Shown piece by piece: positions 1 to 64,000 of a stretch of 64,000 nucleotides of DNA. The position numbers and the translations under genes are program-made. Under the pieces are notes generated by a model. It did not search any database. It was not told where the DNA came from and saw only the letters and a list, made by a program, of their open reading frames with translations. Each line of letters begins with the position of its first letter. Position 1 is the stretch's first letter. The DNA comes from Deltaproteobacteria bacterium GWC2_55_46 (GTDB lineage Bacteria; Desulfobacterota; GWC2-55-46): the NCBI GenBank assembly GCA_001595385.3, contig LVEI03000001.1, positions 1,331,501-1,395,500 of the forward strand, given 5' to 3'.

Positions 1-1795
1 TGTCGTTTATGGACTTGAAGTCGTCAACGTCTATCATTACGACGCCTATATCGTACTTATACCTGAAAGAGGCCTTGAACTCATTGGAGAGGACCTCTGA
101 GAAGCGCCTCCTGTTAAAGACACCCGTAAGGTGGTCTGTTACGGAAAGCTTCTCTATCTCTTTGCGTATTATGGCGTTGTCGAGGGCTATGGCTATCTGA
201 TTTACAAGCTGCTCCATGTGCTCGATCTTCTCTTCCGCATAGGGCCCCACAGAGCCCATGAGGAGGACGCCCCTTGGCTTTTCGTTGAATGACAGGCAGA
301 ACCAGGCCAGTCCGCCTGGCGTTACCTTCACTACCCCGGTATCTATGAACAGCCCCTCGCCTCCGTCACCTGCCATGGTCATGGTCTTCTGCTCGGCAAG
401 GCATCTGCCGGCAAGCCCCTCGCCCTTCTTGAGCTTTCCAAGGGCCGCGTCGGATATCCCGCAGCAGGTCTCGGGCTTCAAGACCCCTGTATCCTCGTCA
501 TAAAGGTATATAGCCCCGATCTGCGAACCGGTAAGCTCGGCCATATTTGAAAGCGCGTTGCTTAAAAGCAGGTCCGGGTCGCTGAACTCAAGCAGGACCT
601 TTGATATCCGGTTGAAGCCCGCCAGCCGCTCTTCCCTTACCTTTATAGACCTCACCATGCTGTTGAAGCCCTGCCCTATGGTCTCAAACTCGTCCTTGGT
701 CCTTATCTCGAGACCCACATCGAGGTTTCCCGAGGCTGTCTCTTTCATCGCCCCCCTTATGGCCTGAACGGGCTTATGGGTGTCCCTGTATGTGAGGGCG
801 GCGAGGAAGATGCTGAAGACGAGGCCAATGGCGGCGACCGTGAGGACCTGGGATTTCACCTCCAAAATGGGCTCTTCAACGTTTGCATGGCTGTCCGCCA
901 CCGCAAGAGCCCCTATGGGGGTCCCCGTAAAATCCACTATGGGCTCTATCGCCAGGATAACCCTCTTCGAGCCGAGCTCGGTTGTGCCGAAAAACCCCCT
1001 CGTTTTCGGGAGGAGGCTTGAGATCTCCTGGTCAAGCTCGGTCAGGGGGCTGAAGATGCCGTCAGGTATGGAAGTCGAGTTGACGACCCGCAAGCCATCT
1101 TTGGAAGGCATGCTCAAGACCGCGGCATTTACGCTGAAATATCTATAGATAGTGTCCGGAAGCCAGTTCCGTCCGTTCAGGAGTATGCCCGTTACAAACG
1201 CCCCTGTAGTGGCGCCCTTGTCGACCACCGGGACGACCACGAGCTGCATAAGGCCGGACGACTCGATATCAGCGGCCAGCCGCCCTCCTTCTCCCAGGAG
1301 CACGTTCCTTGCCACAAGCTCGGTAGACATGACAGGCTGACCGCTTGCGAGCGCCTTGCCTACGATACCGTTTATCTCCAGGAAGTCCCCCGTGCTGCCA
1401 TTCCTCCTCGCGATAACGGTCCTGTCGGGGCCAACGACCGCCCATAGGTCCACGTAAGACCTCGCCCCTGAAAAGTCATTCAAGATCCTCCTGAGGTACG
1501 CGCTGTCACCCCTTTTTACAGCCGCCTTTATCGAATCGGCGCTCGCGGCCTGGAGCATGCCGTACTTCATCTGCTCTACCCTGGTCTGGTAGAGGCTCCA
1601 CGCGCCCTGCAGGTTTGACTTAAGCTCCTTGAGGGCGTCCCGATGGACATGGGCTGAGAATTTTACAGAGACGAAATAATAGAAACCGCCTGTAAGCACG
1701 GCGGTTATGAGGAGAAAGGCTATGAGCGTCTTTGCTCCGATGGAAAGGTTCAGCCTCCAGTCAGACCATACTACCCTAAAGAGCTTTTTCGACAT
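1..1795 (-). CDS. Membrane-bound GGDEF diguanylate cyclase with HAMP and GAF domains (3' end outside window)
   Basis: Open without a stop from ATG at 1795 to the window edge, about 598 codons. GGAG lies six bases before the ATG. Reading from the start: a membrane segment at about residues 20-45, an extracytoplasmic sensor region of roughly 260 residues, a second membrane segment near 315-335, a HAMP region, a GAF-like domain (about 420-555), then the opening of a GGDEF domain (TDHLTGVFNRRRF, then VVMIDVDDFKSIND). The active-site GGDEF motif itself would lie beyond the edge, so catalytic competence cannot be judged. Likely makes cyclic di-GMP in response to a periplasmic ligand. No neighbour shares its direction closely; hemG starts 400 bp away across a repeat. 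Confidence 0.85.
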   Translation of the reverse strand, partial: MSKKLFRVVWSDWRLNLSIGAKTLIAFLLITAVLTGGFYYFVSVKFSAHVHRDALKELKSNLQGAWSLYQTRVEQMKYGMLQAASADSIKAAVKRGDSAYLRRILNDFSGARSYVDLWAVVGPDRTVIARRNGSTGDFLEINGIVGKALASGQPVMSTELVARNVLLGEGGRLAADIESSGLMQLVVVPVVDKGATTGAFVTGILLNGRNWLPDTIYRYFSVNAAVLSMPSKDGLRVVNSTSIPDGIFSPLTELDQEISSLLPKTRGFFGTTELGSKRVILAIEPIVDFTGTPIGALAVADSHANVEEPILEVKSQVLTVAAIGLVFSIFLAALTYRDTHKPVQAIRGAMKETASGNLDVGLEIRTKDEFETIGQGFNSMVRSIKVREERLAGFNRISKVLLEFSDPDLLLSNALSNMAELTGSQIGAIYLYDEDTGVLKPETCCGISDAALGKLKKGEGLAGRCLAEQKTMTMAGDGGEGLFIDTGVVKVTPGGLAWFCLSFNEKPRGVLLMGSVGPYAEEKIEHMEQLVNQIAIALDNAIIRKEIEKLSVTDHLTGVFNRRRFSEVLSNEFKASFRYKYDIGVVMIDVDDFKSIND

Positions 1796-1962
1796 CTTGT
1801 ACTCCTACTTCCGGGGATAAGCAGGAAAACGGCAAAGAAACGCCGCTTGCCGGACTCATCCACTTATCGGCGGAGAAGCTGCCGGACTAAAATTTTTTTG
1901 TTTTATGATTTGAGGTTCAGGAGAGATGAAAAAGCGGTTAGGTTTTGAATCTGGGCTACCTC

Positions 1963-2200
1963 TAAAAATCAGGAATTTTTTCTAAGGTCAAGGAAGGGCG
2001 GAAATAAAAAGCGCAGCATATATGTGAATATGTGAGCATTTTTGTTTTCGACCGACGCAGAGATCAGGAAAAAGAACAATTAAAAATCAGGAATTTTTTC
2101 TAAGGTCAAGGAAGGGCGGAAATAAAAAGCGCAGCATATATGTGAATATGTGAGCATTTTTGTTTTCGACCTGACGCAGAGATCAGGAAAAAGAACAATT
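1963..2200. repeat. Two-copy 118/119-bp tandem direct repeat
   Basis: The block 1963-2080 is repeated almost exactly at 2081-2200. The only difference seen is one extra T in the second copy (CGACCGACG versus CGACCTGACG). The unit carries no open frame and is AT-richer than the flanks. It fills most of the 417-bp gap (1796-2212) between the start of the diguanylate cyclase and the 3' end of hemG. The remainder of that gap (1796-1962) holds the cyclase leader, in which TGCCGGACT occurs twice; I see no recognised riboswitch in it. Confidence 0.95.
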
Positions 2201-2212
2201 TTTAAATGACGT

Positions 2213-3664
2213 TTACGCGCCCTTGTGCCCGGCTATCTGATGCAGGACGCGCTTTGCCACGACCTCGCCGTAGCGTATGCTGTCGCTTATGCCGATGCCG
2301 TGATATGCGCTACCGGCAAGATAGAGCCCCGGGTGGCCAAGAAGCCGCTCGTCTATCCAGGCTATCCTTTCCTCGTGGCCGATGGTGTACTGGGGCATTG
2401 ACTCCCTCCACTTGAATACCCTTGCGAGGACCGGCTCCGCGTCGATGCCCATTATATCGCGAAGCTCTTCCCTCACCATCTTGAGGATCTCGCCGTCGCT
2501 TAAAGAGACGAGCTCCGCGTTCTTTGAGCCGCCGACAAAGCACCTTAAAAGGACCGAGTCCTCAGGGGCCCTTTGAGCGAACTTGACCGAGGTCCAGGTC
2601 GCGGCCATGATCCGCCTTTTTTCTATCCTGGGCACTACAAAGCCGAAACCGTCAAGCGGGTGCGAAACGTCCTTTCTCTTGAAGGCTATCGAGACGGTAG
2701 CGGTCGATACGTATGGTATGGTGAGGAGCTTTTTGGCAAGCTCGGGGTCTTCAGCGCTTATCATGGAAGAGGCTGCCCACGCCGGGGCCGCTATGACTAC
2801 GGCATCGGCCTCTATCGAGCCGCCCCCGACGAGATTTACCCTGTAGCCTGCCCCGGCTGCCTTCTCAACGGACGAGGCCGCCGTGCCTGTCTTCAATACC
2901 GTATCCTTCATCCCCTTGAGACGCGTTGAGAGGGTATCTATAAGCTCCGTCAGTCCGTCCCTCAAGGTCATGAACATCGTTACTTTTCTTTTGGGGGCGC
3001 CACCGGCCGGAGCTGGCTTCCTGTGAGCGGCCGCGCTCGCCATCCTCCTGACCATGCCGCGTATGAGGCTGCCGCTTTCCTCCTCGAGCTGGACGAACTT
3101 CGGGAAGGACGCCCGGACGGACATGGTCTCCGGGTCTCCGGCGTGGACCCCGGCCACGAGAGGCTCTGCTATCTTGTCAAGGGCCTCTTTGCCGAGCCTC
3201 CTCCTTACGAAGTCCCCGAGGCTCTCATCCCCCTTCTCCTTCCTTTTGGGGACGAAGAGGTCAAAAGCCATCCTTATCTTTCCGGGCCATGATATGAGGC
3301 TCGATGTCGCAAGCGGGAGGATCTTGGTGGGTATCATGAGGATAACGCCCTCGGGCAGCACATGGAGCTTGCCGCCTGAGAGGACGAAGGTCTTCCTGTT
3401 CTTGTCGTTGGTGTTGAGGAGCTTGTCTTCCAGGCCGACCCTCTTGCAGAGCTCCATGGCCCAGGGCTTCTCGGAAAGGAAGCAGTCCGGCCCGCCCTCG
3501 ACGAGGAAGCCGTCCACGCGTTCGGTCTGGATATTCCCGCCGAACCTGGGGTTGCGCTCGACGAGGACTATCTCGAAAGGAGGGCAATCTCCCTGGTGCT
3601 CTCGCAGGCTCCACGCTGTGGCGAGCCCCGCGATGCCGCCGCCTATTATTACGACCCTTTTCAT
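2213..3664 (-). CDS. hemG: HemY-type protoporphyrinogen oxidase
   Basis: 483 residues, usual for the FAD-dependent HemY family that oxidises protoporphyrinogen IX (or coproporphyrinogen III) late in haem synthesis. The N-terminus has the Rossmann FAD motif GGGIAGLATAW, then the RNPRFGGNIQTE region. The C-terminus has YLAGSAYHGIGISDSI, typical of the family's second FAD-contact segment. The ATG overlaps the hemH stop (ATGA, 3661-3664), which points to translational coupling. Third gene of hemE-hemH-hemG. Supplies haem in a window rich in c-type cytochromes. HemY enzymes often use oxygen, though the family also occurs in anaerobes, so the electron acceptor is open. Confidence 0.9.
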   Translation of the reverse strand: MKRVVIIGGGIAGLATAWSLREHQGDCPPFEIVLVERNPRFGGNIQTERVDGFLVEGGPDCFLSEKPWAMELCKRVGLEDKLLNTNDKNRKTFVLSGGKLHVLPEGVILMIPTKILPLATSSLISWPGKIRMAFDLFVPKRKEKGDESLGDFVRRRLGKEALDKIAEPLVAGVHAGDPETMSVRASFPKFVQLEEESGSLIRGMVRRMASAAAHRKPAPAGGAPKRKVTMFMTLRDGLTELIDTLSTRLKGMKDTVLKTGTAASSVEKAAGAGYRVNLVGGGSIEADAVVIAAPAWAASSMISAEDPELAKKLLTIPYVSTATVSIAFKRKDVSHPLDGFGFVVPRIEKRRIMAATWTSVKFAQRAPEDSVLLRCFVGGSKNAELVSLSDGEILKMVREELRDIMGIDAEPVLARVFKWRESMPQYTIGHEERIAWIDERLLGHPGLYLAGSAYHGIGISDSIRYGEVVAKRVLHQIAGHKGA

Positions 3665-4593
3665 CTCTTCTCTTCCGCCGCCATCCCGATCTTCGCCGCG
3701 AGCATGCGTATGAAGGCGGGGGCCGTATTAAGCGATGGGGTGCGCCTGAACTCCACGCCGTTCGTCATGGCCGCCTCCTTGAAGAGGACGTCTATGTCGT
3801 AGAGCGTTTCCACATGGTCGGCAGCGAAGCCGAGCGGTACGACTATCACGGCCTTCTTGCCGGCCTTTGCGGCCTCTGCTATCACTTCATCGGTCTGCGG
3901 CCCGAGCCACTGCCTCGGCCCGGAGCCCTTGCTCTGGTAGGCCACCCTGTAATCGGCCTTGCCGACCCTCTCCATTATGAAACCTGCCGCCTGGTTGACC
4001 TGCATCTCGTAGGCGTCCCCCTGGAGGGCCACTACCGGCAGGCTGTGCGAGCTGAATATCACGAGCGCGTCTTTGGGCTCGGGCAGGCTTGAAAGCTCTT
4101 TAAGGATATTGCCTGCCACGAGGTCGAGGAAGTCCTTCTCAACGTGCCATGTCTTTACAAACTCTATGACAGGCGTGCCGCCAAGAGTTGCTACCGCGCT
4201 CTCGACGTCCGTTTCATAGGCGCCTGTGGCGACCATGGAGACGAAAGGGGACATTATGGCCGCCACCGCCTCCTCTATGCCGTCCTCTTTCATCTTCTTG
4301 AGGGTGTCGGCTATAAAGGGGTGCCAGTAGCGCATGCCCACATAGGCCCTGTACCTCAAGCCTGTAGACCCGGAGTTGAGCTCATCCTCTATGGCCTTCG
4401 CCTGCGCGAGAGTTATCTCCAGCAAAGGGGATTCCCCGCCCATGAGCTTGTATTTTTCGACGGTCTTTGCGACAAGCTCTGACGTAACGGGCCTGCCCTT
4501 GAGCACGTTCTTAACGAAAGGCTCGACGCTCTCAAGAGAATCGGCCCCGCCGAAGGCGAGGAGCAGGATCCCTTTTAAAGGCTTTTCACTCAT
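3661..4593 (-). CDS. hemH: Ferrochelatase
   Basis: 310 residues, matching bacterial ferrochelatases. It inserts Fe(II) into the porphyrin ring to give haem. Visible family signatures are LLLAFGGADS at the N-terminus, the SSHSLP motif carrying the catalytic histidine, and YQSKGSGPRQWLGPQTDEV, followed by PLGFAADHVETLYDID. Lies 32 bp after hemE and overlaps hemG by four bases, so the three genes form one operon. Soluble or peripheral; no signal peptide. Confidence 0.93.
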   Translation of the reverse strand: MSEKPLKGILLLAFGGADSLESVEPFVKNVLKGRPVTSELVAKTVEKYKLMGGESPLLEITLAQAKAIEDELNSGSTGLRYRAYVGMRYWHPFIADTLKKMKEDGIEEAVAAIMSPFVSMVATGAYETDVESAVATLGGTPVIEFVKTWHVEKDFLDLVAGNILKELSSLPEPKDALVIFSSHSLPVVALQGDAYEMQVNQAAGFIMERVGKADYRVAYQSKGSGPRQWLGPQTDEVIAEAAKAGKKAVIVVPLGFAADHVETLYDIDVLFKEAAMTNGVEFRRTPSLNTAPAFIRMLAAKIGMAAEEKR

Positions 4594-4625
4594 CTGTCAT
4601 TCCCTGTCTTTATCGGCTGTCTCTT

Positions 4626-5657
4626 TTATTTGCCGCTGAATTCGTGCACGCTGTCCACTACGGCCCTGACGTTATCGACAGGGGTGCCGAGGATTATGCC
4701 GTGACCGAGATTGAAGATATGGCCAGGCCTTCCGCCAGCCATGTCGATTATCTCCTTCACCCTCTTCCTTATCTCACTTGCCGGGCCGAAGAGCACGACC
4801 GGGTCGAGGTTCCCCTGTATGCCCTTGTCATGGCCTATGGTCTGCCAGGCCTCGTCGAGCCTCACCTTCCAGTCGACCCCTATGACATCGCCGCCGCCCT
4901 GGGCTACAAGGTCGAGGTAAGCGCCCGTGCCGGTCCCGAAGTTTATTATAGGGACCCCTTTTTTACTGACCCTGTCGATTATCTTTTTTGTATACGGGAG
5001 GGCGTAGTTTTTGAAATCATCGGGACCGAGGCAGCCGACCCAGCTGTCGAAGAGCTGCACTACCTGGGCGCCCGCGTCTATCTGGGCCTCCAGGTAGACT
5101 ATTATGACCTCGGTTATCTTGTCCATGAGGACCTTCCAGCCCTCCAGGTCCGAGTATATGAGCTTTTTGGTGTTTATGTAGTTCTTCGAGCCTTCGCCTT
5201 CTATTATATAGCTCGCCAGCGTAAAGGGCGCGCCGGAAAAGCCTATGAGCGGGACCTTGCCGGCAAGCTCGGCCCTGACCATCTTGATGGCCTTCAGGAG
5301 ATATGGCACATGCTCTTCGGGGTTTATTATCCTTACGGCGTCTATGTCCTTCCTGGTGCGCACCGGGTTCGATATGACCGGCCCTTCGTTCTTCGCGAAC
5401 TCGAGCCCTATGCCCATGCCCTCCAGCGGAAGAAGTATGTCGGCGAATATGATGGCGGCGTCCAGGTCAAAGGCCCTTATGGGCTGCAATGTGACCTCGC
5501 AGGCAAGCTCCGGGGTCCTGCACATCTCGAGAAAGGAGTGCTTCTCCCGTATAACCATGTATTCCTTCATGTAGCGGCCTGCCTGGCGCATGAGCCAGAC
5601 CGGGGTGAAGCCGGCCTTCTCCCTGCGGCATGCCTTTAAGAACGCGTCGTTTGCCAT
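4626..5657 (-). CDS. hemE: Uroporphyrinogen decarboxylase
   Basis: 343 residues from ATG 5657. A longer frame reaches 5720, but AAGGAGAA sits seven bases before the 5657 ATG and the protein then begins as known HemE proteins do. Removes four acetate carboxyls from uroporphyrinogen III. Motifs: WLMRQAGRYMKEY (substrate-binding arginines), FADILLPLEGMG, GFSGAPFTLASYIIEG and a C-terminal FNLGHGI. First gene of the hemE-hemH-hemG operon. A strong sigma70-like promoter lies about 125 bp upstream (5783-5811). Confidence 0.95.
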   Translation of the reverse strand: MANDAFLKACRREKAGFTPVWLMRQAGRYMKEYMVIREKHSFLEMCRTPELACEVTLQPIRAFDLDAAIIFADILLPLEGMGIGLEFAKNEGPVISNPVRTRKDIDAVRIINPEEHVPYLLKAIKMVRAELAGKVPLIGFSGAPFTLASYIIEGEGSKNYINTKKLIYSDLEGWKVLMDKITEVIIVYLEAQIDAGAQVVQLFDSWVGCLGPDDFKNYALPYTKKIIDRVSKKGVPIINFGTGTGAYLDLVAQGGGDVIGVDWKVRLDEAWQTIGHDKGIQGNLDPVVLFGPASEIRKRVKEIIDMAGGRPGHIFNLGHGIILGTPVDNVRAVVDSVHEFSGK

Positions 5658-5782
5658 AGTATTCTCCTTCTCGTCATAATCGGGCGGTCGCCTTGAAAAG
5701 TGAAGCCCGTAGAGCGTCAAATAGATGCGTACATACCGTCTTTTCCAATAGCCTTAAAGGCAAGACCGGGACCAAGCGTTCC

Positions 5783-5811
5783 ATTATATTTATAACGGAT
5801 GGTTTTTTCAA
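5783..5811 (-). promoter_or_regulatory. Strong sigma70-type promoter for hemE operon
   Basis: Read on the minus strand: TTGAAA (5811-5806), a 17-bp spacer, then a perfect TATAAT (5788-5783). It predicts transcription starting near 5776 and a leader of about 120 nt before hemE. A 95-codon minus-strand frame (5717-6004) crosses it and is probably not a gene. No terminator or riboswitch fold was recognised in the leader. Confidence 0.6.
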
Positions 5812-5846
5812 TAATTTTCACAGGGGCCCAATAAACCAAGTTCCTC

Positions 5847-5875
5847 TTCACAATAATTCCGGCTTGGGATATAAT
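5847..5875 (+). promoter_or_regulatory. Divergent promoter for the HAMP/cytochrome cluster
   Basis: Plus strand: TTCACA (5847-5852), 17-bp spacer, TATAAT (5870-5875). It faces away from the hemE promoter about 60 bp away. The ATG at 5874 falls inside this -10 box, which argues that translation of the next gene begins further downstream. Confidence 0.5.
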
Positions 5876-5984
5876 GTCGATAATTTCTGCCGCTTTTGAT
5901 TTTGGCATCTCAGGCGACCCCGCATCTATTGCTCCCCACGAACGCTCACGGCAAGAACTCGGAAGGGTTATCAGGTCTAACGCT

Positions 5985-6593
5985 TTGAAAAACGTTACCG
6001 ACACCAGACTCCTTCAAAGGGCCTTCAACCTCCGTTTCGGGCTCAAGCTCTGCCTCTTTACTCTCCTTGGCGGTGGCGCTCTTGTGACGCTCCTTTGGCT
6101 TTCTCTTGCCAGGAGCGTGGGCGATTCCTACGGGGAGGCCATATACAGCATCTATGATCTGAAGCTCAAGGTCCTTCCCCTCATCTTCGCCTCTTCCTAC
6201 TCGATACTCATACTCGCCCTTGTGACAGCGGCCGTGGCCGTCATATCGGTATTGTATTCACACAGGATCGCGGGGCCGATCTTCAGGCTGGAGCGCAATA
6301 TCGAGATCATAGCCTCAGGCGACCTTGCGATAGTAACCCGCTTCAGAAGCAACGACCAGCTCTCGGTGCTGGCAGACGACCTCAATTCGATGGTGCGGTC
6401 GATAAACCACACCACCAGGAGCGTGAAGGATGCCCTTGACCGCCTCGGAGCGGCCGAGGACACTTTGAGGGAGCTTGGCAAGGGTGAGCCTGACGAAAAA
6501 GAGCTGAGGGCCGCGATAGAGGGGGCCAGGGAGGGGATCAGCGAACTTAAGAAGGCCCTTTCCCACATTAAAATGAAAGAGGAAAGTGCTTAA
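5985..6593 (+). CDS. Two-pass membrane HAMP-domain protein without output domain
   Basis: About 202 residues from TTG 5985. The frame is open from ATG 5874, but that codon lies in a promoter -10 box. Upstream of TTG only a weak AGGT is seen, so the start is uncertain. The protein has a membrane segment (FGLKLCLFTLLGGGALVTLLWL), a short extracytoplasmic loop, a second membrane segment, then a HAMP-like region (RIAGPIFRLERNIEIIASGD and LADDLNSMV) and a charged helical tail. No kinase, methyl-accepting or GGDEF module follows. First gene of the cytochrome cluster and overlaps the next gene by eight bases. It may be a partner or assembly factor for the neighbouring cytochrome rather than a classical transducer. 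Function unknown. Confidence 0.75.
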   Translation: MKNVTDTRLLQRAFNLRFGLKLCLFTLLGGGALVTLLWLSLARSVGDSYGEAIYSIYDLKLKVLPLIFASSYSILILALVTAAVAVISVLYSHRIAGPIFRLERNIEIIASGDLAIVTRFRSNDQLSVLADDLNSMVRSINHTTRSVKDALDRLGAAEDTLRELGKGEPDEKELRAAIEGAREGISELKKALSHIKMKEESA

Positions 6594-7389
6594 ACCCGGT
6601 CTCATCGTCATATTTATCGCCATATTGGCGGGGGCAGCGGCCCTGTACTCGTCCCAGTGGACAAGCTACCACGACTTTACAGGCAGATGCCTTGAATGCC
6701 ATATAAAGGAACCCAAGCCTGGGGAGACCCCTCGCGCCTTCTCCAAGGACCTGACACAGATGTGCACCGGCTGCCACGCCTCCGAACTCGAACTTTCCCA
6801 TCCAGTAGACTTAAACCCGTCGATGCAGGTCCCGGCAAACCTGCCGCTCGACTGGAAAGGCGCGGTAACCTGCGTGACCTGCCACCCGGTACATAACGAA
6901 GGGCACGGGCCTTTCCGCCTGAGGTCGAGGCTCTCCGGGCAGGGGTTCTGCATGCTCTGCCATAGCGACATCGAAAGCGAGCTGCACAAGGTCTCCCTCG
7001 GAGCAGCGCACGCGGCAGGCTCAAGCTCGATGAAGTACGTCGAGCTTGAGCTTGGCGGAACGCTTGACGAGCTTTCGCTGAAGTGCCTGGCCTGCCATGA
7101 CGCCCTGACAGGCAGGGACGCCTTCGTGGAAAGAAGGTTTTCGGACGGGGCGTTTTTCCATAATCGCGGCGTAATAGGCCTCAGCCATCCCATCGGTGTT
7201 TCCTATATCGAGGCAAGGCGCAAGTACCATGGCGCGTACAAACCTGTAAACGAGCTGCCGCGCGAGATAAAGCTCTTTGGCGGCAATGTCGGGTGCGGGA
7301 GCTGCCATAACCCTTACTCGAAACGCCATTTCTCGCTTGTGATGAGCAACGAGGGCAGCGCCCTTTGCCTGGCCTGCCACGTGAAATAG
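6586..7389 (+). CDS. Seven-haem c-type cytochrome, membrane-anchored or secreted
   Basis: 267 residues from GTG 6586, inside the end of the previous gene; GAGG lies three bases before it. An N-terminal hydrophobic segment (LIVIFIAILAGAAALY) exports or anchors it. Seven CxxCH motifs were counted: CLECH, CTGCH, CVTCH, CMLCH, CLACH, CGSCH and CLACH. Spacing is irregular, with histidines between motifs that could be distal ligands. No enzyme signature was recognised, so electron transfer is the likely role. Part of a row of five cytochrome genes with a HAMP protein on either side. Confidence 0.88.
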   Translation: MLKPGLIVIFIAILAGAAALYSSQWTSYHDFTGRCLECHIKEPKPGETPRAFSKDLTQMCTGCHASELELSHPVDLNPSMQVPANLPLDWKGAVTCVTCHPVHNEGHGPFRLRSRLSGQGFCMLCHSDIESELHKVSLGAAHAAGSSSMKYVELELGGTLDELSLKCLACHDALTGRDAFVERRFSDGAFFHNRGVIGLSHPIGVSYIEARRKYHGAYKPVNELPREIKLFGGNVGCGSCHNPYSKRHFSLVMSNEGSALCLACHVK

Positions 7390-7490
7390 GAAAGACAGGA
7401 ATTTAACTCGGGCTTAATCGTGATTTAACATAGAAAGCTTATTATCTACAAGGACTTGTCAGCCATGGACGCTGAAAAGAGGTGCGAAGG

Positions 7491-8060
7491 ATGAGGCCCA
7501 GGAGGAACTACTTCATAAACAAGGGACTGCAGTCCAGGTTTGTGGCCGGTTTTTCCTTAGCCGTGCTCGCCGGGTTGCTCGCGAACCTCTTCATCGCCTA
7601 TTTTTTAATTGACAGGGAACTTGCACAAGAGTTATATAAAATTCACATAAAGATAAGGACCACCTCAGAGATCGCGGTCCCTATCCTCATCAAGCTCAGC
7701 GCGATCACCGTATCCGCTATCCTTGTCTTTTCGGCGGTCATTGGCTTTTTTCTCACGCGCCGGATCGAGTTGCCGCTCCTTGAGCTCAGGGAGGCCGTAA
7801 GGAGGATATCCAGAGGGGACTTCACCCAGAGTATTTCACTAAAGATACCCGGCGAGCTTCCGTCAGTTTTCAATGCCATGTCCCGCTCCCTTGAGGCTGC
7901 CTTCAGTCCCATGATCAAATCAGGTAAAGCGCTCGAGAAGGAGTTCGACAAGCTCGGAAGCGGCAGCGCCCTTTCCGCAATGGAGCTCTCTGGCGCGCTC
8001 GACGCCCTGGCAGAGGCGCGCAGGACGATCTCACACGAAATCTCAAAGCTAAAGGTCTGA
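7491..8060 (+). CDS. Second two-pass membrane HAMP-domain protein
   Basis: 189 residues from ATG 7491. A GTG at 7482 is also in frame, but AGAGG sits eight bases before the ATG. Architecture matches the gene at 5985: membrane segment (FVAGFSLAVLAGLLANLFIAYFL), short loop with charged residues, second membrane segment (AITVSAILVFSAVIGFFL), HAMP-like RIELPLLELREAVRRISRGDF, then a helical tail ending in a coiled-coil-like stretch. No output domain. Two such proteins in one cytochrome cluster suggest a structural or regulatory partnership with the haem proteins. Function unknown. Confidence 0.8.
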   Translation: MRPRRNYFINKGLQSRFVAGFSLAVLAGLLANLFIAYFLIDRELAQELYKIHIKIRTTSEIAVPILIKLSAITVSAILVFSAVIGFFLTRRIELPLLELREAVRRISRGDFTQSISLKIPGELPSVFNAMSRSLEAAFSPMIKSGKALEKEFDKLGSGSALSAMELSGALDALAEARRTISHEISKLKV

Positions 8061-8070
8061 GAGGAGTTTT

Positions 8071-9210
8071 ATGCAGCAATCGATCTCCACGTTAAAAAAG
8101 ACGTTTTCAGCGCTGGCCCTTTCACTGGCCGTCCTTCCCCTTTCATTTTCAGCAGCCTCGGCCGACTGGCCGATGTTCCTTAAAAACCAGGCCCATCTGC
8201 CATATGTCGAGAAGGCGCCCCAGCCGCCACTGTCGCTTAAGTGGCAGTTCAAGACCGAAGGGCGCGTCTATTCTTCTCCCGTCGTTTACAAAGGCAAGGT
8301 CTTCGCCGGCTCATATGACGGTCACCTTTACGCCATAGACGCCACCACAGGCGAGCTCCAGTGGAAGTTCAAGACATCGGGGGAGATATACTCGACACCG
8401 GCGGTCGACCAGGACATCGTCTTTTTCGGCTCCGTGGACAGCTCCGTATACGCCCTTGACGCCAACACCGGGAAGCTCTTATGGAAATACGAGACCGGAG
8501 GCCCGGTGCTCACATCTCCGGTAGTCGCGGAGGGCAACGTCTACATAGGCTCCAAGGACCTCTACATTTACGCCCTGAGCGTGAAAGACGGAAAGAGGCA
8601 GTGGCGGATGCAGATGCAGGATTACGCGAAGTACAGCGGGGTCTACTCCTCTCCAGCCTACTCTGACGGCAACATCTACTACGCCGGGAAAAACGGCATC
8701 CTCTATTCCGCGTCAGCCAAAAGCGGCGGGAGGAACTGGTCGTTCAGGACCGATTCGGCCATCTACTCTTCTCCGGCGATAAAAGACGGCATCATATATT
8801 TTCCCGCATACAACAGGACCCTTTACGCCCTCAAGTTGAAGGACGGTACGTTCGCATGGAGAAAAAACCTGGGGAATAACCTCGTTTACGCCTCCCCTGT
8901 GGTGACGGACGACAAGATATACATAGCCTTCAAAAACGGGGAGATAAAGGCTTACAACAGGGCTGACGGCAACGAGACGGCGGCCTACAAGTTCCCTGAC
9001 GAAGTGAACTCGACACCGGCTGTCTCAGCCAACGGGTTTCTCTACGTCGGCTGTGACGACGGCGGCGTTTACGGGGTAGACCTGAAGACCGGGACAATCG
9101 CCTGGAAGCACATGACCGAAGGCAGCGTGCAGTCCTCCCCCGCGGTTACCGATGACGCGGTATATATAGGCTCTGAAGACGGCTCTATCTACGCCTTCAG
9201 CGCCCAATAG
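8071..9210 (+). CDS. Exported PQQ-repeat beta-propeller protein
   Basis: 379 residues with a signal peptide (about 1-32, ending ASA before DWPMF); GGAG lies six bases upstream of the ATG. The body is a chain of PQQ/quinoprotein-type repeats such as LYAIDATTGELQWKFKTSGE and VYALDANTGKLLWKYETGG, about seven blades. The same fold is used by BamB and by PQQ dehydrogenases. No PQQ-dehydrogenase catalytic signature was noticed, so a scaffold or binding protein is more likely. Follows the second HAMP gene by 10 bp and sits between cytochromes, consistent with a role in the same periplasmic assembly. Confidence 0.82.
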   Translation: MQQSISTLKKTFSALALSLAVLPLSFSAASADWPMFLKNQAHLPYVEKAPQPPLSLKWQFKTEGRVYSSPVVYKGKVFAGSYDGHLYAIDATTGELQWKFKTSGEIYSTPAVDQDIVFFGSVDSSVYALDANTGKLLWKYETGGPVLTSPVVAEGNVYIGSKDLYIYALSVKDGKRQWRMQMQDYAKYSGVYSSPAYSDGNIYYAGKNGILYSASAKSGGRNWSFRTDSAIYSSPAIKDGIIYFPAYNRTLYALKLKDGTFAWRKNLGNNLVYASPVVTDDKIYIAFKNGEIKAYNRADGNETAAYKFPDEVNSTPAVSANGFLYVGCDDGGVYGVDLKTGTIAWKHMTEGSVQSSPAVTDDAVYIGSEDGSIYAFSAQ

Positions 9211-9269
9211 CGATTTTCACGCATTTTTACAAACAGCCCAGACCGGCATCTAAAAAGAAGGTATCTTCC

Positions 9270-9860
9270 ATGTCAAGGAAATCGGCGTTTTTGAAGGTAT
9301 TATGCATCTCCGCTGTCATGGCCTTTGGCGCCTCATCCGCGCTTAAGGCGGCAGAGCCGCAAAAGGAAGCTCCCCCGCCGCCCTACGAAAGAAGCGACGC
9401 GCTCCTGACGGCCATCAACCCTCATAACCAGATAGGCGAGACGGGAGAGGTACTCTGGGGCACTTGCCTTATATGCCACAAGGAAGTGCCGGACGTAAAG
9501 AAGGCGAAATCGATAGAAGACGTAAAACTCTATTTCGAAGACCCGGTCCAGCTCTGCAGGAGCTGCCACACCGTCGCGAAGCATCCAGCCAGCGAGGGCG
9601 TGACCGTCGCGCTTGGTTTCAAGGCCCCTGACCACCTGAGGGTGCCCCCGAAGCGTGTCGTTGACAACATAAGGCTTATGAAGAAGGAAATACCGTTGAT
9701 CATGCCGCTTGACCCGAAGACAGGAAAGATAATATGTTCCACCTGTCATAACCCGCACGAAAGAGGGCTGCTGCCCGGCAGGGGCGACTGGGGAGCCGAT
9801 TACAGCCGCAGGCTCAGATCGGCCGGCCTCGATGTCTGTCAGTATTGCCACAGGAAATAG
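9270..9860 (+). CDS. Exported tetrahaem c-type cytochrome
   Basis: 196 residues with a signal peptide (MSRKSAFLKVLCISAVMAFG to about residue 30, cleaved near LKAAEP). Four CxxCH motifs: CLICH, CRSCH, CSTCH and CQYCH, the last ten residues from the C-terminus. The NPHERGLLPG segment after the third motif resembles the CHNPHG-type stretches of doubled-CxxCH cytochromes. Likely periplasmic electron carrier. Precedes the NHL lipoprotein by 12 bp in the same operon. Confidence 0.88.
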   Translation: MSRKSAFLKVLCISAVMAFGASSALKAAEPQKEAPPPPYERSDALLTAINPHNQIGETGEVLWGTCLICHKEVPDVKKAKSIEDVKLYFEDPVQLCRSCHTVAKHPASEGVTVALGFKAPDHLRVPPKRVVDNIRLMKKEIPLIMPLDPKTGKIICSTCHNPHERGLLPGRGDWGADYSRRLRSAGLDVCQYCHRK

Positions 9861-9872
9861 GGCTACTTCCTG

Positions 9873-10949
9873 ATGCGTGAAATCCCATATGAAAAAAAGA
9901 CGCCCAAAAGGGGCCTGCTCGCCGGACTGAAAGGTCTCGGGGCCGCGTTCGCGCTTGCCGCGCTTTCCATAGCGGCTGGCTGCGCCTCCGGCCCTGCCGT
10001 TCAAGAGGCGCTTGTACCTCAGACACCCCTTATCTGGCCTTCGCCGCCAGAGCCGGCAAGGGTCCAGTATATCAAGACCATCAGCAGGCCTGAGGACATA
10101 GGCGCGAGCAAGGGCTTTTTCCGGCGCGTTGCCGATCTCCTGCTCGGGTCTAAAAACGACAGGCTCATAAAGCCCTACGGCTTGACCATGGACTCAAGGG
10201 GCAGGCTCATCATAGCGGATACGGCGTTTAAAAAGGTCCATATATTCGACTTGACGGAAAAGGGCTACGAATCTATCGATGAGCCGGGGAGCGAGGTATT
10301 CGAATCCCCCATAGCAGCTGCCACAGACTCGCAGGACAATATATATATTACCGACTCAGTAGCCCGTAAGGTCTTTGTGTTAAGCCCCAGGGGGAAACTC
10401 CTCCGTTCCTTCAACGCCGGGGAACGGCCCACCGGCATCGCCATAAACAGGCAGGCAGGGCGGGTCTATGTGACCGATACCTCTTCCCACACCGTAGGCA
10501 TCTATGACCTTGAGGGCAGGGAGCTCGGCTCCTTTGGTAAAAGAGGACGGGCAAACGGCGAGTTCAACTACCCGGTCGACCTGACGCTCGACCATGACGG
10601 AAATGTCTTCGTTATAGACTCTCTCAACTTCAGGATACAGATATTCGACGGCAAAGGCGTATTCCAGAGCTCGTTCGGCCAGCAGGGCGACGGCACAGGG
10701 GATTTCGGCAGGCCGAAGGGCATAGCCCTGGACAGGGACGGGCATATATACGTAGCGGACGCCCTCTTCGATACCATACAGATATTCGACTGGGACGGGA
10801 AGTTCCTGCTGAACTTCGGCTCTCTGGGGAGGTCTGCGGGGACGTTCTGGCTCCCGAGCGGGATATTCATAGACCAGGGCAACAGGATATACGTTTCAGA
10901 CTCCTACAACAGCAGGGTGCAGGTCTTCGAGTATCTGGGGCAAAACTAA
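9873..10949 (+). CDS. NHL-repeat lipoprotein
   Basis: 358 residues. A signal peptide ends in the lipobox LSIAAGC (about residues 27-33), so the mature protein is probably lipid-anchored in an envelope membrane. The remainder is a six-bladed NHL propeller, with repeats of the form GLTMDSRGRLIIADTAFKKVHIFD, in which 'rigid' YPVDLTLDHDGNVFVIDS and LPSGIFIDQGNRIYVSDS units follow. NHL proteins next to multihaem cytochromes are common in Geobacter-like genomes; their precise role is unsettled. Possibly a docking or scaffold protein. Confidence 0.85.
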   Translation: MREIPYEKKTPKRGLLAGLKGLGAAFALAALSIAAGCASGPAVQEALVPQTPLIWPSPPEPARVQYIKTISRPEDIGASKGFFRRVADLLLGSKNDRLIKPYGLTMDSRGRLIIADTAFKKVHIFDLTEKGYESIDEPGSEVFESPIAAATDSQDNIYITDSVARKVFVLSPRGKLLRSFNAGERPTGIAINRQAGRVYVTDTSSHTVGIYDLEGRELGSFGKRGRANGEFNYPVDLTLDHDGNVFVIDSLNFRIQIFDGKGVFQSSFGQQGDGTGDFGRPKGIALDRDGHIYVADALFDTIQIFDWDGKFLLNFGSLGRSAGTFWLPSGIFIDQGNRIYVSDSYNSRVQVFEYLGQN

Positions 10950-10992
10950 AGACAGCCCGGTTTCAGGCGATAATTGTTCTGAGGACGTTGTG

Positions 10993-13179
10993 ATGGCTAA
11001 AAAAGAGCTGAACAGGGGAAACGGCAGGCGCGGCGCGCACCTGCTCAAGGCCTGCGCGCTGGTCATAGGGGGCTCGCTCGTGGCGGCCGGATACTCGCTC
11101 GCCACGGTAGCCGGTACCAAGCACAACTTCGGCTCTCTTTCCACCGCTGAGGTGAAATCCGGGTCTACGACCGAGATCTGCGTCTTCTGCCACACGCCGC
11201 ACAACGCCTCGCCGTCAAACCCCTTATGGAACCAGCAGGACCCCGGGTCTACCTACAACGTCTACGAGAGCCAGACCCTTGCGGCAACTATCAGCCCGAA
11301 CTCTCCGACGCTCGGACAGCCTACAGGCTCATCCAAGCTCTGCCTTTCCTGCCATGACGGAACGATAGCCATCGGATCGCTCCTCAACCTGCCGGGGGCG
11401 GCCGGGGATGGGCAGCTTACGGTTACCGGGTCAGGCATCACGGCCGGGAAGATAAGCTCCACCTCGACCTCTTACATAGGTACGGACTTGAGGGACGACC
11501 ATCCCATCTCTTTCAATTATTCGCGCTCATATCCTTCGAACACCGAGATAACCGACAGCCTTTCGTTCCCTCCGGCCGTGCGCCTGGACAGCTCCGGCAT
11601 GATGCAGTGCACAAGCTGCCACGACCCGCACGGCACAGCATTCTCAAAGTTCCTCGTGGCGAGCCTCGCAAACGGCGGGCTCTGCCAAACATGCCATGAC
11701 AAAAGGTACTGGAGCACGAACCCCGCCATACACAGCACTTCGACCACCACATGGGACGGCAACGGTATTAACCCATGGAACGAAGACCTTGGGGACCCAG
11801 GGTTTACCGACGATACACCCGAGATGCAAAGCTGCCTGGCCTGCCATCGCTCCCACGGCGGCGCGTCAGGCCAAAGGCTCCTTAAGGGGACCGACCCGGG
11901 CACATCCGAGATAGAGGGCGAAGAGTGGACCTGCCTCAACTGCCATAACGGGAACGCGGCCTCCAAGGACGTTGAGGGGCAATTCAGCTACAGCTACAAG
12001 CACGACGTCAAGGGCTACTCCGGCCTCCACCTGCCTTCGAGGGACCTCGCAGGCGACCCCGCGAGGGAGTCGGCCTCGAACCTCGGGACCAACAGGCACG
12101 CCGAGTGCGCCGACTGCCACAACGGGCACGGCGCCAAGTCCGGCAGCCACACGATAGGCGGCACGAACGGGAATATAATCGGGGCGAACATACTCGGAAG
12201 CTGGGGGGTCAAGCCGTCTTTCTGGCCTTCGGCAGGCAACCCGGCGCAATCATATACGGTCGTCGATCTCACATCGCTTACGCCCGGGTCCGACAACCTC
12301 GAAGGGTATCTGTGCATCAAATGCCATTCCTATTACGCTTACGGCGCCATAGAGCCGTTCGTGCCTTCCGGCAACGCGGACGACTCGCAGGTGGAGCAGT
12401 CCGACCCGACCGCGGACTTCAATGTAAACAACATGGCCTATCACCCGGTCTTCGCGCAGGGGCAGAACAGACCATCTTCGAGCGCCAACTCCAACTGGCC
12501 CGCCAACGGCCTTGGCCTCTCCAATACCTTCAGGTATGTCGACTTCCCCGATGTCGGCGAACGCACAGGCTATTACAACATGAAGCACGACAGCAAGACG
12601 GCCTGCTCGGACTGCCATGGCTCCAGCGTAAGCTCCGACCCCTCTGGCGTACATGGGTCGAACGAGAAGTGGATACTCAAACAGAACATAACCGGCGTAG
12701 GCTCGATCAGGAACTTCTGCTATAACTGCCACAGGCGCGACGTTTACGGGGACGAGGGCTATGAGGGCCCGGAGGCCAACTTCTCAAGGGTGACACACCC
12801 GGTGGACGGCCTCGGCACAAGCTCGCCGTTTTACCAGAACGGCGCTGATACCGGCAACGCCGGGAACAAGTTCGGCATACTCTGCCTCTCCTGCCACGGC
12901 GGGGCCTATGACTCCACAACGAATCAGATGAAGGGCATACACGGCTCGAACGCGGCCGCCGGCCCTCTTTCCGGCTCGGACCCGCTCGGCTACAGGCTCA
13001 TGAACGGGGCCTGCGTGGAATCCTATACCAGGCCTTCTACCACGGTGGACGGAAGGCTCGAGTTCAGGAGCGTGACCCCCGCGACTGACAAGGTCTGCAA
13101 TAAGAATTTTACAAACTTTAATATACCAGCGGCCAGGGCCAACTATAACTGCAGCGCTATAGGCGACTGCTCGAACTGA
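10993..13179 (+). CDS. Eleven-haem c-type cytochrome, large exported
   Basis: 728 residues from ATG 10993, with GAGGA seven bases upstream. An N-terminal hydrophobic export segment spans about residues 16-38. Eleven CxxCH motifs were counted: CVFCH, CLSCH, CTSCH, CQTCH, CLACH, CLNCH, CADCH, CIKCH, CSDCH, CYNCH and CLSCH. The first is in a CHTPHNASPSNPLW context, seen in large Geobacter-type cytochromes. Long haem-poor stretches rich in Ser, Thr, Gly and Asn separate motifs, as in secreted cytochromes. The C-terminal 80 residues have no haem motif but four extra cysteines. Probable outer-membrane or extracellular electron carrier. Confidence 0.88.
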   Translation: MAKKELNRGNGRRGAHLLKACALVIGGSLVAAGYSLATVAGTKHNFGSLSTAEVKSGSTTEICVFCHTPHNASPSNPLWNQQDPGSTYNVYESQTLAATISPNSPTLGQPTGSSKLCLSCHDGTIAIGSLLNLPGAAGDGQLTVTGSGITAGKISSTSTSYIGTDLRDDHPISFNYSRSYPSNTEITDSLSFPPAVRLDSSGMMQCTSCHDPHGTAFSKFLVASLANGGLCQTCHDKRYWSTNPAIHSTSTTTWDGNGINPWNEDLGDPGFTDDTPEMQSCLACHRSHGGASGQRLLKGTDPGTSEIEGEEWTCLNCHNGNAASKDVEGQFSYSYKHDVKGYSGLHLPSRDLAGDPARESASNLGTNRHAECADCHNGHGAKSGSHTIGGTNGNIIGANILGSWGVKPSFWPSAGNPAQSYTVVDLTSLTPGSDNLEGYLCIKCHSYYAYGAIEPFVPSGNADDSQVEQSDPTADFNVNNMAYHPVFAQGQNRPSSSANSNWPANGLGLSNTFRYVDFPDVGERTGYYNMKHDSKTACSDCHGSSVSSDPSGVHGSNEKWILKQNITGVGSIRNFCYNCHRRDVYGDEGYEGPEANFSRVTHPVDGLGTSSPFYQNGADTGNAGNKFGILCLSCHGGAYDSTTNQMKGIHGSNAAAGPLSGSDPLGYRLMNGACVESYTRPSTTVDGRLEFRSVTPATDKVCNKNFTNFNIPAARANYNCSAIGDCSN

Positions 13180-13205
13180 AAAATAGCGCGCGCCAAGATC
13201 CTGAA

Positions 13206-13625
13206 ATGCTGAAACTTTTAACATTCATAGCGGTCTTGACGCTCTTTACCGCGGTCACTTCGGGCCTCCTGGTAAGGGAATGCCGCTCTGCCGAGGAGGA
13301 AGAGGAGTGGCAGGCCAGAGTAAACCCTCACAGCTTCAGAGGCGAGCTCTGCTCCATGTGCCATAGCGAGCAGCCGCCGCTCCTTCTCAAGGACCAGGTG
13401 ACCACATGCGTAAGATGCCACCCCGGGAATATCGGCAACCACCCGGTCACCAGGCATCCCATGGGGCTTATGCCGAGGATGAAGATACCGGCAAGCCTGC
13501 CTTTGACCGAAGAGGGCGAGATGGTATGCTCAACCTGCCATGAGCCCCACGGCAGGACCCCACACCCGAGGCTTTTGAGGATCGAGTACTTGAAACTCTG
13601 CGCCTCATGCCATAAAGGATATTGA
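13206..13625 (+). CDS. Small tetrahaem c-type cytochrome
   Basis: 139 residues. A hydrophobic N-terminus (LLTFIAVLTLFTAVTSGLLV) acts as signal or anchor. Four motifs: CSMCH, CVRCH, CSTCH and CASCH. Histidines and HPMG segments between them could be distal ligands. Lies 26 bp after the 11-haem cytochrome and just ahead of the six-haem cytochrome, in one operon. Likely a periplasmic shuttle or a membrane-anchored quinol-side relay; the sequence does not separate these. Confidence 0.85.
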   Translation: MLKLLTFIAVLTLFTAVTSGLLVRECRSAEEEEEWQARVNPHSFRGELCSMCHSEQPPLLLKDQVTTCVRCHPGNIGNHPVTRHPMGLMPRMKIPASLPLTEEGEMVCSTCHEPHGRTPHPRLLRIEYLKLCASCHKGY

Positions 13626-13654
13626 GAATGCAGGCAATACAAAGGAGGTCGAAA

Positions 13655-14494
13655 GTGCGTAGCATCAGGTTTATGGGATTATTGGCGATACTGGCCCTGT
13701 CCATCGGGACCGGGTTTTTCTTCTATCAATGGGCTCAGGCCGGCACCGGCATGACCTGGGAAACGGACCTGCGCAAACCCAAGAACCCGGACACCTACGG
13801 GAACGTGGTCATATCCAGGAACACGCGCGAATCAGGGGTGATGAAGCCGGTGGTATTCCCGCACTGGGTGCACAGGGCAAAGTTCGCGTGCAAGGTCTGC
13901 CATACGGACATCGGCTTCGCGCTCAAATCCGGCGGCACCGACATAACGATGGCTCAGATACAGGAAGGCAAGCTCTGCGGAACATGCCATAACGGGCAGA
14001 TAGCTTTCGAGCCGATCGACTGCGACAAGTGCCACTCCTATGGGCTGCCTCAGGAGAGGAAGATCTCCGAGAGGATAAAGGACCTCCCGCCGGACTTCTT
14101 CGGCAACAAGGTCGACTGGGTGAAGGCGATCGAAAAGGGCGCGATAAAGCCCGCCGCCTCCCCTGACGGCAAAGACGAGATGACAGGGTTCGACATGGAC
14201 GTAATAATCCCGACGACAAAGTTCAAGCCGAGCCCGCCGGATGTTAAGTTCCCGCACAAGGCGCATACAGAGCTACTTGACTGCAGCTCATGCCATGATT
14301 CCATATTCAATCAGCAGGCGGGCGGCAACCCGGAGATGAACATGATGAAGATAATCTCGGGGCAGTACTGCGGCGTATGCCATTTGAAGGTCGCCTTCCC
14401 CATAGACGACTGCTTCAGGTGCCACTCTCAGCCGGCGCCTGTGGCAAAGGACCCCGACGAGAAGAAAGACGACAAGGCTACCGACAAAAAGTAG
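13655..14494 (+). CDS. Six-haem cytochrome of doubled triheme c7 type
   Basis: 279 residues from GTG 13655. The frame continues upstream to 13622, but AGGAGGT stands five bases before this GTG, which decides the start. A membrane or signal segment (FMGLLAILALSIGTGFFFYQW) is followed by two triheme units: CKVCH, CGTCH, CDKCH and then CSSCH, CGVCH, CFRCH. Each is introduced by an FPHWVH or FPHKAH histidine segment and closed by a DCxxCH motif, as in c7-type triheme domains. This looks like an internal duplication. Last gene of the cytochrome cluster; a terminator follows. Confidence 0.88.
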   Translation: MRSIRFMGLLAILALSIGTGFFFYQWAQAGTGMTWETDLRKPKNPDTYGNVVISRNTRESGVMKPVVFPHWVHRAKFACKVCHTDIGFALKSGGTDITMAQIQEGKLCGTCHNGQIAFEPIDCDKCHSYGLPQERKISERIKDLPPDFFGNKVDWVKAIEKGAIKPAASPDGKDEMTGFDMDVIIPTTKFKPSPPDVKFPHKAHTELLDCSSCHDSIFNQQAGGNPEMNMMKIISGQYCGVCHLKVAFPIDDCFRCHSQPAPVAKDPDEKKDDKATDKK

Positions 14495-14516
14495 CTTTAG
14501 GTATTAATGATCGGAA

Positions 14517-14553
14517 CGAAAAGGGCAGGCAGCTACCTGCCCTTTTCGTTTTT
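14517..14553 (+). terminator. Rho-independent terminator closing the cytochrome cluster
   Basis: A 13-bp perfect stem, CGAAAAGGGCAGG with CCTGCCCTTTTCG around a CAGCTA loop (14517-14548), followed by a T run. It separates the cytochrome genes from the CCA-transferase gene. Confidence 0.9.
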
Positions 14554-14597
14554 GACTGCCCCTTTCCACCTCCCCTCAAGTATGCTAATATCGGCCT

Positions 14598-17225
14598 ATG
14601 GAAGTCATAACCTCCCATATAAACGCCGATTTCGACACCTTCGCCTCGATGGTAGCGGCAAAAAGGCTCTACCCTGACGCGGTGCTCGTCTTCGCCGGCT
14701 CCCTGGAAAAAACGCTCAGGGACGCCCTTCCCACCCTCCCCATTCCATCGCCTGTAAGCCGCATAAAGGACATCGACCTCTCGAAGATAACCCGTCTTAT
14801 ATTGGTAGACGTGAGCTCGCCCGCAAGGATCGGCCCCTTCGCTCAAGTAGTCTGCAGAAAAGGCGTGGAAGTGCACATATACGACCACCACCCTCGCGCG
14901 CCAGAGGACGTCCTGGGCAGCTTTGAGGTCAGGGAACCTTACGGCTCTAATACCACGGTGCTAACGCACCTTCTGAGAGAGCGCGGCATAAGGCCCACGC
15001 CGGAAGAGGCCACCGTCCTCATGACCGGCATATACGAGGACACCGGTTTTTTGAGCTATCCTTCGACCACGCAGAAGGATTTCGAGGCCGCCTCATATCT
15101 GCTTTCGTGCGGGGCGGACCTCAGTACCGTGTCAGACCTCTTGCGAAAGGAGCTCTCCCCTGAGGAGATATCCCTTTTAAACGAGTTCCTCCAGTCCGAG
15201 ACGCGCTATGATGTCGGCGGGGTCGAGATAGTCATAGCCGAGGCCTATCTTGAAAAGTACAAGGGGGACATAGCGATACTCGCCCATAAGATGCGCGACA
15301 TCGAGGGCATGGAATGCCTCTTCCTCCTTGTAGACTCAGAGGACAGGGTGCATATAATCGCCAGGTCGAGGAGCCCCAAGGCCGACGTGGGCAGGATATT
15401 GAAGGCGATCGGAGGGGGCGGCCACCCGAACGCGGCCTCGGGTACGATCAAGGGAGCGACCCTCGTCCAGGCAAGGGAGACGCTCCTTGCCGCCATACGG
15501 GAGAACATGCCTCCCGGCAGGAAGGCCGAGGACATAATGTCCTTTCCCCCCATTACCCTCGCGCCAAGGACGCAGCTTAACGAGGCTATCGAGGTAATGC
15601 GGCGCTACGGCATCAACGCGGCTCCTGTCGTCAAGAACGGCGACATCCACGGGGTGATAACAAGGCAGGTGGTCGACAAGGCCGTCTACCACGGCCTTGG
15701 CGAGGCTCCGGTAAAAGACTACATGACCACCGAGGTCGAATGGGTCACGCACGACACCTCTATCGAGAAGATCAGGGAGAAGGTCGTCGGCCACGGGCAG
15801 CGCCTGCTGCCCGTGCTGAAGGAAAAGAAGGTCGTCGGGGTCATAACCCGGACAGACCTCATAAAGCTACTCCAGGAGGAGCTGCGCGGTGCGCGGGAAG
15901 AGCCGAAAAAGATACGGGTCGTCTCCGGCCTCCTGAAAGAGAGGCTCCCTGCCTGGGCGACCGATATCCTGAAGGACGCGGGCGTGGTGGCCGCCTCGCA
16001 CGGCTTCAAGGCCTATGCCGTCGGCGGGTTCGTAAGAGACCTCCTCATGAGGCGCGAGAACCTCGACATCGACATAGTCATAGAGGGCGGCAACGGGATA
16101 GTCTTTGCCGAGGACTTCGCCAAAAGACGCGGGGCCAAGGTACGGTCTCACCACAGGTTCAAGACCGCCGTAATCGTATTCCCCGACGGGTTCAAGCTCG
16201 ACATAGCGACCGCACGGCTCGAGTATTATGAAAAGCCCGGGGCGCTACCCACCGTGGAGCAGTCGTCCCTTAAGCTCGACCTCTACAGGCGGGACTTCAT
16301 CATAAACACCCTCGCTATAGCCCTCAACCCTGAGGACTTCGGCGAGCTTATCGATTTTTTCGGGGCGCAAAAGGACCTCAAGGAAAAAACTATCAGGGTG
16401 CTCCACAACCTGAGCTTTATCGAGGACCCCACGAGGATGCTAAGGGCCGTGAGGTTCTCCGAGAAGTTCGACTTTAGAATTGGCAAGCATACCCTCAACC
16501 TCCTTAAGAACTCGGTCAGGCTCGACGTCTTCAGGACCATCTCAGGGGCAAGGATATTCGAGGAGCTCAAGAGCATCCTGGAGGAGGAGACCTCCGGGAA
16601 GGCCTTGAAGAAGCTCTCTGAGCTGGGCCTCCTCAAGCTCATACACCCCTCGATCGAATGGGATAAGGGGGCCGAACGCCTCTACGAGAAGACAAAAGAG
16701 GCTCTCGCGTGGTATGAGCTGCTCTATACAAAAGAGAAGGCCGAGGGCTGGCTCGCGTTATTCCTCGCCCTTACTGCGCCATTGAGCGAAGTAGAGCTTG
16801 AAAAACTCGTCAGGCGGTTCGCCGTCTACGGCAAAAAAAGGCTTGAGGTATTGGCAAAACGGGGCGAGGGGCTAAAGGCCCTCGGTAGGATACACACCGG
16901 GATGATAAAGAAAAACAGCTCTATATACGAGCTGCTTGCCCCGCTCCCGATAGAGGTCGTCCTTTTCCTCCTGGCAAAGGCTGAGAAAGAAGGGGTAAGA
17001 AAGACCCTTTCCAATTACATAACGAAGCTCAGGTACACCACGCCGGCCCTCAGGGGGGCGGACCTTAAAAGGCTTGGCATCGAGCCTGGGCCCGCTATGG
17101 GGGATATTTTGAGGGTGCTATTGAGGAGGCGTCTCGATAACGAGCTTTCCACAAAAGAGGAGGAAGAGGAGGCCGTAAGGGGGCTGGTTCCCAAGAAGAG
17201 CAGGCACCGGAAGGCTGGGAATTAA
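14598..17225 (+). CDS. DHH-CBS-tRNA nucleotidyltransferase fusion (CCA- or A-adding enzyme)
   Basis: 875 residues in one open frame with three parts. Residues 1-305 are a DHH phosphoesterase-like domain (SHINADFDTFAS, then YDHHPR and a GGGGHPNAASG motif). Residues 310-430 hold two CBS domains (EDIMSFPPITLAP, then VKDYMTTEVEWV). From about 465 a class II polymerase-beta head appears, with YAVGGFVRDLL and the metal-binding LDIDIVIEGG, followed by RRDFIINTLA and the RMLRAVRFSEKF helical region. The fusion is known from deltaproteobacteria and Aquificae, where some members add only A to the tRNA 3' end. The DHH part may act as a nuclease or oligonucleotidase. Whether this one adds CC, A or CCA is not decided here. 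Confidence 0.9.
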   Translation: MEVITSHINADFDTFASMVAAKRLYPDAVLVFAGSLEKTLRDALPTLPIPSPVSRIKDIDLSKITRLILVDVSSPARIGPFAQVVCRKGVEVHIYDHHPRAPEDVLGSFEVREPYGSNTTVLTHLLRERGIRPTPEEATVLMTGIYEDTGFLSYPSTTQKDFEAASYLLSCGADLSTVSDLLRKELSPEEISLLNEFLQSETRYDVGGVEIVIAEAYLEKYKGDIAILAHKMRDIEGMECLFLLVDSEDRVHIIARSRSPKADVGRILKAIGGGGHPNAASGTIKGATLVQARETLLAAIRENMPPGRKAEDIMSFPPITLAPRTQLNEAIEVMRRYGINAAPVVKNGDIHGVITRQVVDKAVYHGLGEAPVKDYMTTEVEWVTHDTSIEKIREKVVGHGQRLLPVLKEKKVVGVITRTDLIKLLQEELRGAREEPKKIRVVSGLLKERLPAWATDILKDAGVVAASHGFKAYAVGGFVRDLLMRRENLDIDIVIEGGNGIVFAEDFAKRRGAKVRSHHRFKTAVIVFPDGFKLDIATARLEYYEKPGALPTVEQSSLKLDLYRRDFIINTLAIALNPEDFGELIDFFGAQKDLKEKTIRVLHNLSFIEDPTRMLRAVRFSEKFDFRIGKHTLNLLKNSVRLDVFRTISGARIFEELKSILEEETSGKALKKLSELGLLKLIHPSIEWDKGAERLYEKTKEALAWYELLYTKEKAEGWLALFLALTAPLSEVELEKLVRRFAVYGKKRLEVLAKRGEGLKALGRIHTGMIKKNSSIYELLAPLPIEVVLFLLAKAEKEGVRKTLSNYITKLRYTTPALRGADLKRLGIEPGPAMGDILRVLLRRRLDNELSTKEEEEEAVRGLVPKKSRHRKAGN

Positions 17226-17429
17226 ATGCGACAGCCTGCTAAAGAGTGGCGCAAGCCCCGCTTTTTTATTTTTGCCAAATAAACGGGCATAAAGCTGGAG
17301 GCGGGGCGTGCGAGGAGGTAGGGGCAGCGAGCGAGCGTAGCCTTATGCCCAAAAAAAGCGCGGCAGCGAATAGACAAATCTTCGCCTCCTTTTGGATGTT
17401 GACTCTCCCCTTTCCTCACAATATTTGCA

Positions 17430-17459
17430 TTGACCCGCCTTGCGCTCATCTGATAAACT
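17430..17459 (+). promoter_or_regulatory. Predicted promoter for the M50-trpS-scpAB-rluB operon
   Basis: TTGACC (17430-17435), 18-bp spacer, TAAACT (17454-17459), 34 bp before the M50 ATG. The preceding 200 bp contain no gene. An 8-bp inverted repeat GGGCATAA/TTATGCCC (17285-17292 and 17343-17350) encloses a purine-rich GC segment of unknown meaning. Confidence 0.4.
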
Positions 17460-17492
17460 TTTAGGTTACTGGTAAAAGCAAAGGATTTTTAA

Positions 17493-18134
17493 ATGGTTCA
17501 GGATTTTCTCCAAAGGACGCTTCTTCTGGTGCCGCCTGTCTTGATGGCGCTCACTATACACGAGTGCGCCCACGCGTGGGTGGCCTACCGCATGGGGGAC
17601 CCCACGGCAAAGATGCTCGGCAGGGTGACCCTTAACCCCTTAAGGCACCTCGACCCGATAGGCACCATGATGCTCTTTTTTTCAGGGCTTTTCGGCTGGG
17701 CAAAGCCGGTGCCTATAAACCCGAGGAACTTCAGGAACATATCGCGTTCGATAACGCTCGTCTCTATCGCTGGGCCGCTTTCGAACCTTTTTCTCGCGGC
17801 CATCTCCGCCCTTGTCTACAAGCTTTTCCTGATGGCAGGGCCGGAGTTCCTCGACACCATGCCTAATGTCTTGAGGCCGGTCTTCGCGATGACGGAGCTG
17901 AGCGTCATAATCAACGTCTCTCTTGCCGTATTCAACATGGTGCCCATACCGCCGCTCGACGGCAGCAAGGTGCTGGAGAACCTCCTGCCCCCGGCAAAGG
18001 CCTTCGCGTGGGCCAGGTTCGAGCAGTACGGCTTCCTGATACTTCTCGTCCTTATTGCCACGGGCATGCTCAACAAGTTCGTCTCGCCCGTAGTCTTCCT
18101 GATGGTAGGTCTGCTCACTGGAGGTATATACTGA
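17493..18134 (+). CDS. Site-2-type (M50) zinc metalloprotease, membrane
   Basis: 213 residues, short as is usual for the minimal M50 family lacking PDZ domains. The first membrane helix carries the zinc motif HECAH (TIHECAHAWVAYRMGDPTA). A later helix carries NMVPIPPLDGSKV, the NxxPxxPLDG motif with the third zinc ligand. Several hydrophobic segments fit five or six membrane helices. AAAGGA lies seven bases before the ATG. Substrate unknown; the gene commonly sits beside trpS and scpA, as here. Confidence 0.9.
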   Translation: MVQDFLQRTLLLVPPVLMALTIHECAHAWVAYRMGDPTAKMLGRVTLNPLRHLDPIGTMMLFFSGLFGWAKPVPINPRNFRNISRSITLVSIAGPLSNLFLAAISALVYKLFLMAGPEFLDTMPNVLRPVFAMTELSVIINVSLAVFNMVPIPPLDGSKVLENLLPPAKAFAWARFEQYGFLILLVLIATGMLNKFVSPVVFLMVGLLTGGIY

Positions 18135-18136
18135 AG

Positions 18137-19126
18137 ATGGCGCGCGCTCGGGTATTAAGCGGGATGAGGCCGACCGGAAAGCTGCATTTCGGCCACTATC
18201 ACGGGGTGCTTGCCAACTGGCTTCGCCTGCAGGAAGAGTACGATTGCTTCTTCTTCGTCGCCGACTGGCACGCCCTCACTACCGACTACGCCAACCCGGC
18301 CGGGATAAAGGAGAACATACGGGAGATGGTCCTCGACTGGTTCTCTGTCGGCATAGACCCGGCAAAGGCGACCATCTTCAGGCAGTCTTCCGTAAAGGAG
18401 CACGCCGAGCTTCACGTGCTCCTTTCGATGATAACCCCCCTGCCCTGGCTGGAGCGCAATCCGACCTACAAGGAGCAGCTACAGGAGATAAAGGACAAGG
18501 ACCTGCATACATACGGCTTTCTGGGCTACCCGGTCCTTCAGACCTCCGATATAATCATATACAAGGCGAACAAGGTGCCCGTCGGCATAGACCAGGCCCC
18601 GCACGTAGAGCTCTCAAGGGAGATAACCAGGCGCTTCAACTTCTTCTACGGCGAGGTCTTCCCGGAGCCTGAAACGCTCCTTACGGCGATACCGAAGGTG
18701 CTCGGCACAGACGGCAGGAAGATGAGCAAGTCCTACAACAACGCCATATTCCTCTCTGACCCGCCTGAAGAGGTCGAAAAGAAGATACTCACCATGATGA
18801 CCGACACGGCCCGCAAGAAGCGCACCGACGTTGGCTCGCCCGACCTCTGCCCCTTTTTCCTGACCTTCCACAACCTCTATTCTGATGAGTTGACCATCAG
18901 CTGGGTACGGGAAGGCTGCACAAAGGCCCTCATAGGCTGCATAGAGTGCAAAAAGTCGGTGATACCCAAGGTGCTCGCCACCCTTGAGCCGATACAGAAA
19001 AGGCGCAAAGAACTGGAAGCCGCCCCGGACAGGGTCGAAGAGATCATAAGCGAAGGCGCCAAAAAGGCCGCGCCCGTGGCCGCCGATACCATGCGGGATG
19101 TCAGGGCAAAGATGGGGCTTGGATAA
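18137..19126 (+). CDS. trpS: Tryptophanyl-tRNA synthetase
   Basis: 329 residues from ATG 18137, two bases after the M50 stop; the longer frame from 18008 runs inside that gene. Charges tRNA-Trp. The class I signature appears as GKLHFGHYHG (HIGH-type) and GRKMSKSYNN (KMSKS). SGMRPTGKLHFGH at the very N-terminus confirms the start. GAGG is 12 bases upstream, somewhat distant. Co-transcribed with the M50 gene before it and scpA after it. Confidence 0.95.
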   Translation: MARARVLSGMRPTGKLHFGHYHGVLANWLRLQEEYDCFFFVADWHALTTDYANPAGIKENIREMVLDWFSVGIDPAKATIFRQSSVKEHAELHVLLSMITPLPWLERNPTYKEQLQEIKDKDLHTYGFLGYPVLQTSDIIIYKANKVPVGIDQAPHVELSREITRRFNFFYGEVFPEPETLLTAIPKVLGTDGRKMSKSYNNAIFLSDPPEEVEKKILTMMTDTARKKRTDVGSPDLCPFFLTFHNLYSDELTISWVREGCTKALIGCIECKKSVIPKVLATLEPIQKRRKELEAAPDRVEEIISEGAKKAAPVAADTMRDVRAKMGLG

Positions 19127-19134
19127 AAGAACGG

Positions 19135-19950
19135 ATGAAGTCTTTATATAATATAAAGCTCGACATATTCGAAGGGCCGCTCGACCTCCTTTTGCACCTC
19201 ATAAAGAGGAACGAGGTGGACATCTACGACATCCCCATCGCCTCCATTACCGAGCAGTATCTCGAATACATCGAGATGATGAAGGAGATGAACCTCGATT
19301 TCGCCGGCGAGTTCCTCGTCATGGCCGCTACCCTCGTCCATATCAAGAGCAAGACGCTCCTGCCGGTCGACGAGGAGGCCACGCCGGAGGAAGAGGACGG
19401 GATAGACCCGAGGGAAGAGCTCATAAGGAAGCTCCTCGAGTACCAGCAGTACAAAGAGGCGGCAAAAGAGCTTGGCGAACGGGACCTCCTCGGCAGGGAC
19501 GTGTTCGCGAGGGGCGCGGAAGTACCGCTCGATGAGCTTGAGGAAGGGGCCGCGTTCGTGAACGTCTCGGTCTTCGACCTCATGGAGGCGATAAGGGGCA
19601 TACTTGATCGCGCTCCCAAGGAACGGACGCTGGAGATCACCTCTGAGCGCTTCAAGATCGCCGACAAGATCAACTACATAATGGAGCTGCTGGGCAGGGA
19701 AAAAAGCGCCCCCTTCACCTCGCTTTTCACGGACGGCGCTACAAGGGGCGAGGTGGTCGTTATATTCCTCGCGATACTTGAGCTGGCGAAGCTCCTCATG
19801 ATAAGGGTCCACCAGACAGAGGACGGCGTCATAAGGGTATACATGCCTGAGGAGAAGAAAGAGGAAGCAGCAGGGCCTCAAGACCATACTCAGGAAGATA
19901 GCGCTCAGCAGACAACAGAGCAACAGCCAGAAGACCAAAAGGAAGAGTAG
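19135..19950 (+). CDS. scpA: Segregation and condensation protein A
   Basis: 271 residues. ScpA is the kleisin that bridges the SMC head domains. The N-terminus has the family signature YNIKLDIFEGPLDLLLHLI, followed by EVDIYDIPIASITEQYL; the winged-helix C-terminal part appears near VIFLAILELAKLLMIRVHQ. After that comes an acidic and Gln-rich tail of about 30 residues (EEKKEEAAGPQD onward). The gene is immediately ahead of scpB (5-bp gap), its usual partner. Confidence 0.95.
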   Translation: MKSLYNIKLDIFEGPLDLLLHLIKRNEVDIYDIPIASITEQYLEYIEMMKEMNLDFAGEFLVMAATLVHIKSKTLLPVDEEATPEEEDGIDPREELIRKLLEYQQYKEAAKELGERDLLGRDVFARGAEVPLDELEEGAAFVNVSVFDLMEAIRGILDRAPKERTLEITSERFKIADKINYIMELLGREKSAPFTSLFTDGATRGEVVVIFLAILELAKLLMIRVHQTEDGVIRVYMPEEKKEEAAGPQDHTQEDSAQQTTEQQPEDQKEE

Positions 19951-19955
19951 AGACC

Positions 19956-20987
19956 ATGCTGGACAAGGAGAGCCTTAAGCCTGTAATCGAATCCCTCATC
20001 TTCGCTGCGGATAGCGCCATCAGCTTCGAGAAGATCCTGGGCGTGCTCGAAGGCGAGGAAAAAGCCGCTGTACGGGAGGCCCTCAACGAGCTCATGGAGG
20101 ACTATCGCGCAAAAGCGGGCGGCTTTCTCATAGAAGAGGTCGCCAGCGGCTACCAGTTCAGGACCAACCCCGAGTTCGCTCCCTGGCTGAGGCGGTTTTT
20201 CAAGATAGGCATGCAGAAGATAAGCAAGGCCGCGATGGAAACCCTCGCGGTAGTGGCCTACAAGCAGCCCGTTACAAGGGGCGAGATAGAGGGCATACGT
20301 GGGGTCGATTCAGGCGGGGTGCTCGCCACCCTCATGGAGAAGAGGTTCATAAAGATAGTCGGGCGCAAAGAGGTGCCCGGAAGGCCCGTGGTCTATGGGA
20401 CCACAAAGGAGTTCCTTGAGACCTTTGACTTAAGGGACCTCTCCTGCCTGCCGAGCCTCAAGGACCTCAAGAAAATGGAGGAAGAATATGCCCAGGAAGA
20501 AGGGCAAGGAGCTGCCGAGGACGCAGTCGAAGACGCAGTTCAAGGGGCCGAGAAAGCCGAACGCGGAGACCAGGAACAGGCCGACGTCAACCAGGACGAA
20601 GCCGGAGACCAGGGGCAGGACGAAATCCGGGAGTCAATACAGGACGGAGACACCGGGGAAGCCGGAGACCAGGGGCAAGACGAAATCCGGGAGTCAATAC
20701 AGGACGGAGACACCGGGAAAGCCGGAGACCAGGGGCAGGACGAAATCCGGGAGTCAATACAGGACGGAGACACCGGGGAAGACGGAGAGGCCATCCAGGC
20801 CTCGGCCGAAGACTGCCATGAGAGCGGCTGGGACGAGGACGAGGCCGAAGAAGACTCAGGCACCGGCAGAGTCCCGCCTGGAGAGGCTTCAGAAGATAAT
20901 AGCGACGGCGGGGATAACCTCCCGGAGGAAGGCGGAGGAGCTCATAACCCAGGGCCGGGTGACGGTAAACGGGAAGGAAATAACTGA
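19956..20987 (+). CDS. scpB: Segregation and condensation protein B with long acidic repeat tail
   Basis: 343 residues, whereas ScpB is usually near 190. The conserved winged-helix pair occupies residues 1-170 (SLIFAADSAISFEKIL, then METLAVVAYKQPVTRGEIEGIRGVDS and GRPVVYGTTKEFLETF). The rest is an Asp/Glu/Gln-rich tail with three copies of a 20-residue repeat (AGDQGQDEIRESIQDGDTGE). This tail is encoded over the same 500 nt that encode the basic N-terminus of RluB in the +1 frame. The core is certain. Whether ribosomes read the whole tail rests on the open frame alone. Confidence 0.9.
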   Translation: MLDKESLKPVIESLIFAADSAISFEKILGVLEGEEKAAVREALNELMEDYRAKAGGFLIEEVASGYQFRTNPEFAPWLRRFFKIGMQKISKAAMETLAVVAYKQPVTRGEIEGIRGVDSGGVLATLMEKRFIKIVGRKEVPGRPVVYGTTKEFLETFDLRDLSCLPSLKDLKKMEEEYAQEEGQGAAEDAVEDAVQGAEKAERGDQEQADVNQDEAGDQGQDEIRESIQDGDTGEAGDQGQDEIRESIQDGDTGKAGDQGQDEIRESIQDGDTGEDGEAIQASAEDCHESGWDEDEAEEDSGTGRVPPGEASEDNSDGGDNLPEEGGGAHNPGPGDGKREGNN

Positions 20988-21597
20988 GCTCGGCGCCAAG
21001 GCAGACCCGCTTCAGGACAGGATAGAGGTAGACGGCAAGAGGATATCGGTCAAGGGGCCGAAGGTATATATACTCCTTTACAAGCCCAAGGGCTACATAA
21101 GCTCGGTCTCCGACGAGCATGGCAGGCCTGTGGTCACCAACCTCGTCTCAAGGTTGCGCTTAAGGGTCTATCCGGTGGGCAGGCTCGACTATGACGCCGA
21201 GGGTGTGCTTCTGCTGACCAACGACGGCGACCTCTCGAACAGGCTCATACACCCCACATTCCAGGTCCCCAAGAAATACCTCGTCAAGGTAAAGGACGCC
21301 CCGGCAAGGGAGAAGCTCGACAAGCTCGAAAAGGGGATACGCCTCGAGGACGGCAAGACCCTTCCGGCAAAGGCCAAGTTCGTAAGGGCGACTCAGGAGA
21401 ACTCGTGGATCGAGCTTACGGTCTTCGAGGGCAGGAACCACCTGGTGAAAAGGATGTGCATGGCCATAGGCCATCCGGTGCAGAAGCTCAAGAGGGTCGA
21501 GTTCGCAGGCTTAAGACTCGGCACGCTCAAGCCGGGCGAGTTCCGATTGCTCACCGAAGATGAAGTGGCTGAGCTTAAGGGGATGAAAGGGGAATAA
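20488..21597 (+). CDS. rluB: RluB-family 23S rRNA pseudouridine synthase with basic repeat N-terminus
   Basis: 369 residues from ATG 20488, with GGAGGAA five bases upstream inside scpB. Residues 1-125 are Lys/Arg/Thr-rich with the repeat TRGRTKSGSQYRTETPGKPE. From about 127 an S4 RNA-binding domain begins (RLQKIIATAGITSRRKAEELI), then the RsuA/RluB catalytic region with the nucleophile motif GRLDYDAEGVLLLTNDGDL and a C-terminal GRNHLVKRM. It probably modifies the peptidyl-transferase region of 23S rRNA. An alternative ATG at 20818 would remove the repeats and shorten the overlap to 170 nt, but has no clear Shine-Dalgarno. The basic arm could bind rRNA. Confidence 0.9.
   Translation: MPRKKGKELPRTQSKTQFKGPRKPNAETRNRPTSTRTKPETRGRTKSGSQYRTETPGKPETRGKTKSGSQYRTETPGKPETRGRTKSGSQYRTETPGKTERPSRPRPKTAMRAAGTRTRPKKTQAPAESRLERLQKIIATAGITSRRKAEELITQGRVTVNGKEITELGAKADPLQDRIEVDGKRISVKGPKVYILLYKPKGYISSVSDEHGRPVVTNLVSRLRLRVYPVGRLDYDAEGVLLLTNDGDLSNRLIHPTFQVPKKYLVKVKDAPAREKLDKLEKGIRLEDGKTLPAKAKFVRATQENSWIELTVFEGRNHLVKRMCMAIGHPVQKLKRVEFAGLRLGTLKPGEFRLLTEDEVAELKGMKGE
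20601..20780 (+). repeat. Three tandem 60-bp repeats read in two coding frames
   Basis: Units 20601-20660, 20661-20720 and 20721-20780 differ at only a few bases. Their length is a multiple of three, so copy number can change without breaking either scpB or rluB. In the scpB frame the unit gives an acidic 20-mer, in the rluB frame a basic one. Third-position G+C in the first unit is 14 of 20 for scpB and 16 of 20 for rluB, so neither frame looks non-coding by that measure. Confidence 0.95.
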
Positions 21598-21623
21598 TTA
21601 CTTTCCCCCTCACCCCGTGCTTC

Positions 21624-21655
21624 ACCCCCTCTCACCATCGGGGAGAGGGGGTTTT
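21624..21655 (+). terminator. Terminator after rluB
   Basis: Stem CCCCCTCTC/GAGAGGGGG (21625-21633 and 21643-21651) with a 9-base loop, then TTTT. It closes the M50-trpS-scpA-scpB-rluB operon 28 bp after the rluB stop. Confidence 0.75.
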
Positions 21656-21675
21656 AACCACGATGATGTGCTTAT

Positions 21676-22335
21676 ATGCGCCGCAAAGACCTACCCACGA
21701 TCCTCACCAGATATTATGACTCTCTCTTCACCGCCTTCGGCCCTCAGGGCTGGTGGCCGGGGCAGACCCGCTTCGAGGTCATAATCGGGGCCATACTCAC
21801 TCAGAACACCAACTGGACAAACGTAGAGAAGGCCATAAGGAACCTCCGCGACAAAAAATGTCTTACGCCTGAAAAGCTGATGGGCATGAAGCACGACGAG
21901 CTTGCCAGCCTCATAAGGCCCGCGGGGTACTTTAACATCAAGGCAAAAAGGTTAAGGAGCTTTCTCGACCACCTCTTCACCCGACACAAGGGAAGTCTCG
22001 ACAGGCTCCTTAAGCAGGAGACTCAAAAGCTTCGTTCAGAGCTTCTTTCAATAAACGGCATCGGGCCTGAGACCGCCGATTCGATCCTCCTTTACGCCGG
22101 AGGCCACCCGGAGTTCGTTGTAGACGCCTACACCAAAAGGATGCTCTCAAGGCACGGGCTTATCAAGAGCGACGCCGGATACGATGAGGTAAAGGCCCTC
22201 TTTATGGAAAGCCTGCCCAGGGACATAAGGCTTTTTAATGAGTACCACGCGCTAATCGTAAAGACCGGTAAGGATTTTTGCAGGCCGAAGGAGCCGAGGT
22301 GCAAGGAATGCCCGCTTGGCATGCACCTGCCATGA
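21676..22335 (+). CDS. HhH-GPD DNA glycosylase, EndoIII-like (MagIII-type)
   Basis: 219 residues. The helix-hairpin-helix is LLSINGIGPETADSILLYAGG, and the catalytic aspartate follows in FVVDAYTKRM. The position that is the catalytic lysine in endonuclease III is glutamate here, so a monofunctional glycosylase is expected. The pattern GAILTQNTNW, then IRPAGYFNIKAKRL resembles Helicobacter MagIII 3-methyladenine glycosylase. The C-terminus has three of the four iron-sulfur cysteines (CRPKEPRCKEC) and then ends PLGMHLP with no fourth, so the cluster is doubtful. No clear Shine-Dalgarno is seen. Confidence 0.85.
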   Translation: MRRKDLPTILTRYYDSLFTAFGPQGWWPGQTRFEVIIGAILTQNTNWTNVEKAIRNLRDKKCLTPEKLMGMKHDELASLIRPAGYFNIKAKRLRSFLDHLFTRHKGSLDRLLKQETQKLRSELLSINGIGPETADSILLYAGGHPEFVVDAYTKRMLSRHGLIKSDAGYDEVKALFMESLPRDIRLFNEYHALIVKTGKDFCRPKEPRCKECPLGMHLP

Positions 22336-22389
22336 CGCCCCCTCACCCTCCTCTTGGCTTTTAAGCCCGCAAGTAGTAAAATCCCTCCC

Positions 22390-24135
22390 ATGTCCAGGAT
22401 AAAGATATTAGACAAATCCCTTGCCTCGAAGATAGCCGCCGGAGAGGTAGTCGAACGACCGGAATCAGTCCTTAAAGAGCTTCTCGAAAACTCCATCGAT
22501 GCCGGCGCGACGAGCATATCCGTCACTGTGGCAGAAGGGGGAAAGCGCCTTATACGCGTTGTCGATAACGGCTCGGGCATCGCAAGGGAAGATGCCGGGC
22601 TTGCCTTCTTCCGCCACGCCACATCGAAGATATCTACCGAAGAAGACCTTGAAAAGATCATGACCATGGGCTTTCGCGGGGAGGCGCTGGCGAGCATCTC
22701 CGCCGTATCGCGCGTGACCATAAGGACAAGGCGCCCTGGCGAGGTCGAAGGGACCAGCGTCATCGTCGAGGGGGGAGGAGAGCCGGCAACAACCGGCGAC
22801 GGCTGCCCGGAAGGCACGTCAGTTGAAGTAAAAGACCTTTTCTACAATACTCCCGCGAGGCTCAAGTTCCTGCGCGGGGCCGAGACCGAGTACGGAAGGA
22901 TCCTCGAGACCTTCAAAAAAATAGCCCTTGTAAACCCGGATAAGCGCTTCAGGATAGTCCACGGCTCCGGCAAGGCCCTTGACGCGGCCCCCGGCACATC
23001 AAGGCAGAGGATAGCGGACCTCTTCGGCTCTGACATCGGTAAAAAACTTATAGAGATCGAGACCCCTGACCTTAAAGGTCTTACAGGCACGCATGAGCTA
23101 AGCTACCCTACAGCCAAATATCTCAATACATACGTCAACGGCCGGTGGGTCCGTGATAGGGCGATAAACCGTGCTATACTTGAAGGATATGGGCAGCTGC
23201 TCGCTGGAGGCAGATACCCCTTCGCGGTTATCGACTTGAGGGTCGCGCCGGATGATGTGGATGTCAATATCCATCCCGCCAAAAGCGAAGTCCGGTTCAG
23301 AAACCCAAATTACATCTTCGACCTGGTCAGGTACGCCGTCCGGGGCGCGCTTTCAAGGACGACCGCCCCCCCACAGGCGGCCTACCCCAAAGCGCCGGCA
23401 GGTCCAAATCATCTGCAGCCTTACATGGCCCTCAATGAGCCGGCCAGCGCCTACGGGGTCTGCGGGCGGCAGGAGGAGAAGGCAGGGCTTCTTTTCAAGG
23501 AAGAGGATATAATAGACGTTAAGAACCCGGAGTTCCTCGGCCTTGTGATAGTAGGCCAGCTCTGGGGCGAATTCATAGTGGCGCATACCCCCGGAGGCGG
23601 GGGCGAGGCATATCTGATAGACCAGCACGGCGCGGCAGAAAGATGCGCCTTCGAGAAGTTGAAAAAGATGTACGCCTCAGGAACGGTCCCGAGCCAGGCG
23701 CTTCTTCTGCCGGAGCGATTCGAGACGACGCCTGAGGAGAAGGAAGCGGTGCTTGGGGCCTCCCAATACCTCTCGGCTTTTGGCTTTGAGATAATGCCCT
23801 TCGGCCATTCGACAGGCTCAGGGGGCGAAACCTTTCTTATAAGAACAGCGCCCTGCCTCCTTTCCGGAAGGGCTTCCGCCGGGCTTATTAAAGACCTTGC
23901 GCAGGAGCTCTCAAGCTTCGGAGGAAGCTCACGGGTGGAAGAGAGGATCGACGGGGCGCTCATGAGGATAGCATGCCACAGCGTTATAAGGGGGCCGAGG
24001 CCTCTCGCGAAAGAAGAGGCGGCAGCCCTTTTAACAGATATGGCGAGGATAGACTTCTCCGGCCATTGCCCTCACGGCAGGCCCGTAGTAAAAAGGATAC
24101 CGAGGGGCGAGATAGAGGCGATATTCGGAAGGTAA
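22390..24135 (+). CDS. mutL: DNA mismatch repair protein MutL with endonuclease motifs
   Basis: 581 residues from ATG 22390; the frame from 22354 is longer, but MSRIKILDKSLASKIAAGEV is the normal MutL beginning. N-terminal GHKL ATPase motifs: VVERPESVLKELLENSIDAG, DNGSGI and GFRGEALASISAVS. The C-terminal domain has DQHGAAERCAFE (the DQHAx2Ex4E nicking site with one Ala to Gly change), ACHSVIR and CPHGRP. It should therefore be a nicking MutL, as in bacteria lacking MutH. It is followed by the metallophosphoesterase gene after 16 bp. Confidence 0.95.
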   Translation: MSRIKILDKSLASKIAAGEVVERPESVLKELLENSIDAGATSISVTVAEGGKRLIRVVDNGSGIAREDAGLAFFRHATSKISTEEDLEKIMTMGFRGEALASISAVSRVTIRTRRPGEVEGTSVIVEGGGEPATTGDGCPEGTSVEVKDLFYNTPARLKFLRGAETEYGRILETFKKIALVNPDKRFRIVHGSGKALDAAPGTSRQRIADLFGSDIGKKLIEIETPDLKGLTGTHELSYPTAKYLNTYVNGRWVRDRAINRAILEGYGQLLAGGRYPFAVIDLRVAPDDVDVNIHPAKSEVRFRNPNYIFDLVRYAVRGALSRTTAPPQAAYPKAPAGPNHLQPYMALNEPASAYGVCGRQEEKAGLLFKEEDIIDVKNPEFLGLVIVGQLWGEFIVAHTPGGGGEAYLIDQHGAAERCAFEKLKKMYASGTVPSQALLLPERFETTPEEKEAVLGASQYLSAFGFEIMPFGHSTGSGGETFLIRTAPCLLSGRASAGLIKDLAQELSSFGGSSRVEERIDGALMRIACHSVIRGPRPLAKEEAAALLTDMARIDFSGHCPHGRPVVKRIPRGEIEAIFGR

Positions 24136-24151
24136 CGTGGAGGGTGACGCC

Positions 24152-24973
24152 ATGATCTCCCGCCGGAGCTTCCTAGGGGGCGGGCTCATCTTGAGCGGCG
24201 CTTTCGCGCTCGAAGGCTTTGTCCTCGAACCCAAGGATATCGAGGTACAGGAGGTCCTCGTAAAGATAAAAGACCTCCCCCCTGCCTTCCGCGGCTTCAC
24301 CATCTGCCAGCTCACAGACATACACCACGGCCCCCTGGTAGGGCTCGACTTCCTGGAAAGGGTCGTGGCAAAGGCGAATAGCCTTAAAGCGGACCTCGCG
24401 GTCTTAACCGGCGACTTTATAGACCGCGAAAAAAGCTATATGCGCCCGGCCATGGAGGCTCTCTCCAGGCTCAAAGCGCGCCTCGGCACGCTTGCGGCGC
24501 TGGGCAACCATGACAACTTCATAGGCCGGGACTTTAGCGCACGCGTCATCTCGTCCCACTCTATCCAACTCCTCCAGAACAGCCACGTGATGATAGAATC
24601 AGGCGGAGACTCCCTCTGTATAGCCGGGGTCAGGGACTATCTCGAGGACAGGCCTGAGGCCGCCAGGGCCCTAAACGGCGTTGCGCCCTCGGTGCCGCGG
24701 ATACTCCTTTCCCATCACCCGGACTATGCGGAGTTTTTGCCTCAGGATGTTCGGGTAGACCTGGTCCTTTCCGGGCATACCCACGGCGGGCAGGTCCGCC
24801 TCCCCTTCTCCTTCGCCCCTATAGTCCCGTCGGATTTCGGGCAAAAGTACTCCGGCGGCCTGGTCCGTAACGGCGATACCCAGGTCTACGTCTCAAGGGG
24901 GGTAGGCGTGGTCCTTATACCCGTAAGGTTCAACTGCCCGCCGGAGATAACTCTCATCCGCCTCGTAGCATAA
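24152..24973 (+). CDS. Tat-exported metallophosphoesterase
   Basis: 273 residues from ATG 24152, with GGAGGG seven bases upstream (GTG 24137 is the alternative). The N-terminus SRRSFLGGGLILSGAFAL is a twin-arginine signal. Calcineurin-type motifs follow in order: TDIHHG, GDFID, GNHDN, a later SHHPD and GHTHGGQ. Two metals are expected in the site. This resembles the YaeI/YkuE branch, some members of which act on lipid-linked phosphates; the substrate here is not known. Confidence 0.88.
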   Translation: MISRRSFLGGGLILSGAFALEGFVLEPKDIEVQEVLVKIKDLPPAFRGFTICQLTDIHHGPLVGLDFLERVVAKANSLKADLAVLTGDFIDREKSYMRPAMEALSRLKARLGTLAALGNHDNFIGRDFSARVISSHSIQLLQNSHVMIESGGDSLCIAGVRDYLEDRPEAARALNGVAPSVPRILLSHHPDYAEFLPQDVRVDLVLSGHTHGGQVRLPFSFAPIVPSDFGQKYSGGLVRNGDTQVYVSRGVGVVLIPVRFNCPPEITLIRLVA

Positions 24974-25004
24974 CGCCCCTTGAAGTTGTATAATCCCTTT
25001 TACG

Positions 25005-25922
25005 ATGGAAAGAACAAAGATCGTCATAATAGCCGGGCCAACGGCCTCGGGTAAAACGGAACTCGCCGCTACACTGGCAACTCTCTTTGACGGCGAGGTC
25101 ATAAGCGCCGATTCGATGCAGGTCTACAGATCCATGGATATCGGCACCGCGAAGCCATCAAAAGAAGAGCTGGGCGACGTCCCTCACCATCTCATCGACA
25201 TCGTCGGCCCCCGGGAGGAATATACGGCGGCAAGGTTCAAAAAAGATGCCGCTGACAAGATAAGCGAGATACGCTCAAGGGGCAGGAACGTATTCATGGC
25301 AGGAGGCACGGGGCTCTATATAAAGGCCCTTACCCAGGGGCTCTTTGAGGGGCCTGAGGCCGACTGGGACCTTAGAAGGGGGCTACTTGAGATCGCTGGC
25401 TCAAAGGGCAGGGCGGCCATCCATGAGATGCTGAAGGAGGTAGACCCCGAGAGCGCGGCAAAGATACACCCCAATAACCTGCACAGGGTGGTAAGGGCCC
25501 TTGAGGTCTATGAGCTCTCCAAAAAGCCCATATCCGGTCTTCAGAAAGAGCATTCCTTCTCATCCTCACCTTACGAGACCCTCAAGATAGGCCTTGCGAA
25601 GGAGAGGACGGAGCTCTACTCCGACATAGACCACAGGGTCGACAGGATGATAGCGGCCGGGCTTCTGGATGAGACAAAAAAGCTGCTTGCCATGGGATAC
25701 CGTTCTGACTTGAAGCCGATGCGCGGTTTGGGTTATAAAGAAATGACAGGTTTCATAAATGGCGAATACGCCTTCGACGAGGCGGTCCGCCTTTTGAAGA
25801 GGAACACCAGACACTACGCAAAAAGGCAGTTGACCTGGTTTAAGGGCGACCATGAAATAAGATGGTTTAACCCTGCTGATAAAACGGGTATAATAACGAT
25901 TGTAAGGGAATTCCTCGATTGA
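25005..25922 (+). CDS. miaA: tRNA dimethylallyltransferase
   Basis: 305 residues. Adds a dimethylallyl group to N6 of A37 in tRNAs reading UNN codons. The P-loop GPTASGKTELA, the ISADSMQVYRSMDIGTAKP segment and the AGGTGLYIKAL segment are typical, as is the C-terminal GLGYKEM followed by YAKRQLTWFKGD. A TATAAT-like sequence precedes the gene closely, but no convincing -35 was found. The stop overlaps the TTG start of the next gene. Confidence 0.95.
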   Translation: MERTKIVIIAGPTASGKTELAATLATLFDGEVISADSMQVYRSMDIGTAKPSKEELGDVPHHLIDIVGPREEYTAARFKKDAADKISEIRSRGRNVFMAGGTGLYIKALTQGLFEGPEADWDLRRGLLEIAGSKGRAAIHEMLKEVDPESAAKIHPNNLHRVVRALEVYELSKKPISGLQKEHSFSSSPYETLKIGLAKERTELYSDIDHRVDRMIAAGLLDETKKLLAMGYRSDLKPMRGLGYKEMTGFINGEYAFDEAVRLLKRNTRHYAKRQLTWFKGDHEIRWFNPADKTGIITIVREFLD

Positions 25923-26629
25923 AAAAACATCTCAAAATACTCTTTATCGCGCTTGTCCTTATCATCCCCTCTCTGGTGAATGGGGCCGATATCGAGGTAG
26001 TGCCATCTGAGGGCACCGCCTTGAAATCGGACGATATAGCCGATGTAAAGCGCAGGGCCATCGACCACGCCCTCAAAAACGCGGTCTCGGACGCCGCGAA
26101 GGCCATTCTTACGAAAGAGTCGCTTTCAGCCAACGACCCTGTGATGCAGGCCCTGACCTCTGAGGCGAGGCGCTTTGTCCTTAACTACAAGATACGCTCG
26201 GAAGGCTGGGTCAACCACATGGACATGCTCCCTTCCGGCGCCATGCCGGAAGGTGTAACGGCTGCGGGGGGGGTGGAGCTCTACCACATATGGGTGGACG
26301 CCTCTGTAGATAACGGCGCGCTAAGGCAGGCTATAGGCAAGTACCTCTCGGTGGAAAGCTTCTCGGCCCCGCTCGTCATAAACATCATGGACGTAAGGGA
26401 CTATACGGTCTTCAAAGGTCTTCTCGCCTCTTTGCGGAAGATAACCGTCATAAAAGACATCTCGTACAATTCGTTCTCTAACGGCAGGATAACACTTCTC
26501 GCGAGGGCGAGCGGAGAACCCTCTACCCTTGCCGGCAGGATCGCCAGAGAGCTGCCTCAGGACTTCACGGTAACGGAAGGCGCGGGACAGATAATCATTA
26601 GGCCGTCCGAGGGGCTTGCAACAGAATGA
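25919..26629 (+). CDS. Exported protein with FlgT-N-like/LPP20-like domain, unknown function
   Basis: 236 residues from TTG 25919, overlapping the miaA stop by four bases, with AAGGGA upstream. Signal peptide KKHLKILFIALVLIIPSLVNG. The segment DIADVKRRAIDHALKNAVSDAAKAIL is the pattern of FlgT N-terminal or flagellar/lipoprotein domains that form small alpha/beta modules. A later half (VFKGLLASLRKITVIKDISYNSFSNGRITLLARASG) looks like a second such module. Coupled by ATGA to the lipoprotein gene after it, so the two probably act together in the envelope. Confidence 0.75.
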   Translation: MKKHLKILFIALVLIIPSLVNGADIEVVPSEGTALKSDDIADVKRRAIDHALKNAVSDAAKAILTKESLSANDPVMQALTSEARRFVLNYKIRSEGWVNHMDMLPSGAMPEGVTAAGGVELYHIWVDASVDNGALRQAIGKYLSVESFSAPLVINIMDVRDYTVFKGLLASLRKITVIKDISYNSFSNGRITLLARASGEPSTLAGRIARELPQDFTVTEGAGQIIIRPSEGLATE

Positions 26630-27237
26630 GAAGACTCATATTCGCGATAATCATCGCCGTTACGCTTTCAGGCTGCGGACCCGCGGTCAAACATATCGTA
26701 TCCCCGGAATATGAGCAGACGAGGCCGACGAAGGTGGTCGTCCTGCCCCTCATCTGGGAGCTGGAGGCCGCGAAAGAGGCCGACGATATAAGCTATCTCT
26801 TCAGGAGGATGACCGCGGAAAAGCTCAACCTCCTTAACTATCAGACCGTCCCTCTTGAGGACGTGGAGAAGGCTGGCAAGGGCTCCGGGGACTGGTTTAC
26901 CGGCAAGGCCCCGCACGAGGTAGCCGCTCTCTTCGGAGCGGACTCGGTCCTCTTCATACGCATGAAGGACTGGGACAAGCACAGCCTGCCTCCATATGCC
27001 TCGCTTGAGATAAGGGCCTCCTTCGAGCTGCGCTCAGCCAACGGCAGCCTTCTCTGGCAGGCCGAGTACTCGAGCAGCGAGGCTGACCTTAATATCGACA
27101 GCGCCCCCATGCACCTGGCCCTGTACAAGGCATACGAGCCGAGGGTGCAGAGGTTCGTTGACGCTATCTTCACTACCCTGCCGGCCGGGCAGGCACGGGA
27201 ACAATCCAGGAAGACATATTTCAAATGGCTGCCGTAA
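26626..27237 (+). CDS. GNA1162/DUF799-like envelope lipoprotein
   Basis: 203 residues with a lipoprotein signal (IIIAVTLSGCG, lipid-modified Cys near residue 18). The body resembles the GNA1162/DUF799 family: TKVVVLPL near the start, then APHEVAALFGADSVLFIRMKDW and YASLEIRASFELRSANGSLLWQ. Family members often sit with CsgG-like or LpoB-like partners, and their function is not settled. Starts inside the previous gene's stop (ATGA, 26626-26629). Between it and pgsA lie 214 bp holding a dispersed repeat copy. Confidence 0.8.
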   Translation: MRRLIFAIIIAVTLSGCGPAVKHIVSPEYEQTRPTKVVVLPLIWELEAAKEADDISYLFRRMTAEKLNLLNYQTVPLEDVEKAGKGSGDWFTGKAPHEVAALFGADSVLFIRMKDWDKHSLPPYASLEIRASFELRSANGSLLWQAEYSSSEADLNIDSAPMHLALYKAYEPRVQRFVDAIFTTLPAGQAREQSRKTYFKWLP

Positions 27238-27338
27238 AGACCAATCTTAACAGTTAAGGAACCTCTGATTTATTTGCGCCTTGTTGTCCTTCTGAGCGAA
27301 GCGAAGAATCTCGCATGTAGCCATCGGCAAATTACCGG

Positions 27339-27440
27339 CAGGCTGTTGAAAAACAGCCTGCTAAAGGCAATCCAGCGTACTGTTCTTGTATGCAGCAGTA
27401 ACGACGAAGACAACGATGCAGATGGAACCTTTCAACAGCC
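27339..27440 (+). repeat. Dispersed repeat, degenerate copy A
   Basis: Begins with the perfect hairpin CAGGCTGTT-GAAA-AACAGCCTG (27339-27360). It continues GCGTAC..TGTATGCAGCAGTAACGA, then ACGAAGACAACG, and ends CCTTTCAACAGCC. The second half aligns, with gaps, to the copy at 57754-57906 in the same orientation. It ends 11 bp before pgsA and may displace that gene's original promoter. Confidence 0.7.
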
Positions 27441-27451
27441 GTAAGCGGAAA

Positions 27452-27976
27452 ATGAAGAACATCCCGAACATCCTTACAGTCTTCAGGATAGTCCTCGTCC
27501 CTGTCTTCCTCTATTTCGTCATCGACGAACGCCTATACTCGGCAGCGGCGGTCTTTATCGTCGCCGGTGTGACCGATGCGGTCGACGGCTTTCTCGCCCG
27601 CAGGTTCGATATCCGCACTGAGTTCGGCGCCAACATGGACCCGTTCGCCGACAAGTTCCTCCTTGTGAGCGCCTTTATAGCGCTGACCGCCAAAGGGCTC
27701 ATCCCGCTCTGGCTTACTATTCCGGTGATCCTCAAGGATTCATTTCTCCTCTCAGGCGTGCTGGCGTTGCGGAGCGCCGGGAGGAAGGTGGTCATCTCAC
27801 CAAGCGTTTTCGGCAAATCAACGACCCTGCTCCAGATAATCACCGTCGTCTATGCCATGCTGCTTGGCAACGGCCCGGAGTTCACCGCCCTCGCGGCGAC
27901 CACAGCCGCGATTACCTTGTATACCTGGATAGATTACGCGAGAAGGGAGATCAGGATACAGACTGGGAAGAAGTGA
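27452..27976 (+). CDS. pgsA: CDP-diacylglycerol-glycerol-3-phosphate 3-phosphatidyltransferase
   Basis: 174 residues from ATG 27452, where MKNIPNILTVFRI matches PgsA starts; the frame extends upstream into the repeat. Makes phosphatidylglycerol phosphate in the inner membrane. The CDP-alcohol phosphatidyltransferase motif is complete: DAVDGFLARRF, then EFGANMDPFADK. Four or so membrane segments follow. The Shine-Dalgarno is weak (AAGCGG), probably because the repeat has replaced upstream sequence. A terminator follows. Confidence 0.92.
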   Translation: MKNIPNILTVFRIVLVPVFLYFVIDERLYSAAAVFIVAGVTDAVDGFLARRFDIRTEFGANMDPFADKFLLVSAFIALTAKGLIPLWLTIPVILKDSFLLSGVLALRSAGRKVVISPSVFGKSTTLLQIITVVYAMLLGNGPEFTALAATTAAITLYTWIDYARREIRIQTGKK

Positions 27977-27980
27977 TATG

Positions 27981-28021
27981 AAAAAACAAAAGGCGGGTCT
28001 TTGACCCGCCTTTTGTTTTTT
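27981..28021. terminator. Bidirectional terminator between pgsA and the hydG-like gene
   Basis: Stem ACAAAAGGCGGGTC/GACCCGCCTTTTGT with a TTT loop, an A run on the left and T run on the right. It can end transcripts arriving from both convergent genes. Confidence 0.9.
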
Positions 28022-28048
28022 CGTTTACTGCCTGCCTTTAACTGGTCG

Positions 28049-28915
28049 CTAAATCGCCTCAGGCAGTCCGCCCAGCTCCGAGAGCTTAAAGACAGGGCCG
28101 CACTGGCATACGTAGACGCTATTTATCTGGCAGTGGCCGCATTTTCCTACCCCGCATTTCATACGCCTCTCAAGGGACATGTAGATATCTTCCGCGCCCA
28201 ACCCCAAAGCCTTGAGGCTTAATATGACGAACCTGTACATCACCGGCGGCCCGATGATGACCCCGAGCGTCTCCTTCTCCTTTATCGAGACCTTCGGTAT
28301 GAGGGTCGTGACGACCCCGGTGTTGCCCTTCCACCTCGCTTCTGCCTTATCTACCGTAAGCTGGACGTCGAGGCCGCGCCTTCTCCAGTTGTCCATCTCC
28401 TCGGTAAAGAGCATCTCCTCCGGAGTCCTTGCGCCGTAGATAAGAGTAAGCCTCCCGAACCGTTCGCGCTCCGCCAGAACGGCCTTCACGAGCGAGCGCA
28501 TGGGCACGATGCCTATGCCGCCTGCCACGAAGACGATATCCCGGCCTTCCATCTCGTTAGTGGCGAAGCCCCTGCCGAACGGCCCTCTAAGCCACATCCT
28601 GTCGCCCTTCCTCAGCTTGTGCAGGGCGTTCGTAAGGTTCCCCACCGCCCTTACGCAGAGCTCTATCCTTGTATCACCCGGCGCGGAGGTGATCGAAATA
28701 GGCGCCTCTCCGTAGCCGGGCAGCCCTACCATGAAGAACTGCCCCGGCCTGTAGGCAAGCAGCGCTTCGCTCGACGGGACTACCGCAAAGAACCTCTCCT
28801 TCTCGCTCAAGCGCATGGAGCGCTCTACCATGCCGAGGAACGGGAGGTACGGAGAGTCCATCTCTCTCGCAAATTCCTTCAGACTATCGTCTGTGACTTT
28901 CGCGTATAAGCTCAT
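28049..28915 (-). CDS. FAD/NAD(P)-binding electron-transfer subunit (HydG/AsrB-like)
   Basis: 288 residues. Order of domains: an FAD-binding ferredoxin-reductase barrel (YRPGQFFMVGLPGYGEAPISIT), a nucleotide-binding domain (VFVAGGIGIVPMRSLV, then LIYGARTPEEMLF), and a C-terminal [2Fe-2S] motif CGVGKCGHCQINSVYVCQCGP. This is the arrangement of the gamma subunit of cytoplasmic sulfhydrogenases and of AsrB. It would move electrons between NAD(P)H and its partner encoded just upstream (32-bp overlap). No hydrogenase large or small subunit gene adjoins it. Confidence 0.88.
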   Translation of the reverse strand: MSLYAKVTDDSLKEFAREMDSPYLPFLGMVERSMRLSEKERFFAVVPSSEALLAYRPGQFFMVGLPGYGEAPISITSAPGDTRIELCVRAVGNLTNALHKLRKGDRMWLRGPFGRGFATNEMEGRDIVFVAGGIGIVPMRSLVKAVLAERERFGRLTLIYGARTPEEMLFTEEMDNWRRRGLDVQLTVDKAEARWKGNTGVVTTLIPKVSIKEKETLGVIIGPPVMYRFVILSLKALGLGAEDIYMSLERRMKCGVGKCGHCQINSVYVCQCGPVFKLSELGGLPEAI

Positions 28916-29924
28916 TAGTTACATCCACTATGTTTATTTTTACAAGGCAGGTCCTTGAGCACCTGCCGCACCCGACGCAGAAGAGCGAATCGAAGGTGCC
29001 GGCCAGGTACCTGAACTTCCTGTTGAACCTGTGCCTGAGCCTCTCTGCCCGGCTCTTCCTGAAGTTGTGCTCTCCGGCCACCTTGGCGAAGTCCTCCAGG
29101 GTGCAACCGTCCCACGTCCTTACCCTTTCGCCCTCGACCAGGTTCGGCCTGACCTCGTCCTTTACGTCAAAGCAGTAGCAGGTCGGGCAGACGTTGTTGC
29201 ACGCGCCGCAGCCGTAGCAGATGGCCCCGATCTTCTCCCAGACCGGGCTTTCATCGCTTTTGGCGTATATCGCCGGGAGGTCTTCAGGCGCGCCGTTTAT
29301 CTTTGCCTTGAAGGCCCGCTCCCTTTGCGCCCCCCTCTCCTCAAGCTCCTTCAGCTCGCGTACCGTCGGCTCACGCGAGTCGGCGAGCCTTGAAAGAAGC
29401 TCCGCGCCCCTGTCGGTAGATGTCCTTACGAGGAATCCCCTGGATATCCTGTGGAGGAATATATCGAAGCCATCCTCGACCTTGTCGGTGCCGAGGCTTG
29501 AACAGAAGCAGTACTCGTCAGGCACGCAGTCGGTGCCGACGACTATCGTCTGCTCGCGCCTGGCGAGGTAATTGGGGTCAGAAACGCCATGCGAGAAGAC
29601 CCTGTCCATGAGCCCCATCCCCTTGATATCGCAGGGGTGAAGGCCGATGAGCACTTGCTTTTCCGCCTCTATTACCGGTACATGGGTCGAGGTGCGCATG
29701 TTGAACTTGAGGAGCACCTCGCGCTGCGGGAAGAGGAACTCCTTGGCTGAAAGGTGGGTCGGGGTCTCCGAAAGTTTCAGGTCATCGACCTCAAAAATCT
29801 CCGCGAAGGCCGGGAAGCCATCCTTTTCAACGGTGCCGTAGACCTTATGCTCCCTTAAGAGCCCCTTTATGAGGGACCTGTACGCCCTATCGGGTAAATA
29901 TTTGAATTTGTGGGTCTTTTTCAT
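28884..29924 (-). CDS. 4Fe-4S dicluster electron-transfer subunit (HydB/AsrA-like)
   Basis: 346 residues. Two ferredoxin-type clusters are visible: CYGCGACNNVCPTCYCFD near residue 238 and CVGCGRCSRTCLVKINIV near residue 317. An N-terminal region with LIGLHPCDIKGMGLMDRVF and CFCSSLGTD matches the HydB/AsrA family (also FrhB-like). Overlaps the flavoprotein subunit by 32 bp, so the two form a heterodimer module. Partners could be a hydrogenase, Hdr or sulfite reductase elsewhere in the genome. Confidence 0.88.
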   Translation of the reverse strand: MKKTHKFKYLPDRAYRSLIKGLLREHKVYGTVEKDGFPAFAEIFEVDDLKLSETPTHLSAKEFLFPQREVLLKFNMRTSTHVPVIEAEKQVLIGLHPCDIKGMGLMDRVFSHGVSDPNYLARREQTIVVGTDCVPDEYCFCSSLGTDKVEDGFDIFLHRISRGFLVRTSTDRGAELLSRLADSREPTVRELKELEERGAQRERAFKAKINGAPEDLPAIYAKSDESPVWEKIGAICYGCGACNNVCPTCYCFDVKDEVRPNLVEGERVRTWDGCTLEDFAKVAGEHNFRKSRAERLRHRFNRKFRYLAGTFDSLFCVGCGRCSRTCLVKINIVDVTNELIRESHRR

Positions 29925-30022
29925 AATTAAAATTATATCAAGGTGAAAAAACCCTGTCTATACCTGAATCAATATTTTTAAATTTTTTCCAGCTTACGTT
30001 GAGAGTACTTTTTTGATCGTTA

Positions 30023-30047
30023 ATACTTGACAAAATTGATAAGGTAT
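30023..30047. promoter_or_regulatory. IscR-type operator upstream of iscR
   Basis: The 25-bp site reads ATACTTGAC, then AAAATT, then GATAAGGTAT. I count 21 of 25 agreements with the type 1 Isc-box consensus (ATASYYGAC-TRWWWYA-GTCRRSTAT). It covers the -35 element of the iscR promoter, the expected arrangement for feedback repression by [2Fe-2S]-IscR. Confidence 0.8.
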
Positions 30048-30055
30048 ATTAGATT
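30027..30055 (+). promoter_or_regulatory. iscR-iscS promoter
   Basis: TTGACA (30027-30032), 17-bp spacer, TAGATT (30050-30055). Transcription would begin near 30062, giving a leader of about 45 nt. The IscR operator overlaps the -35 and most of the spacer. Confidence 0.65.
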
Positions 30056-30106
30056 GTACATATTGGTATTTCACCGTCTATTATATCAAGAAGTTCGAGG
30101 TTTGAT

Positions 30107-30571
30107 TTGAGGCTTTCCACAAAAGGACAATACGCGGTGCGGGCGATGGTCAATCTGGCCTGCCACTCCGGCGAAAGACCGGTGACCTTAAAGGGTATTT
30201 CGGCTGAGGAAGGGATATCTTTATCCTATCTTGAACAGCTCTTCGTGAAGCTCAGGAAAGGCAGGATAGTCAAAAGCGTCCGGGGGCCTGGCGGAGGGTA
30301 CGTGCTGGCAAAAGACGCGTCCCTCATAAGCGTGGGCGAGATAATAGCCGTGGTAGAAGAACCGCTTAACCCTGTGGCCTGCCTTGACGAAGATTCCGCC
30401 GGGTGCGACAGGGCCACGCGCTGCACCACCCAGCGTGTATGGAAGTGTCTTGCGGAAAAGATCGCCGAGTTTCTAAACTCGGTTTCCATAGATGACCTGA
30501 GCAGGGAGGCCAACGCCTTAAAGAACGGCCAGCCGCGCGTGAACGCGGACCTCTGCGGCTTAACTGAATAA
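30107..30571 (+). CDS. iscR: Rrf2-family iron-sulfur regulator IscR
   Basis: 154 residues from TTG 30107, with GAGG six bases upstream; LRLSTKGQYAVRAM is the standard IscR opening. The winged helix spans 1-75 with the recognition segment SLSYLEQLFVKLRKGRIVKSVRGPGGGY. Three cysteines in CLDEDSAGCDRATRC are the [2Fe-2S] ligands. Senses Fe-S sufficiency and represses its own operon. Directly followed by iscS and then iscU; no iscA, hscA, hscB or fdx in this window. Confidence 0.92.
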   Translation: MRLSTKGQYAVRAMVNLACHSGERPVTLKGISAEEGISLSYLEQLFVKLRKGRIVKSVRGPGGGYVLAKDASLISVGEIIAVVEEPLNPVACLDEDSAGCDRATRCTTQRVWKCLAEKIAEFLNSVSIDDLSREANALKNGQPRVNADLCGLTE

Positions 30572-30590
30572 TAACGGAGGCTTGAAGAAA

Positions 30591-31760
30591 TTGAAGAGGA
30601 TCTACTTCGACCACAACGCGACTACCCCTGTGCTTGATGAGGTATTCGATGCCATGGTGCCGTTCCTGAAAGAGCAGTGGGGCAACCCGTCCTCGATACA
30701 CTGGGCTGGAAGGGGCACGAAGAAGGCTTTGGAGGATGCCAGAGAAAAGGTATGCGCCCTCCTTAACTGCGCCCCCCTTGAGCTCATATTCACAGGCTCC
30801 GGCACGGAGGGCGACAATCACGCCATTAAAGGGCTTGCCTGGGCCAAGAAGGACAAGGGCAACCACATAATAACCACCAAGGTAGAGCACCCGGCGGTGC
30901 TCAACACCTGCAAGCACCTCCAGAAGGAGGGCTTTGAGGTGACCTGTCTCGACGTTGACAAGTACGGGCTTATAAGCCTCGACGAGCTCAAGGCCGCCAT
31001 AACGCCCAAGACCATACTTATAACGGTCATGTTCGCTAACAACGAAACCGGCGTCCTCTTCCCCATAAAGGAGATAGGCGCGATAGCGAAAGAAAAGGGC
31101 ATCGCCTTCCATACCGATGCCGTGCAGGCGGCTGGAAAGATAAAGATAGACGTGCAGGACCTGAACGTCGACCTCCTCACCATCTCCGGCCACAAGCTCT
31201 ACGGCCCCAAGGGAGTGGGGGCGCTTTACGTGAAGCGTGGCACCAGGCTCGTGCCCCTCATCCACGGCGGCCACCACGAGAGGAACAGGAGGGGCGGCAC
31301 CGAGAACGTGGCCGGCATAATCGGCATGGGCAAGGCCGCCGAGGTGGCGCTCCGCGATATGGACAGGGAGATAGCGCACCTTACCGTCCTTCGTGACAGG
31401 CTTGAGAAGGGCATGGCCGAGCGTGTCCCGCACATAATGGTGAACGGGGCGCCAGACAAGAGGCTCGCTAACACGGCGAACATCTCCTTCGAGTTCGTCG
31501 AGGGCGAATCGCTCCTTCTGAACCTTGACATGAAGGGCATAGCGGCCTCAAGCGGCTCTGCCTGCACCTCAGGAAGCCTTGAGCCTTCCCATGTGCTTGT
31601 CTCAATGGGACTAAGCCACGAGCTTTCACACGGCTCCGTGAGGTTCAGCCTCGGCAAATCCAATACGGCCGAGGAGATAGACTACCTTTTAGAGATAATG
31701 CCGCCCATAGTGGAGCGGATGAGGTCCATGTCCCCGCTATATGCCGGGGCGGCGAAGTAG
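30591..31760 (+). CDS. iscS: Cysteine desulfurase
   Basis: 389 residues from TTG 30591. GGAGG (30576-30580) stands ten bases before it and only one base before an upstream TTG (30582), so the later start is preferred. PLP enzyme that releases sulfur from cysteine onto IscU. Visible: YFDHNATTP, HTDAVQAAGKI, the PLP-lysine motif SGHKLYGPKG and the active cysteine loop SSGSACTSGSLEPSHVL. It lies 20 bp after iscR. Confidence 0.95.
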   Translation: MKRIYFDHNATTPVLDEVFDAMVPFLKEQWGNPSSIHWAGRGTKKALEDAREKVCALLNCAPLELIFTGSGTEGDNHAIKGLAWAKKDKGNHIITTKVEHPAVLNTCKHLQKEGFEVTCLDVDKYGLISLDELKAAITPKTILITVMFANNETGVLFPIKEIGAIAKEKGIAFHTDAVQAAGKIKIDVQDLNVDLLTISGHKLYGPKGVGALYVKRGTRLVPLIHGGHHERNRRGGTENVAGIIGMGKAAEVALRDMDREIAHLTVLRDRLEKGMAERVPHIMVNGAPDKRLANTANISFEFVEGESLLLNLDMKGIAASSGSACTSGSLEPSHVLVSMGLSHELSHGSVRFSLGKSNTAEEIDYLLEIMPPIVERMRSMSPLYAGAAK

Positions 31761-31765
31761 CGGAT

Positions 31766-31796
31766 TTGACAACAATTCCAAAGTCGGATATATAAT
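31766..31796 (+). promoter_or_regulatory. Internal promoter before iscU
   Basis: TTGACA (31766-31771) followed by TATATA at 17 bp (31789) or TATAAT at 19 bp (31791-31796). It would allow iscU to be expressed separately from iscRS. Half-site-like TTGAC and AGTCGGATAT flank the spacer, but their spacing does not fit an IscR box. Confidence 0.5.
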
Positions 31797-31842
31797 AAAG
31801 AAAAGTGTTTTTTTACCAATCAACAGCCAATAGGAGAGGGAT

Positions 31843-32223
31843 ATGTATAGCGAAAAAGTGATGGACCACTTCTCAAACCCCAGGAACGTGGGCGAGGTCG
31901 AGGACGCGAACGGCACCGGCACGGTAGGGAACCCTGCCTGCGGAGATATAATGAAGCTCAGCATAAAGGTCGAGAACGACGTGATTCAAGAGGTAAAGTT
32001 CAAGACCTTCGGCTGCGGCGCGGCCATAGCCACAAGCTCTATGATAACCGAGCTTGTAAAGGGCAAGGGCCTTGTCGAGGCGGAGCAGATATCGAACAAC
32101 ACGGTAGCGGAGGCCCTCGACGGGTTGCCGCCCGTCAAGATGCACTGCTCGAACCTTGCCGCAGACGCCCTCCACGCGGCGATCGAGGACTATAAGAAGA
32201 AACAGACAGAACCGGCAAGGTAA
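31843..32223 (+). CDS. iscU: Iron-sulfur cluster scaffold protein IscU
   Basis: 126 residues. Three conserved cysteines are present in GNPACGDIMKL, FKTFGCGAAIATSSM and MHCSNLAADAL, together with the assembly aspartate in ACGD. The LPPVK motif needed for HscA contact appears as GLPPVKMHC. AGGAGAGGG lies upstream. A terminator follows the stop. Confidence 0.95.
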   Translation: MYSEKVMDHFSNPRNVGEVEDANGTGTVGNPACGDIMKLSIKVENDVIQEVKFKTFGCGAAIATSSMITELVKGKGLVEAEQISNNTVAEALDGLPPVKMHCSNLAADALHAAIEDYKKKQTEPAR

Positions 32224-32241
32224 ACCGGCAGACAGATTGGA

Positions 32242-32280
32242 AAACAAAGCCCCCGAGGGTGATCTCGGGGGCTTTGTTTA
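32242..32280 (+). terminator. Terminator of the isc operon
   Basis: Stem CAAAGCCCCCGAG/CTCGGGGGCTTTG with a GGTGAT loop, followed by TTTA. The A-rich left side could also serve the convergent methyltransferase transcript. Confidence 0.85.
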
Positions 32281-32318
32281 TCTCGAACCTCTCTGGCATG
32301 TTAAATCCAGGTACGCTG

Positions 32319-33113
32319 CTACTTCATCGCGGACCAGAAGCCGAGTATCTTGATCCAGTTGCCCTCCTTTTTTATATCCCTGAACCCCGCCTGCTCAAGA
32401 TACGCGCCGATATTGCCCCGCACCTGTTCTATGGTGTTCGGCCATAGTTTAAGGGGCCATGCGATTATCCACCATAAGGGTGTCACCGGCCTGTCTATAT
32501 CTACCAGTAAAAGGCGCCCATTGGGCTTAAGCACCCGCCTTACCTCGGCAAGGCCCCTGATCTTGACATCCGGCGGAAGGTGATGGAGCATCAGGCTTGA
32601 AAGGGCGATGTCAAAGCTATTGTCGTCGAAAGGCAGATCTTCCATGGCCGCGACCCTGAACTCTGCCCTGCTCTTCTCCCTTCCCGCGCTTATCCTTGCC
32701 TCCCCTATCATGGCCGGGGCAGGGTCGATGCCTGCCGCGCTCCCGTCAGGTCCGGCTTTTTGAGCCGCCATCCTTGTAAGTACCCCTGTGCCGCAGCCCA
32801 CGTCCAGCACCTTATGCCCGGGCCTTATATCAGCAAGCTCCACCGTCTTTTCCCTGAAGACCCTGCCAAGGCCAATTAGCGGGCAGTACCAGTCGTAGAA
32901 GGGGGCAACCCAGTTGAGCGCCATGCCCCTGGTTGGCGCGGGAGGCTCCTTTGAGAGCGAGCGCACCCTGATAACGCCGTAGGCGATGATCACAGGGCAG
33001 ACTATAAGTAAAGAGACGAGGATAGATGAGAGGATAGAGAAACCCAGGGCGAGAAAGGCCAAGACCGCCGCCAGGAGCATGAGCGGCGGGCAGAGCCAGA
33101 AGAGCCTTTGCAT
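32319..33113 (-). CDS. Membrane-anchored class I SAM-dependent methyltransferase
   Basis: 264 residues. Two hydrophobic segments (about 5-48) precede a methyltransferase domain with motif I VLDVGCGTGVLTRMA, then AAGIDPAPAMI, MEDLPFDDNSFD and ALSSLMLHHLPPD (UbiE/Methyltransf_11 style). Substrate not identifiable. Begins one base after the CopA stop, so it is the last gene of the copper cluster transcript. Confidence 0.82.
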   Translation of the reverse strand: MQRLFWLCPPLMLLAAVLAFLALGFSILSSILVSLLIVCPVIIAYGVIRVRSLSKEPPAPTRGMALNWVAPFYDWYCPLIGLGRVFREKTVELADIRPGHKVLDVGCGTGVLTRMAAQKAGPDGSAAGIDPAPAMIGEARISAGREKSRAEFRVAAMEDLPFDDNSFDIALSSLMLHHLPPDVKIRGLAEVRRVLKPNGRLLLVDIDRPVTPLWWIIAWPLKLWPNTIEQVRGNIGAYLEQAGFRDIKKEGNWIKILGFWSAMK

Positions 33114-33114
33114 A

Positions 33115-35424
33115 TCAGCTTACCTCTATCTTCAACGCCTTCAAGGTCGCCGAGTTGGCCACGACGGAAAGTGAGCTTAAGGCCATGGCGGCGGCGGCGA
33201 TGATAGGGTTAAGAAAGCCGAGGGCCGCTATCGGGATGCCTATCGAGTTATAGATGAAGGCCCAGAAGAGGTTCTGCTTTATCTTCCTCATCGTAGCCCT
33301 TGAGAGCTTTATACCGGCAAAGACATCCCTTACGTCGTCCTTGACGAGGATTATACCCCCGGTCTCCTTTGCCACGTCAGAGCCGCTGCCGATGGCTATG
33401 CCGATATCGGCCTGGGCCAGGGCCGGGGCGTCGTTTATGCCGTCGCCGACCATTGCCACAACCTTGCCCTCGGACTGAAGCCTCTTTACCACCCCGACCT
33501 TCTCGCCCGGAAGCACATTGGCTATGACCTTATCTATCCCGGCCTGTCCGGCCACCGAGCGCGCCGTCCTTTCGTTATCGCCGGTAAGCATTATGACCTC
33601 AACGCCCTCCCTCTTAAGGGCGCTTACGGCGGCTATCGAGCTCTCCTTCAGGGTGTCCGCAACGGCCACTATCCCCATTACCGTGGCGCCCCTCGCAAGG
33701 AGCATCGCTGTCTTGCCCTGTTCCTCAAGCGCCTTCATGCTATCCTCAACCCCGGCTATATCGACCCCATTCGCCTCCATGAGCCTCCTGTTGCCGAAAA
33801 AGACAGTATCGCCCCTGAAGGCCACCTTTACCCCGTACCCGGGGACAGCCTCGAAGGAATCCGCGTCCGGGACCACTGCCTTATCCATCGCTGCGGCCCT
33901 TACTACAGCCTCGCCCAACGGGTGCTCCGAGCCCTTCTCTGCCATGGCGGCGTACATGAGGACGGTCTCAGTACTGGAATCGAACGGCACGATATCGGTT
34001 ACTGAAGGCTCGCCCCGGGTGAGGGTCCCGGTCTTGTCAAAGACAATAGTAGTGAGCTTCTGCGCCCTCTCCAGGTACTCGCCGCCTCTTATGAGAATGC
34101 CGGCCTCGGCCCCTTTTCCGACCCCGACCATGAGGGCAGCGGGGGTCGCTATGCCGAGGGCGCATGGGCATGCTATGATCAACACAGCTATAAAAGCCAA
34201 TAACCCCTGCGGGAAATTACCAGTCGCCCACCACCCGAAGAAAGATAGAAAGGCCACTGTAACAACAAAAACGACGAAATAGCCGGAGACCTTGTCTGCT
34301 ATCCTCTGTATGGGGGCTGATGAGGCCTGCGCCTCCTCGACCATTTTGATTATCTGGCTGATTGTGGTCTCTGCGCCGACCCTTACGGCCTTGAACTTGA
34401 GCATGCCCACCTTGTTCATGGTGGCGCCTATGACGCTGTCCCCCGGTTTCTTATCGACCGGCATGGACTCGCCGCTTATCATCTTCTCATCCACTGCGGA
34501 AGAGCCCTCCATTACAAGACCGTCAGCCGGTATCTTCTCGCCTGGCCTCACTACCACAATTTCACCGACCTGGACCATCTCAGCGGGTATCTCCATCTCC
34601 TGAGCGTCCCTTATGACCCTCGCCACCTGCGGCTTCAAGTCAAGTAGCTTCCTTACTGCCGCCGAGGACTTCTTCTTTATTATCTCCTCCATGTACTTTC
34701 CGAGGAGGACAAAGGCGATGATAACCGCCGACACCTCGAAGTAGACGTCCCTCTCCTCGACCTTGACAGGCAATATGTCAGGGGCGAATATGACTATTAC
34801 GGAATAGAAGTACGCTACCGTCGTGCCCAGGGCTATGAGGAAATCCATGTTTATCATCCTGTTCCTCACGGCGTTATAGGCACCCTTGTAAAAGCTCCAC
34901 CCGCCGATGAACTGTACGGGGGTTACAAGTATGAAGAGCCAGACGCCCCATGTGAACCAGGGGAGCTGCGGTATCGGCGCCCAGGTGAGTATGGTCGCGC
35001 CGGCGGCGAGGCCAAGGAAAAAGGCGGCGCGGAGGATGGCAAGGACGAGGACCCCTGCCAGGGCGATAGAGACCCGCCTCTTCATCTTCTTAAGCTCTTC
35101 TTCAGGAGACTCGAAGGTCCTTAGGCACCCGTCGCTGCAGAAGTAGAAGGTCCTTCCGCCAAGCTCCTTCTTTAAAGATTTTCCCTTATCGACCACCATG
35201 CCGCAGATAGGGTCCTTCGCGGTATCGCTGGCGCCTGGGGCCGCCTCTTCCATCCCGGTCTTCATGCCGGAGGGCTTGCCTGCCCCGAGGTAGCTCGAAG
35301 GGTCTCTATCGAATTTTTCTTTGCACTTGAGAGAGCAGAAATAGACCGTCTCGCCCTTGTGCTCGCTCTTTCCAGCAGACATCGACGGGTCTACTTCCAT
35401 CCCGCATACCGGGTCTTTTGGCAT
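33115..35424 (-). CDS. copA: Copper-type P1B ATPase with two N-terminal YHS/TRASH domains
   Basis: 769 residues from ATG 35424, where AGGAG lies nearby; the frame starts ten codons earlier. The N-terminus has two YHS-type metal sites ([19 protein letters not shown] and [19 protein letters not shown]) instead of an HMA domain. Then eight membrane segments, the ion path [10 protein letters not shown], the phosphorylation loop DKTGTLT and the hinge [29 protein letters not shown] in TM7 and MALSSLS in TM8 fit the Cu(I)-exporting P1B-1 group. It expels copper from the cytoplasm. Confidence 0.93.
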
Positions 35425-35456
35425 TTGCCTCTCCTTCCCTAAGCTCTTCCCCATCC

Positions 35457-35948
35457 TTAAAGGCTCTTCCTTACGCCTCCCTTAAGGTCGAACCTGAAGA
35501 CCCTTTCAGGGACCCCGGCCACGTCCTTTATTACAAGCTCGACGTAATCAGAGCCAGCGAGGTCTGCGCCCCTGAACTCGATGGTTGCCTCCCTGTGGTG
35601 GCCTGAACCCTTGGAAGAGACAAGCCCTGCCGCATGCTCGCCGCCAGTTTGGTCACGGAGCGCTACTATATCCTCGAACCTGTACCGGTCGAGCTCAACG
35701 GAGTGGGTATCGAGCACCACATTGAAGACAGGGGAGGCATTGCCGGGGTTATTATATGTCACCTTTGCCGTGACCCCGGCTGCCTCTGCTTCCATGGCAA
35801 GGGCCGCGCTCTCCCGCATCTGCCCCTTCTCTTCCATCTGGCCACCCATATGCTCTTTCATGTGCTCCATCATCTGCCCGTCCATCTGGGCAAAAGCGGC
35901 CTGAGGAAGAAGAGCTGCTGCGACGGCAGATAAGATAATACGGTACAT
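35457..35948 (-). CDS. Secreted Met-rich protein of the copper cluster
   Basis: 163 residues. Signal peptide ([20 protein letters not shown]) followed by a Met/His-rich stretch [18 protein letters not shown] that could bind Cu(I). The rest (about 55-163) looks like an all-beta domain with no recognised name. Lies 32 bp upstream of copA in the same direction. Probable periplasmic copper binding; the domain's own role is unknown. Confidence 0.75.
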
Positions 35949-35970
35949 AATGCGCCTCCATTCGATTTTT

Positions 35971-36603
35971 TTAACGCTTATTCATGAGCATGTCCTTTGC
36001 TACAAAGAAGACGGCGGTAAGCGCGCCAGCAAGAAAAAGGCCCACGCCAGGGGCAGCTATCACCGTTACCGAGGCCTCTGCCATCTCCGGGCCAAGGGAC
36101 GGGGTCCTGTAGCCCATCGCTATCCAGGCCAGCGGATAGATGAGGCCGCCGAGCCCTGCCATCGTGGAGGCGGCTATCTTTATCCAGCCACTGGCTGAGG
36201 TGAAAGCAAGGATAAAGGAAATAATAATAGCCCCAAGGCCGAGCCCCATCGCATGCAGATGGCCCCTGGTAAGGCGGGTATGGGTAAGCTCCGTCAAAGC
36301 GTCATTATGCCCTCCGCCGTGGCCATGGGCCTCCTGTGTAGAGACCGGCATAGCCTCTTTTTTCACGTGCATGTGCTCCGCACCGTTGTTGTGCGTGCGC
36401 CTTACTGCGGATTCTATCTGGTTTTCAGCGTTATGGCTGGCCTCTTGCTCGTGCAGCGGGACGACGGTTAAGCTGGCGGCCTCAAGGCTTGCATGCAAAC
36501 GCTCGTGGCCGAGCACGAGCCAGAAAGCCCAGCCTATGCCGAAAAGGATCCCAAGCAGTCCTATCAATATCCCGGGCCTTACAGGCCGTATGGAGTTCAT
36601 CAT
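35971..36603 (-). CDS. His-rich multi-pass membrane protein
   Basis: 210 residues. A membrane segment at about 12-31, a long polar loop with many histidines (HNNGAEHMHVKKEAM, EAHGHGGGHND), then three more hydrophobic segments from about 115 onward ending MLMNKR. Histidine spacing suggests metal contact in the periplasmic loop. No family recognised. Its start overlaps the stop of the next gene upstream (36600-36603), so the two are coupled. Confidence 0.75.
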   Translation of the reverse strand: MMNSIRPVRPGILIGLLGILFGIGWAFWLVLGHERLHASLEAASLTVVPLHEQEASHNAENQIESAVRRTHNNGAEHMHVKKEAMPVSTQEAHGHGGGHNDALTELTHTRLTRGHLHAMGLGLGAIIISFILAFTSASGWIKIAASTMAGLGGLIYPLAWIAMGYRTPSLGPEMAEASVTVIAAPGVGLFLAGALTAVFFVAKDMLMNKR

Positions 36604-36824
36604 CTTGCCTCTTTATTCTCCCCTTGTTTACCTTGATGCAAATCCTCTTTCAAACCTTCCGCGTTGCAGTCGGGCTGCTGGCATGGCTCCCCGGCCTCTT
36701 CCTTGACCATAGACCCTTCAGCATGCCCGTCCCTGTCATGGCCCCCCGGCATGCCGTGGTGGCCGCCCCAGACCAAGGCCCCTATAAGCATAAGCCCCAT
36801 CATGATCACCATTACTGTTCCCAT
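36600..36824 (-). CDS. Small membrane protein with His/Cys tail
   Basis: 74 residues. One hydrophobic segment (MGTVMVIMMGLMLIGALVWGG) followed by a soluble tail containing HHGMPGGHDRDGH and CQQPDC. AGGAG is 12 bases before the ATG. It overlaps the following His-rich membrane protein by four bases. One of several mini-proteins in the copper cluster; no named function. Confidence 0.65.
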   Translation of the reverse strand: MGTVMVIMMGLMLIGALVWGGHHGMPGGHDRDGHAEGSMVKEEAGEPCQQPDCNAEGLKEDLHQGKQGENKEAR

Positions 36825-36860
36825 TTTAAGATCATGCTCCTTTTAAGCCTTGCAGGCTTT

Positions 36861-37031
36861 TTAGCAGCCATGATGATCATCGCCTCCTTTCTCCTCCTTG
36901 CTCGCCTTACCCTCTTTTTCCTCTTTCTTCCCGTGAGAATGCCCGCCACCGCAGCAACCCCCTCCGCCACGGTGCATGAGGAACATGAAGACCACGATGA
37001 TAATGATGAATATTATCGTATTTACGTCCAT
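36861..37031 (-). CDS. 56-residue Gly/Cys/His-rich single-pass membrane protein
   Basis: Read by hand on the minus strand from ATG 37031 to TAA 36861-36863. One hydrophobic helix (NTIIFIIIIVVFMFLM) is followed by HRGGGGCCGGGHSHG, a lysine/glutamate-rich stretch and the end DDHHGC. The CC pair and histidines suggest metal binding. AGAGAG lies just upstream. It sits between the PEMT-like methyltransferase and the 74-residue protein, tightly packed in the same direction. Confidence 0.7.
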   Translation of the reverse strand: MDVNTIIFIIIIVVFMFLMHRGGGGCCGGGHSHGKKEEKEGKASKEEKGGDDHHGC

Positions 37032-37047
37032 ATCAACTCTCTCTCTT

Positions 37048-37686
37048 TTACTTTTTTGCCGCTATCTTCGGTATGAACATAGGGACCTCCTCCCTGTACC
37101 TCCTGTACGCCTCTCCGAAACCTCTTTCCATCTCCTCCTCCTCATTTTTAGCGAGCCTGTAATAGGCGAAGAGGAGGACAGGCCACATGACGGCTGTTAT
37201 GATAGTGGGCCATTGCACAAGAAGCCCTATGGTCACAAGGAAAAGCCCTGAGTACTGGGGATGGCGGACACGGCTGTAAAGGCCTGTAGTGACCAGCTCT
37301 CCCTTAGCTCCGTGCACCTGCCTCCATCCGGAGGCCATCACAAGGAAACCGGCTATCATGAGGCCGTTACTTACCAGGTGTATGAGCATGAGCATCGTTT
37401 GGCCGCCGCCGAGCAATGTGGCCCAGAGATGTCCGCTCTCGTGGGAAAAGGGATTAAGCGACGGGTACTTCGCCCCCAGTACGGCCGTAAGGATATAGAT
37501 CGTCAGGGGAAAGCCGTACATCTCGGTAAAGAGGGCGATTATGAAGGCGGTCGCCACCCCCATCGACCTCCATTCCCTCCTCTTTACTGGCGCGAGGAAG
37601 CTAAGGATAAAGAAGAGAAAGAAGAGGACGTTTACGATGACGAGCGACCAGAAGCCGTATCCGTAAGAGAAGCCGTCTCCGTGCAT
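37048..37686 (-). CDS. PEMT/ICMT-family integral membrane methyltransferase
   Basis: 212 residues with five or six membrane segments. The C-terminal signature VTTGLYSRVRHPQYSGLFL, followed by NEEEEMERGFGEAYRRYREEVPMFIP, is that of isoprenylcysteine carboxyl methyltransferase-like and phospholipid methyltransferase-like proteins. Bacterial members recur in metal-resistance islands; their substrate is usually unknown. Neighbours are the YHS protein (20 bp upstream) and the mini-protein downstream. Confidence 0.85.
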   Translation of the reverse strand: MHGDGFSYGYGFWSLVIVNVLFFLFFILSFLAPVKRREWRSMGVATAFIIALFTEMYGFPLTIYILTAVLGAKYPSLNPFSHESGHLWATLLGGGQTMLMLIHLVSNGLMIAGFLVMASGWRQVHGAKGELVTTGLYSRVRHPQYSGLFLVTIGLLVQWPTIITAVMWPVLLFAYYRLAKNEEEEMERGFGEAYRRYREEVPMFIPKIAAKK

Positions 37687-37706
37687 CGCCTACCTCTTGC
37701 GCGCGG

Positions 37707-37916
37707 TCAATGGCATTTTGGAGGCGCGCCCTTCGGCTCTTTTATTAACTTCTGCCACCATTTTTTGCCTGGCTCTGAGTGCCTGATGCCTTTTTCCAGC
37801 TCAAAACGGTCCTGACAGCTCTTTGAGCAGAAGTAAAAGGTCTCGTGCTCGCAATGGGTGTAGAGCTGGGCATCCTTTTCATCGACCTCCATGCCGCAAA
37901 CGGGGTCCTTTGCCAT
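37707..37916 (-). CDS. YHS-domain protein
   Basis: 69 residues. A single YHS/TRASH domain ([15 protein letters not shown], then TFYFCSKSCQDRFELEKG), then a basic tail with WWQKLIKEPKGAPPKCH. The same module appears twice in the nearby CopA. Probably a small cytoplasmic metal (copper) binding protein. AAAAGGAGG lies before the ATG, a strong ribosome site. Confidence 0.85.
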   Translation of the reverse strand: MAKDPVCGMEVDEKDAQLYTHCEHETFYFCSKSCQDRFELEKGIRHSEPGKKWWQKLIKEPKGAPPKCH

Positions 37917-38001
37917 AAACGCCTCCTTTTAAAGGCTCATGCGACCTTCCAGGGCAGAACCAATGCCTGCAATACCCACATTATATCCTTTTTTCGCGTC
38001 C

Positions 38002-38121
38002 TTAATGCCTGTGCTCCAAATGATTCCTATCCTGACTCTTTCCACTGCCTGAGCCGCCTTTCCCGGCGGTCGCGCATCCAGCCAGAAGGACTAAAAGTAT
38101 TAGGATAAGGGCCTTTCGCAT
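38002..38121 (-). CDS. 39-residue lipoprotein, first gene of the copper cluster
   Basis: Read by hand on the minus strand from ATG 38121 to TAA 38002-38004. The sequence is a lipoprotein signal (KALILILLVLLAGC, lipid-modified Cys at residue 16) and a short tail rich in Gly, Ser, Lys and His ending NHLEHRH. AAGGAG lies ten bases before the ATG. It is the first frame downstream of the dyad-controlled promoters. Such mini-lipoproteins are easy to overlook; a role in envelope metal handling is a guess. Confidence 0.6.
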   Translation of the reverse strand: MRKALILILLVLLAGCATAGKGGSGSGKSQDRNHLEHRH

Positions 38122-38190
38122 AAATACATTACTCCTTATTTGATTTCTGATTGCTATCGCTGCCATGGCTGAGGGGGGGGGGCGCCATCA

Positions 38191-38207
38191 TTCTACAAAT
38201 AGTAGAA
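38191..38207. promoter_or_regulatory. 17-bp dyad operator, copy 1
   Basis: TTCTACAAATAGTAGAA, a perfect 6-bp inverted repeat around AAATA. On the minus strand a TTGACA (38220-38215) stands nearby, so a repressor here would cover the spacer and weak -10 of a second promoter. A near-identical site is at 38268-38284. Confidence 0.7.
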
Positions 38208-38218
38208 CATATGCTGTC

Positions 38219-38239
38219 AAAAAAAGGCCTTTTAAGGCC
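38219..38239 (-). terminator. Short terminator-like hairpin between the two operators
   Basis: Minus strand: GGCCTTAAAAGGCC (38239-38226) followed by seven T (38225-38219). It lies just downstream of the predicted start of the promoter at 38262-38290. It could terminate the SHOCT-gene transcript or attenuate the copper operon. The stem is short, so strength is doubtful. Confidence 0.5.
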
Positions 38240-38261
38240 ATGAAACTCGCTAACTGATTTT

Positions 38262-38290
38262 ATAATATTCTACTATTCGTAGGATGTCAA
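38262..38290 (-). promoter_or_regulatory. Copper-cluster promoter with operator in the spacer
   Basis: Minus strand: TTGACA (38290-38285), then exactly 17 bp TCCTACGAATAGTAGAA (38284-38268), then TATTAT (38267-38262). The spacer is itself the second copy of the dyad seen at 38191-38207. A bound repressor would block RNA polymerase directly. The dyad loosely resembles BlaI/MecI/CopY-type sites; no such regulator is encoded in this window. Confidence 0.7.
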
Positions 38291-38332
38291 AGGCTATCTG
38301 CAATAAAGCACCGGTAAGGGCTTGAGGCAGGG

Positions 38333-38572
38333 TCAAGCCCCTGAAATGTCTTTCTTTTTTTCAAGATACTCTTCTTTCGTGATCTCGCCCCTGGCATATC
38401 TTTCGTCGAGGATATCCATGGCCCGCTTCTCTATAATCTTATTCTTCCCAAGAAACGTGCCTATGAGCTTTACTATACCGATAATGACAAGGACCCATAT
38501 CGCGAGCCAGAAGAGCGCCCATAGCCAGTGATACGGGGGCGTCATCCAATGTTGCATCCAATCCATTCTCAT
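38333..38572 (-). CDS. SHOCT-domain small membrane protein
   Basis: 79 residues. One membrane helix (WLWALFWLAIWVLVIIGIVKLIG) followed by a C-terminal SHOCT motif (MDILDERYARGEITKEEYLEKKKDI). Often found near metal-efflux genes. Lies 18 bp after the DUF2231 gene on the same strand and just upstream of the copper-cluster promoter. Function unknown. Confidence 0.85.
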   Translation of the reverse strand: MRMDWMQHWMTPPYHWLWALFWLAIWVLVIIGIVKLIGTFLGKNKIIEKRAMDILDERYARGEITKEEYLEKKKDISGA

Positions 38573-38590
38573 GAGTGCTTGCCTTTATAG

Positions 38591-39085
38591 CTATTCCACA
38601 TCATGCTCATGCCCCTGCGCCTCAGCAGCCTTCACCCCAACGCCGTACTTGTATACCATCAGGCCGCCCTTGTCCGCGCCAATGGCCATTACTGCCGCGA
38701 TTATAAAGGCGACAGCCAGATGGAACAAACGCCCCTTTCTTGAAAAACGCCCCCTGGAATAGATACGCCATGCTGAAAGGAAGAGGCTTAAGGCGAGCAC
38801 GGTCAACCCAAGGTCCCTGTGCGTCAAAAGGACCGCGTGAGCCTCCTCTGAATGCTCTACCGTAGTCGCGGCCCATAGCCCTGCCAATACAGCCCCAAGC
38901 GCGCCTGCAGTACCCAGATAGAGCATCCAGTCAGCCGCAAACCTGAAGCTCTCCCTTCCTGTAAAAAAACTCAGCAGCTCCATCAACAGGAAGGAGTCAA
39001 GAAGGGCGATGGGGAAGTGCACTATGAGGGGATGTATATTCGGCATCTCTGAGATGCCCTGGAAGATACGGAAGAATATGTCCAT
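38591..39085 (-). CDS. DUF2231-type membrane protein
   Basis: 164 residues with four membrane segments. The opening MPNIHPLIVHFPIALLDSFLLMELL is the DUF2231 signature; further helices follow, and the tail has GHEHD histidines. Members often accompany cytochromes or copper proteins, and the conserved histidines suggest haem or metal binding. A possible promoter lies at 39120-39147. Confidence 0.85.
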   Translation of the reverse strand: MDIFFRIFQGISEMPNIHPLIVHFPIALLDSFLLMELLSFFTGRESFRFAADWMLYLGTAGALGAVLAGLWAATTVEHSEEAHAVLLTHRDLGLTVLALSLFLSAWRIYSRGRFSRKGRLFHLAVAFIIAAVMAIGADKGGLMVYKYGVGVKAAEAQGHEHDVE

Positions 39086-39119
39086 TCAATGCCCTTATGC
39101 TTTTTCAGCGGCTTTTTTA

Positions 39120-39147
39120 AGTCTAACCTTGATCGTCCGCCTGTCAA
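39120..39147 (-). promoter_or_regulatory. Possible promoter of the DUF2231-SHOCT pair
   Basis: Minus strand: TTGACA (39147-39142), 16-bp spacer, TAGACT (39125-39120). The rest of the 283-bp gap up to 39368 shows no gene or repeat. Confidence 0.35.
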
Positions 39148-39368
39148 ATCGAGAGATCCAAAAAAACCGGGGAAAATGCGCTCGCTCTTCATAAAGATAG
39201 CCCCCGCCATAATGGAGATGGGAGGGCACAGGATGTGAACCGCCCCCCAAGTGCTGCTTGCCACAGGATAAGTAACTTAGTACTATAGGGATACCGGAGG
39301 GATTTTGATATATACTGGCAAGAGCGAATAGCGCCTGTCCTCCAAAAAAACAAACCTGCTCACAACCG

Positions 39369-41948
39369 ATGCCTTCAAGATCACGCGGACATAATGAATC
39401 GGTATTCCTGCGCCTGCTCGCAGCCCTGGCCATCATTGCAGTGCTCCCCTGCGCGATTATCGGCTACGTCTTATACAGCATGAACAGGTCGGCTCATCTC
39501 GAACAGACCTCTGTCCTCCTTGACACCCTGGCGGCGGACCGCGAATTCACGACCCGTCTCCTGATAGAAAGGCGGCAGGTCTCGCTCGACCATCTCGCCA
39601 AAGACCCTGAAACGGCGCGCCTGGCCCGTGGGCTGTCGCCCGGGGGCAAGGCAGGCGATACCGTGGCCCTGCGGGAGATGGTGGAAAGGAGCACCTACTT
39701 TGCGGGGTTATCCGTAGTAGACCTGACAACAGGACGCCACCTGAGAGCTGGCACATTCCCGCAGAAGATAATCGAACGGGCCCTCAAGCTTAAAGAGCAA
39801 AGACCTTTTGTGCTCACCGAGACCCTGCCGGGCGGCGAGCGCGTGCTGCTCCTCGGCCAGGCGATCGAGCCCTGGAAGGACGGCAGCGCGCTCCTGCTGG
39901 CCCTGGGCAGGCTCAACACCTTCAATGAGCTATACAGGGACAACAGCATCCTGGGGACTACCGGGGAGAGCTTTCTGACTGATTCCAACGGGCTGGCGCT
40001 TACAACGCTTCGCTATTCTTACCACAGGGAAAGCCACCCTGTCGACGCCGCCGCCATGACAGACTGTCTTGCGGGCAATAGCGGATCGTTCATAATCACG
40101 CCAGACTATACCGGTGTGCCTACCGCCATGTCCTACAGGCCGGTACAGAGCTACGGCGGATGCGTGATGGTGCACATGCGCGCTTCAGAGGTCATGGCCA
40201 CCGTCAACGCCATGAGAAACATGATAATAGCCATTGTCGCCACTGTGATAACGGCTGTCACGTTGATGTCTTTTTTAGTGGGCCGGAAATTGCTGAGGCT
40301 CAACAATGAACGCGGCCTCCTTGAACAGGCACTGGCATGGCACGCCAGCCAGATGGAAGCCACGGTGGAAAAACGCACCGTTAAGCTTAAAGACGAGATA
40401 AAGGCGCGCATAGAGGCCGAGGGGAGGCTCCGGGAGAACGAGGCATTTCTCAAGAACATCGTCCATAACGTCCACGAGGCCATCTTCATGGTCAACGCCG
40501 AGCAAGGCGGCGCTTTCCGGCTGATGTGGTGGAACGCCAACGTCGATAAGATGCTCGGCATAAAGCCCGCGTTCGCGGCAGGCCTTTTGCTGCCGGACGT
40601 ATTCGGGCCGGATACAGGTGGGCGGCTTGAGGCTCGCTGCTCTGAGTGCGTCGATACCGGCTCCATCGACTATGAGGAGACGTTCAATACGCCCAACGGC
40701 CCCATGGTCCTCCTTACCACGCTGGCCCCGGTCAGGAACGCCGCAGGGCGCGTCGTCCAGATAATCTGCTCCGCGATGGACATAACCGAAAGGAAGAAGC
40801 TCGAAGGCGAGATGATAAAATCTCAGCAGCTTGACTCCCTCGGGGTCCTTGCCGGAGGCATAGCCCACGACTTCAACAACCTCCTTGCCGTAATACGGCT
40901 CAATATCTCCATATTGAAGCACAACGCCTCGCTGGACCCCGAAAGCCTTGAGATGATAGGCCTTGTGGAGAATTCGACTGCCCTGGCGGCAAACCTTACG
41001 AACCAGCTCCTGACCTTCGCGAAGGGCGGCAAGCCTGTAGTGAAGGCCGTCCCGGTGCGCGAATTCCTGAACGAGGTCGCCAATCTTTCCCTGAGGGGCA
41101 CAAAGACGGCCTGCAAACTCGACCTCGCCGAAGGGCTCTCAGACATAGAGGCGGACCGCGGACAGATGACGCAGGTCATAAACAACATGCTCATGAACGC
41201 GGACCAGGCCATGCCCGACGGAGGCATCGTTAAGCTCTCGGCAGAGGAGATCGAACTCACAGGGCTTGAAAAGGGCTTGCCCCTCAAGCGTGGGAGGTAC
41301 GTAAAGATAACCATAGAAGACCATGGCATCGGCATACCGGAAGAAAATCTATCGAGGGTCTTCGACCCGTATTTCACCACAAAAAAGAAGGGCAGCGGCC
41401 TCGGCCTTGCCAGCTCGTATTCGATAATAAAGAACCACAACGGCCATATCTCCGTAAGCTCCAGCGCCGGGCACGGCACTATATTCGAGATCCTCGTGCC
41501 TGCCTCGGCCACAAAGGCGCCTTCGGATATCCATGATACCGGCGGAGCCCTTATGACGCGGACCGGCAGGGTGCTTGTGATGGACGACGAGGAAGGCGTA
41601 AGGGCCTCGGTGCGAAAGGCCCTTGAATCACTCGGGTACGAGGTCGCGGATGCTTCCAACGGCCTTGAAGCCGTTAACAAATACAGGGAAGGCATGGATA
41701 ACGATTCTGCGTTCGATGCCGTCATCCTGGACCTCACGGTGCCTGTCGGCATGGGAGGAGAGGAGGCGGTCGCAAAGATTCTTGAGCTCGATCCCGCGGC
41801 AAAGGTCTTCGTCTCGAGCGGATATTCAAACACCTCTGTAATCGCTGATTTCAAAAGATACGGCTTCTGCGGCTTTTTGAAAAAGCCGTATGACGCATCC
41901 GAACTGGACAGGTCGCTGCATGCCGCTATCTCTGCTCAAAGGACATAA
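39369..41948 (+). CDS. Hybrid sensor histidine kinase with C-terminal receiver
   Basis: 859 residues. Membrane segment 15-37, an extracytoplasmic sensor region to about 280 (dCache-like), second membrane segment near 283-308, a PAS-like domain (about 355-475), and a dimerisation H-box GGIAHDFNNLLAV near residue 497. The ATPase boxes follow (ADRGQMTQVINNMLMNADQA, GIGIPEENLSRVFDPYFTTK, GSGLGLA). A receiver domain occupies about 735-859 with MDDEEG, the phospho-acceptor in VILDLTVP and lysine in FLKKPYD. Signal and output partner are unknown. The gene stands alone between the copper region and the Hyf-like operon. Confidence 0.9.
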   Translation: MPSRSRGHNESVFLRLLAALAIIAVLPCAIIGYVLYSMNRSAHLEQTSVLLDTLAADREFTTRLLIERRQVSLDHLAKDPETARLARGLSPGGKAGDTVALREMVERSTYFAGLSVVDLTTGRHLRAGTFPQKIIERALKLKEQRPFVLTETLPGGERVLLLGQAIEPWKDGSALLLALGRLNTFNELYRDNSILGTTGESFLTDSNGLALTTLRYSYHRESHPVDAAAMTDCLAGNSGSFIITPDYTGVPTAMSYRPVQSYGGCVMVHMRASEVMATVNAMRNMIIAIVATVITAVTLMSFLVGRKLLRLNNERGLLEQALAWHASQMEATVEKRTVKLKDEIKARIEAEGRLRENEAFLKNIVHNVHEAIFMVNAEQGGAFRLMWWNANVDKMLGIKPAFAAGLLLPDVFGPDTGGRLEARCSECVDTGSIDYEETFNTPNGPMVLLTTLAPVRNAAGRVVQIICSAMDITERKKLEGEMIKSQQLDSLGVLAGGIAHDFNNLLAVIRLNISILKHNASLDPESLEMIGLVENSTALAANLTNQLLTFAKGGKPVVKAVPVREFLNEVANLSLRGTKTACKLDLAEGLSDIEADRGQMTQVINNMLMNADQAMPDGGIVKLSAEEIELTGLEKGLPLKRGRYVKITIEDHGIGIPEENLSRVFDPYFTTKKKGSGLGLASSYSIIKNHNGHISVSSSAGHGTIFEILVPASATKAPSDIHDTGGALMTRTGRVLVMDDEEGVRASVRKALESLGYEVADASNGLEAVNKYREGMDNDSAFDAVILDLTVPVGMGGEEAVAKILELDPAAKVFVSSGYSNTSVIADFKRYGFCGFLKKPYDASELDRSLHAAISAQRT

Positions 41949-42363
41949 AAGCCCCTCTCGCCATGCCGGGTGAAGCGAGTGGAATTTAAAAGGTATTTTG
42001 GTTGCATATCGGGGTCCCCATGCCGCAAAGCCGCAATTCCTTCTTGACAACGCCGGATTAACTTGCAAAAATATCTGTGTTCTTCTTTTCCTGTTTTTGG
42101 ATGGTAGACATGAAAGAGCCGCATCTTATCACTGTTATCCCTGGCCCCACACCCTTCTTCTCGATATATCTGCGCCTTTTTCCGGTTCACACCGAATAGC
42201 TCGCGGTAACCTCTCCAATTCCCATAAGATTCCAATAACTTCGGGGTTGATATATGGACGACGAGGACCAATCATTTCTTTTTTCTTTTTTTCTGAGATT
42301 CTGCCGGAAGAGGCCTGGGCAAGGCCCGGCAGAATACCCGTCTTCAGCTAACGGGGATATGAA
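41949..42363. other. 415-bp gap with a structured leader before the Hyf-like operon
   Basis: No credible gene; a 111-codon minus-strand frame (41936-42271) has no recognisable features. At 42298-42334 a two-tier hairpin can form: TTCTGCCGG with CGGCAGAA outside and GGCCT/AGGCC around GGGCA inside, 30 bp before the first hyf start codon. A TTGACA occurs at about 42044 but with a poor -10. The hairpin may stabilise or regulate the operon leader; it matches no riboswitch I know. Confidence 0.5.
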
Positions 42364-44409
42364 GTGATCTACCCGACCCCGCTTGAAACAGTTTCAGCTT
42401 CAATAATCATCTTCCTGGCCACATCCTTACTCTCTGCCATGCTCGGCAGAAGCCAGCCATCGCTTATCCGCTTCTCCAGCATACTCTCGGCGATAGCTTC
42501 CCTGGCCGCGTTCTGGGGAGGCTTCAGCTCTGTCTTCGCCGGTTCGACCGAGGCGGCTTCCTTGCCGATCGGATTGCCGGACATGCCCTTTTACCTGAGG
42601 CTCGACCCCGTATCAGGCTTCTTTGCCGCCCTTCTGGGGCTCATGGGCTTTTTCATCTCCATCTATTCCGCCGGCTACCTGAGGGGCTTTCTCGCCAGGA
42701 GGCCGGTCACCTCTTTACTTGTATTCTCCAACATATTCATGGCGGGCATGCTCCTTGTGCTCCTCTCGGATGACGCCTACTTCTTCCTTATCTCCTGGGA
42801 GATCATGACCGCGTCATCGTTCTTTCTCGTATGCTTCGAGGACGACCATGTGCAAAACAGGAGGGCGGCCTTCGTCTACATGGTCATAGCCCATGTAGGG
42901 GCGGTCCTTATACTGCTCTCCTTCGGGCTCATAGCTGGCTTTGCCTCCGGGTTCGAGAACTTCCAGGGCTATACCTTCTCGGCCATGCGGACCGCGCAGA
43001 TCTCCACCGCATGGTCGTCCATAGCCTTTATCCTGGCGTTTCTGGGTTTCGCGGCAAAGGCAGGGGTCGTGCCGCTGCACGTCTGGCTCCCTGAGGCGCA
43101 TCCGGTGGCCCCGAGCAATATATCCGCCCTTATGTCGGGTGTCATGCTCAAGGTCGCTCTCTACGGGCTTATCCGCGTCTGCTTTGACATCCTCGGCGTA
43201 ACGGAATGGTGGTGGGGCGGCCTCGTGCTGGTCTTCGGCCTCCTCTCGGCGGTCCTTGGCGTACTTTACGCGCTCATGGAGAACGACCTTAAGAGGCTCC
43301 TTGCCTATTCATCGGTAGAGAACATCGGGATTATCCTTATCGCGGTGGGGCTCGCCATGATATTCACGTCTTTCAGGATGGAAACGCTCGCCGCGCTCGC
43401 GATGGCCGCGGCCCTGTACCATATGCTCAATCACGCGGTCTTCAAGGGGCTCCTTTTCATGGCCGCGGGCGCGGTGGTCCACTCGGCGCATGAGGGAAAC
43501 ATGGAAAAACTCGGCGGGCTCATCCACAAGATGAAGTGGACGGCCCCTCTATTCCTGGCGGGGTGCCTGGCCGCATCGGGGCTGCCGCCCTTCAACGGCT
43601 TCGTCTCCGAATGGCTCATCTTCCAGTCGTTCCTCCTTTCGCCTGCGCTCCCGAACAGCCTCCTCAACCTCTTCATACCGCTTGGCGCCGCCCTCCTGGC
43701 GCTTGCCGTCGCGCTTTCGGCAAGGGCGTTCGTGAAGGTATACGGCATCACGTTCCTCGGCAAATGGAGGGGGCAGCAGGCGAGGGACGTCCACGAGGTA
43801 AACTGGCCCATGAGGGCTGGCATGTCGCTGGCGGCCCTCTCGTGCCTCTCCCTCGGCGTATTCCCGAACCTTGTCATCGGGTGGCTCGACATCATCCCGG
43901 AGATGCTCGTCTCGGGCAGGATATCGCCCACGGCTGAGGCCTCCGGCTGGCTATGGCTTACGCCCGTGGCGGCGGAGAGGGCGTCGTACTCGGCCCCGAT
44001 GGTATTCCTCGGGATAGCCCTGATAGTCGGCATAGTCTACCTGACCTTCAGGACAAGGGACGTGAGCGTCCGGAGGGCCCCCCTGTGGGACTGCGGCTTT
44101 GAGAAGATGACAAACAGGATGCAGTACACCTCCACCTCGTTTTCAATGCCCACGCGGCAGAACTTCGGTTTCGTCTTCAGCATCAAGGAGACCGCGAAGA
44201 TAATCGGGAAGAAGGACGCAGGCCTCTTCCCGGAGAAGTACATCTATCACCTCAAGGTCAGGGACCGTATCTGGAACTTCTGCTACAAACCATTCTCGGA
44301 CGGCTCGTTCTGGCTCGCCCGGAAGGTCGGCAGGCTCCAGCACGGCCGCATACAGATATACCTTCTATACTCGTTCATAACCCTTGTAGTGCTGCTGGTG
44401 TTCGCATGA
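42364..44409 (+). CDS. hyfB: HyfB-like proton-pumping membrane subunit
   Basis: 681 residues from GTG 42364, with many membrane helices. It is an antiporter-like subunit of the NuoL/M/Mrp type: SWEIMTASSFFLVCFED (key glutamate), VPLHVWLPEAHPVAPSNISALMSG, and LLAYSSVENIGIILIAVGLA, followed by AALYHMLNHAVFKGLLFMAAGAV and SGLPPFNGFVSEW. A C-terminal soluble-looking stretch begins near DCGFEKMTNRMQYTSTSFSMP, as in HyfB/HycC. First gene of the six-gene complex; its stop overlaps hyfC by four bases. Confidence 0.88.
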   Translation: MIYPTPLETVSASIIIFLATSLLSAMLGRSQPSLIRFSSILSAIASLAAFWGGFSSVFAGSTEAASLPIGLPDMPFYLRLDPVSGFFAALLGLMGFFISIYSAGYLRGFLARRPVTSLLVFSNIFMAGMLLVLLSDDAYFFLISWEIMTASSFFLVCFEDDHVQNRRAAFVYMVIAHVGAVLILLSFGLIAGFASGFENFQGYTFSAMRTAQISTAWSSIAFILAFLGFAAKAGVVPLHVWLPEAHPVAPSNISALMSGVMLKVALYGLIRVCFDILGVTEWWWGGLVLVFGLLSAVLGVLYALMENDLKRLLAYSSVENIGIILIAVGLAMIFTSFRMETLAALAMAAALYHMLNHAVFKGLLFMAAGAVVHSAHEGNMEKLGGLIHKMKWTAPLFLAGCLAASGLPPFNGFVSEWLIFQSFLLSPALPNSLLNLFIPLGAALLALAVALSARAFVKVYGITFLGKWRGQQARDVHEVNWPMRAGMSLAALSCLSLGVFPNLVIGWLDIIPEMLVSGRISPTAEASGWLWLTPVAAERASYSAPMVFLGIALIVGIVYLTFRTRDVSVRRAPLWDCGFEKMTNRMQYTSTSFSMPTRQNFGFVFSIKETAKIIGKKDAGLFPEKYIYHLKVRDRIWNFCYKPFSDGSFWLARKVGRLQHGRIQIYLLYSFITLVVLLVFA

Positions 44410-45353
44410 GGCAATATTACCCGGTCTTGATGGAAAGCCTGCAGGTCGTCATCGTGGTGCTTGCGGCCCCGCTACTTGTGGGATGGATCAGGACGCTCAA
44501 GTGCTGGACGCAGGGGAGGAGCTCGGCGGGGCTCCTTCAGCCGATGAGGGACATAAAGAAGCTCCTCGTAAAGGACGTCGTACTGGCCGAGAACGCCTCG
44601 TGGATATTCACGGCAACGCCGTACATAGTCTTCGGGGCGACCCTCATGGCAGGCGCCATAATACCGATAATCTCGGTCGACCTGCCGCTTGCCGCTACGG
44701 CCGACATCATAGCCCTCGTCGCCCTTTTTGCCATAGCGCGCTTTTTTACGGCCCTTGCCGGGCTTGATACCGGTACCGCCTTCGGCGGCATGGGCTCCAG
44801 CCGCGAGATGATGATCTCATCGCTCGCGGAGCCCGCGGTGCTCATGTCGGTCTTTACGGTCTCGCTCGTGAGCCATTCGACCTCGCTTTCCTACATGGTC
44901 CACGAGCTTACGTCCGGGGCTTTTGTGCTCCGTCCATCGCTCGCCTTCGCGCTCCTGTCTTTCGCGCTTATAGCGATAGCGGAGACAGGGCGCATACCCG
45001 TCGACAACCCGGCTACACACCTCGAGCTTACGATGATACACGAGGCGATGGTGCTCGAATACTCGGGGCGGCACCTCGCGCTCATCGAGTGGGCGCGTAT
45101 GATGAAGCTCTTTCTTTTCGCCTCCCTTGGCGTCGCCCTTTTCATGCCCTGGGGCATAGCCGGCATCGACAGCCCCGGCATGCTGCCCCTCGCTATCGTC
45201 GCGCTAGCCGTAAAACTTGCGCTGATCGGTGTTTTAGTCGTGCTTATCGAGACCGGCATAGCGAAGATGCGCGTCTTCCGGGTCCCGGAGTTCCTTGGGA
45301 TGGCATTCCTTTTTGCCACCCTTGGCATGCTGTCGTATTTCATACTGGAATAG
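44406..45353 (+). CDS. hyfC: HyfC-like (NuoH-type) membrane subunit
   Basis: 315 residues, about eight membrane helices. NuoH/HycD family marks: an LLQPMRDIKKLLVKD loop, FFTALAGLDTGTAFGGMGSSREM, ETGRIPVDNPATHLELTMIHEAM and EYSGRHLALIEWARMMK. In complex I this subunit forms the quinone-site floor; in hydrogenase relatives it links the peripheral arm to the pumping subunits. ATGA overlap with hyfB. Confidence 0.92.
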   Translation: MRQYYPVLMESLQVVIVVLAAPLLVGWIRTLKCWTQGRSSAGLLQPMRDIKKLLVKDVVLAENASWIFTATPYIVFGATLMAGAIIPIISVDLPLAATADIIALVALFAIARFFTALAGLDTGTAFGGMGSSREMMISSLAEPAVLMSVFTVSLVSHSTSLSYMVHELTSGAFVLRPSLAFALLSFALIAIAETGRIPVDNPATHLELTMIHEAMVLEYSGRHLALIEWARMMKLFLFASLGVALFMPWGIAGIDSPGMLPLAIVALAVKLALIGVLVVLIETGIAKMRVFRVPEFLGMAFLFATLGMLSYFILE

Positions 45354-45359
45354 GAAAAA

Positions 45360-46025
45360 ATGGACCTTAGCCTCGCGGCACAGTTAAATAGCGTCCTGGC
45401 GGCCCTGATACTGCTGGCCTCTTTCGGGCTCCTTGTCCAGAGGAGGATCAACGGGCTGCTGCACATATTCGCCTGGCAGGGTCTGTTCCTGTCGATGAGC
45501 ACCGCTGTCGTGGGCTACTCGGCGGGACTCTCGCACCTCTATATCTCCGCGATACTTACGCTGATACTTAAAGTCTTCGCGCTCCCGTACATACTCTATA
45601 CGCTCATCCACAGGCTCAAGATCCACAAGGAAGTGGAGTACATGGTCAACATACCCGCTACCATGCTCATAGGGATCGCCCTCGTCATCTTCTCGTACCA
45701 CCTGACCTCGCCCATAATGGAGCTCTCTACACTGGTCACGCGCTCCACCCTGGCCGTGGCGCTCTCGACCGTCATGCTGGGACTTCTGATGATGATAACG
45801 AGGAGGAAGGCCGTCACCCAGATAGTCGGCTTCCTGTCCCTTGAGAACGGGCTTTTCTTCGCGGCCACGAGCGCCACCTACGGCATGCCCCTCGTCGTAG
45901 AGCTTGGCGTTGCGCTCGACATACTCATCGCCGCGTTCATATTCGGAATATTCTTTTTCCAAATACGCACCACCTTCGACAGCCTTGACCTCAAGGAGAT
46001 GGAGAAGCTTAAGGAGGATGAGTGA
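45360..46025 (+). CDS. hyfE: HyfE-like (NuoK-related) membrane subunit
   Basis: 221 residues, about seven helices. Resembles HyfE, which corresponds to NuoK with extra N-terminal helices: LNSVLAALILLASFGLLVQRRINGLLHIFAWQGLFL and later VGFLSLENGLFFAATSATYGMPLVVELGVALDIL. The glutamates in the membrane (LENGLF, VELGVALD) are typical of NuoK proton paths. The tail ends in charged residues. Six bases after hyfC, with AGGAAA before the ATG. Confidence 0.88.
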   Translation: MDLSLAAQLNSVLAALILLASFGLLVQRRINGLLHIFAWQGLFLSMSTAVVGYSAGLSHLYISAILTLILKVFALPYILYTLIHRLKIHKEVEYMVNIPATMLIGIALVIFSYHLTSPIMELSTLVTRSTLAVALSTVMLGLLMMITRRKAVTQIVGFLSLENGLFFAATSATYGMPLVVELGVALDILIAAFIFGIFFFQIRTTFDSLDLKEMEKLKEDE

Positions 46026-46059
46026 GCGCATACGCGGATAGAACGGAGGAGACAGTCGC

Positions 46060-47508
46060 ATGGCCCTTCTGACAGTCATGGGCGCAAGCCTCGTGGCGGC
46101 GGTGCTTCTGGCCTTCATAGGGGACAGGAAGTTCGCGCCGGAGATAAATATAGCCGGCTCTGCCGCCACCTTCGCCGCGAGCCTTCTGCTCGCCTTCGAG
46201 GTCTATGAATGGGGCCCCTTCATGGCCGGCGGCGACTTCTTTTTCGTCGACGCCTTCAACGTCTATCTTACCGTCCTTACGGCCTTCGTCTCGATGACCA
46301 CGGCTATCTTCAGCAGGCGGTACATGAGGCACGAGCGGAGCCACGGCAGGATCGGGCACAAGGGCATGCGCTTCTACCACGCCATGTTCCAGCTCTTCAT
46401 CTTCACCATGCTCCTCGCGCTCCTTACGAACAACATAGGCGTGCTGTGGATAGCGATGGAGCTCGCAACCCTCTCCACCGTCCTCCTCGTCTCGCTCTAC
46501 CGCACCCCGGCGGCGATCGAGGCGGCATGGAAGTACTTCATACTCTGCGGCGTGGGCATAGCCCAGGCCCTTTTCGGCACAGTCCTTCTCTACTTCGCGG
46601 CCGAAAAGATATTCGGCGATGGCTCGCAGGGCATCCTCTGGACGAACCTCAGCCGGGTGGCCGGGGACCTCGAGCCGACGGTGCTTTCGCTGGCCTTCAT
46701 ATTCTTCATGGTCGGCTACGGCACGAAGGTGGGGCTCGTGCCTTTGCATAACTGGCTGCCGGACGCGCACAGCGAAGGGCCTACCCCGATATCGGCGGTG
46801 CTCTCCGGGCTTTTGCTAAACGTCGCCCTCTACGCCCTCGTAAGGTGCAAGGTGCTCGTGGACGGCGCCACGCACAGCAACAAGACCGGATATATAATGA
46901 TGGCCTTCGGCCTCATATCCATACTCGTCGCCTCGTTCTCGCTTCTCAGGCAGAAGGACATAAAGCGGCTTTTCGCCTATTCGTCGATCGAGCACATGGG
47001 AATAGCGACCTTCGCCTTCGGGCTCGGCGGGCCGGTAGCAACCTTCGGCGCGCTCCTCCATATGCTCGTCCATTCGCTTACGAAGTCCGCCATCTTCTTT
47101 ACGGCCGGCCACGCGGCGCAGATGCACTCCACGCAGGATATGACCGGGATAAAGGGGCTTATAAGAGGCAACCCGCTCGTGGGCTGGGGGTTGATCTTCG
47201 GGGTCATCGCCATAGCCGGGATGCCGCCCTTCGGGGTCTTCACGAGCGAGTTCCTTATACTCACCGCCGCCATGAAAACCGCCCCTTACCTTACGCCTCT
47301 TTTCCTCCTGGGGATTGGAGTGGCCTTCGCGGCTATGTTCAGGAAGGTGATGCCGATGGTATTCGGGGAGGCCCCGCCCGGCCTTAAGCCGCTTCGGGCC
47401 GCGCACATCCCCGTGATGGTCCATATAGCCCTTGTCCTGCTACTCGGCCTTTACCTCCCGGGGTTCCTGAGCGAGTGGTTCCACACGGCAGCGGAGCTTT
47501 TGAGATGA
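46060..47508 (+). CDS. hyfF: HyfF-like antiporter-type membrane subunit
   Basis: 482 residues with many helices. Second antiporter-like subunit: WIAMELATLSTVLLVSLYR (key glutamate), VGLVPLHNWLPDAHSEGPTPISAVLSG, KDIKRLFAYSSIEHMGIATFAFGLGG, then HSLTKSAIFFTAGHAAQMH and AGMPPFGVFTSEFLIL. GGAGGAG lies eight bases before the ATG. Its stop overlaps the next start (ATGA, 47505-47508). Confidence 0.9.
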   Translation: MALLTVMGASLVAAVLLAFIGDRKFAPEINIAGSAATFAASLLLAFEVYEWGPFMAGGDFFFVDAFNVYLTVLTAFVSMTTAIFSRRYMRHERSHGRIGHKGMRFYHAMFQLFIFTMLLALLTNNIGVLWIAMELATLSTVLLVSLYRTPAAIEAAWKYFILCGVGIAQALFGTVLLYFAAEKIFGDGSQGILWTNLSRVAGDLEPTVLSLAFIFFMVGYGTKVGLVPLHNWLPDAHSEGPTPISAVLSGLLLNVALYALVRCKVLVDGATHSNKTGYIMMAFGLISILVASFSLLRQKDIKRLFAYSSIEHMGIATFAFGLGGPVATFGALLHMLVHSLTKSAIFFTAGHAAQMHSTQDMTGIKGLIRGNPLVGWGLIFGVIAIAGMPPFGVFTSEFLILTAAMKTAPYLTPLFLLGIGVAFAAMFRKVMPMVFGEAPPGLKPLRAAHIPVMVHIALVLLLGLYLPGFLSEWFHTAAELLR

Positions 47509-49079
47509 GCGAAAAAAGAGACAGCCTCTTGAAATTTCTCTTGAGCAAAGGCTCCTCCGAGATGGACGGGACGGCGCGGGGCGCGGTCTGCTGCAAGGTG
47601 AAAAGGGACCTTTTCGCCCAGTCGGCGAAGGTCTTGAAGGAGGCCGGGGTAAGGCTCGTCGCCGAGTGGGCCTCTGACGAGTCTTTCTTCGACAGGGGGT
47701 TCGCCCTCTATGCCGCTTACAGCGCCGGAGAGGAATATCTGCTTATAAAGACAGAGCTTGCCAATGACAGCCCTTACTTCCCCAGCCTCACGAAATATTT
47801 TCCGGCAGCGCACCGCTTTGAGAGGCAGATACACAGCCTCATGGGGCTTATCCCTTTCGACCACCCGGACTTGAGGCCGTGGATAAAGCATGAGCACTGG
47901 CCCGAGGACGCTTATCCGTTAAGAAAGTCCTTTGACGGCAAAAAACCCATGGCAAAGGCTCAAGGCGAATACCGCTGGGTCACCGCCGAGGGAGAGGGTG
48001 TTTTTGAGATCCCGGTCGGCCCTGTCCACGCCGGCATAATAGAGCCGGGGCACTTCAGGTTCCAGGCCGTGGGAGAGGGTATAATAAACCTCGAAACGCG
48101 CCTGGGCTATGCGCACAAGGGCATAGAAAAAAGATTCGAGTCGCTCCCCTGGCATGAGGCGGTGCGCCTGGCCGGGAGGGTCTCGGGGGATTCCACCGTC
48201 GCGCACGCTGTGGCCTTCTGCATGGCGGCTGAAGAGGCCTCCGGCTGCGTCCTGCCGGCAAAGGCACGGTATATAAGGGCCATCATGATGGAGCGCGAGA
48301 GGGTCGCCAACCACCTGGGCGACATAGGCGCCATCTGTAACGATACAGGCTTCGCCTTCCTCCACAACCAGTTCTCGATATTGCGGGAAAAGGTCCTCAG
48401 GACCAACCGCGTGGTCTTCGGCCACAGGCTCATGATGGATCGCGTGACGCTCGGAGGCGTTGCAACAGACATTGGGGCACAGGATGTCGCTCTCTTCTCC
48501 GACGAGATACGGACCCTCAAGGATGAGTTCGACAGGCTCGCGCGCATATACGATGACAACCCGACGGTGCAGGACCGGGTCTACGGCACAGGCGTCCTTG
48601 AACCTGAGGTCGCGAAGTACCTCGGCGTAGTGGGGTTCGTCGCCAGGGCGAGCGGCCAGCCCCTCGACGTAAGGATACAGGGGCAGTTCCCGCCATATGA
48701 CAAGCACCTGCCAAAGGCCAACATCCTTACTTCAGGGGACGTCCACGCAAGGGCATGGATAAGGATTGAAGAGGTGCGCGATTCCTTCAGGCTCCTGAAA
48801 GAGATGATAGGCGCCCTTCCGGACGGGCCGCTTTCGGCCGAATGGACACGTCCGCTTCCGGAGGTATCCGGCTTCTCGGCCGTGGAGGGCTGGCGCGGCG
48901 AGGTCGTCTACTGGGTTCAATGCGGCCTGGACAGGAATATAAACAGGTGCATGGTGAGGGACCCTTCGAGCGTAAACTGGCTCGCCATCGAGCAGGCCAT
49001 AAGGGGAGGCAACATCGTCCCGGACTTCCCGCTTTGCAACAAGAGCTTTAACCAGTCGTATTCAGGACACGACCTTTAG
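47505..49079 (+). CDS. hyfG: HyfG-like fused NuoC/NuoD-type large subunit lacking NiFe-ligand cysteines
   Basis: 524 residues from ATG 47505. The N-terminal third is NuoC-like (SLTKYFPAAHRFERQIHSLMGLIPFDHPDLRPW). The remainder is NuoD/hydrogenase-large-subunit-like (GPVHAGIIEPGHFRF, LETRLGYAHKGIEKRFESL). Where NiFe enzymes have the first CxxC motif this protein reads GRVSGDSTVAHAVAFC. The C-terminus, PLCNKSFNQSYSGHDL, lacks DPCxxC. Hydrogen turnover is therefore unlikely. This is the mark of Ehr-type complexes related to energy-converting hydrogenases, whose substrate is not firmly known. Confidence 0.9.
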   Translation: MSEKRDSLLKFLLSKGSSEMDGTARGAVCCKVKRDLFAQSAKVLKEAGVRLVAEWASDESFFDRGFALYAAYSAGEEYLLIKTELANDSPYFPSLTKYFPAAHRFERQIHSLMGLIPFDHPDLRPWIKHEHWPEDAYPLRKSFDGKKPMAKAQGEYRWVTAEGEGVFEIPVGPVHAGIIEPGHFRFQAVGEGIINLETRLGYAHKGIEKRFESLPWHEAVRLAGRVSGDSTVAHAVAFCMAAEEASGCVLPAKARYIRAIMMERERVANHLGDIGAICNDTGFAFLHNQFSILREKVLRTNRVVFGHRLMMDRVTLGGVATDIGAQDVALFSDEIRTLKDEFDRLARIYDDNPTVQDRVYGTGVLEPEVAKYLGVVGFVARASGQPLDVRIQGQFPPYDKHLPKANILTSGDVHARAWIRIEEVRDSFRLLKEMIGALPDGPLSAEWTRPLPEVSGFSAVEGWRGEVVYWVQCGLDRNINRCMVRDPSSVNWLAIEQAIRGGNIVPDFPLCNKSFNQSYSGHDL

Positions 49080-49128
49080 CAGCCTGACCAAAATCTGTGT
49101 TTTTCACCAACCTGTTAGGGAAAAAAAG

Positions 49129-49653
49129 ATGATACGGATACTCCATCAGATCTTCAGGACAGGGATAGTGACCGAGCCGCTCGCGCCGGAAGAGGAGGCC
49201 CGGGTGACCATTACCGGAAGGGCGCTCGAAAAACAGGTGCTCGAGCGTTTCAGGGGGAGCCTTGCCATAAGGCTCGTGGACGCGGGCTCGTGCAACGCCT
49301 GCGAACTTGAGATAACAGCCATAAACAACCCTCTGTACAACTGCGAGAGGTTCGGCATGCGCTTTACCGCCTCCCCCCGCTTCGCCGACATGCTCCTGGT
49401 AACAGGACCTGTATCGGTAAACATGGCGACCGCATTAAAGAGGACCTATGACGCCATGCCCTCTCCAAAGCTCGTGGTCGCCGTCGGGGACTGCGCCTAC
49501 AACGGCGGAATATTCGGCGAGAGCTACTCTTCCCTCGGCGGGGCCGGAAACGTCATAGCGGTAAACGCCTACATACACGGGTGCCCGCCTTCTCCTTCGG
49601 CGATACTCGGCGGGATACTCAAGGCCGTGAGCCCTGACCTGGCAGGCTGCTGA
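49129..49653 (+). CDS. hyfI: HyfI-like (NuoB-type) 4Fe-4S small subunit, C-terminus ending in a repeat
   Basis: 174 residues. NuoB/HyfI marks: GSCNACELEITAINNP (two cluster cysteines), VAVGDCAYNGGIF and NAYIHGCPPSPSAILGGIL supply the remaining cysteines of a cubane cluster like N2. The last residues DLAGC and the TGA lie in repeat copy B (from 49643), so the native C-terminus may have been replaced. No HyfA, HyfH or formate dehydrogenase gene follows. Confidence 0.9.
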   Translation: MIRILHQIFRTGIVTEPLAPEEEARVTITGRALEKQVLERFRGSLAIRLVDAGSCNACELEITAINNPLYNCERFGMRFTASPRFADMLLVTGPVSVNMATALKRTYDAMPSPKLVVAVGDCAYNGGIFGESYSSLGGAGNVIAVNAYIHGCPPSPSAILGGILKAVSPDLAGC

Positions 49654-49794
49654 AAAAGGCCAACCTGCGGCGTCGTCTTCAAAATTCGCCATCGCGGCGT
49701 ACCATCCAGGTACGCCTCATTCCTCCTGTTTCGGCTCCTTGCGTCTTGACCTCATTTGAAGCCTGAACCTGGTTTTGAATTTTTCAGCAACCTG
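49643..49794 (-). repeat. Dispersed repeat, copy B
   Basis: About 152 bp with inverted ends (CAGGCTGCTGAAAAA left, TTTTTCAGCAACCTG right) and an internal GCGTACC/GGTACGC hairpin. Its reverse complement aligns over its whole length to copy C at 57754-57906. Shared blocks include CGAAACAGGAGGAA, GAATTTTGAAGACGACGCCG and TTGGCCTTTTTCAGCAGCC. It supplies the end of hyfI and abuts the broken flavoprotein gene. Confidence 0.85.
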
Positions 49795-50422
49795 CTAGGT
49801 CTTCCGCCCTTTAAGCCTCCTGTCCTTCTCGATGACCGTAACCTTTGAGCCCAGCCTGGAGAATATCTGCGCGAACTCTATCACTATCGGCCCGGCCCCG
49901 AGTATTATGATGCGCCAGGGCAGCCGGCGGAGCTCAAGGGCGGTCTCGTTCGTAAGGGCCCGTGCCTCCTTAAGCCCAGGTATGGGCAATATTACGGGCC
50001 TCGAGCCGGTGGCGATGATGAAATGAACGCCCTCAAGCCTTTCGCCGTTCACCTCAAAGGTCTGGCCGTCGATGAAACGCCCCTGCCCGAAGATGACCTC
50101 TATGCCCATCTTCCTGAAGCGCTCCGGGTCGTCGTTCTCCGCTATCCTGTCCCTCGTCTTTCTCATCGACTCCATTACCTTCCTGAAATCCACCTCGGCC
50201 TTGCCGTTTCAGGATACCGAACTCCTCGGAGCGCCTTAAAAGCGAGGCCACCTTCGCTGACTGCACCAGCCTTTTTGTCGGCACGCAGCCTGTCCTTAAG
50301 CAGTCGCCGCCAAGGGATACGTTGTCTATAAGGGCGACCTTCGCGCCAAAGCGCGCCGCCCCGCTCGCGGCCACAAGCCCGGCAACACCGCCGCCAATGA
50401 CGATAAGGTCAAAACTTTTCAT
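49795..50422 (-). pseudogene. Frameshifted, truncated pyridine nucleotide-disulfide oxidoreductase
   Basis: The first part (from ATG 50422, GGAGAGG upstream) has the FAD motif IVIGGGVAGLVAASGAARFGA and the redox-active pair GGDCLRTGCVPTKRL, as in dihydrolipoyl dehydrogenase/mercuric reductase relatives. Near 50209-50211 one extra base in a three-base run (TTT on the plus strand) shifts the frame. Removing it restores GILNGKAEVDFRKVMES. The shifted frame continues with IIATGSRPVILPIPGL and IIILGAGPIVIEFAQIFSRLG and stops at 49795, where repeat copy B begins. The dimerisation domain and half of the NAD domain are absent. The single base could be a sequencing error, but the truncation is real in this sequence. 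Confidence 0.85.
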
Positions 50423-50527
50423 AAGGATACCTCTCCCTTAAGGGGGTTGCACATCTTTTAGCCCTATAAAAAGTCTATCAGAATACGGAGTGAAAGGCTG
50501 AGCTGCCCGTGGAAGGGCCGGAAAGGT

Positions 50528-50568
50528 CAAAAAAAAGCCCCAGGCCGGTTTTTTAACCGGCCTGGGGC
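50528..50568 (-). terminator. Terminator of the deoxyhypusine synthase-like gene
   Basis: Minus strand: GCCCCAGGCCGGTT/AACCGGCCTGGGGC with a short A loop, followed by eight T. It lies 30 bp after the stop codon. Confidence 0.9.
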
Positions 50569-50596
50569 AGGGAGCTACTCTGCTCGTTCTGCTACA

Positions 50597-51571
50597 TCAC
50601 CAGCCGAGCACCCACGCGAATATCAGCGGGGCTACTATCGTCGCGTCCGACTCTATGATGAATCTTGGGGTCTCGGCGCTCAGTTTGCCCCAGGTTATCT
50701 TCTCATTCGGGACCGCCCCGGAATATGAGCCGTAGCTCGTGGTCGAGTCCGATATCTGGCAGAAATACGTCCAGAACTGCGTGGCGTCCTTTTTAAGGTC
50801 CTGCCTGAGCATGGGGACTACGCATATCGGAAAATCCCCGGCAATGCCGCCGCCTATCTGGAAAAAGCCTACACCGTGCCCTGAGCTGTTGTTTTCATAC
50901 CAGCCGGCAAGGAACTGCATGTACTCTATTCCTGACCTCATGGTGGTAGGCTTCAACTCACCGGTCACACAGTATGAGGCGAAGATGTTACCGAGGGTCG
51001 AGTCCTCCCAGCCAGGGACGATGATCGGCAGGTTCTTTTCAGCCGCGGCTGAAAGCCAGCTGTCCTTTTCATCTATCTGGTAGTACTGCTTCAAGACGCC
51101 GCTCCTTAAGAGCTGGTAGAAGAACTCGTGCGGGAGGTACCTTTCACCCGCGTCATCCGCCTTCTTCCAAAGCTCGTAGATGTGGTGCTCTATCCTCCTT
51201 ATGGCCTCGTCCTCGGGTATGCAGGTGTCGGTTACCCTGTTGAACCCGTTCTGGAGGAGCTCCCATTCGTCGCTGGGGGAGAGGTCCCTGTAGCCCGGTA
51301 TCCTCTTGTAATGGTCGTGGGCAACGAGGTTGAATACGTCCTCTTCGAGGTTCGCTCCTGTGCAGGAGATTATATGCACCTTCCCGGCGCGTATCATCTC
51401 GGCAAGAGATTTGCCAAGCTCGGCCGTGCTCATGGCCCCGGCAAGCGTGACCATCATCTTGCCGCCTTTGTCCAGGTGCGCTTCATAGCCCTTTGCGGCG
51501 TCGACCAGGGCGGCTGCGTTAAAGTGGAGATAATGCCTTTCGATGAACTTTGAGATCGGTCCTCTTTTCAT
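50597..51571 (-). CDS. Deoxyhypusine synthase-family enzyme
   Basis: 324 residues from ATG 51571, with AGGAAGGA five bases upstream (the frame opens 19 codons earlier). NAD- and spermidine-using fold: MVTLAGAMSTAELGKSLAEMI, IISCTGANLEEDVFNLVAH, IIVPGWEDSTLGNIF and FQIGGGIAGDFPI. The catalytic lysine of eukaryotic DHS lies in a WGK motif; here ITWGKLSAET keeps it. Bacteria lack eIF5A, so homospermidine or another polyamine product is more likely than protein modification. Stand-alone gene with its own promoter and terminator. Confidence 0.9.
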   Translation of the reverse strand: MKRGPISKFIERHYLHFNAAALVDAAKGYEAHLDKGGKMMVTLAGAMSTAELGKSLAEMIRAGKVHIISCTGANLEEDVFNLVAHDHYKRIPGYRDLSPSDEWELLQNGFNRVTDTCIPEDEAIRRIEHHIYELWKKADDAGERYLPHEFFYQLLRSGVLKQYYQIDEKDSWLSAAAEKNLPIIVPGWEDSTLGNIFASYCVTGELKPTTMRSGIEYMQFLAGWYENNSSGHGVGFFQIGGGIAGDFPICVVPMLRQDLKKDATQFWTYFCQISDSTTSYGSYSGAVPNEKITWGKLSAETPRFIIESDATIVAPLIFAWVLGW

Positions 51572-51626
51572 TTTTCCTTCCTCTGCGTGATTATGATCGA
51601 AGATCCTGCTTTCGCGGACTATATCC

Positions 51627-51654
51627 AAGATACGGTTCTACAAAAAGATGTCAA
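51627..51654 (-). promoter_or_regulatory. Promoter of the deoxyhypusine synthase-like gene
   Basis: Minus strand: TTGACA (51654-51649), 16-bp spacer, TATCTT (51632-51627). The 312-bp gap from 51572 to 51883 otherwise shows no gene, hairpin or repeat. Confidence 0.5.
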
Positions 51655-51883
51655 GGAATAAGTGGGCTCAGGAGGCGCGCTACTTTCGCAAAATCTCCCC
51701 CCTCAGGATTTCACAGTGAATTGTCTCAAAAGTCCCTGGTTTTTTATAAAATATGGAACTCTTGCTGCTGTTGCATTCTCTTGAGGATGGATCGATCAAC
51801 GTCGAAGGGGCAGAGGGATTCTAAAAGGCGTCTATCTTGACGGAGATGTAAGGGGGGCGGCAAGAAAAGCGTTTTCATGTCGA

Positions 51884-52012
51884 TTACGCCTTTTTGATCG
51901 CCTCAAGCTCTTTTGCATGGCATTCTGCGCAATACGAGTGCGTTACACGCTTGTCCTCAAAGGGCTCTTTTTCGCCCAGCTTCTTTTTACAGACACAGCA
52001 GACTATTACCAT
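51884..52012 (-). CDS. 42-residue zinc-ribbon-like protein
   Basis: Starts at ATG 52012, where AAGG stands six bases upstream; the longer frame to 52093 has no ribosome site. The sequence has two CxxC pairs, CCVC near the start and YCAECH after about 20 residues, the spacing of a small zinc ribbon. It ends in a charged helix (AKELEAIKKA). Function unknown. Confidence 0.65.
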   Translation of the reverse strand: MVIVCCVCKKKLGEKEPFEDKRVTHSYCAECHAKELEAIKKA

Positions 52013-52202
52013 TTGACGCCTTCGGTATCTCAAATCCCCGCCTGCCAATATCGTCATTTTCCCCTTAAAGGGAATGGAAAGCGGCTGAGGCAAGGGGGCC
52101 CTCCATGAGCCGCTCTTGATCTGCCATCATGGGCGCATCAAGAGCCCTCAGCCCTTTCCAAGTGCAGATGACCCCTGGATGAGGTCGGGATTGGACTTAT
52201 TG

Positions 52203-53534
52203 TTAGAACGTGGCGGCGAGCCTTGCCCCGTATATAAAGACAGTATCCTGGGAGCTATCGCCGCCCGGGTTTACTACTACCTGGAGGTCAGGCGATATGG
52301 AGATGTTGTCGTTAGCCCAGTACCTGTAATATGCCTCTATGTAATGCTCGAAGGACGCGTCAGCGGAGTACCCTTCAAGGGAGAGGGAATTGTCCTTGAA
52401 GTCCTTGCTTACGTGGCTCGCGCCGTAGGCGAGGCCCGCTACGTCGTTGCCCCTGCCCCAGGCGTTGCCGACCAACTGCGCGCCCGCGCTTATGACCTGA
52501 TCGAAGCTTGCAACGCTTTTGTCCTGGACCCCGTAGCGAGCGAAAAGCGTCATGTCGTTTGATACCTTCTGGTCTACGCTTATTCCAAAGCCCTTATTGG
52601 AGAGGTTCTCCGTCGTCGGGTCTGCAAGGTCCGTGTGCTTTACCTGGTTGGTCCAGGCGTAGATGCGGTAGTTGCCGTCAAGGCCGTAGTAGGGCCTCCA
52701 TATGTCGAGCTCGGCCATGATGAATGGGCTGTCCATCATGTCCTGAAAGTCCCCGTCCCCCTCGAAGAGGCCGACCCTGCCGGTGACGTTCAACCCCTTG
52801 TTGTAGATCGAGGTGAAGCGGTAAGCGGCCGAAAGCCCCGCCCCGTAGCCGTTGGCGTCTCCGCCGAACTCGATGGCCAGGTTATTGACAAAGATGTCGG
52901 CCATGAACTGGCTTACCTCGGAGTTTGCCACCGTGTTCGCGTCAAAGAGGGCTGTCGGGTCCATCTTTCCAATCGTCATCTCCAGCCTCTTGTCCCTTGT
53001 GTCAGGGATCGCGAACTCGGTCCAGTACCAGGCCTCGGCGATCTCGAATGAAGGCTGGTCGAACTCGAGGTCTGCGTTCGGCCCGGAGAACGTGGGCGGG
53101 ATTAAAAGGGAGGCCCCTTCACCCTGGCCTATATCGCCCCTGAAAAAGAGGTTCCCGTAGCGCCCTACCGGCGCGATAAGGAAGAGGTCCGCCGAATATG
53201 AGCCGTCGGCCTTGTTCGTGCCGCCGCCGCTTACGCCCTGGACGATGAGCGACAGGTCTCCTCCTATCGACAAGGCCTCCACCTTCTCCTGGAGCGCCTT
53301 TATCCTGCCTGTCCTGTAGTCGACCATGGTAAGCTCCTGCTCGAGCGTCTCCACATGGCTTTTTAACTCCTCCATCCCTTCGGTCTTCGTCTTTTCAAGC
53401 TCTTCTACCATCTTCTCCATCCTCTCCATGCGCTCGCTCATGGAACCCTGCGCCGCGTCAGCCGCGAACGCGGGTGACGACAGGAGCCCCAGGACAAGCC
53501 CGGACAGGGCATATCTGCTCAACATCGCTTTCAT
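52203..53534 (-). CDS. Outer-membrane porin (OprB-like) under a Fur-type box
   Basis: 443 residues from ATG 53534 with GGAGG nine bases upstream. Signal peptide (YALSGLVLGLLSSPAFA), a coiled-coil segment with MSERMERMEKMVEELEKTK and HVETLEQEL, then a beta-barrel of alternating residues ending in F (YGARLAATF). Resembles carbohydrate-selective OprB porins with an N-terminal coiled coil. A 16-of-19 Fur-like site lies 44 bp upstream, and the gene follows the iron-uptake cluster. Iron-responsive passage of a metal complex or organic acid is therefore plausible. Confidence 0.85.
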   Translation of the reverse strand: MKAMLSRYALSGLVLGLLSSPAFAADAAQGSMSERMERMEKMVEELEKTKTEGMEELKSHVETLEQELTMVDYRTGRIKALQEKVEALSIGGDLSLIVQGVSGGGTNKADGSYSADLFLIAPVGRYGNLFFRGDIGQGEGASLLIPPTFSGPNADLEFDQPSFEIAEAWYWTEFAIPDTRDKRLEMTIGKMDPTALFDANTVANSEVSQFMADIFVNNLAIEFGGDANGYGAGLSAAYRFTSIYNKGLNVTGRVGLFEGDGDFQDMMDSPFIMAELDIWRPYYGLDGNYRIYAWTNQVKHTDLADPTTENLSNKGFGISVDQKVSNDMTLFARYGVQDKSVASFDQVISAGAQLVGNAWGRGNDVAGLAYGASHVSKDFKDNSLSLEGYSADASFEHYIEAYYRYWANDNISISPDLQVVVNPGGDSSQDTVFIYGARLAATF

Positions 53535-53577
53535 TACGCCGAACCTCCGTCTGAATTTGCTGAATCCGTGAATCATC

Positions 53578-53596
53578 GAAATTGATTATCATTTTC
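53578..53596. promoter_or_regulatory. Fur-like box before the porin gene
   Basis: Minus strand GAAAATGATAATCAATTTC, 16 of 19 matches to the Fur consensus GATAATGATAATCATTATC by my count. Confidence 0.75.
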
Positions 53597-53607
53597 AATT
53601 GAGCCCC

Positions 53608-53637
53608 AAAAAAAGGCGGCTTGATCAATACCCGCCC
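53608..53637 (-). terminator. Terminator after the P19-like gene
   Basis: Minus strand: GGCGG (53636-53632), 12-base loop, CCGCC (53619-53615), then seven T. The stem overlaps the stop codon region of the P19-like gene. Confidence 0.5.
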
Positions 53638-54170
53638 TTTTTGCCTGCGCCGAAGTAGGTGAACTCCCACTCCACCTCGAAGGGCTTGAACCAGGGCCTT
53701 ACGCCGGTCTCCCTGTCGGTGTGCCTGCCGAAACCCTGCTTAAGCGGGTTCTCTATCCTGTAAATGACCTTGTATTTGCCCGCCCCGAGCATCTTTACGT
53801 TATCCCCGTAGTGCGGGCCGTCATTGGCAACCATGGGGGCAAGGTGCCCTTCTATCTTCTGGTTGGTGTCGAGCTTTATAAGCGTATAGGTCACGGTCAG
53901 GTTCGGTATCCATTCCCCGGCGGCAAAGCCGTTGGGGTTGTTCTCGGACGCCCTTATATCGGCCTCGATGTGGATATCGGATTTCTCCCTCGAAAGCATC
54001 GCGTGGGGCCCGTCCTTTGGCTCCATCTCAATGGGCTGAAGGTATACGGCCGAGATATCCATCCCGAAAAGGGGCTGCGGCAGTCCTATCGGCACCTCAA
54101 GGGCGAAGGCGGCCGGGCTGTACAAAACGATAAAAGCTAACACGATAAACGCTCTCTTCAACATCTTCAT
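53625..54170 (-). CDS. P19/Tp34-like periplasmic iron-transport protein
   Basis: 181 residues. Signal peptide (LKRAFIVLAFIVLYSPAAFA). The body fits the P19/Tp34 family: VYLQPIEMEPKDGPHAMLSREKSDIHIEADIRASENNPNGF split over two strands, and later NDGPHYGDNVKMLGAGKYKVIYRI. The metal-binding Met, Asp and His are visible in this pattern. Such proteins deliver periplasmic iron (sometimes with copper) to FTR1-type permeases such as the one encoded at 56110. In FtrABCD nomenclature it corresponds to FtrA. Confidence 0.88.
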   Translation of the reverse strand: MKMLKRAFIVLAFIVLYSPAAFALEVPIGLPQPLFGMDISAVYLQPIEMEPKDGPHAMLSREKSDIHIEADIRASENNPNGFAAGEWIPNLTVTYTLIKLDTNQKIEGHLAPMVANDGPHYGDNVKMLGAGKYKVIYRIENPLKQGFGRHTDRETGVRPWFKPFEVEWEFTYFGAGKKGGY

Positions 54171-54235
54171 CTCTTTACTCTCTCCTTGTTTTTTTGTAAA
54201 AAGCTCAATTCCGCGCCAAACTTGAAATGCCTATG

Positions 54236-54655
54236 CTACTTAAGCTCCACCCCCTTCCCATCCAGTTCAGCCGCGGCCTTCCTGACCGCCTCCGCGAGGC
54301 TTGCTACCCTGCCCTTTACCTCCTGGACAGGCGCTTTGACGTGCATAGCCTTCCTCAACTCCGAGAAGCCCTTCTCAAGGTCAACCGCCCTTTTAAGGGA
54401 GAGCCTCTGCCTTACGGCTATCTCCATATTCGCCTTTTCCCCCTCGAAGACCCCGAAGTAGGCGTCAACTGCCTTCTCCTCAGCCGCTTCAATCTTGCCA
54501 GCCTCGTAGAGCTTAAGGCTCGCGCTGAGCTCCCCCCCTATCCTTTCAGCCACCCCTGCCCAGGTCCCGGCGGCAAAGGCGCCCGCCGACAGGACGGATA
54601 CGAGGACAAATGCTGCGATTAATTCGTGCGCGAAATACAGGACCCTCTTTTTCAT
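54236..54655 (-). CDS. Stand-alone FTR1 N-terminal-domain-like periplasmic protein
   Basis: 139 residues. A signal or anchor segment (LIAAFVLVSVLSAGAFAAG), then helices with SLKLYEAGKIEAAEEKAVDAYFGVFEGEKANMEI. That pattern matches the extracytoplasmic N-terminus of the FTR1 protein of this cluster (ALESHKAGETSKAKAYVTSAYFDSFEG). It may be a duplicated iron-handling domain acting beside the permease. A weak Fur-like site lies 22 bp upstream. Confidence 0.75.
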   Translation of the reverse strand: MKKRVLYFAHELIAAFVLVSVLSAGAFAAGTWAGVAERIGGELSASLKLYEAGKIEAAEEKAVDAYFGVFEGEKANMEIAVRQRLSLKRAVDLEKGFSELRKAMHVKAPVQEVKGRVASLAEAVRKAAAELDGKGVELK

Positions 54656-54676
54656 CGACCACCCCTTCTATATTCT

Positions 54677-54695
54677 GAATTTGATTGTCATGTTC
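54677..54695. promoter_or_regulatory. Weak Fur-like box
   Basis: Minus strand GAACATGACAATCAAATTC, 13 of 19 matches to the Fur consensus, upstream of the FTR1 N-domain-like gene. Confidence 0.4.
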
Positions 54696-54704
54696 AATTG
54701 ATGC

Positions 54705-56099
54705 TCAAAAAATTACCATCTTCCACGCCCAGGCAACGAGGCCAATGCCCGCCGCGCTCGGAATGAGGTGCAACCCAAGCCTGCCGGGCACCTTATAGGC
54801 CAGGTAGAGGCTCCAGAGCGCCCCGCCGGCAAAGAGTGTTGTCTGGACGCCCTTCACGGCCACAGGGGGGAGCCCCATCTCGCCCATGGCCTGGAAGAGC
54901 ATCTGCCCGAGGCCGATGACTATCGATATCATCGCGACAGGCGCGTAAAAATAGCCGAGCTCCGTGACCCTTCTGACCGTCGTATTTCGGCCATAGGCCA
55001 GAAAGGCGGTGGCTGTGGTAAATGCGAAGAGGACCACAGTAGCAACTGTAAGGCCCAGGAGCATGAAAGAGCCGATGGATATAAAGTCCAGCCAGTTGAA
55101 GACCTCTCCGGCTTCAGGGTAGTTGGCCATCGCCCACCACGGGCCGCTGCCTCCTATGAACTCTCCCAGCCCCACAACGAGCAGGAACTCTCCTATCGTC
55201 TGCTTGAAGAGGATATAGAACGGGTTCGCCTGCCAGTGGAAGGCCCCGAGGGCGAGCCCGGTGGCGCCGAAGAGGAAGATGACCTCATATATGGAAGGCG
55301 CGCTCTTTGAGATGTTCTCTATCTCCGTCCCCGGCTTTCTGAATGCCAGGGCCATCGCGCCAGCGTTTGAGTGGTCGGCGCACTTGAAGCATTCTATGCA
55401 ATGGCGGCCTGTGGATTTTCCGGCAAGGCCGATAAACGTCGGGCATGCGGCCTTTTTAAAGCCCGTGACCTTTGACCCGGGCCTGTTTTCCTCAAAACTT
55501 ACCATCCCGAGCCTTGAGAATATCCCAAGGAGAGACCCTATCGGGCAAAGATACCTGCACCAGGTCCTGTAGCGCTTGGTATAGATAAAGCCAACGACGG
55601 CGGCCAGGAGCATTGTGCCGCCGAATATCTCCACCACCGGCAGCGGGTAGTCCCGCACGCCTACGAGCTGGCCGAGGACCGTGACAAAGACGAAGCTTAA
55701 GATGGGTGTGCCTTCCCAACGTAACCAGGAGGGCGACTTTTTATTGATCCCGACCTTGTTCGCATACTCCGCAAGGGCCCCCTGCGGGCAGAAAACACCG
55801 CACCAGATCCTGCCGAATACGACCGTAGAGAGCAGGACGAGCGGGAACCATATCCCCCAGAAAAGAAAGCGCGCGAATACGGTAAAGTTATTCAGGGGCG
55901 TCGCCTCCTCCGGGGGGGCCGGGAGGAACGGCGGGATGAGTATAAGCGCGGTGAACATGATGAGCATGGCAAGGTGGATATAGCCAATAAGCCTCTTGTG
56001 GCCGGTGAAGAATTCCTCGATCCCGGCGGCCAGCCTCTTCTGCCAGGGGGCCTTCCTTTCAACCTCTATCGTCTCACGTATCGCGTTGTCGGTTTTCAT
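54705..56099 (-). CDS. Polyferredoxin membrane protein of the FTR1 cluster (FtrD/NapH-like)
   Basis: 464 residues with several membrane helices and cluster-binding motifs: GRIWCGVFCPQGAL, YRTWCRYLCPIGSLLG and RHCIECFKCADHSNAGA. This arrangement belongs to NapH/CcoG/FtrD-like proteins that move electrons across the inner membrane. In FTR1-type systems the partner is thought to feed or withdraw electrons during iron import. Eleven bases downstream of the FTR1 gene, so co-transcribed. Confidence 0.88.
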   Translation of the reverse strand: MKTDNAIRETIEVERKAPWQKRLAAGIEEFFTGHKRLIGYIHLAMLIMFTALILIPPFLPAPPEEATPLNNFTVFARFLFWGIWFPLVLLSTVVFGRIWCGVFCPQGALAEYANKVGINKKSPSWLRWEGTPILSFVFVTVLGQLVGVRDYPLPVVEIFGGTMLLAAVVGFIYTKRYRTWCRYLCPIGSLLGIFSRLGMVSFEENRPGSKVTGFKKAACPTFIGLAGKSTGRHCIECFKCADHSNAGAMALAFRKPGTEIENISKSAPSIYEVIFLFGATGLALGAFHWQANPFYILFKQTIGEFLLVVGLGEFIGGSGPWWAMANYPEAGEVFNWLDFISIGSFMLLGLTVATVVLFAFTTATAFLAYGRNTTVRRVTELGYFYAPVAMISIVIGLGQMLFQAMGEMGLPPVAVKGVQTTLFAGGALWSLYLAYKVPGRLGLHLIPSAAGIGLVAWAWKMVIF

Positions 56100-56109
56100 T
56101 GGGGTCTTC

Positions 56110-57549
56110 TCACTTTTTTATTGTGCGCTCGATATCCTTGAATACGTCTGAAAAGGCCTCCTCGAGCTTTTCAAGGTGGTCCATGACCTCATGCACCTTC
56201 GAGTCTATATCCTTGAGATGCCCTTTTATCTCAACGACCTCCGATCCATCCTTCTTTACAGATAGCTCCTGGCAGAGGAGGGCATGCTGCCGTATATGGT
56301 CGAGCGTCCCATGCAGCCCCGATATGTCAGAGGCGATATGCGCGACTTCTCCGAGCATCCTGCCCCTTTCCATGTACGGCCTCAGAAGGAGGCTATATGC
56401 CAGGGCGGCAAGCATCGCCAGCACAAGGAATATCTGGATAGAGAGCCCTTCCCAGCTCGGGTATATACCTAGGAAGCCGACGGATGGCATTCCGGCGACC
56501 GGCGTGGTCGAAAGCCACCCGGCGCCCTGAAGCTCGAGCACCCCCTTGCCTGAAAACGAAAAAGCGAGGTAATAGAGGAGCGCGCTCGTAACCGTAAAGA
56601 ACTGCCCCAGAGGTATCTTGACCGTCCCGTAACGGAAGAGCAGGAATATTACCGCAAGTATGACTGTGCCGACTCCGACTCCGCCCAGGAGGTACCCCAG
56701 GCCGCCGCTGGCCGATGAATAGAGCGCCTGATAGAAGAGTACCGTCTCAGCGCCCTCGCGGAAGACCGCTATGAAGGCTGCGAACCAGAGGGTGTAGATA
56801 TTGCCCCTGCTTAGGGCTCCCTCGACCGAGGACTTGATGTACCTCTGCCAGCGGGCCGCCCTGGCCTTGCTTATAAGCCAGTAGCTCACGTAAAAAAGGA
56901 CCGCCGTCGCAAGGAGCATGGTGATGCCTTCGAGCGCCTCCCTGCCGGCGCCTGCCGCTGAAAAGAAGAGCTGAAAGACCGCGGCAAAGAGAAGGCTCGC
57001 TACTATCGCCAGAACGCCACCGGAGTAGACAACCCTGACCTTTTCCGCCTTCCCGGTCTTTACGAGATAGGCCGCGAGGGCGCTTATTATGAGGATCGCC
57101 TCAAACCCCTCCCTGACGATGATCAGCATGGAGTTAAAAAACAGAGAGAGGTGGCCTGAACGGCTTCCTTTTTCAAGAGAGGCCGCGCCCGCGCGAACCC
57201 TCTCCATCAATTCGTCGATGGAGGCATCAACCTTCTCCGGCGCCTCGCCGGAGCGGATCTGCCCCGTTATCCTGCCGAAGATGGCCTCTATTTCAGTCTT
57301 ATCCGAGGGCGATACGGCCCCCAGGGCATTTTCAAGGCCGCTACCCTCAAATGAGTCAAAATAAGCGCTCGTGACGTACGCCTTCGCCTTGCTGGTCTCC
57401 CCGGCCTTATGGCTCTCGAGCGCCTTGTCGAGATTGGTCTCTATCTCGGTTAAGGCATTGGCGTAGCCCTCCCCGGCCTGGCAGGCCTGCACAAGCGGGA
57501 ACAGGGCCAGAAAAGCGGCGGCGAAGAGTGAAAAAAGCGTCTTTAGCAT
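56110..57549 (-). CDS. FTR1-family iron permease with periplasmic N-terminal domain
   Basis: 479 residues from ATG 57549 (the frame opens eight codons earlier). Signal peptide, a helical periplasmic domain (about 25-140), then seven membrane helices carrying the two iron-binding REGxE motifs, REGFEAILI and REGAETVLF. A C-terminal cytoplasmic coiled helix with DHLEKLEEAFSDVFKDIE follows. High-affinity ferrous/ferric iron uptake. A promoter (57598-57626) and a Fur-like box (57575-57593) lie directly upstream. Confidence 0.92.
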   Translation of the reverse strand: MLKTLFSLFAAAFLALFPLVQACQAGEGYANALTEIETNLDKALESHKAGETSKAKAYVTSAYFDSFEGSGLENALGAVSPSDKTEIEAIFGRITGQIRSGEAPEKVDASIDELMERVRAGAASLEKGSRSGHLSLFFNSMLIIVREGFEAILIISALAAYLVKTGKAEKVRVVYSGGVLAIVASLLFAAVFQLFFSAAGAGREALEGITMLLATAVLFYVSYWLISKARAARWQRYIKSSVEGALSRGNIYTLWFAAFIAVFREGAETVLFYQALYSSASGGLGYLLGGVGVGTVILAVIFLLFRYGTVKIPLGQFFTVTSALLYYLAFSFSGKGVLELQGAGWLSTTPVAGMPSVGFLGIYPSWEGLSIQIFLVLAMLAALAYSLLLRPYMERGRMLGEVAHIASDISGLHGTLDHIRQHALLCQELSVKKDGSEVVEIKGHLKDIDSKVHEVMDHLEKLEEAFSDVFKDIERTIKK

Positions 57550-57574
57550 CAGGAAGGTCCCTCGGTATTCCAAC

Positions 57575-57593
57575 GATATTGAAAATCATTTTC
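57575..57593. promoter_or_regulatory. Fur-like box before the FTR1 gene
   Basis: Minus strand GAAAATGATTTTCAATATC, 15 of 19 matches to the Fur consensus, lying on the predicted transcription start and 26 bp upstream of the ATG. Confidence 0.75.
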
Positions 57594-57597
57594 AATT

Positions 57598-57626
57598 ATC
57601 CTACAAGGGATCTACACACCTGTCAA
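57598..57626 (-). promoter_or_regulatory. Promoter of the FTR1 iron-uptake operon
   Basis: Minus strand: TTGACA (57626-57621), 17-bp spacer, TAGGAT (57603-57598). The Fur-like box immediately follows, so repression by Fur-Fe is expected. The remaining gap to 57753 has a 12-bp palindrome GCGCATATGCGC at about 57672 and no gene. Confidence 0.55.
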
Positions 57627-57753
57627 GGGTTTTTTAGCGGCGATCTTTCTATTGCAGGGTAGCTTTATCCGCGCATATGCGCTATTACGTCATAAAAACA
57701 GGCCGTTAGGCTGTCCTGGCTCGCCTTGCTTACTGTGTGCTGGCCGTTACCGC

Positions 57754-57906
57754 CTGACTGTTGATGAAAAACTCAAAATCACGTTCAGGCTGCTCAGGGT
57801 CAAGATGCAAGGAGTCGAAACAGGAGGAACGAGGCGTACTTTTTTGGTACGCCGCGGTAACGAATTTTGAAGACGACGCCGCAGATTGGCCTTTTTCAGC
57901 AGCCTG
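57754..57906 (+). repeat. Dispersed repeat, copy C
   Basis: About 153 bp, ending TTTTTCAGCAGCCTG. An internal GCGTAC/GTACGC hairpin surrounds a T run. It aligns to copy B (reverse orientation) and to part of copy A. It lies between the iron operon and the rhodanese gene and carries no protein-coding frame. Confidence 0.85.
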
Positions 57907-57917
57907 CTGAAACCCAT

Positions 57918-57945
57918 TTGATTTGAGGCCGAACTGGTATATAAT
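57918..57945 (+). promoter_or_regulatory. Promoter abutting the rhodanese start codon
   Basis: TTGATT (57918-57923), 16-bp spacer, TATAAT (57940-57945). The ATG is at 57952, so transcription should begin at or next to the start codon. Confidence 0.5.
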
Positions 57946-57951
57946 CGGAAG

Positions 57952-58353
57952 ATGACAAGCCACTCGTTTTTCATTACGTCTTTATTCGCGTTCACTCTCG
58001 TATGCCTCTCTTCCGTATCTTTGGCCTCCGGGCCGGAGAGGGTTCAGGCTGATGAGCTTATGGGGATGCTTGAGGGCAACGAGAAGGTCATCCTCATCGA
58101 CGTCCGCACCCCGGCCGAGCACTACGGGGCCCACATACCCGGGAGCGTACTCATGCCGCTTGACACGCTCGAAGGCGTAAAATCCCTTCCAGAAGGCGGC
58201 CGGATCATACTCTACTGCAGGTCCGGCAAGAGGAGCCTCACAGCCATCGATATCCTCTCCCGCAAGGGCTACAAGGGCTTGGTGGACCTCGATGGCGGGA
58301 TAATCTCCTGGACAAAGGCAGGCGGAGAGATCATCACCGGCACTGAAAAATAA
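57952..58353 (+). CDS. Exported rhodanese-like protein
   Basis: 133 residues. Signal peptide (FFITSLFAFTLVCLSSVSLA). The rhodanese fold shows LIDVRTPAEHYGAHIPGSVLMPL and the active loop CRSGKRS with a catalytic cysteine. Periplasmic sulfur transfer or sulfide handling is likely. It starts right after its promoter and lies 120 bp before arsR, which has its own promoter. Confidence 0.88.
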   Translation: MTSHSFFITSLFAFTLVCLSSVSLASGPERVQADELMGMLEGNEKVILIDVRTPAEHYGAHIPGSVLMPLDTLEGVKSLPEGGRIILYCRSGKRSLTAIDILSRKGYKGLVDLDGGIISWTKAGGEIITGTEK

Positions 58354-58437
58354 ATCCGCAGAACCCGCTCAATTCAGCGCCCTTCTTCCTAATCTCCTTT
58401 TAAAATGAGCATCCCCGCCCTCCCGGCAAATCAAACA

Positions 58438-58467
58438 TTGACAATTCGTCATTTGGCGAATTATAAT
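58438..58467 (+). promoter_or_regulatory. arsR promoter with ArsR-type dyad operator
   Basis: TTGACA (58438-58443), 18-bp spacer, TATAAT (58462-58467). The spacer contains the 20-bp imperfect palindrome AATTCGTCATTTGGCGAATT (58443-58462), a probable ArsR operator. The ATG at 58475 coincides with the expected transcription start, so the mRNA may be leaderless. Confidence 0.75.
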
Positions 58468-58474
58468 ATTAATT

Positions 58475-58843
58475 ATGTTTGATGAAACTCTCACGATAGC
58501 AAAGGCCCTTTCAGACCGTGCGAGGCTCCGGGTCCTCATGGCGCTCCTCCCCGGAGAGCTCTGCGTATGCCAGATAGTAGAGCTTCTGGGCCTTGCCCCG
58601 TCTACCGTCTCCAAGCACCTGCAGCTGCTGCAGCACTCCGGCCTTATAGCTTCCCGCAAGGACAGCAGGTGGGTCTACTACAGGCTTGCCGGCAGGGAAG
58701 CCTCTCCTGCGGCCCAAAAGGCGTTGCGGTGGGTGAGGGATACCCTGGCGGAAGACAGCTCCATAGGGGCTGACATGAAGGCCATTAAAAAGATAAACGG
58801 CATGACAAAGGAGGCCCTTTGCAGGGCGCAGGCAAAAAGATAA
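58475..58843 (+). CDS. arsR: ArsR-family arsenic-responsive repressor
   Basis: 122 residues. A winged helix with the metal motif ELCVCQIVELLGL (two cysteines) leading directly into the recognition helix APSTVSKHLQLLQHSGLI, then SRWVYYRLA. A third cysteine near the C-terminus ([10 protein letters not shown]) might help As(III) binding. No Shine-Dalgarno precedes the ATG, in line with a leaderless start. First gene of arsR-arsC-acr3. Confidence 0.92.
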   Translation: MFDETLTIAKALSDRARLRVLMALLPGELCVCQIVELLGLAPSTVSKHLQLLQHSGLIASRKDSRWVYYRLAGREASPAAQKALRWVRDTLAEDSSIGADMKAIKKINGMTKEALCRAQAKR

Positions 58844-59265
58844 GGGTCCTCTTCCTTTGCACGGGAAATTCCTGCAGGAGCCAGATGGCCGAGGGCTGGA
58901 CCAGGCGCTTCTGGGCCGGGACGATAGAGGCTTATTCTGCCGGGAGCAGGCCCGCGGGGCTTAACGCCCTGGCGGTGGAGGCGATGAGAGAGGCCGGGGT
59001 GGATATCTCAGGCCAGTCATCAAAACATGTGGACGCGCTAAGAGGCGAGCGCTTCGACCTTGTCGTAACGGTCTGCTCGGAGGCCGGCGAGAACTGCCCG
59101 GTATTCCCGGGCGGCGCAAGGGCCGTGCACGCTGGCTTCGATGACCCGCCCGCCCTCGCGCGTGACGCGAAAGACCACGATGAGGCGATGGCACACTACA
59201 GAAGGGTCAGGGACGAAATACGGGATTTCGTAAAGAGGCTCCCTGAGATAATCGGAAATGGCTAA
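58819..59265 (+). CDS. arsC: Arsenate reductase, low-molecular-weight phosphatase type
   Basis: 148 residues from TTG 58819, with AAAGGAGG four bases upstream; starts 25 bases inside arsR. The catalytic loop is [15 protein letters not shown], followed by [27 protein letters not shown] and the [15 protein letters not shown] region with its general-acid aspartate. The second and third cysteines ([11 protein letters not shown]) are those used in the thioredoxin-coupled cycle. Reduces arsenate to arsenite for export. Confidence 0.92.
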
Positions 59266-60331
59266 AACAGCAAGCACCCTCTCTTTCACCGACAGGTTTC
59301 TTACGCTCTGGATAATCCTGGCCATGGCAGCCGGCGTGCTCGTTGGCTCGTACGTCCCCGGGATATCCGCGGCGCTTGAGTCCTTAAGCTACGGGACTAC
59401 AAATGTGCCCATAGCCATCGGGCTCATCCTCATGATGTACCCCCCTCTGGCAAAGGTCCGCTACGAGGAGCTTGGCAAGGTCTTCAGGGACTGGAAGATA
59501 CTGGCGATAACGCTTGCGCAGAACTGGCTCATAGGGCCGGTCCTCATGTTCGCCCTTGCCCTGCTCTTCTTAGGCGATTATCCCGGCTACATGACGGGCA
59601 TCATACTCGTCGGGCTTGCCCGCTGCATCGCGATGGTCATAGTCTGGAACGGGCTTGCCGGAGGCGACCCGGAGTATGCCGCAGGGCTGGTGGCCTTCAA
59701 CAGCCTCTTCCAGATATTCTTCTACAGCCTCTACGCCTGGCTCTTTATAACCTTCCTGCCGCCTCTTTTCGGGGCTGAAGGCGCGGTCGTCCACGTGGGC
59801 ATCGCGGAGATAGCCAGAAGCGTACTTACATACCTGGGCATACCTTTCTTCTCAGGAATGGCGACAAGGTTCTTTCTTGTAAGGCTCAGGGGAAGGGACT
59901 GGTACGAAGGCTATTTTATCCCAAGGATAAGCCCGCTGACCCTTGCGGCCCTCCTCTTTACGATAGTCGTCATGTTCAGCCTCAAGGGCGGCGAGATATT
60001 AGGGGTCCCTCTCGATGTGGCGAGGATCGCCGTGCCGCTGCTCATCTACTTCGCGGTCATGTTCCTTGTAAGCTTCTGGATGGGTAAGAAAGCCGGAGCG
60101 GATTATCCAAAAACGGCTACCGTCGCCTTCACGGCCGCGTCAAATAACTTCGAGCTCGCCATCGCGGTGGCCATAGCCACATTCGGCATAGGCTCTGAAG
60201 CGGCCTTTGCCGCTGTAATCGGCCCCCTTGTCGAGGTCCCGGCCCTCATGTCCCTCGTAAACGTTTCCCTGTTTTTAAGGCAGCGCGTCTTCCGTTCGGC
60301 AGATACCTTCTCACGCGAGGGCGTAAGATGA
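59258..60331 (+). CDS. acr3: ACR3-type arsenite efflux permease
   Basis: 357 residues, ten membrane helices. ACR3 marks: [23 protein letters not shown] near residue 50 and [19 protein letters not shown] with the conserved cysteine essential for arsenite transport. Later [20 protein letters not shown] is another family signature. Overlaps arsC by eight bases. It exports As(III). Confidence 0.93.
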
Positions 60332-60415
60332 GGAAGCCTTATGAGGACTGCCCGTCTTCCCTCCACCTGTAGCCGAAGCCTTCCAGAAGAGGCCCCGGCG
60401 CGTCTTTTTTTTGCT

Positions 60416-60505
60416 GGCGGGAGGGTGGACAACTCCCGCCCTTTTCGGGATGAAGAGACCCGCTTCGCGGGTATTTACAGGGGGTATCGGCGCCCCCCCT
60501 GTAAA
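60416..60505 (+). terminator. Series of three hairpins after the ars operon
   Basis: Hairpin 1: GGCGGGAG/CTCCCGCC (60416-60440) followed by CTTTTC. Hairpin 2: ACCCGC-TTC-GCGGGT (60458-60472) followed by ATTT. Hairpin 3: TTTACAGGGGG/CCCCCTGTAAA (60474-60505). The first is preceded by eight T, so on the minus strand it would lack a T tail. At least one probably terminates the ars transcript; the purpose of the series is unclear. Confidence 0.5.
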
Positions 60506-60520
60506 CTCGTCTATCTTTAC

Positions 60521-60542
60521 CAGGCTGTTTTTCAACAGCCTG
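60521..60542. repeat. Dispersed repeat, end fragment (copy D)
   Basis: CAGGCTGTT-TTTC-AACAGCCTG, the same terminal hairpin as copy A in inverse orientation. Beside it the 10-bp sequence GTTAGAACGC occurs twice in a row (60543-60562), spanning the stop codon of the porin gene. Confidence 0.65.
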
Positions 60543-60552
60543 TTAGAACGCG

Positions 60553-61746
60553 TTAGAACGCCACCTGCAGGACTACTTGCCCCTTCTTGTCGTCGTAGGC
60601 CTTTGTCTCGTCGTGGGTCTTCTCATACGCCGCCACGATATAATTCTGGCCTGTTATCCTGTAGCTCACGCCGCCTATGGTCGTGGTTATCCTGTCGTCA
60701 GAGGCGTCCTTGTTCGGGTCAAAGCTGTCGTACCTGCCGAAGAAAGCGACCTGGTCGTAGGTCGGGAGCGCTACCTTCGCGAAGAGCGAGTACCCCTCCT
60801 TCTCCTTCGCGCTCGACGTATCTCCGTTGAACGCGCCCTTTCCGGAGTAGACCTCTGCCGTAGCCGTGGCGTATTTATGCTGGTAGGTCACAAGCCCGGT
60901 ATTGTTCGTCCACTGCTGGGGCTTGCCTGTGGCTGCATCTGTGGCGTTGCCCCTGCCGACGATCCCGAAGTAGGTGAGCTGCAGACCGGGCAGCGCATCC
61001 GGCAAGGGCCTCACGGTGAGCCTGCCCTGCACGGACTTGTCCTTGTTCGTCTCGCCTGTTGCGCTGTAGCCGCCGCCGTTGTATACGCCTATGTGGTAGC
61101 TTCCGTACCTGCCGGCATAACTACCGCTTCCCACCTCGGCCGTCTGCTCCTTGGAGAGCTTGCCTGCCAGATAGCCTTGCACGCTTACCCCGAGGTCGGA
61201 CGATGTTATGAGCCCTCTTTTGTCTTCGAACATGGAGCCCTGCATCCTGTAACCGTTAATGGACTCCTCGAAGTCCAGATAGGTAGTATGTCCGAGGCCG
61301 GCCCTTATGTCCGTATTGGTCAAGGGGCCCATATCCGGCGTCAGGAAATCCGCGTAGAGGTATTTCATCCTCACTGTATAATCGCCTGTCACGGTCGTCC
61401 CCGACTTTATGTCTGTAGTCATCCTCGCCCTCATCCACGGGGTTATCTCCTTTACTATGTTCAGATAGCCCCTCTGGAGGGTAAACCTGCTGAAGTCGGT
61501 CTTTGCGGAGGCGCCGGAGGCTGACTGCCCCGCCGAGAAATCGAAGAACGCGATACCGCTCACGCTCAGGCCTTTAAGGGCCGCTGGAAGCTCGACCTTC
61601 TTTGACTGAACCTCCTCGGCCTCGGTGGCGCTCAGAGTCCCCTTGTCCACCAGTTTCCGCAGGAGCGGATCCGTTACCTCCGCGTTCGCGGCCAAAGGCG
61701 CTGCAAACGCACATCCCAACATAAAGACGAACAGCCTTCTCTTCAT
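60553..61746 (-). CDS. Outer-membrane porin (phosphate-selective-type)
   Basis: 397 residues. Signal peptide (LFVFMLGCAFAAPLAANA), a short helical segment with DPLLRKLVDKGTLSATEAEEVQ as in OprP/OprO-like porins, then a beta-barrel with strongly alternating strands ending in the phenylalanine of VVLQVAF. Substrate cannot be read from the sequence; anion porin is only a family-level guess. It stands alone, between the ars operon and the receiver-protein group. Confidence 0.8.
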   Translation of the reverse strand: MKRRLFVFMLGCAFAAPLAANAEVTDPLLRKLVDKGTLSATEAEEVQSKKVELPAALKGLSVSGIAFFDFSAGQSASGASAKTDFSRFTLQRGYLNIVKEITPWMRARMTTDIKSGTTVTGDYTVRMKYLYADFLTPDMGPLTNTDIRAGLGHTTYLDFEESINGYRMQGSMFEDKRGLITSSDLGVSVQGYLAGKLSKEQTAEVGSGSYAGRYGSYHIGVYNGGGYSATGETNKDKSVQGRLTVRPLPDALPGLQLTYFGIVGRGNATDAATGKPQQWTNNTGLVTYQHKYATATAEVYSGKGAFNGDTSSAKEKEGYSLFAKVALPTYDQVAFFGRYDSFDPNKDASDDRITTTIGGVSYRITGQNYIVAAYEKTHDETKAYDDKKGQVVLQVAF

Positions 61747-61835
61747 CCTGATAATCTCTCCTTCTTGTTTTTTTTATTTAGCCTTCAAAATCTGCTGTAC
61801 CCAGACCTCTTTTTTTTCGCCCGGCACAAGCCGGT

Positions 61836-62018
61836 TCAGTTAAGCCTCTTCGGTCGCGCCGAGCCGCGCCTGAGGACGTGGCTCAGGAGCATCGGACAGC
61901 GGTAGTGCTCTTCGGTTAAGCAGTAGCTCTCTTCATCTTCTACCGTCGGGGCCAGCAGGCTTATCGAAGCGGCGCAGACGGCCTTGTTTCCCTTCTCCAG
62001 ATATGGACACTCTTCCAT
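61836..62018 (-). CDS. Small four-cysteine protein
   Basis: 60 residues from ATG 62018, the likely start (the frame opens ten codons earlier). The cysteines fall as CPYLEKGNKAVCAAS and then SYCLTEEHYRCPML, a pattern that could hold an iron-sulfur cluster or zinc. The tail is basic (RRGSARPKRLN). It lies 53 bp after the receiver gene on the same strand. Similar small proteins accompany regulators in Geobacter-like genomes; function unknown. Confidence 0.65.
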   Translation of the reverse strand: MEECPYLEKGNKAVCAASISLLAPTVEDEESYCLTEEHYRCPMLLSHVLRRGSARPKRLN

Positions 62019-62071
62019 TTCTCTTTTTCTCCTCGTTTTTAAAGACATCTTACCCGCCGATTGTTAAGGGA

Positions 62072-62470
<399 letters not shown>

Positions 62471-62600
62471 CTTTTCTCCATCTTGGTTTTTATCGGATTA
62501 TAGCCGCCGGATGTTGAGGGAATATTGCGGTCATGTTAAGTTTTCATGGACATGGCATCAGAGGGAGAACCGAGCGGGAGGGGTACTCCGAGCTTCAAAT

Positions 62601-62635
62601 AAAAAAAGGGGGCGCGTATTACGCGTCCCCTTTTT
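62601..62635 (-). terminator. Terminator of the secreted-protein gene
   Basis: Symmetric stem AAAAAGGGG/CCCCTTTTT with an inner CGCGT-ATT-ACGCG, 23 bp after the minus-strand stop at 62658. Confidence 0.85.
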
Positions 62636-62657
62636 ACGTCTTATCATATCCGCTCCG

Positions 62658-63116
62658 CTATCCCCCCAGGTCGCCTATGAGCGCGATATCTATGTTGGCC
62701 ATGTTCCTGGGGTTGCCGTCAGGATGGTACGCGACCTCGATCTTATCCCACTTCCGTATCTCTGCCGCTGATACGGTGGCGGAATATTTCGCGTTGCCCC
62801 TGTCGTCGCTCTTGAAGGAGAAGTCCGCCCTGCCGACTCCGGCCATGTTCTTACCAGCCTCCTCGCTCACGAACCAGAGCGTATATACAGAATTCGGCCT
62901 GAGGCCGCTGGCCTGGATATTGATCTCCTTCTGCCCGGCCCTGGCGTCCCTTATGAGCGCCTCCCCGCTTGCCTCCCGAAATGCTGGTTCGGCTTCAAGT
63001 GTGAGCTTTTCAGTCGCGGCGATGACCTTTTTCGTGGCCGCATTTGAGACCCCTATCAACAAAGAGAAGAAAAGGAGCGCTAAAAACGCGGCGATATGAC
63101 TCTTTTCCGTTCGCAT
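62658..63116 (-). CDS. Secreted protein of unknown function
   Basis: 152 residues from ATG 63116, with GGAGG eight bases upstream. Signal peptide (AAFLALLFFSLLIGVSNAA). A beta-rich body contains GLRPNSVYTLWFVSEEAGKN, a pattern seen in several secreted beta-sandwich proteins, then VAYHPDGNPRNMANIDIALIG. No catalytic signature. Promoter at 63152-63179, so probably transcribed separately from the cytochrome gene upstream. Confidence 0.7.
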   Translation of the reverse strand: MRTEKSHIAAFLALLFFSLLIGVSNAATKKVIAATEKLTLEAEPAFREASGEALIRDARAGQKEINIQASGLRPNSVYTLWFVSEEAGKNMAGVGRADFSFKSDDRGNAKYSATVSAAEIRKWDKIEVAYHPDGNPRNMANIDIALIGDLGG

Positions 63117-63151
63117 TGCACTGCCTCCTTTAAAAAAGTTGTTATATTTAA

Positions 63152-63179
63152 ATATTATCGCCTGTGGAGGCCAAGTCAA
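63152..63179 (-). promoter_or_regulatory. Promoter of the secreted-protein gene
   Basis: Minus strand: TTGACT (63179-63174), 16-bp spacer, TAATAT (63157-63152). Confidence 0.45.
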
Positions 63180-63201
63180 GTAGCTCAAACCAGGTCCGCT
63201 C

Positions 63202-63534
63202 TTATTTGCCCTGAAGGCTTTTAAGATAATTTGCCATCTCCTTCGCCTCTTCAGCAGAGAGCTTCTGCGGGGGCATCCCGGCCGGGTATCTATCCGCGTA
63301 TCTTCTATCTCCTCCCTGCCTGCCCTTTGTTATCGTTTTGACGATATCATCTTCTGAGGCGGACCTTACGAACTGGCTATCGACAAGGGACGGAGCTATG
63401 CCGGTGCCCTTGCCGCCAGGCCCATGGCATGGCTGGCATCTCGATTTGAAGAGCGGTTCCGCTGGAGCGGCGTTCGCGACGCTCAACGGGCCAAGAATAA
63501 ACGCAAAGAGCATAAACGGGATGATCCTCCTCAT
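63202..63534 (-). CDS. Monohaem class I cytochrome c
   Basis: 110 residues. Signal peptide (IIPFMLFAFILGPLSVANA). One haem site, CQPCHGPGGKGTGIAPSL, and the axial methionine in YPAGMPPQKLSAEEAKEMANYL. A typical small periplasmic carrier of the cytochrome c5/c6 kind. AAGGAGG precedes the ATG. Confidence 0.92.
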   Translation of the reverse strand: MRRIIPFMLFAFILGPLSVANAAPAEPLFKSRCQPCHGPGGKGTGIAPSLVDSQFVRSASEDDIVKTITKGRQGGDRRYADRYPAGMPPQKLSAEEAKEMANYLKSLQGK

Positions 63535-63652
63535 AATGCCTCCTTTGTGTTTTAAATGAGAACCGGGATCCTTAATAGGAGGATAACCGAGGACTTGAAT
63601 ATTTCAAGCGGCTCTGCGAAAATCACAAAAAACTTTCGGAGGGAGAAAAGAT

Positions 63653-63964
63653 ATGTCTGTTCTGCTCGAATTCAGCATGACCCCTATAGGCAAGGGCGAG
63701 AGCGTAAGCAAGTACGTGGCAAGGTCGCTTGAGATAATCGACAGGAGCGGGCTCCCTTACAGGCTGAACCCGATGGGCACCGTGATCGAGGGTGACTGGG
63801 ACGATTGCCTGGCGGTGGTCAAAAAATGCTTCGACAGGATGAGGAAGGACTGCGAGCGCGTATCGACGTCAATAAAGATAGACTACAGAAAAGGGAAGAA
63901 GGGGAGGATCACCTCAAAGGTCGAGTCTGTGGAAAGAAGGGTCAAGAGGGCACTTAAGAAATAG
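63653..63964 (+). CDS. MTH1187-family (DUF77) thiamine-binding-type protein
   Basis: 103 residues. Pattern MSVLLEFSMTPIGKGESVSKYVA, then YRLNPMGTVIEGDWDDCLAVVK and VSTSIKIDYRKGK fits the MTH1187/YkoF-like small ferredoxin-fold family, some of which bind thiamine or its precursors. GGAGGGA lies upstream. A palindrome CTTGAATATTTCAAG (63594-63608) stands about 45 bp before the ATG and might be an operator. No thiamine genes adjoin it. Confidence 0.85.
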   Translation: MSVLLEFSMTPIGKGESVSKYVARSLEIIDRSGLPYRLNPMGTVIEGDWDDCLAVVKKCFDRMRKDCERVSTSIKIDYRKGKKGRITSKVESVERRVKRALKK

Positions 63965-64000
63965 ATTCAAGAAATCTCTGATGAATTCTGTTTTCTGTCA

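Follow-up and report, generated by a model that had tools for sequence, protein, structure and literature searches.

Copper detoxification in bacteria is normally credited to CueR, CsoR, CopY or CusRS, and the CusCBA efflux system of E. coli is regulated by CusRS, a two-component kinase/response regulator. The genome of Deltaproteobacteria bacterium GWC2_55_46 likewise appears to keep CusCBA-type efflux genes under control, but by means of a repressor and a protease instead of a kinase and its response regulator.

The closest known system is PetR/PetP of Synechocystis sp. PCC 6803, for which published accounts describe a BlaR1-type protease that copper activates and that acts on a BlaI-type factor (PMC7896320, PMC12292863). 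As in the present genome, the BlaI-type and BlaR1-type genes are adjacent; in Synechocystis, the protease is described as lowering the level of the regulator in the presence of copper (PMC7896320, PMC12292863, PMC10141476). PetR/PetP controls the exchange of plastocyanin and cytochrome c6, with PetR both repressing and activating, whereas the predicted targets here are copper efflux and binding genes with operators embedded in promoter spacers. No petE/petJ control of the PetR/PetP kind was encountered among the operators found here, which lie at blaI, cusCBA, TRASH and cop genes.

The S. aureus pairs BlaI/BlaR1 and MecI/MecR1 resemble the present pair in repressor fold, HExxH M56 protease, aligned cleavage positions and adjacency of the genes (PMC9834060), but here a short Cys/His tail replaces the penicillin-binding domain and copper genes are the targets. 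BlaR1 cleaves itself between S283 and F284 and BlaI between N101 and F102, and its loop EL1, which contacts the external sensor, is displaced on beta-lactam binding (PMC9834060); in the present protease, by comparison, the loop and the short tail both bear cysteines. CopY/CopR shares with the present repressor the BlaI superfamily, copper genes as targets and a related palindromic operator, KACANNTGTM (PMC7253601). Nevertheless, CopY binds copper by its own C-terminal CxC motifs (PMC7253601), which are missing in the present repressor, and the operators differ in spacing (TACR-N3-YGTA here, TACA-N2-TGTA for CopY). BlaR homologues of unknown role occur in other phyla (PMC10141476), and in the part of the literature covered, no report was found of a BlaI-M56/BlaR1 pair controlling copper or heavy-metal efflux.

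Operators ahead of the copper cluster

The window (the whole 64-kb stretch of DNA analysed) carries a copper cluster on its minus strand. Its promoter P1 (38262..38290, minus strand) consists of a -35 hexamer TTGACA (38290-38285), the dyad TCCTACGAATAGTAGAA (38284-38268) and a -10 hexamer TATTAT (38267-38262), which directly abut one another in the sequence. The dyad, with one mismatch in an arm, occupies the whole spacer of exactly 17 bp, and the hexamers gave 11/12 matches in the promoter scan. A second dyad, TTCTACTATTTGTAGAA (38207-38191, minus strand), is perfect and starts 60 bp after the end of the first (77 bp centre to centre). Both features had been described in the earlier note, and the sequence confirms the exact 17-bp dyad between TTGACA and TATTAT as well as the copy 60 bp downstream. 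When the window was searched for TTCTACNNNTNGTAGAA with up to 2 mismatches, matches were obtained at these two places only (4 strand matches observed, against 0.73 expected from shuffling).

Two kinds of site can be distinguished. In type I, found at blaI, the TRASH gene and P1 of the copper cluster, the dyad fills the -35/-10 spacer, so that repressor binding should keep RNA polymerase off. Type II sites, found upstream of cusCBA, have a T6-7 tract and TTG immediately 5' of the dyad. Over 25 loci, positions -15 to -10 are T in at least 96% of cases and position -9 is G in 92%, and the 3' arm TAGAA follows 17 bp further on, roughly where a -10 is expected. The second dyad of the window also has a T tract and belongs to a type II operator (38190..38220, minus strand) laid out as at the cusCBA sites, in which the end of the tract, with TTGACA (38220-38215), precedes the dyad and the 3' arm forms a possible -10, TAGAAT (38195-38190). 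Judged by its sequence, this TTGACA/TAGAAT pair, with a 19-bp spacer, may itself be a promoter. Between the two dyads lies a terminator-like GGCCTTAAAAGGCC hairpin followed by T7 (38226..38239, minus strand), which is a possible candidate for an attenuator.

At two other loci (L118 and L089), a TRASH gene stands between two sites and a short lipoprotein like that of the window comes after the second dyad. The 60-bp pair of the window therefore looks like the same arrangement minus the TRASH gene, and a gene may have been lost from between its two sites. The TRASH orthologue of this genome has its own site about 29 kb from the cluster.

The BlaI-family repressor and its predicted regulon

The genome encodes exactly one BlaI-family (PF03965) protein, at G000:C1:795559-795981, about 574 kb from the copper cluster, and the gene overlaps that of an M56 (BlaR1-type) membrane protease. 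A perfect third dyad begins 17 bases past the M56 stop codon and is followed, in order, by genes for a small protein weakly resembling YtkA, a TolC-type protein, CusB and CusA. Throughout the 2.79-Mb genome, TTCTACNANTNGTAGAA with 0-1 mismatch occurs in three places only, namely at the two window dyads and at G000:C1:796907, in the stretch that separates the M56 gene from cusCBA. The blaI promoter, TTGACT-TTCTATACATTGTCGAA-TAATAT, has the spacer-embedded design of P1 with two arm mismatches, and a further promoter, TTGACA-CACTACGTTAAGTAGAA-TAATAT (dyad at C1:1399034-1399050), lies just outside the window, upstream of the gene for a secreted TRASH-like protein. Four other sites in the genome are one mismatch from TTCTACN5GTAGAA; since two lie within long genes and two are without a copper gene, they were counted as background.

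The earlier note had placed the copper cluster under the promoter-embedded operator of a then-unseen regulator, with no regulator gene nearby, and had named a random genomic distribution of the dyad as one finding that would speak against this. The vicinity is indeed free of a regulator gene, the reading gains support from the sole BlaI gene adjoining one of the sites, and the distribution is not random, as the sites fall at blaI, cusCBA, the TRASH gene and the copper cluster. Of the regulator types it had suggested (BlaI/CopY or CsoR), the single BlaI-family gene was recovered; it is not a CopY member, and no CsoR was found in the genome search. As predicted from these sites, a regulon comprising blaI-M56, cusCBA, the secreted TRASH-like protein and the window operon (lipoprotein-YHS-PEMT-(four small proteins)-CopA) is well supported.

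The repressor matches the PF03965 winged helix with 78.8 bits (curated cut-off 22.6) as well as the structures 1sd4 and 1okr. Its S107 is nearly invariant and F108 invariant. In MecI/BlaI an Asn-Phe pair takes the aligned positions, and by this alignment the protein keeps the position of the predicted scissile bond, Ser107-Phe108. Membership in CopY/TcrY was considered and ruled out, as the repressor scores 43.1 bits against TIGR02698 (CopY), below the cut-off of 121.95, and a C-terminal CxC is found in none of 16 aligned orthologues.

Of the 30 family genomes, 26 have BlaI orthologues. Over about 0.9 Mb of loci from relatives, TTG[AT]C[AT] followed by the 17-bp dyad with at most 3 mismatches was found at 45 sites, 41 of them with a good -10, while the numbers for two control palindromes were 1 and 0. 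This composite promoter stands in the relatives before blaI and almost always before copper-type genes, and the dyad consensus from 83 sites is TTCTACRnnnYGTAGAA. In one relative (G013, locus L089), the regulator, cusCBA, TRASH and PEMT copper genes form a single locus with dyads at each step. Dyads are also present in two incomplete assemblies (G014 and G023) in which BlaI was not found, and the blaI reading frame of G027 is interrupted.

At the level of the phylum, 395 genomes were scanned for TTGACW-TTCTACn5GTMGAA-TA with at most one mismatch. The composite promoter was detected in 15 genomes, all of which (15/15) encode the M56 type, and in none of the 379 genomes without it; conversely, 15 of the 16 genomes with the M56 type carry the promoter, and in the one missing the pattern (G273) the corresponding promoter position holds a diverged dyad (L164). 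Of ten additional composite promoters that were inspected, eight lead to TRASH, YHS, YHS-CopA or HMA-CopA genes and one to a protein like the 56-aa Cys/His protein of the window, while the genes behind the promoter of L207 have no obvious copper link. A scan of named genomes with a narrowed M56 query set returned seven relatives, mostly 'Deltaproteobacteria' MAGs. The comparison across genomes strongly supports the dyad as the operator of the BlaI-family repressor encoded at C1:795559-795981.

Proposed metal sensing by the M56 protease

The protease scores 44.6 bits against PF05569 (cut-off 31), and 18 of 18 members match this profile. N-terminal TM segments are followed by HExxH, a distant Glu, a C-terminal TM and a tail, and the residues H139, E140, H143 and E180 (HExxH and the distant Glu) are invariant. 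The M56 profile matches residues 154-325 of BlaR1 (8exp), and the positions aligned with the BlaR1 autocleavage site are mostly Ser-Ile or Ser-Phe. No external penicillin-binding sensor domain was found by alignment and profile search (38 bits to blaR1_generic, cut-off 400), and with the sensor domain absent, a role as BlaR1 beta-lactam receptor was ruled out. The tail is about 25-45 residues long and has the motif C-x4-C-x2-H...C-x2-H-C, with C269, C274, H277, C284, H287, C288 and H293 invariant in 18 sequences. Also invariant in these are C37 and C44, located in the loop that joins the first TM segments. Hydropathy and the comparison with BlaR1 place the tail probably in the periplasm. Relatives at order and class level have Cys-rich tails as well. 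With 6 sequences as input, AlphaFold gave a low-quality model (pLDDT 50, pTM 0.32).

Copper or silver is the likely signal because the nearest counterpart of CusA is that of E. coli (1266 bits over the full length, against 574 to ZneA) and CopA has a copper-type CPC and passes TIGR01511. Of the three pore methionine positions of CusA, two are kept and the third is not conserved. We infer the identity of the metal, its sensing by the tail and the proteolysis, and hold the following model, which joins operator and regulon to cleavage of BlaI by M56 in response to external Cu(I)/Ag(I), with considerable confidence. In the absence of metal, BlaI on the dyads would block the promoters. Extracytoplasmic Cu(I)/Ag(I) would bind the Cys/His tail of M56, possibly joined by the Cys pair of the first external loop, and the metal-bound tail would activate the cytoplasmic zinc protease. 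The activated M56 would cut BlaI at the conserved Ser-Phe bond, whereupon CusCBA, CopA, YHS/TRASH and the small His/Met/Cys proteins would be made, providing efflux and sequestration. Extracytoplasmic metal sensing together with repressor cutting is thus probably how these bacteria switch on their copper defence.

Three other explanations were considered. The inducer could be a different soft metal, or else thiol/redox or envelope stress, sensed by the same tail with operator and repressor as above; a tail with Cys4-His3 could accommodate several soft metals, or its cysteines could pair in disulfides, and the metal is identified from the target genes only. Those targets, however, are CusCBA, a copper-type P1B ATPase and YHS and TRASH proteins, and an inducer other than Cu/Ag appears unlikely. 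Direct sensing of copper by BlaI in the manner of CopY, with the M56 protease as an accessory, is quite improbable: the common superfamily and the 43 bits to TIGR02698 speak for it, but this score is under the CopY cut-off of 122 bits, the C-terminal CxC is missing and the lone Cys of BlaI is not conserved among the aligned orthologues.

It is hardly credible that the dyad functions in RNA, as a hairpin for attenuation or translation control, and not as a DNA operator, given that the letters themselves, beyond their pairing, are conserved across 83 sites and that dyads of type I, placed between -35 and -10, are not transcribed from that promoter. On the side of such a hairpin, TTCTAC-N5-GTAGAA is foldable with 6 bp, type II dyads abut the Shine-Dalgarno and a terminator-like hairpin lies between the two dyads of the window.

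For the preferred model of an external Cu(I)/Ag(I) signal relayed by M56, a class-wide generalisation can be proposed, towards which we lean with some reserve. In BlaR1-type receptors of the class, a tail of about 40 residues (Cys4-His3) would have replaced the penicillin-binding domain and, with the Cys pair of the loop, would form a periplasmic Cu(I)/Ag(I) switch leading to site-specific cleavage of the repressor and expression of a copper-detoxification regulon. In a genome without CsoR and with a BlaI that is not CopY-like, sensing appears to fall to a membrane protease whose metal-binding tail is minimal. This would carry the idea of a copper-activated protease from the switching of electron carriers in cyanobacteria to detoxification in another phylum, and a receptor whose sensor spans only some 40 residues would offer a simple system in which to study transmembrane signalling in the BlaR1 family.

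Proteins of the copper cluster

All genes of the cluster lie on the minus strand. The first after the second dyad encodes a 39-aa lipoprotein with the lipobox LAGC (38002..38121); situated between this dyad and the YHS gene, it went unmentioned in the earlier note. It is followed by a YHS-domain protein of 69 aa (37707..37916; PF04945, 8.6e-09) and a PEMT/isoprenylcysteine-methyltransferase-like membrane protein of 212 aa (37048..37686; PF04191, 7.8e-07; PF04140, 1.5e-06). Next come a 56-aa one-TM protein with the motif CCGGGHSHG (36861..37031), a 74-aa one-TM His/Met protein (36600..36824), a 210-aa membrane protein with a His-rich loop (35971..36603) and a 163-aa secreted Met/His-rich protein (35457..35948), for none of which a family was found in Pfam or NCBIfam. 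A protein similar to the 56-aa one sits under a dyad at another locus (L208), the 74-aa protein has a relative, 52% identical, in the cluster of G003, and the 210-aa protein is kept in 29 of the 30 family genomes.

The CopA-type P1B ATPase (33115..35454) has two N-terminal YHS domains (PF04945 x2), PF00122 and the CPC motif, and reaches 584 bits against TIGR01511 (cut-off 397); no HMA domain was matched in the profile search. The description of a CopA with YHS domains in place of HMA, preceded by a YHS protein, a PEMT-type methyltransferase and four small membrane or secreted proteins, several of them outside any known family, accordingly stands. CopA with YHS domains and the PEMT and YHS proteins are already known kinds. 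As the operator consensus marks a small regulon, several of the uncharacterised membrane and secreted proteins can be tied to copper handling. Behind CopA, in this genome as in relatives, comes a UbiE/ArsM-like methyltransferase (32319..33113), probably the final gene of the copper operon.

Interrupted and additional blaI genes

The blaI frame of the genus-mate G027 (G027:C4:39405-39806; loci L066 and L199) contains two stops and therefore reflects either a frameshift in the gene or a mistake in the assembly; the dyads of this genome, the probable operators of the BlaI-family repressor, are intact despite the interrupted frame. Second pairs of BlaI and M56, the BlaR1-type membrane protease, are present in order-level relatives (L165, 664-2128; L166, 1028-2439), where a clear dyad promoter was not found at them. 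The Cys-rich tails of these pairs are spaced differently (CNHxYC...C...C...C), and the pairs are perhaps sensors of another metal.

Tracts flanking the dyads

In nearly all relatives, a tract of six to seven T followed by TTG lies at a fixed distance upstream of the dyad of the cusCBA efflux genes (L041, 6880-6925, with counterparts in 24 further loci), and may serve as a weak -35 element, in curvature or in pausing. The interval from the second dyad of the window to its lipoprotein gene contains ten consecutive C on the minus strand (38173-38182); this tract may be prone to slippage, or it may be an artefact of the assembly.

Neighbours of the copper cluster

Immediately upstream of P1, the dyad promoter of the copper cluster, SHOCT-domain and DUF2231 membrane proteins are encoded (window 38333-39085); the dyad promoter of G003 (L046) is likewise preceded by SHOCT proteins. 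The divergent gene adjoining the cluster (window 39369-41948) encodes a large sensor histidine kinase whose C-terminus resembles a receiver domain; no copper connection was seen for it. Consecutive genes for an Rrf2/IscR-like regulator, a cysteine desulfurase and an IscU-like scaffold (window 30107-32223) constitute an ordinary Fe-S cluster assembly operon close to the copper cluster.
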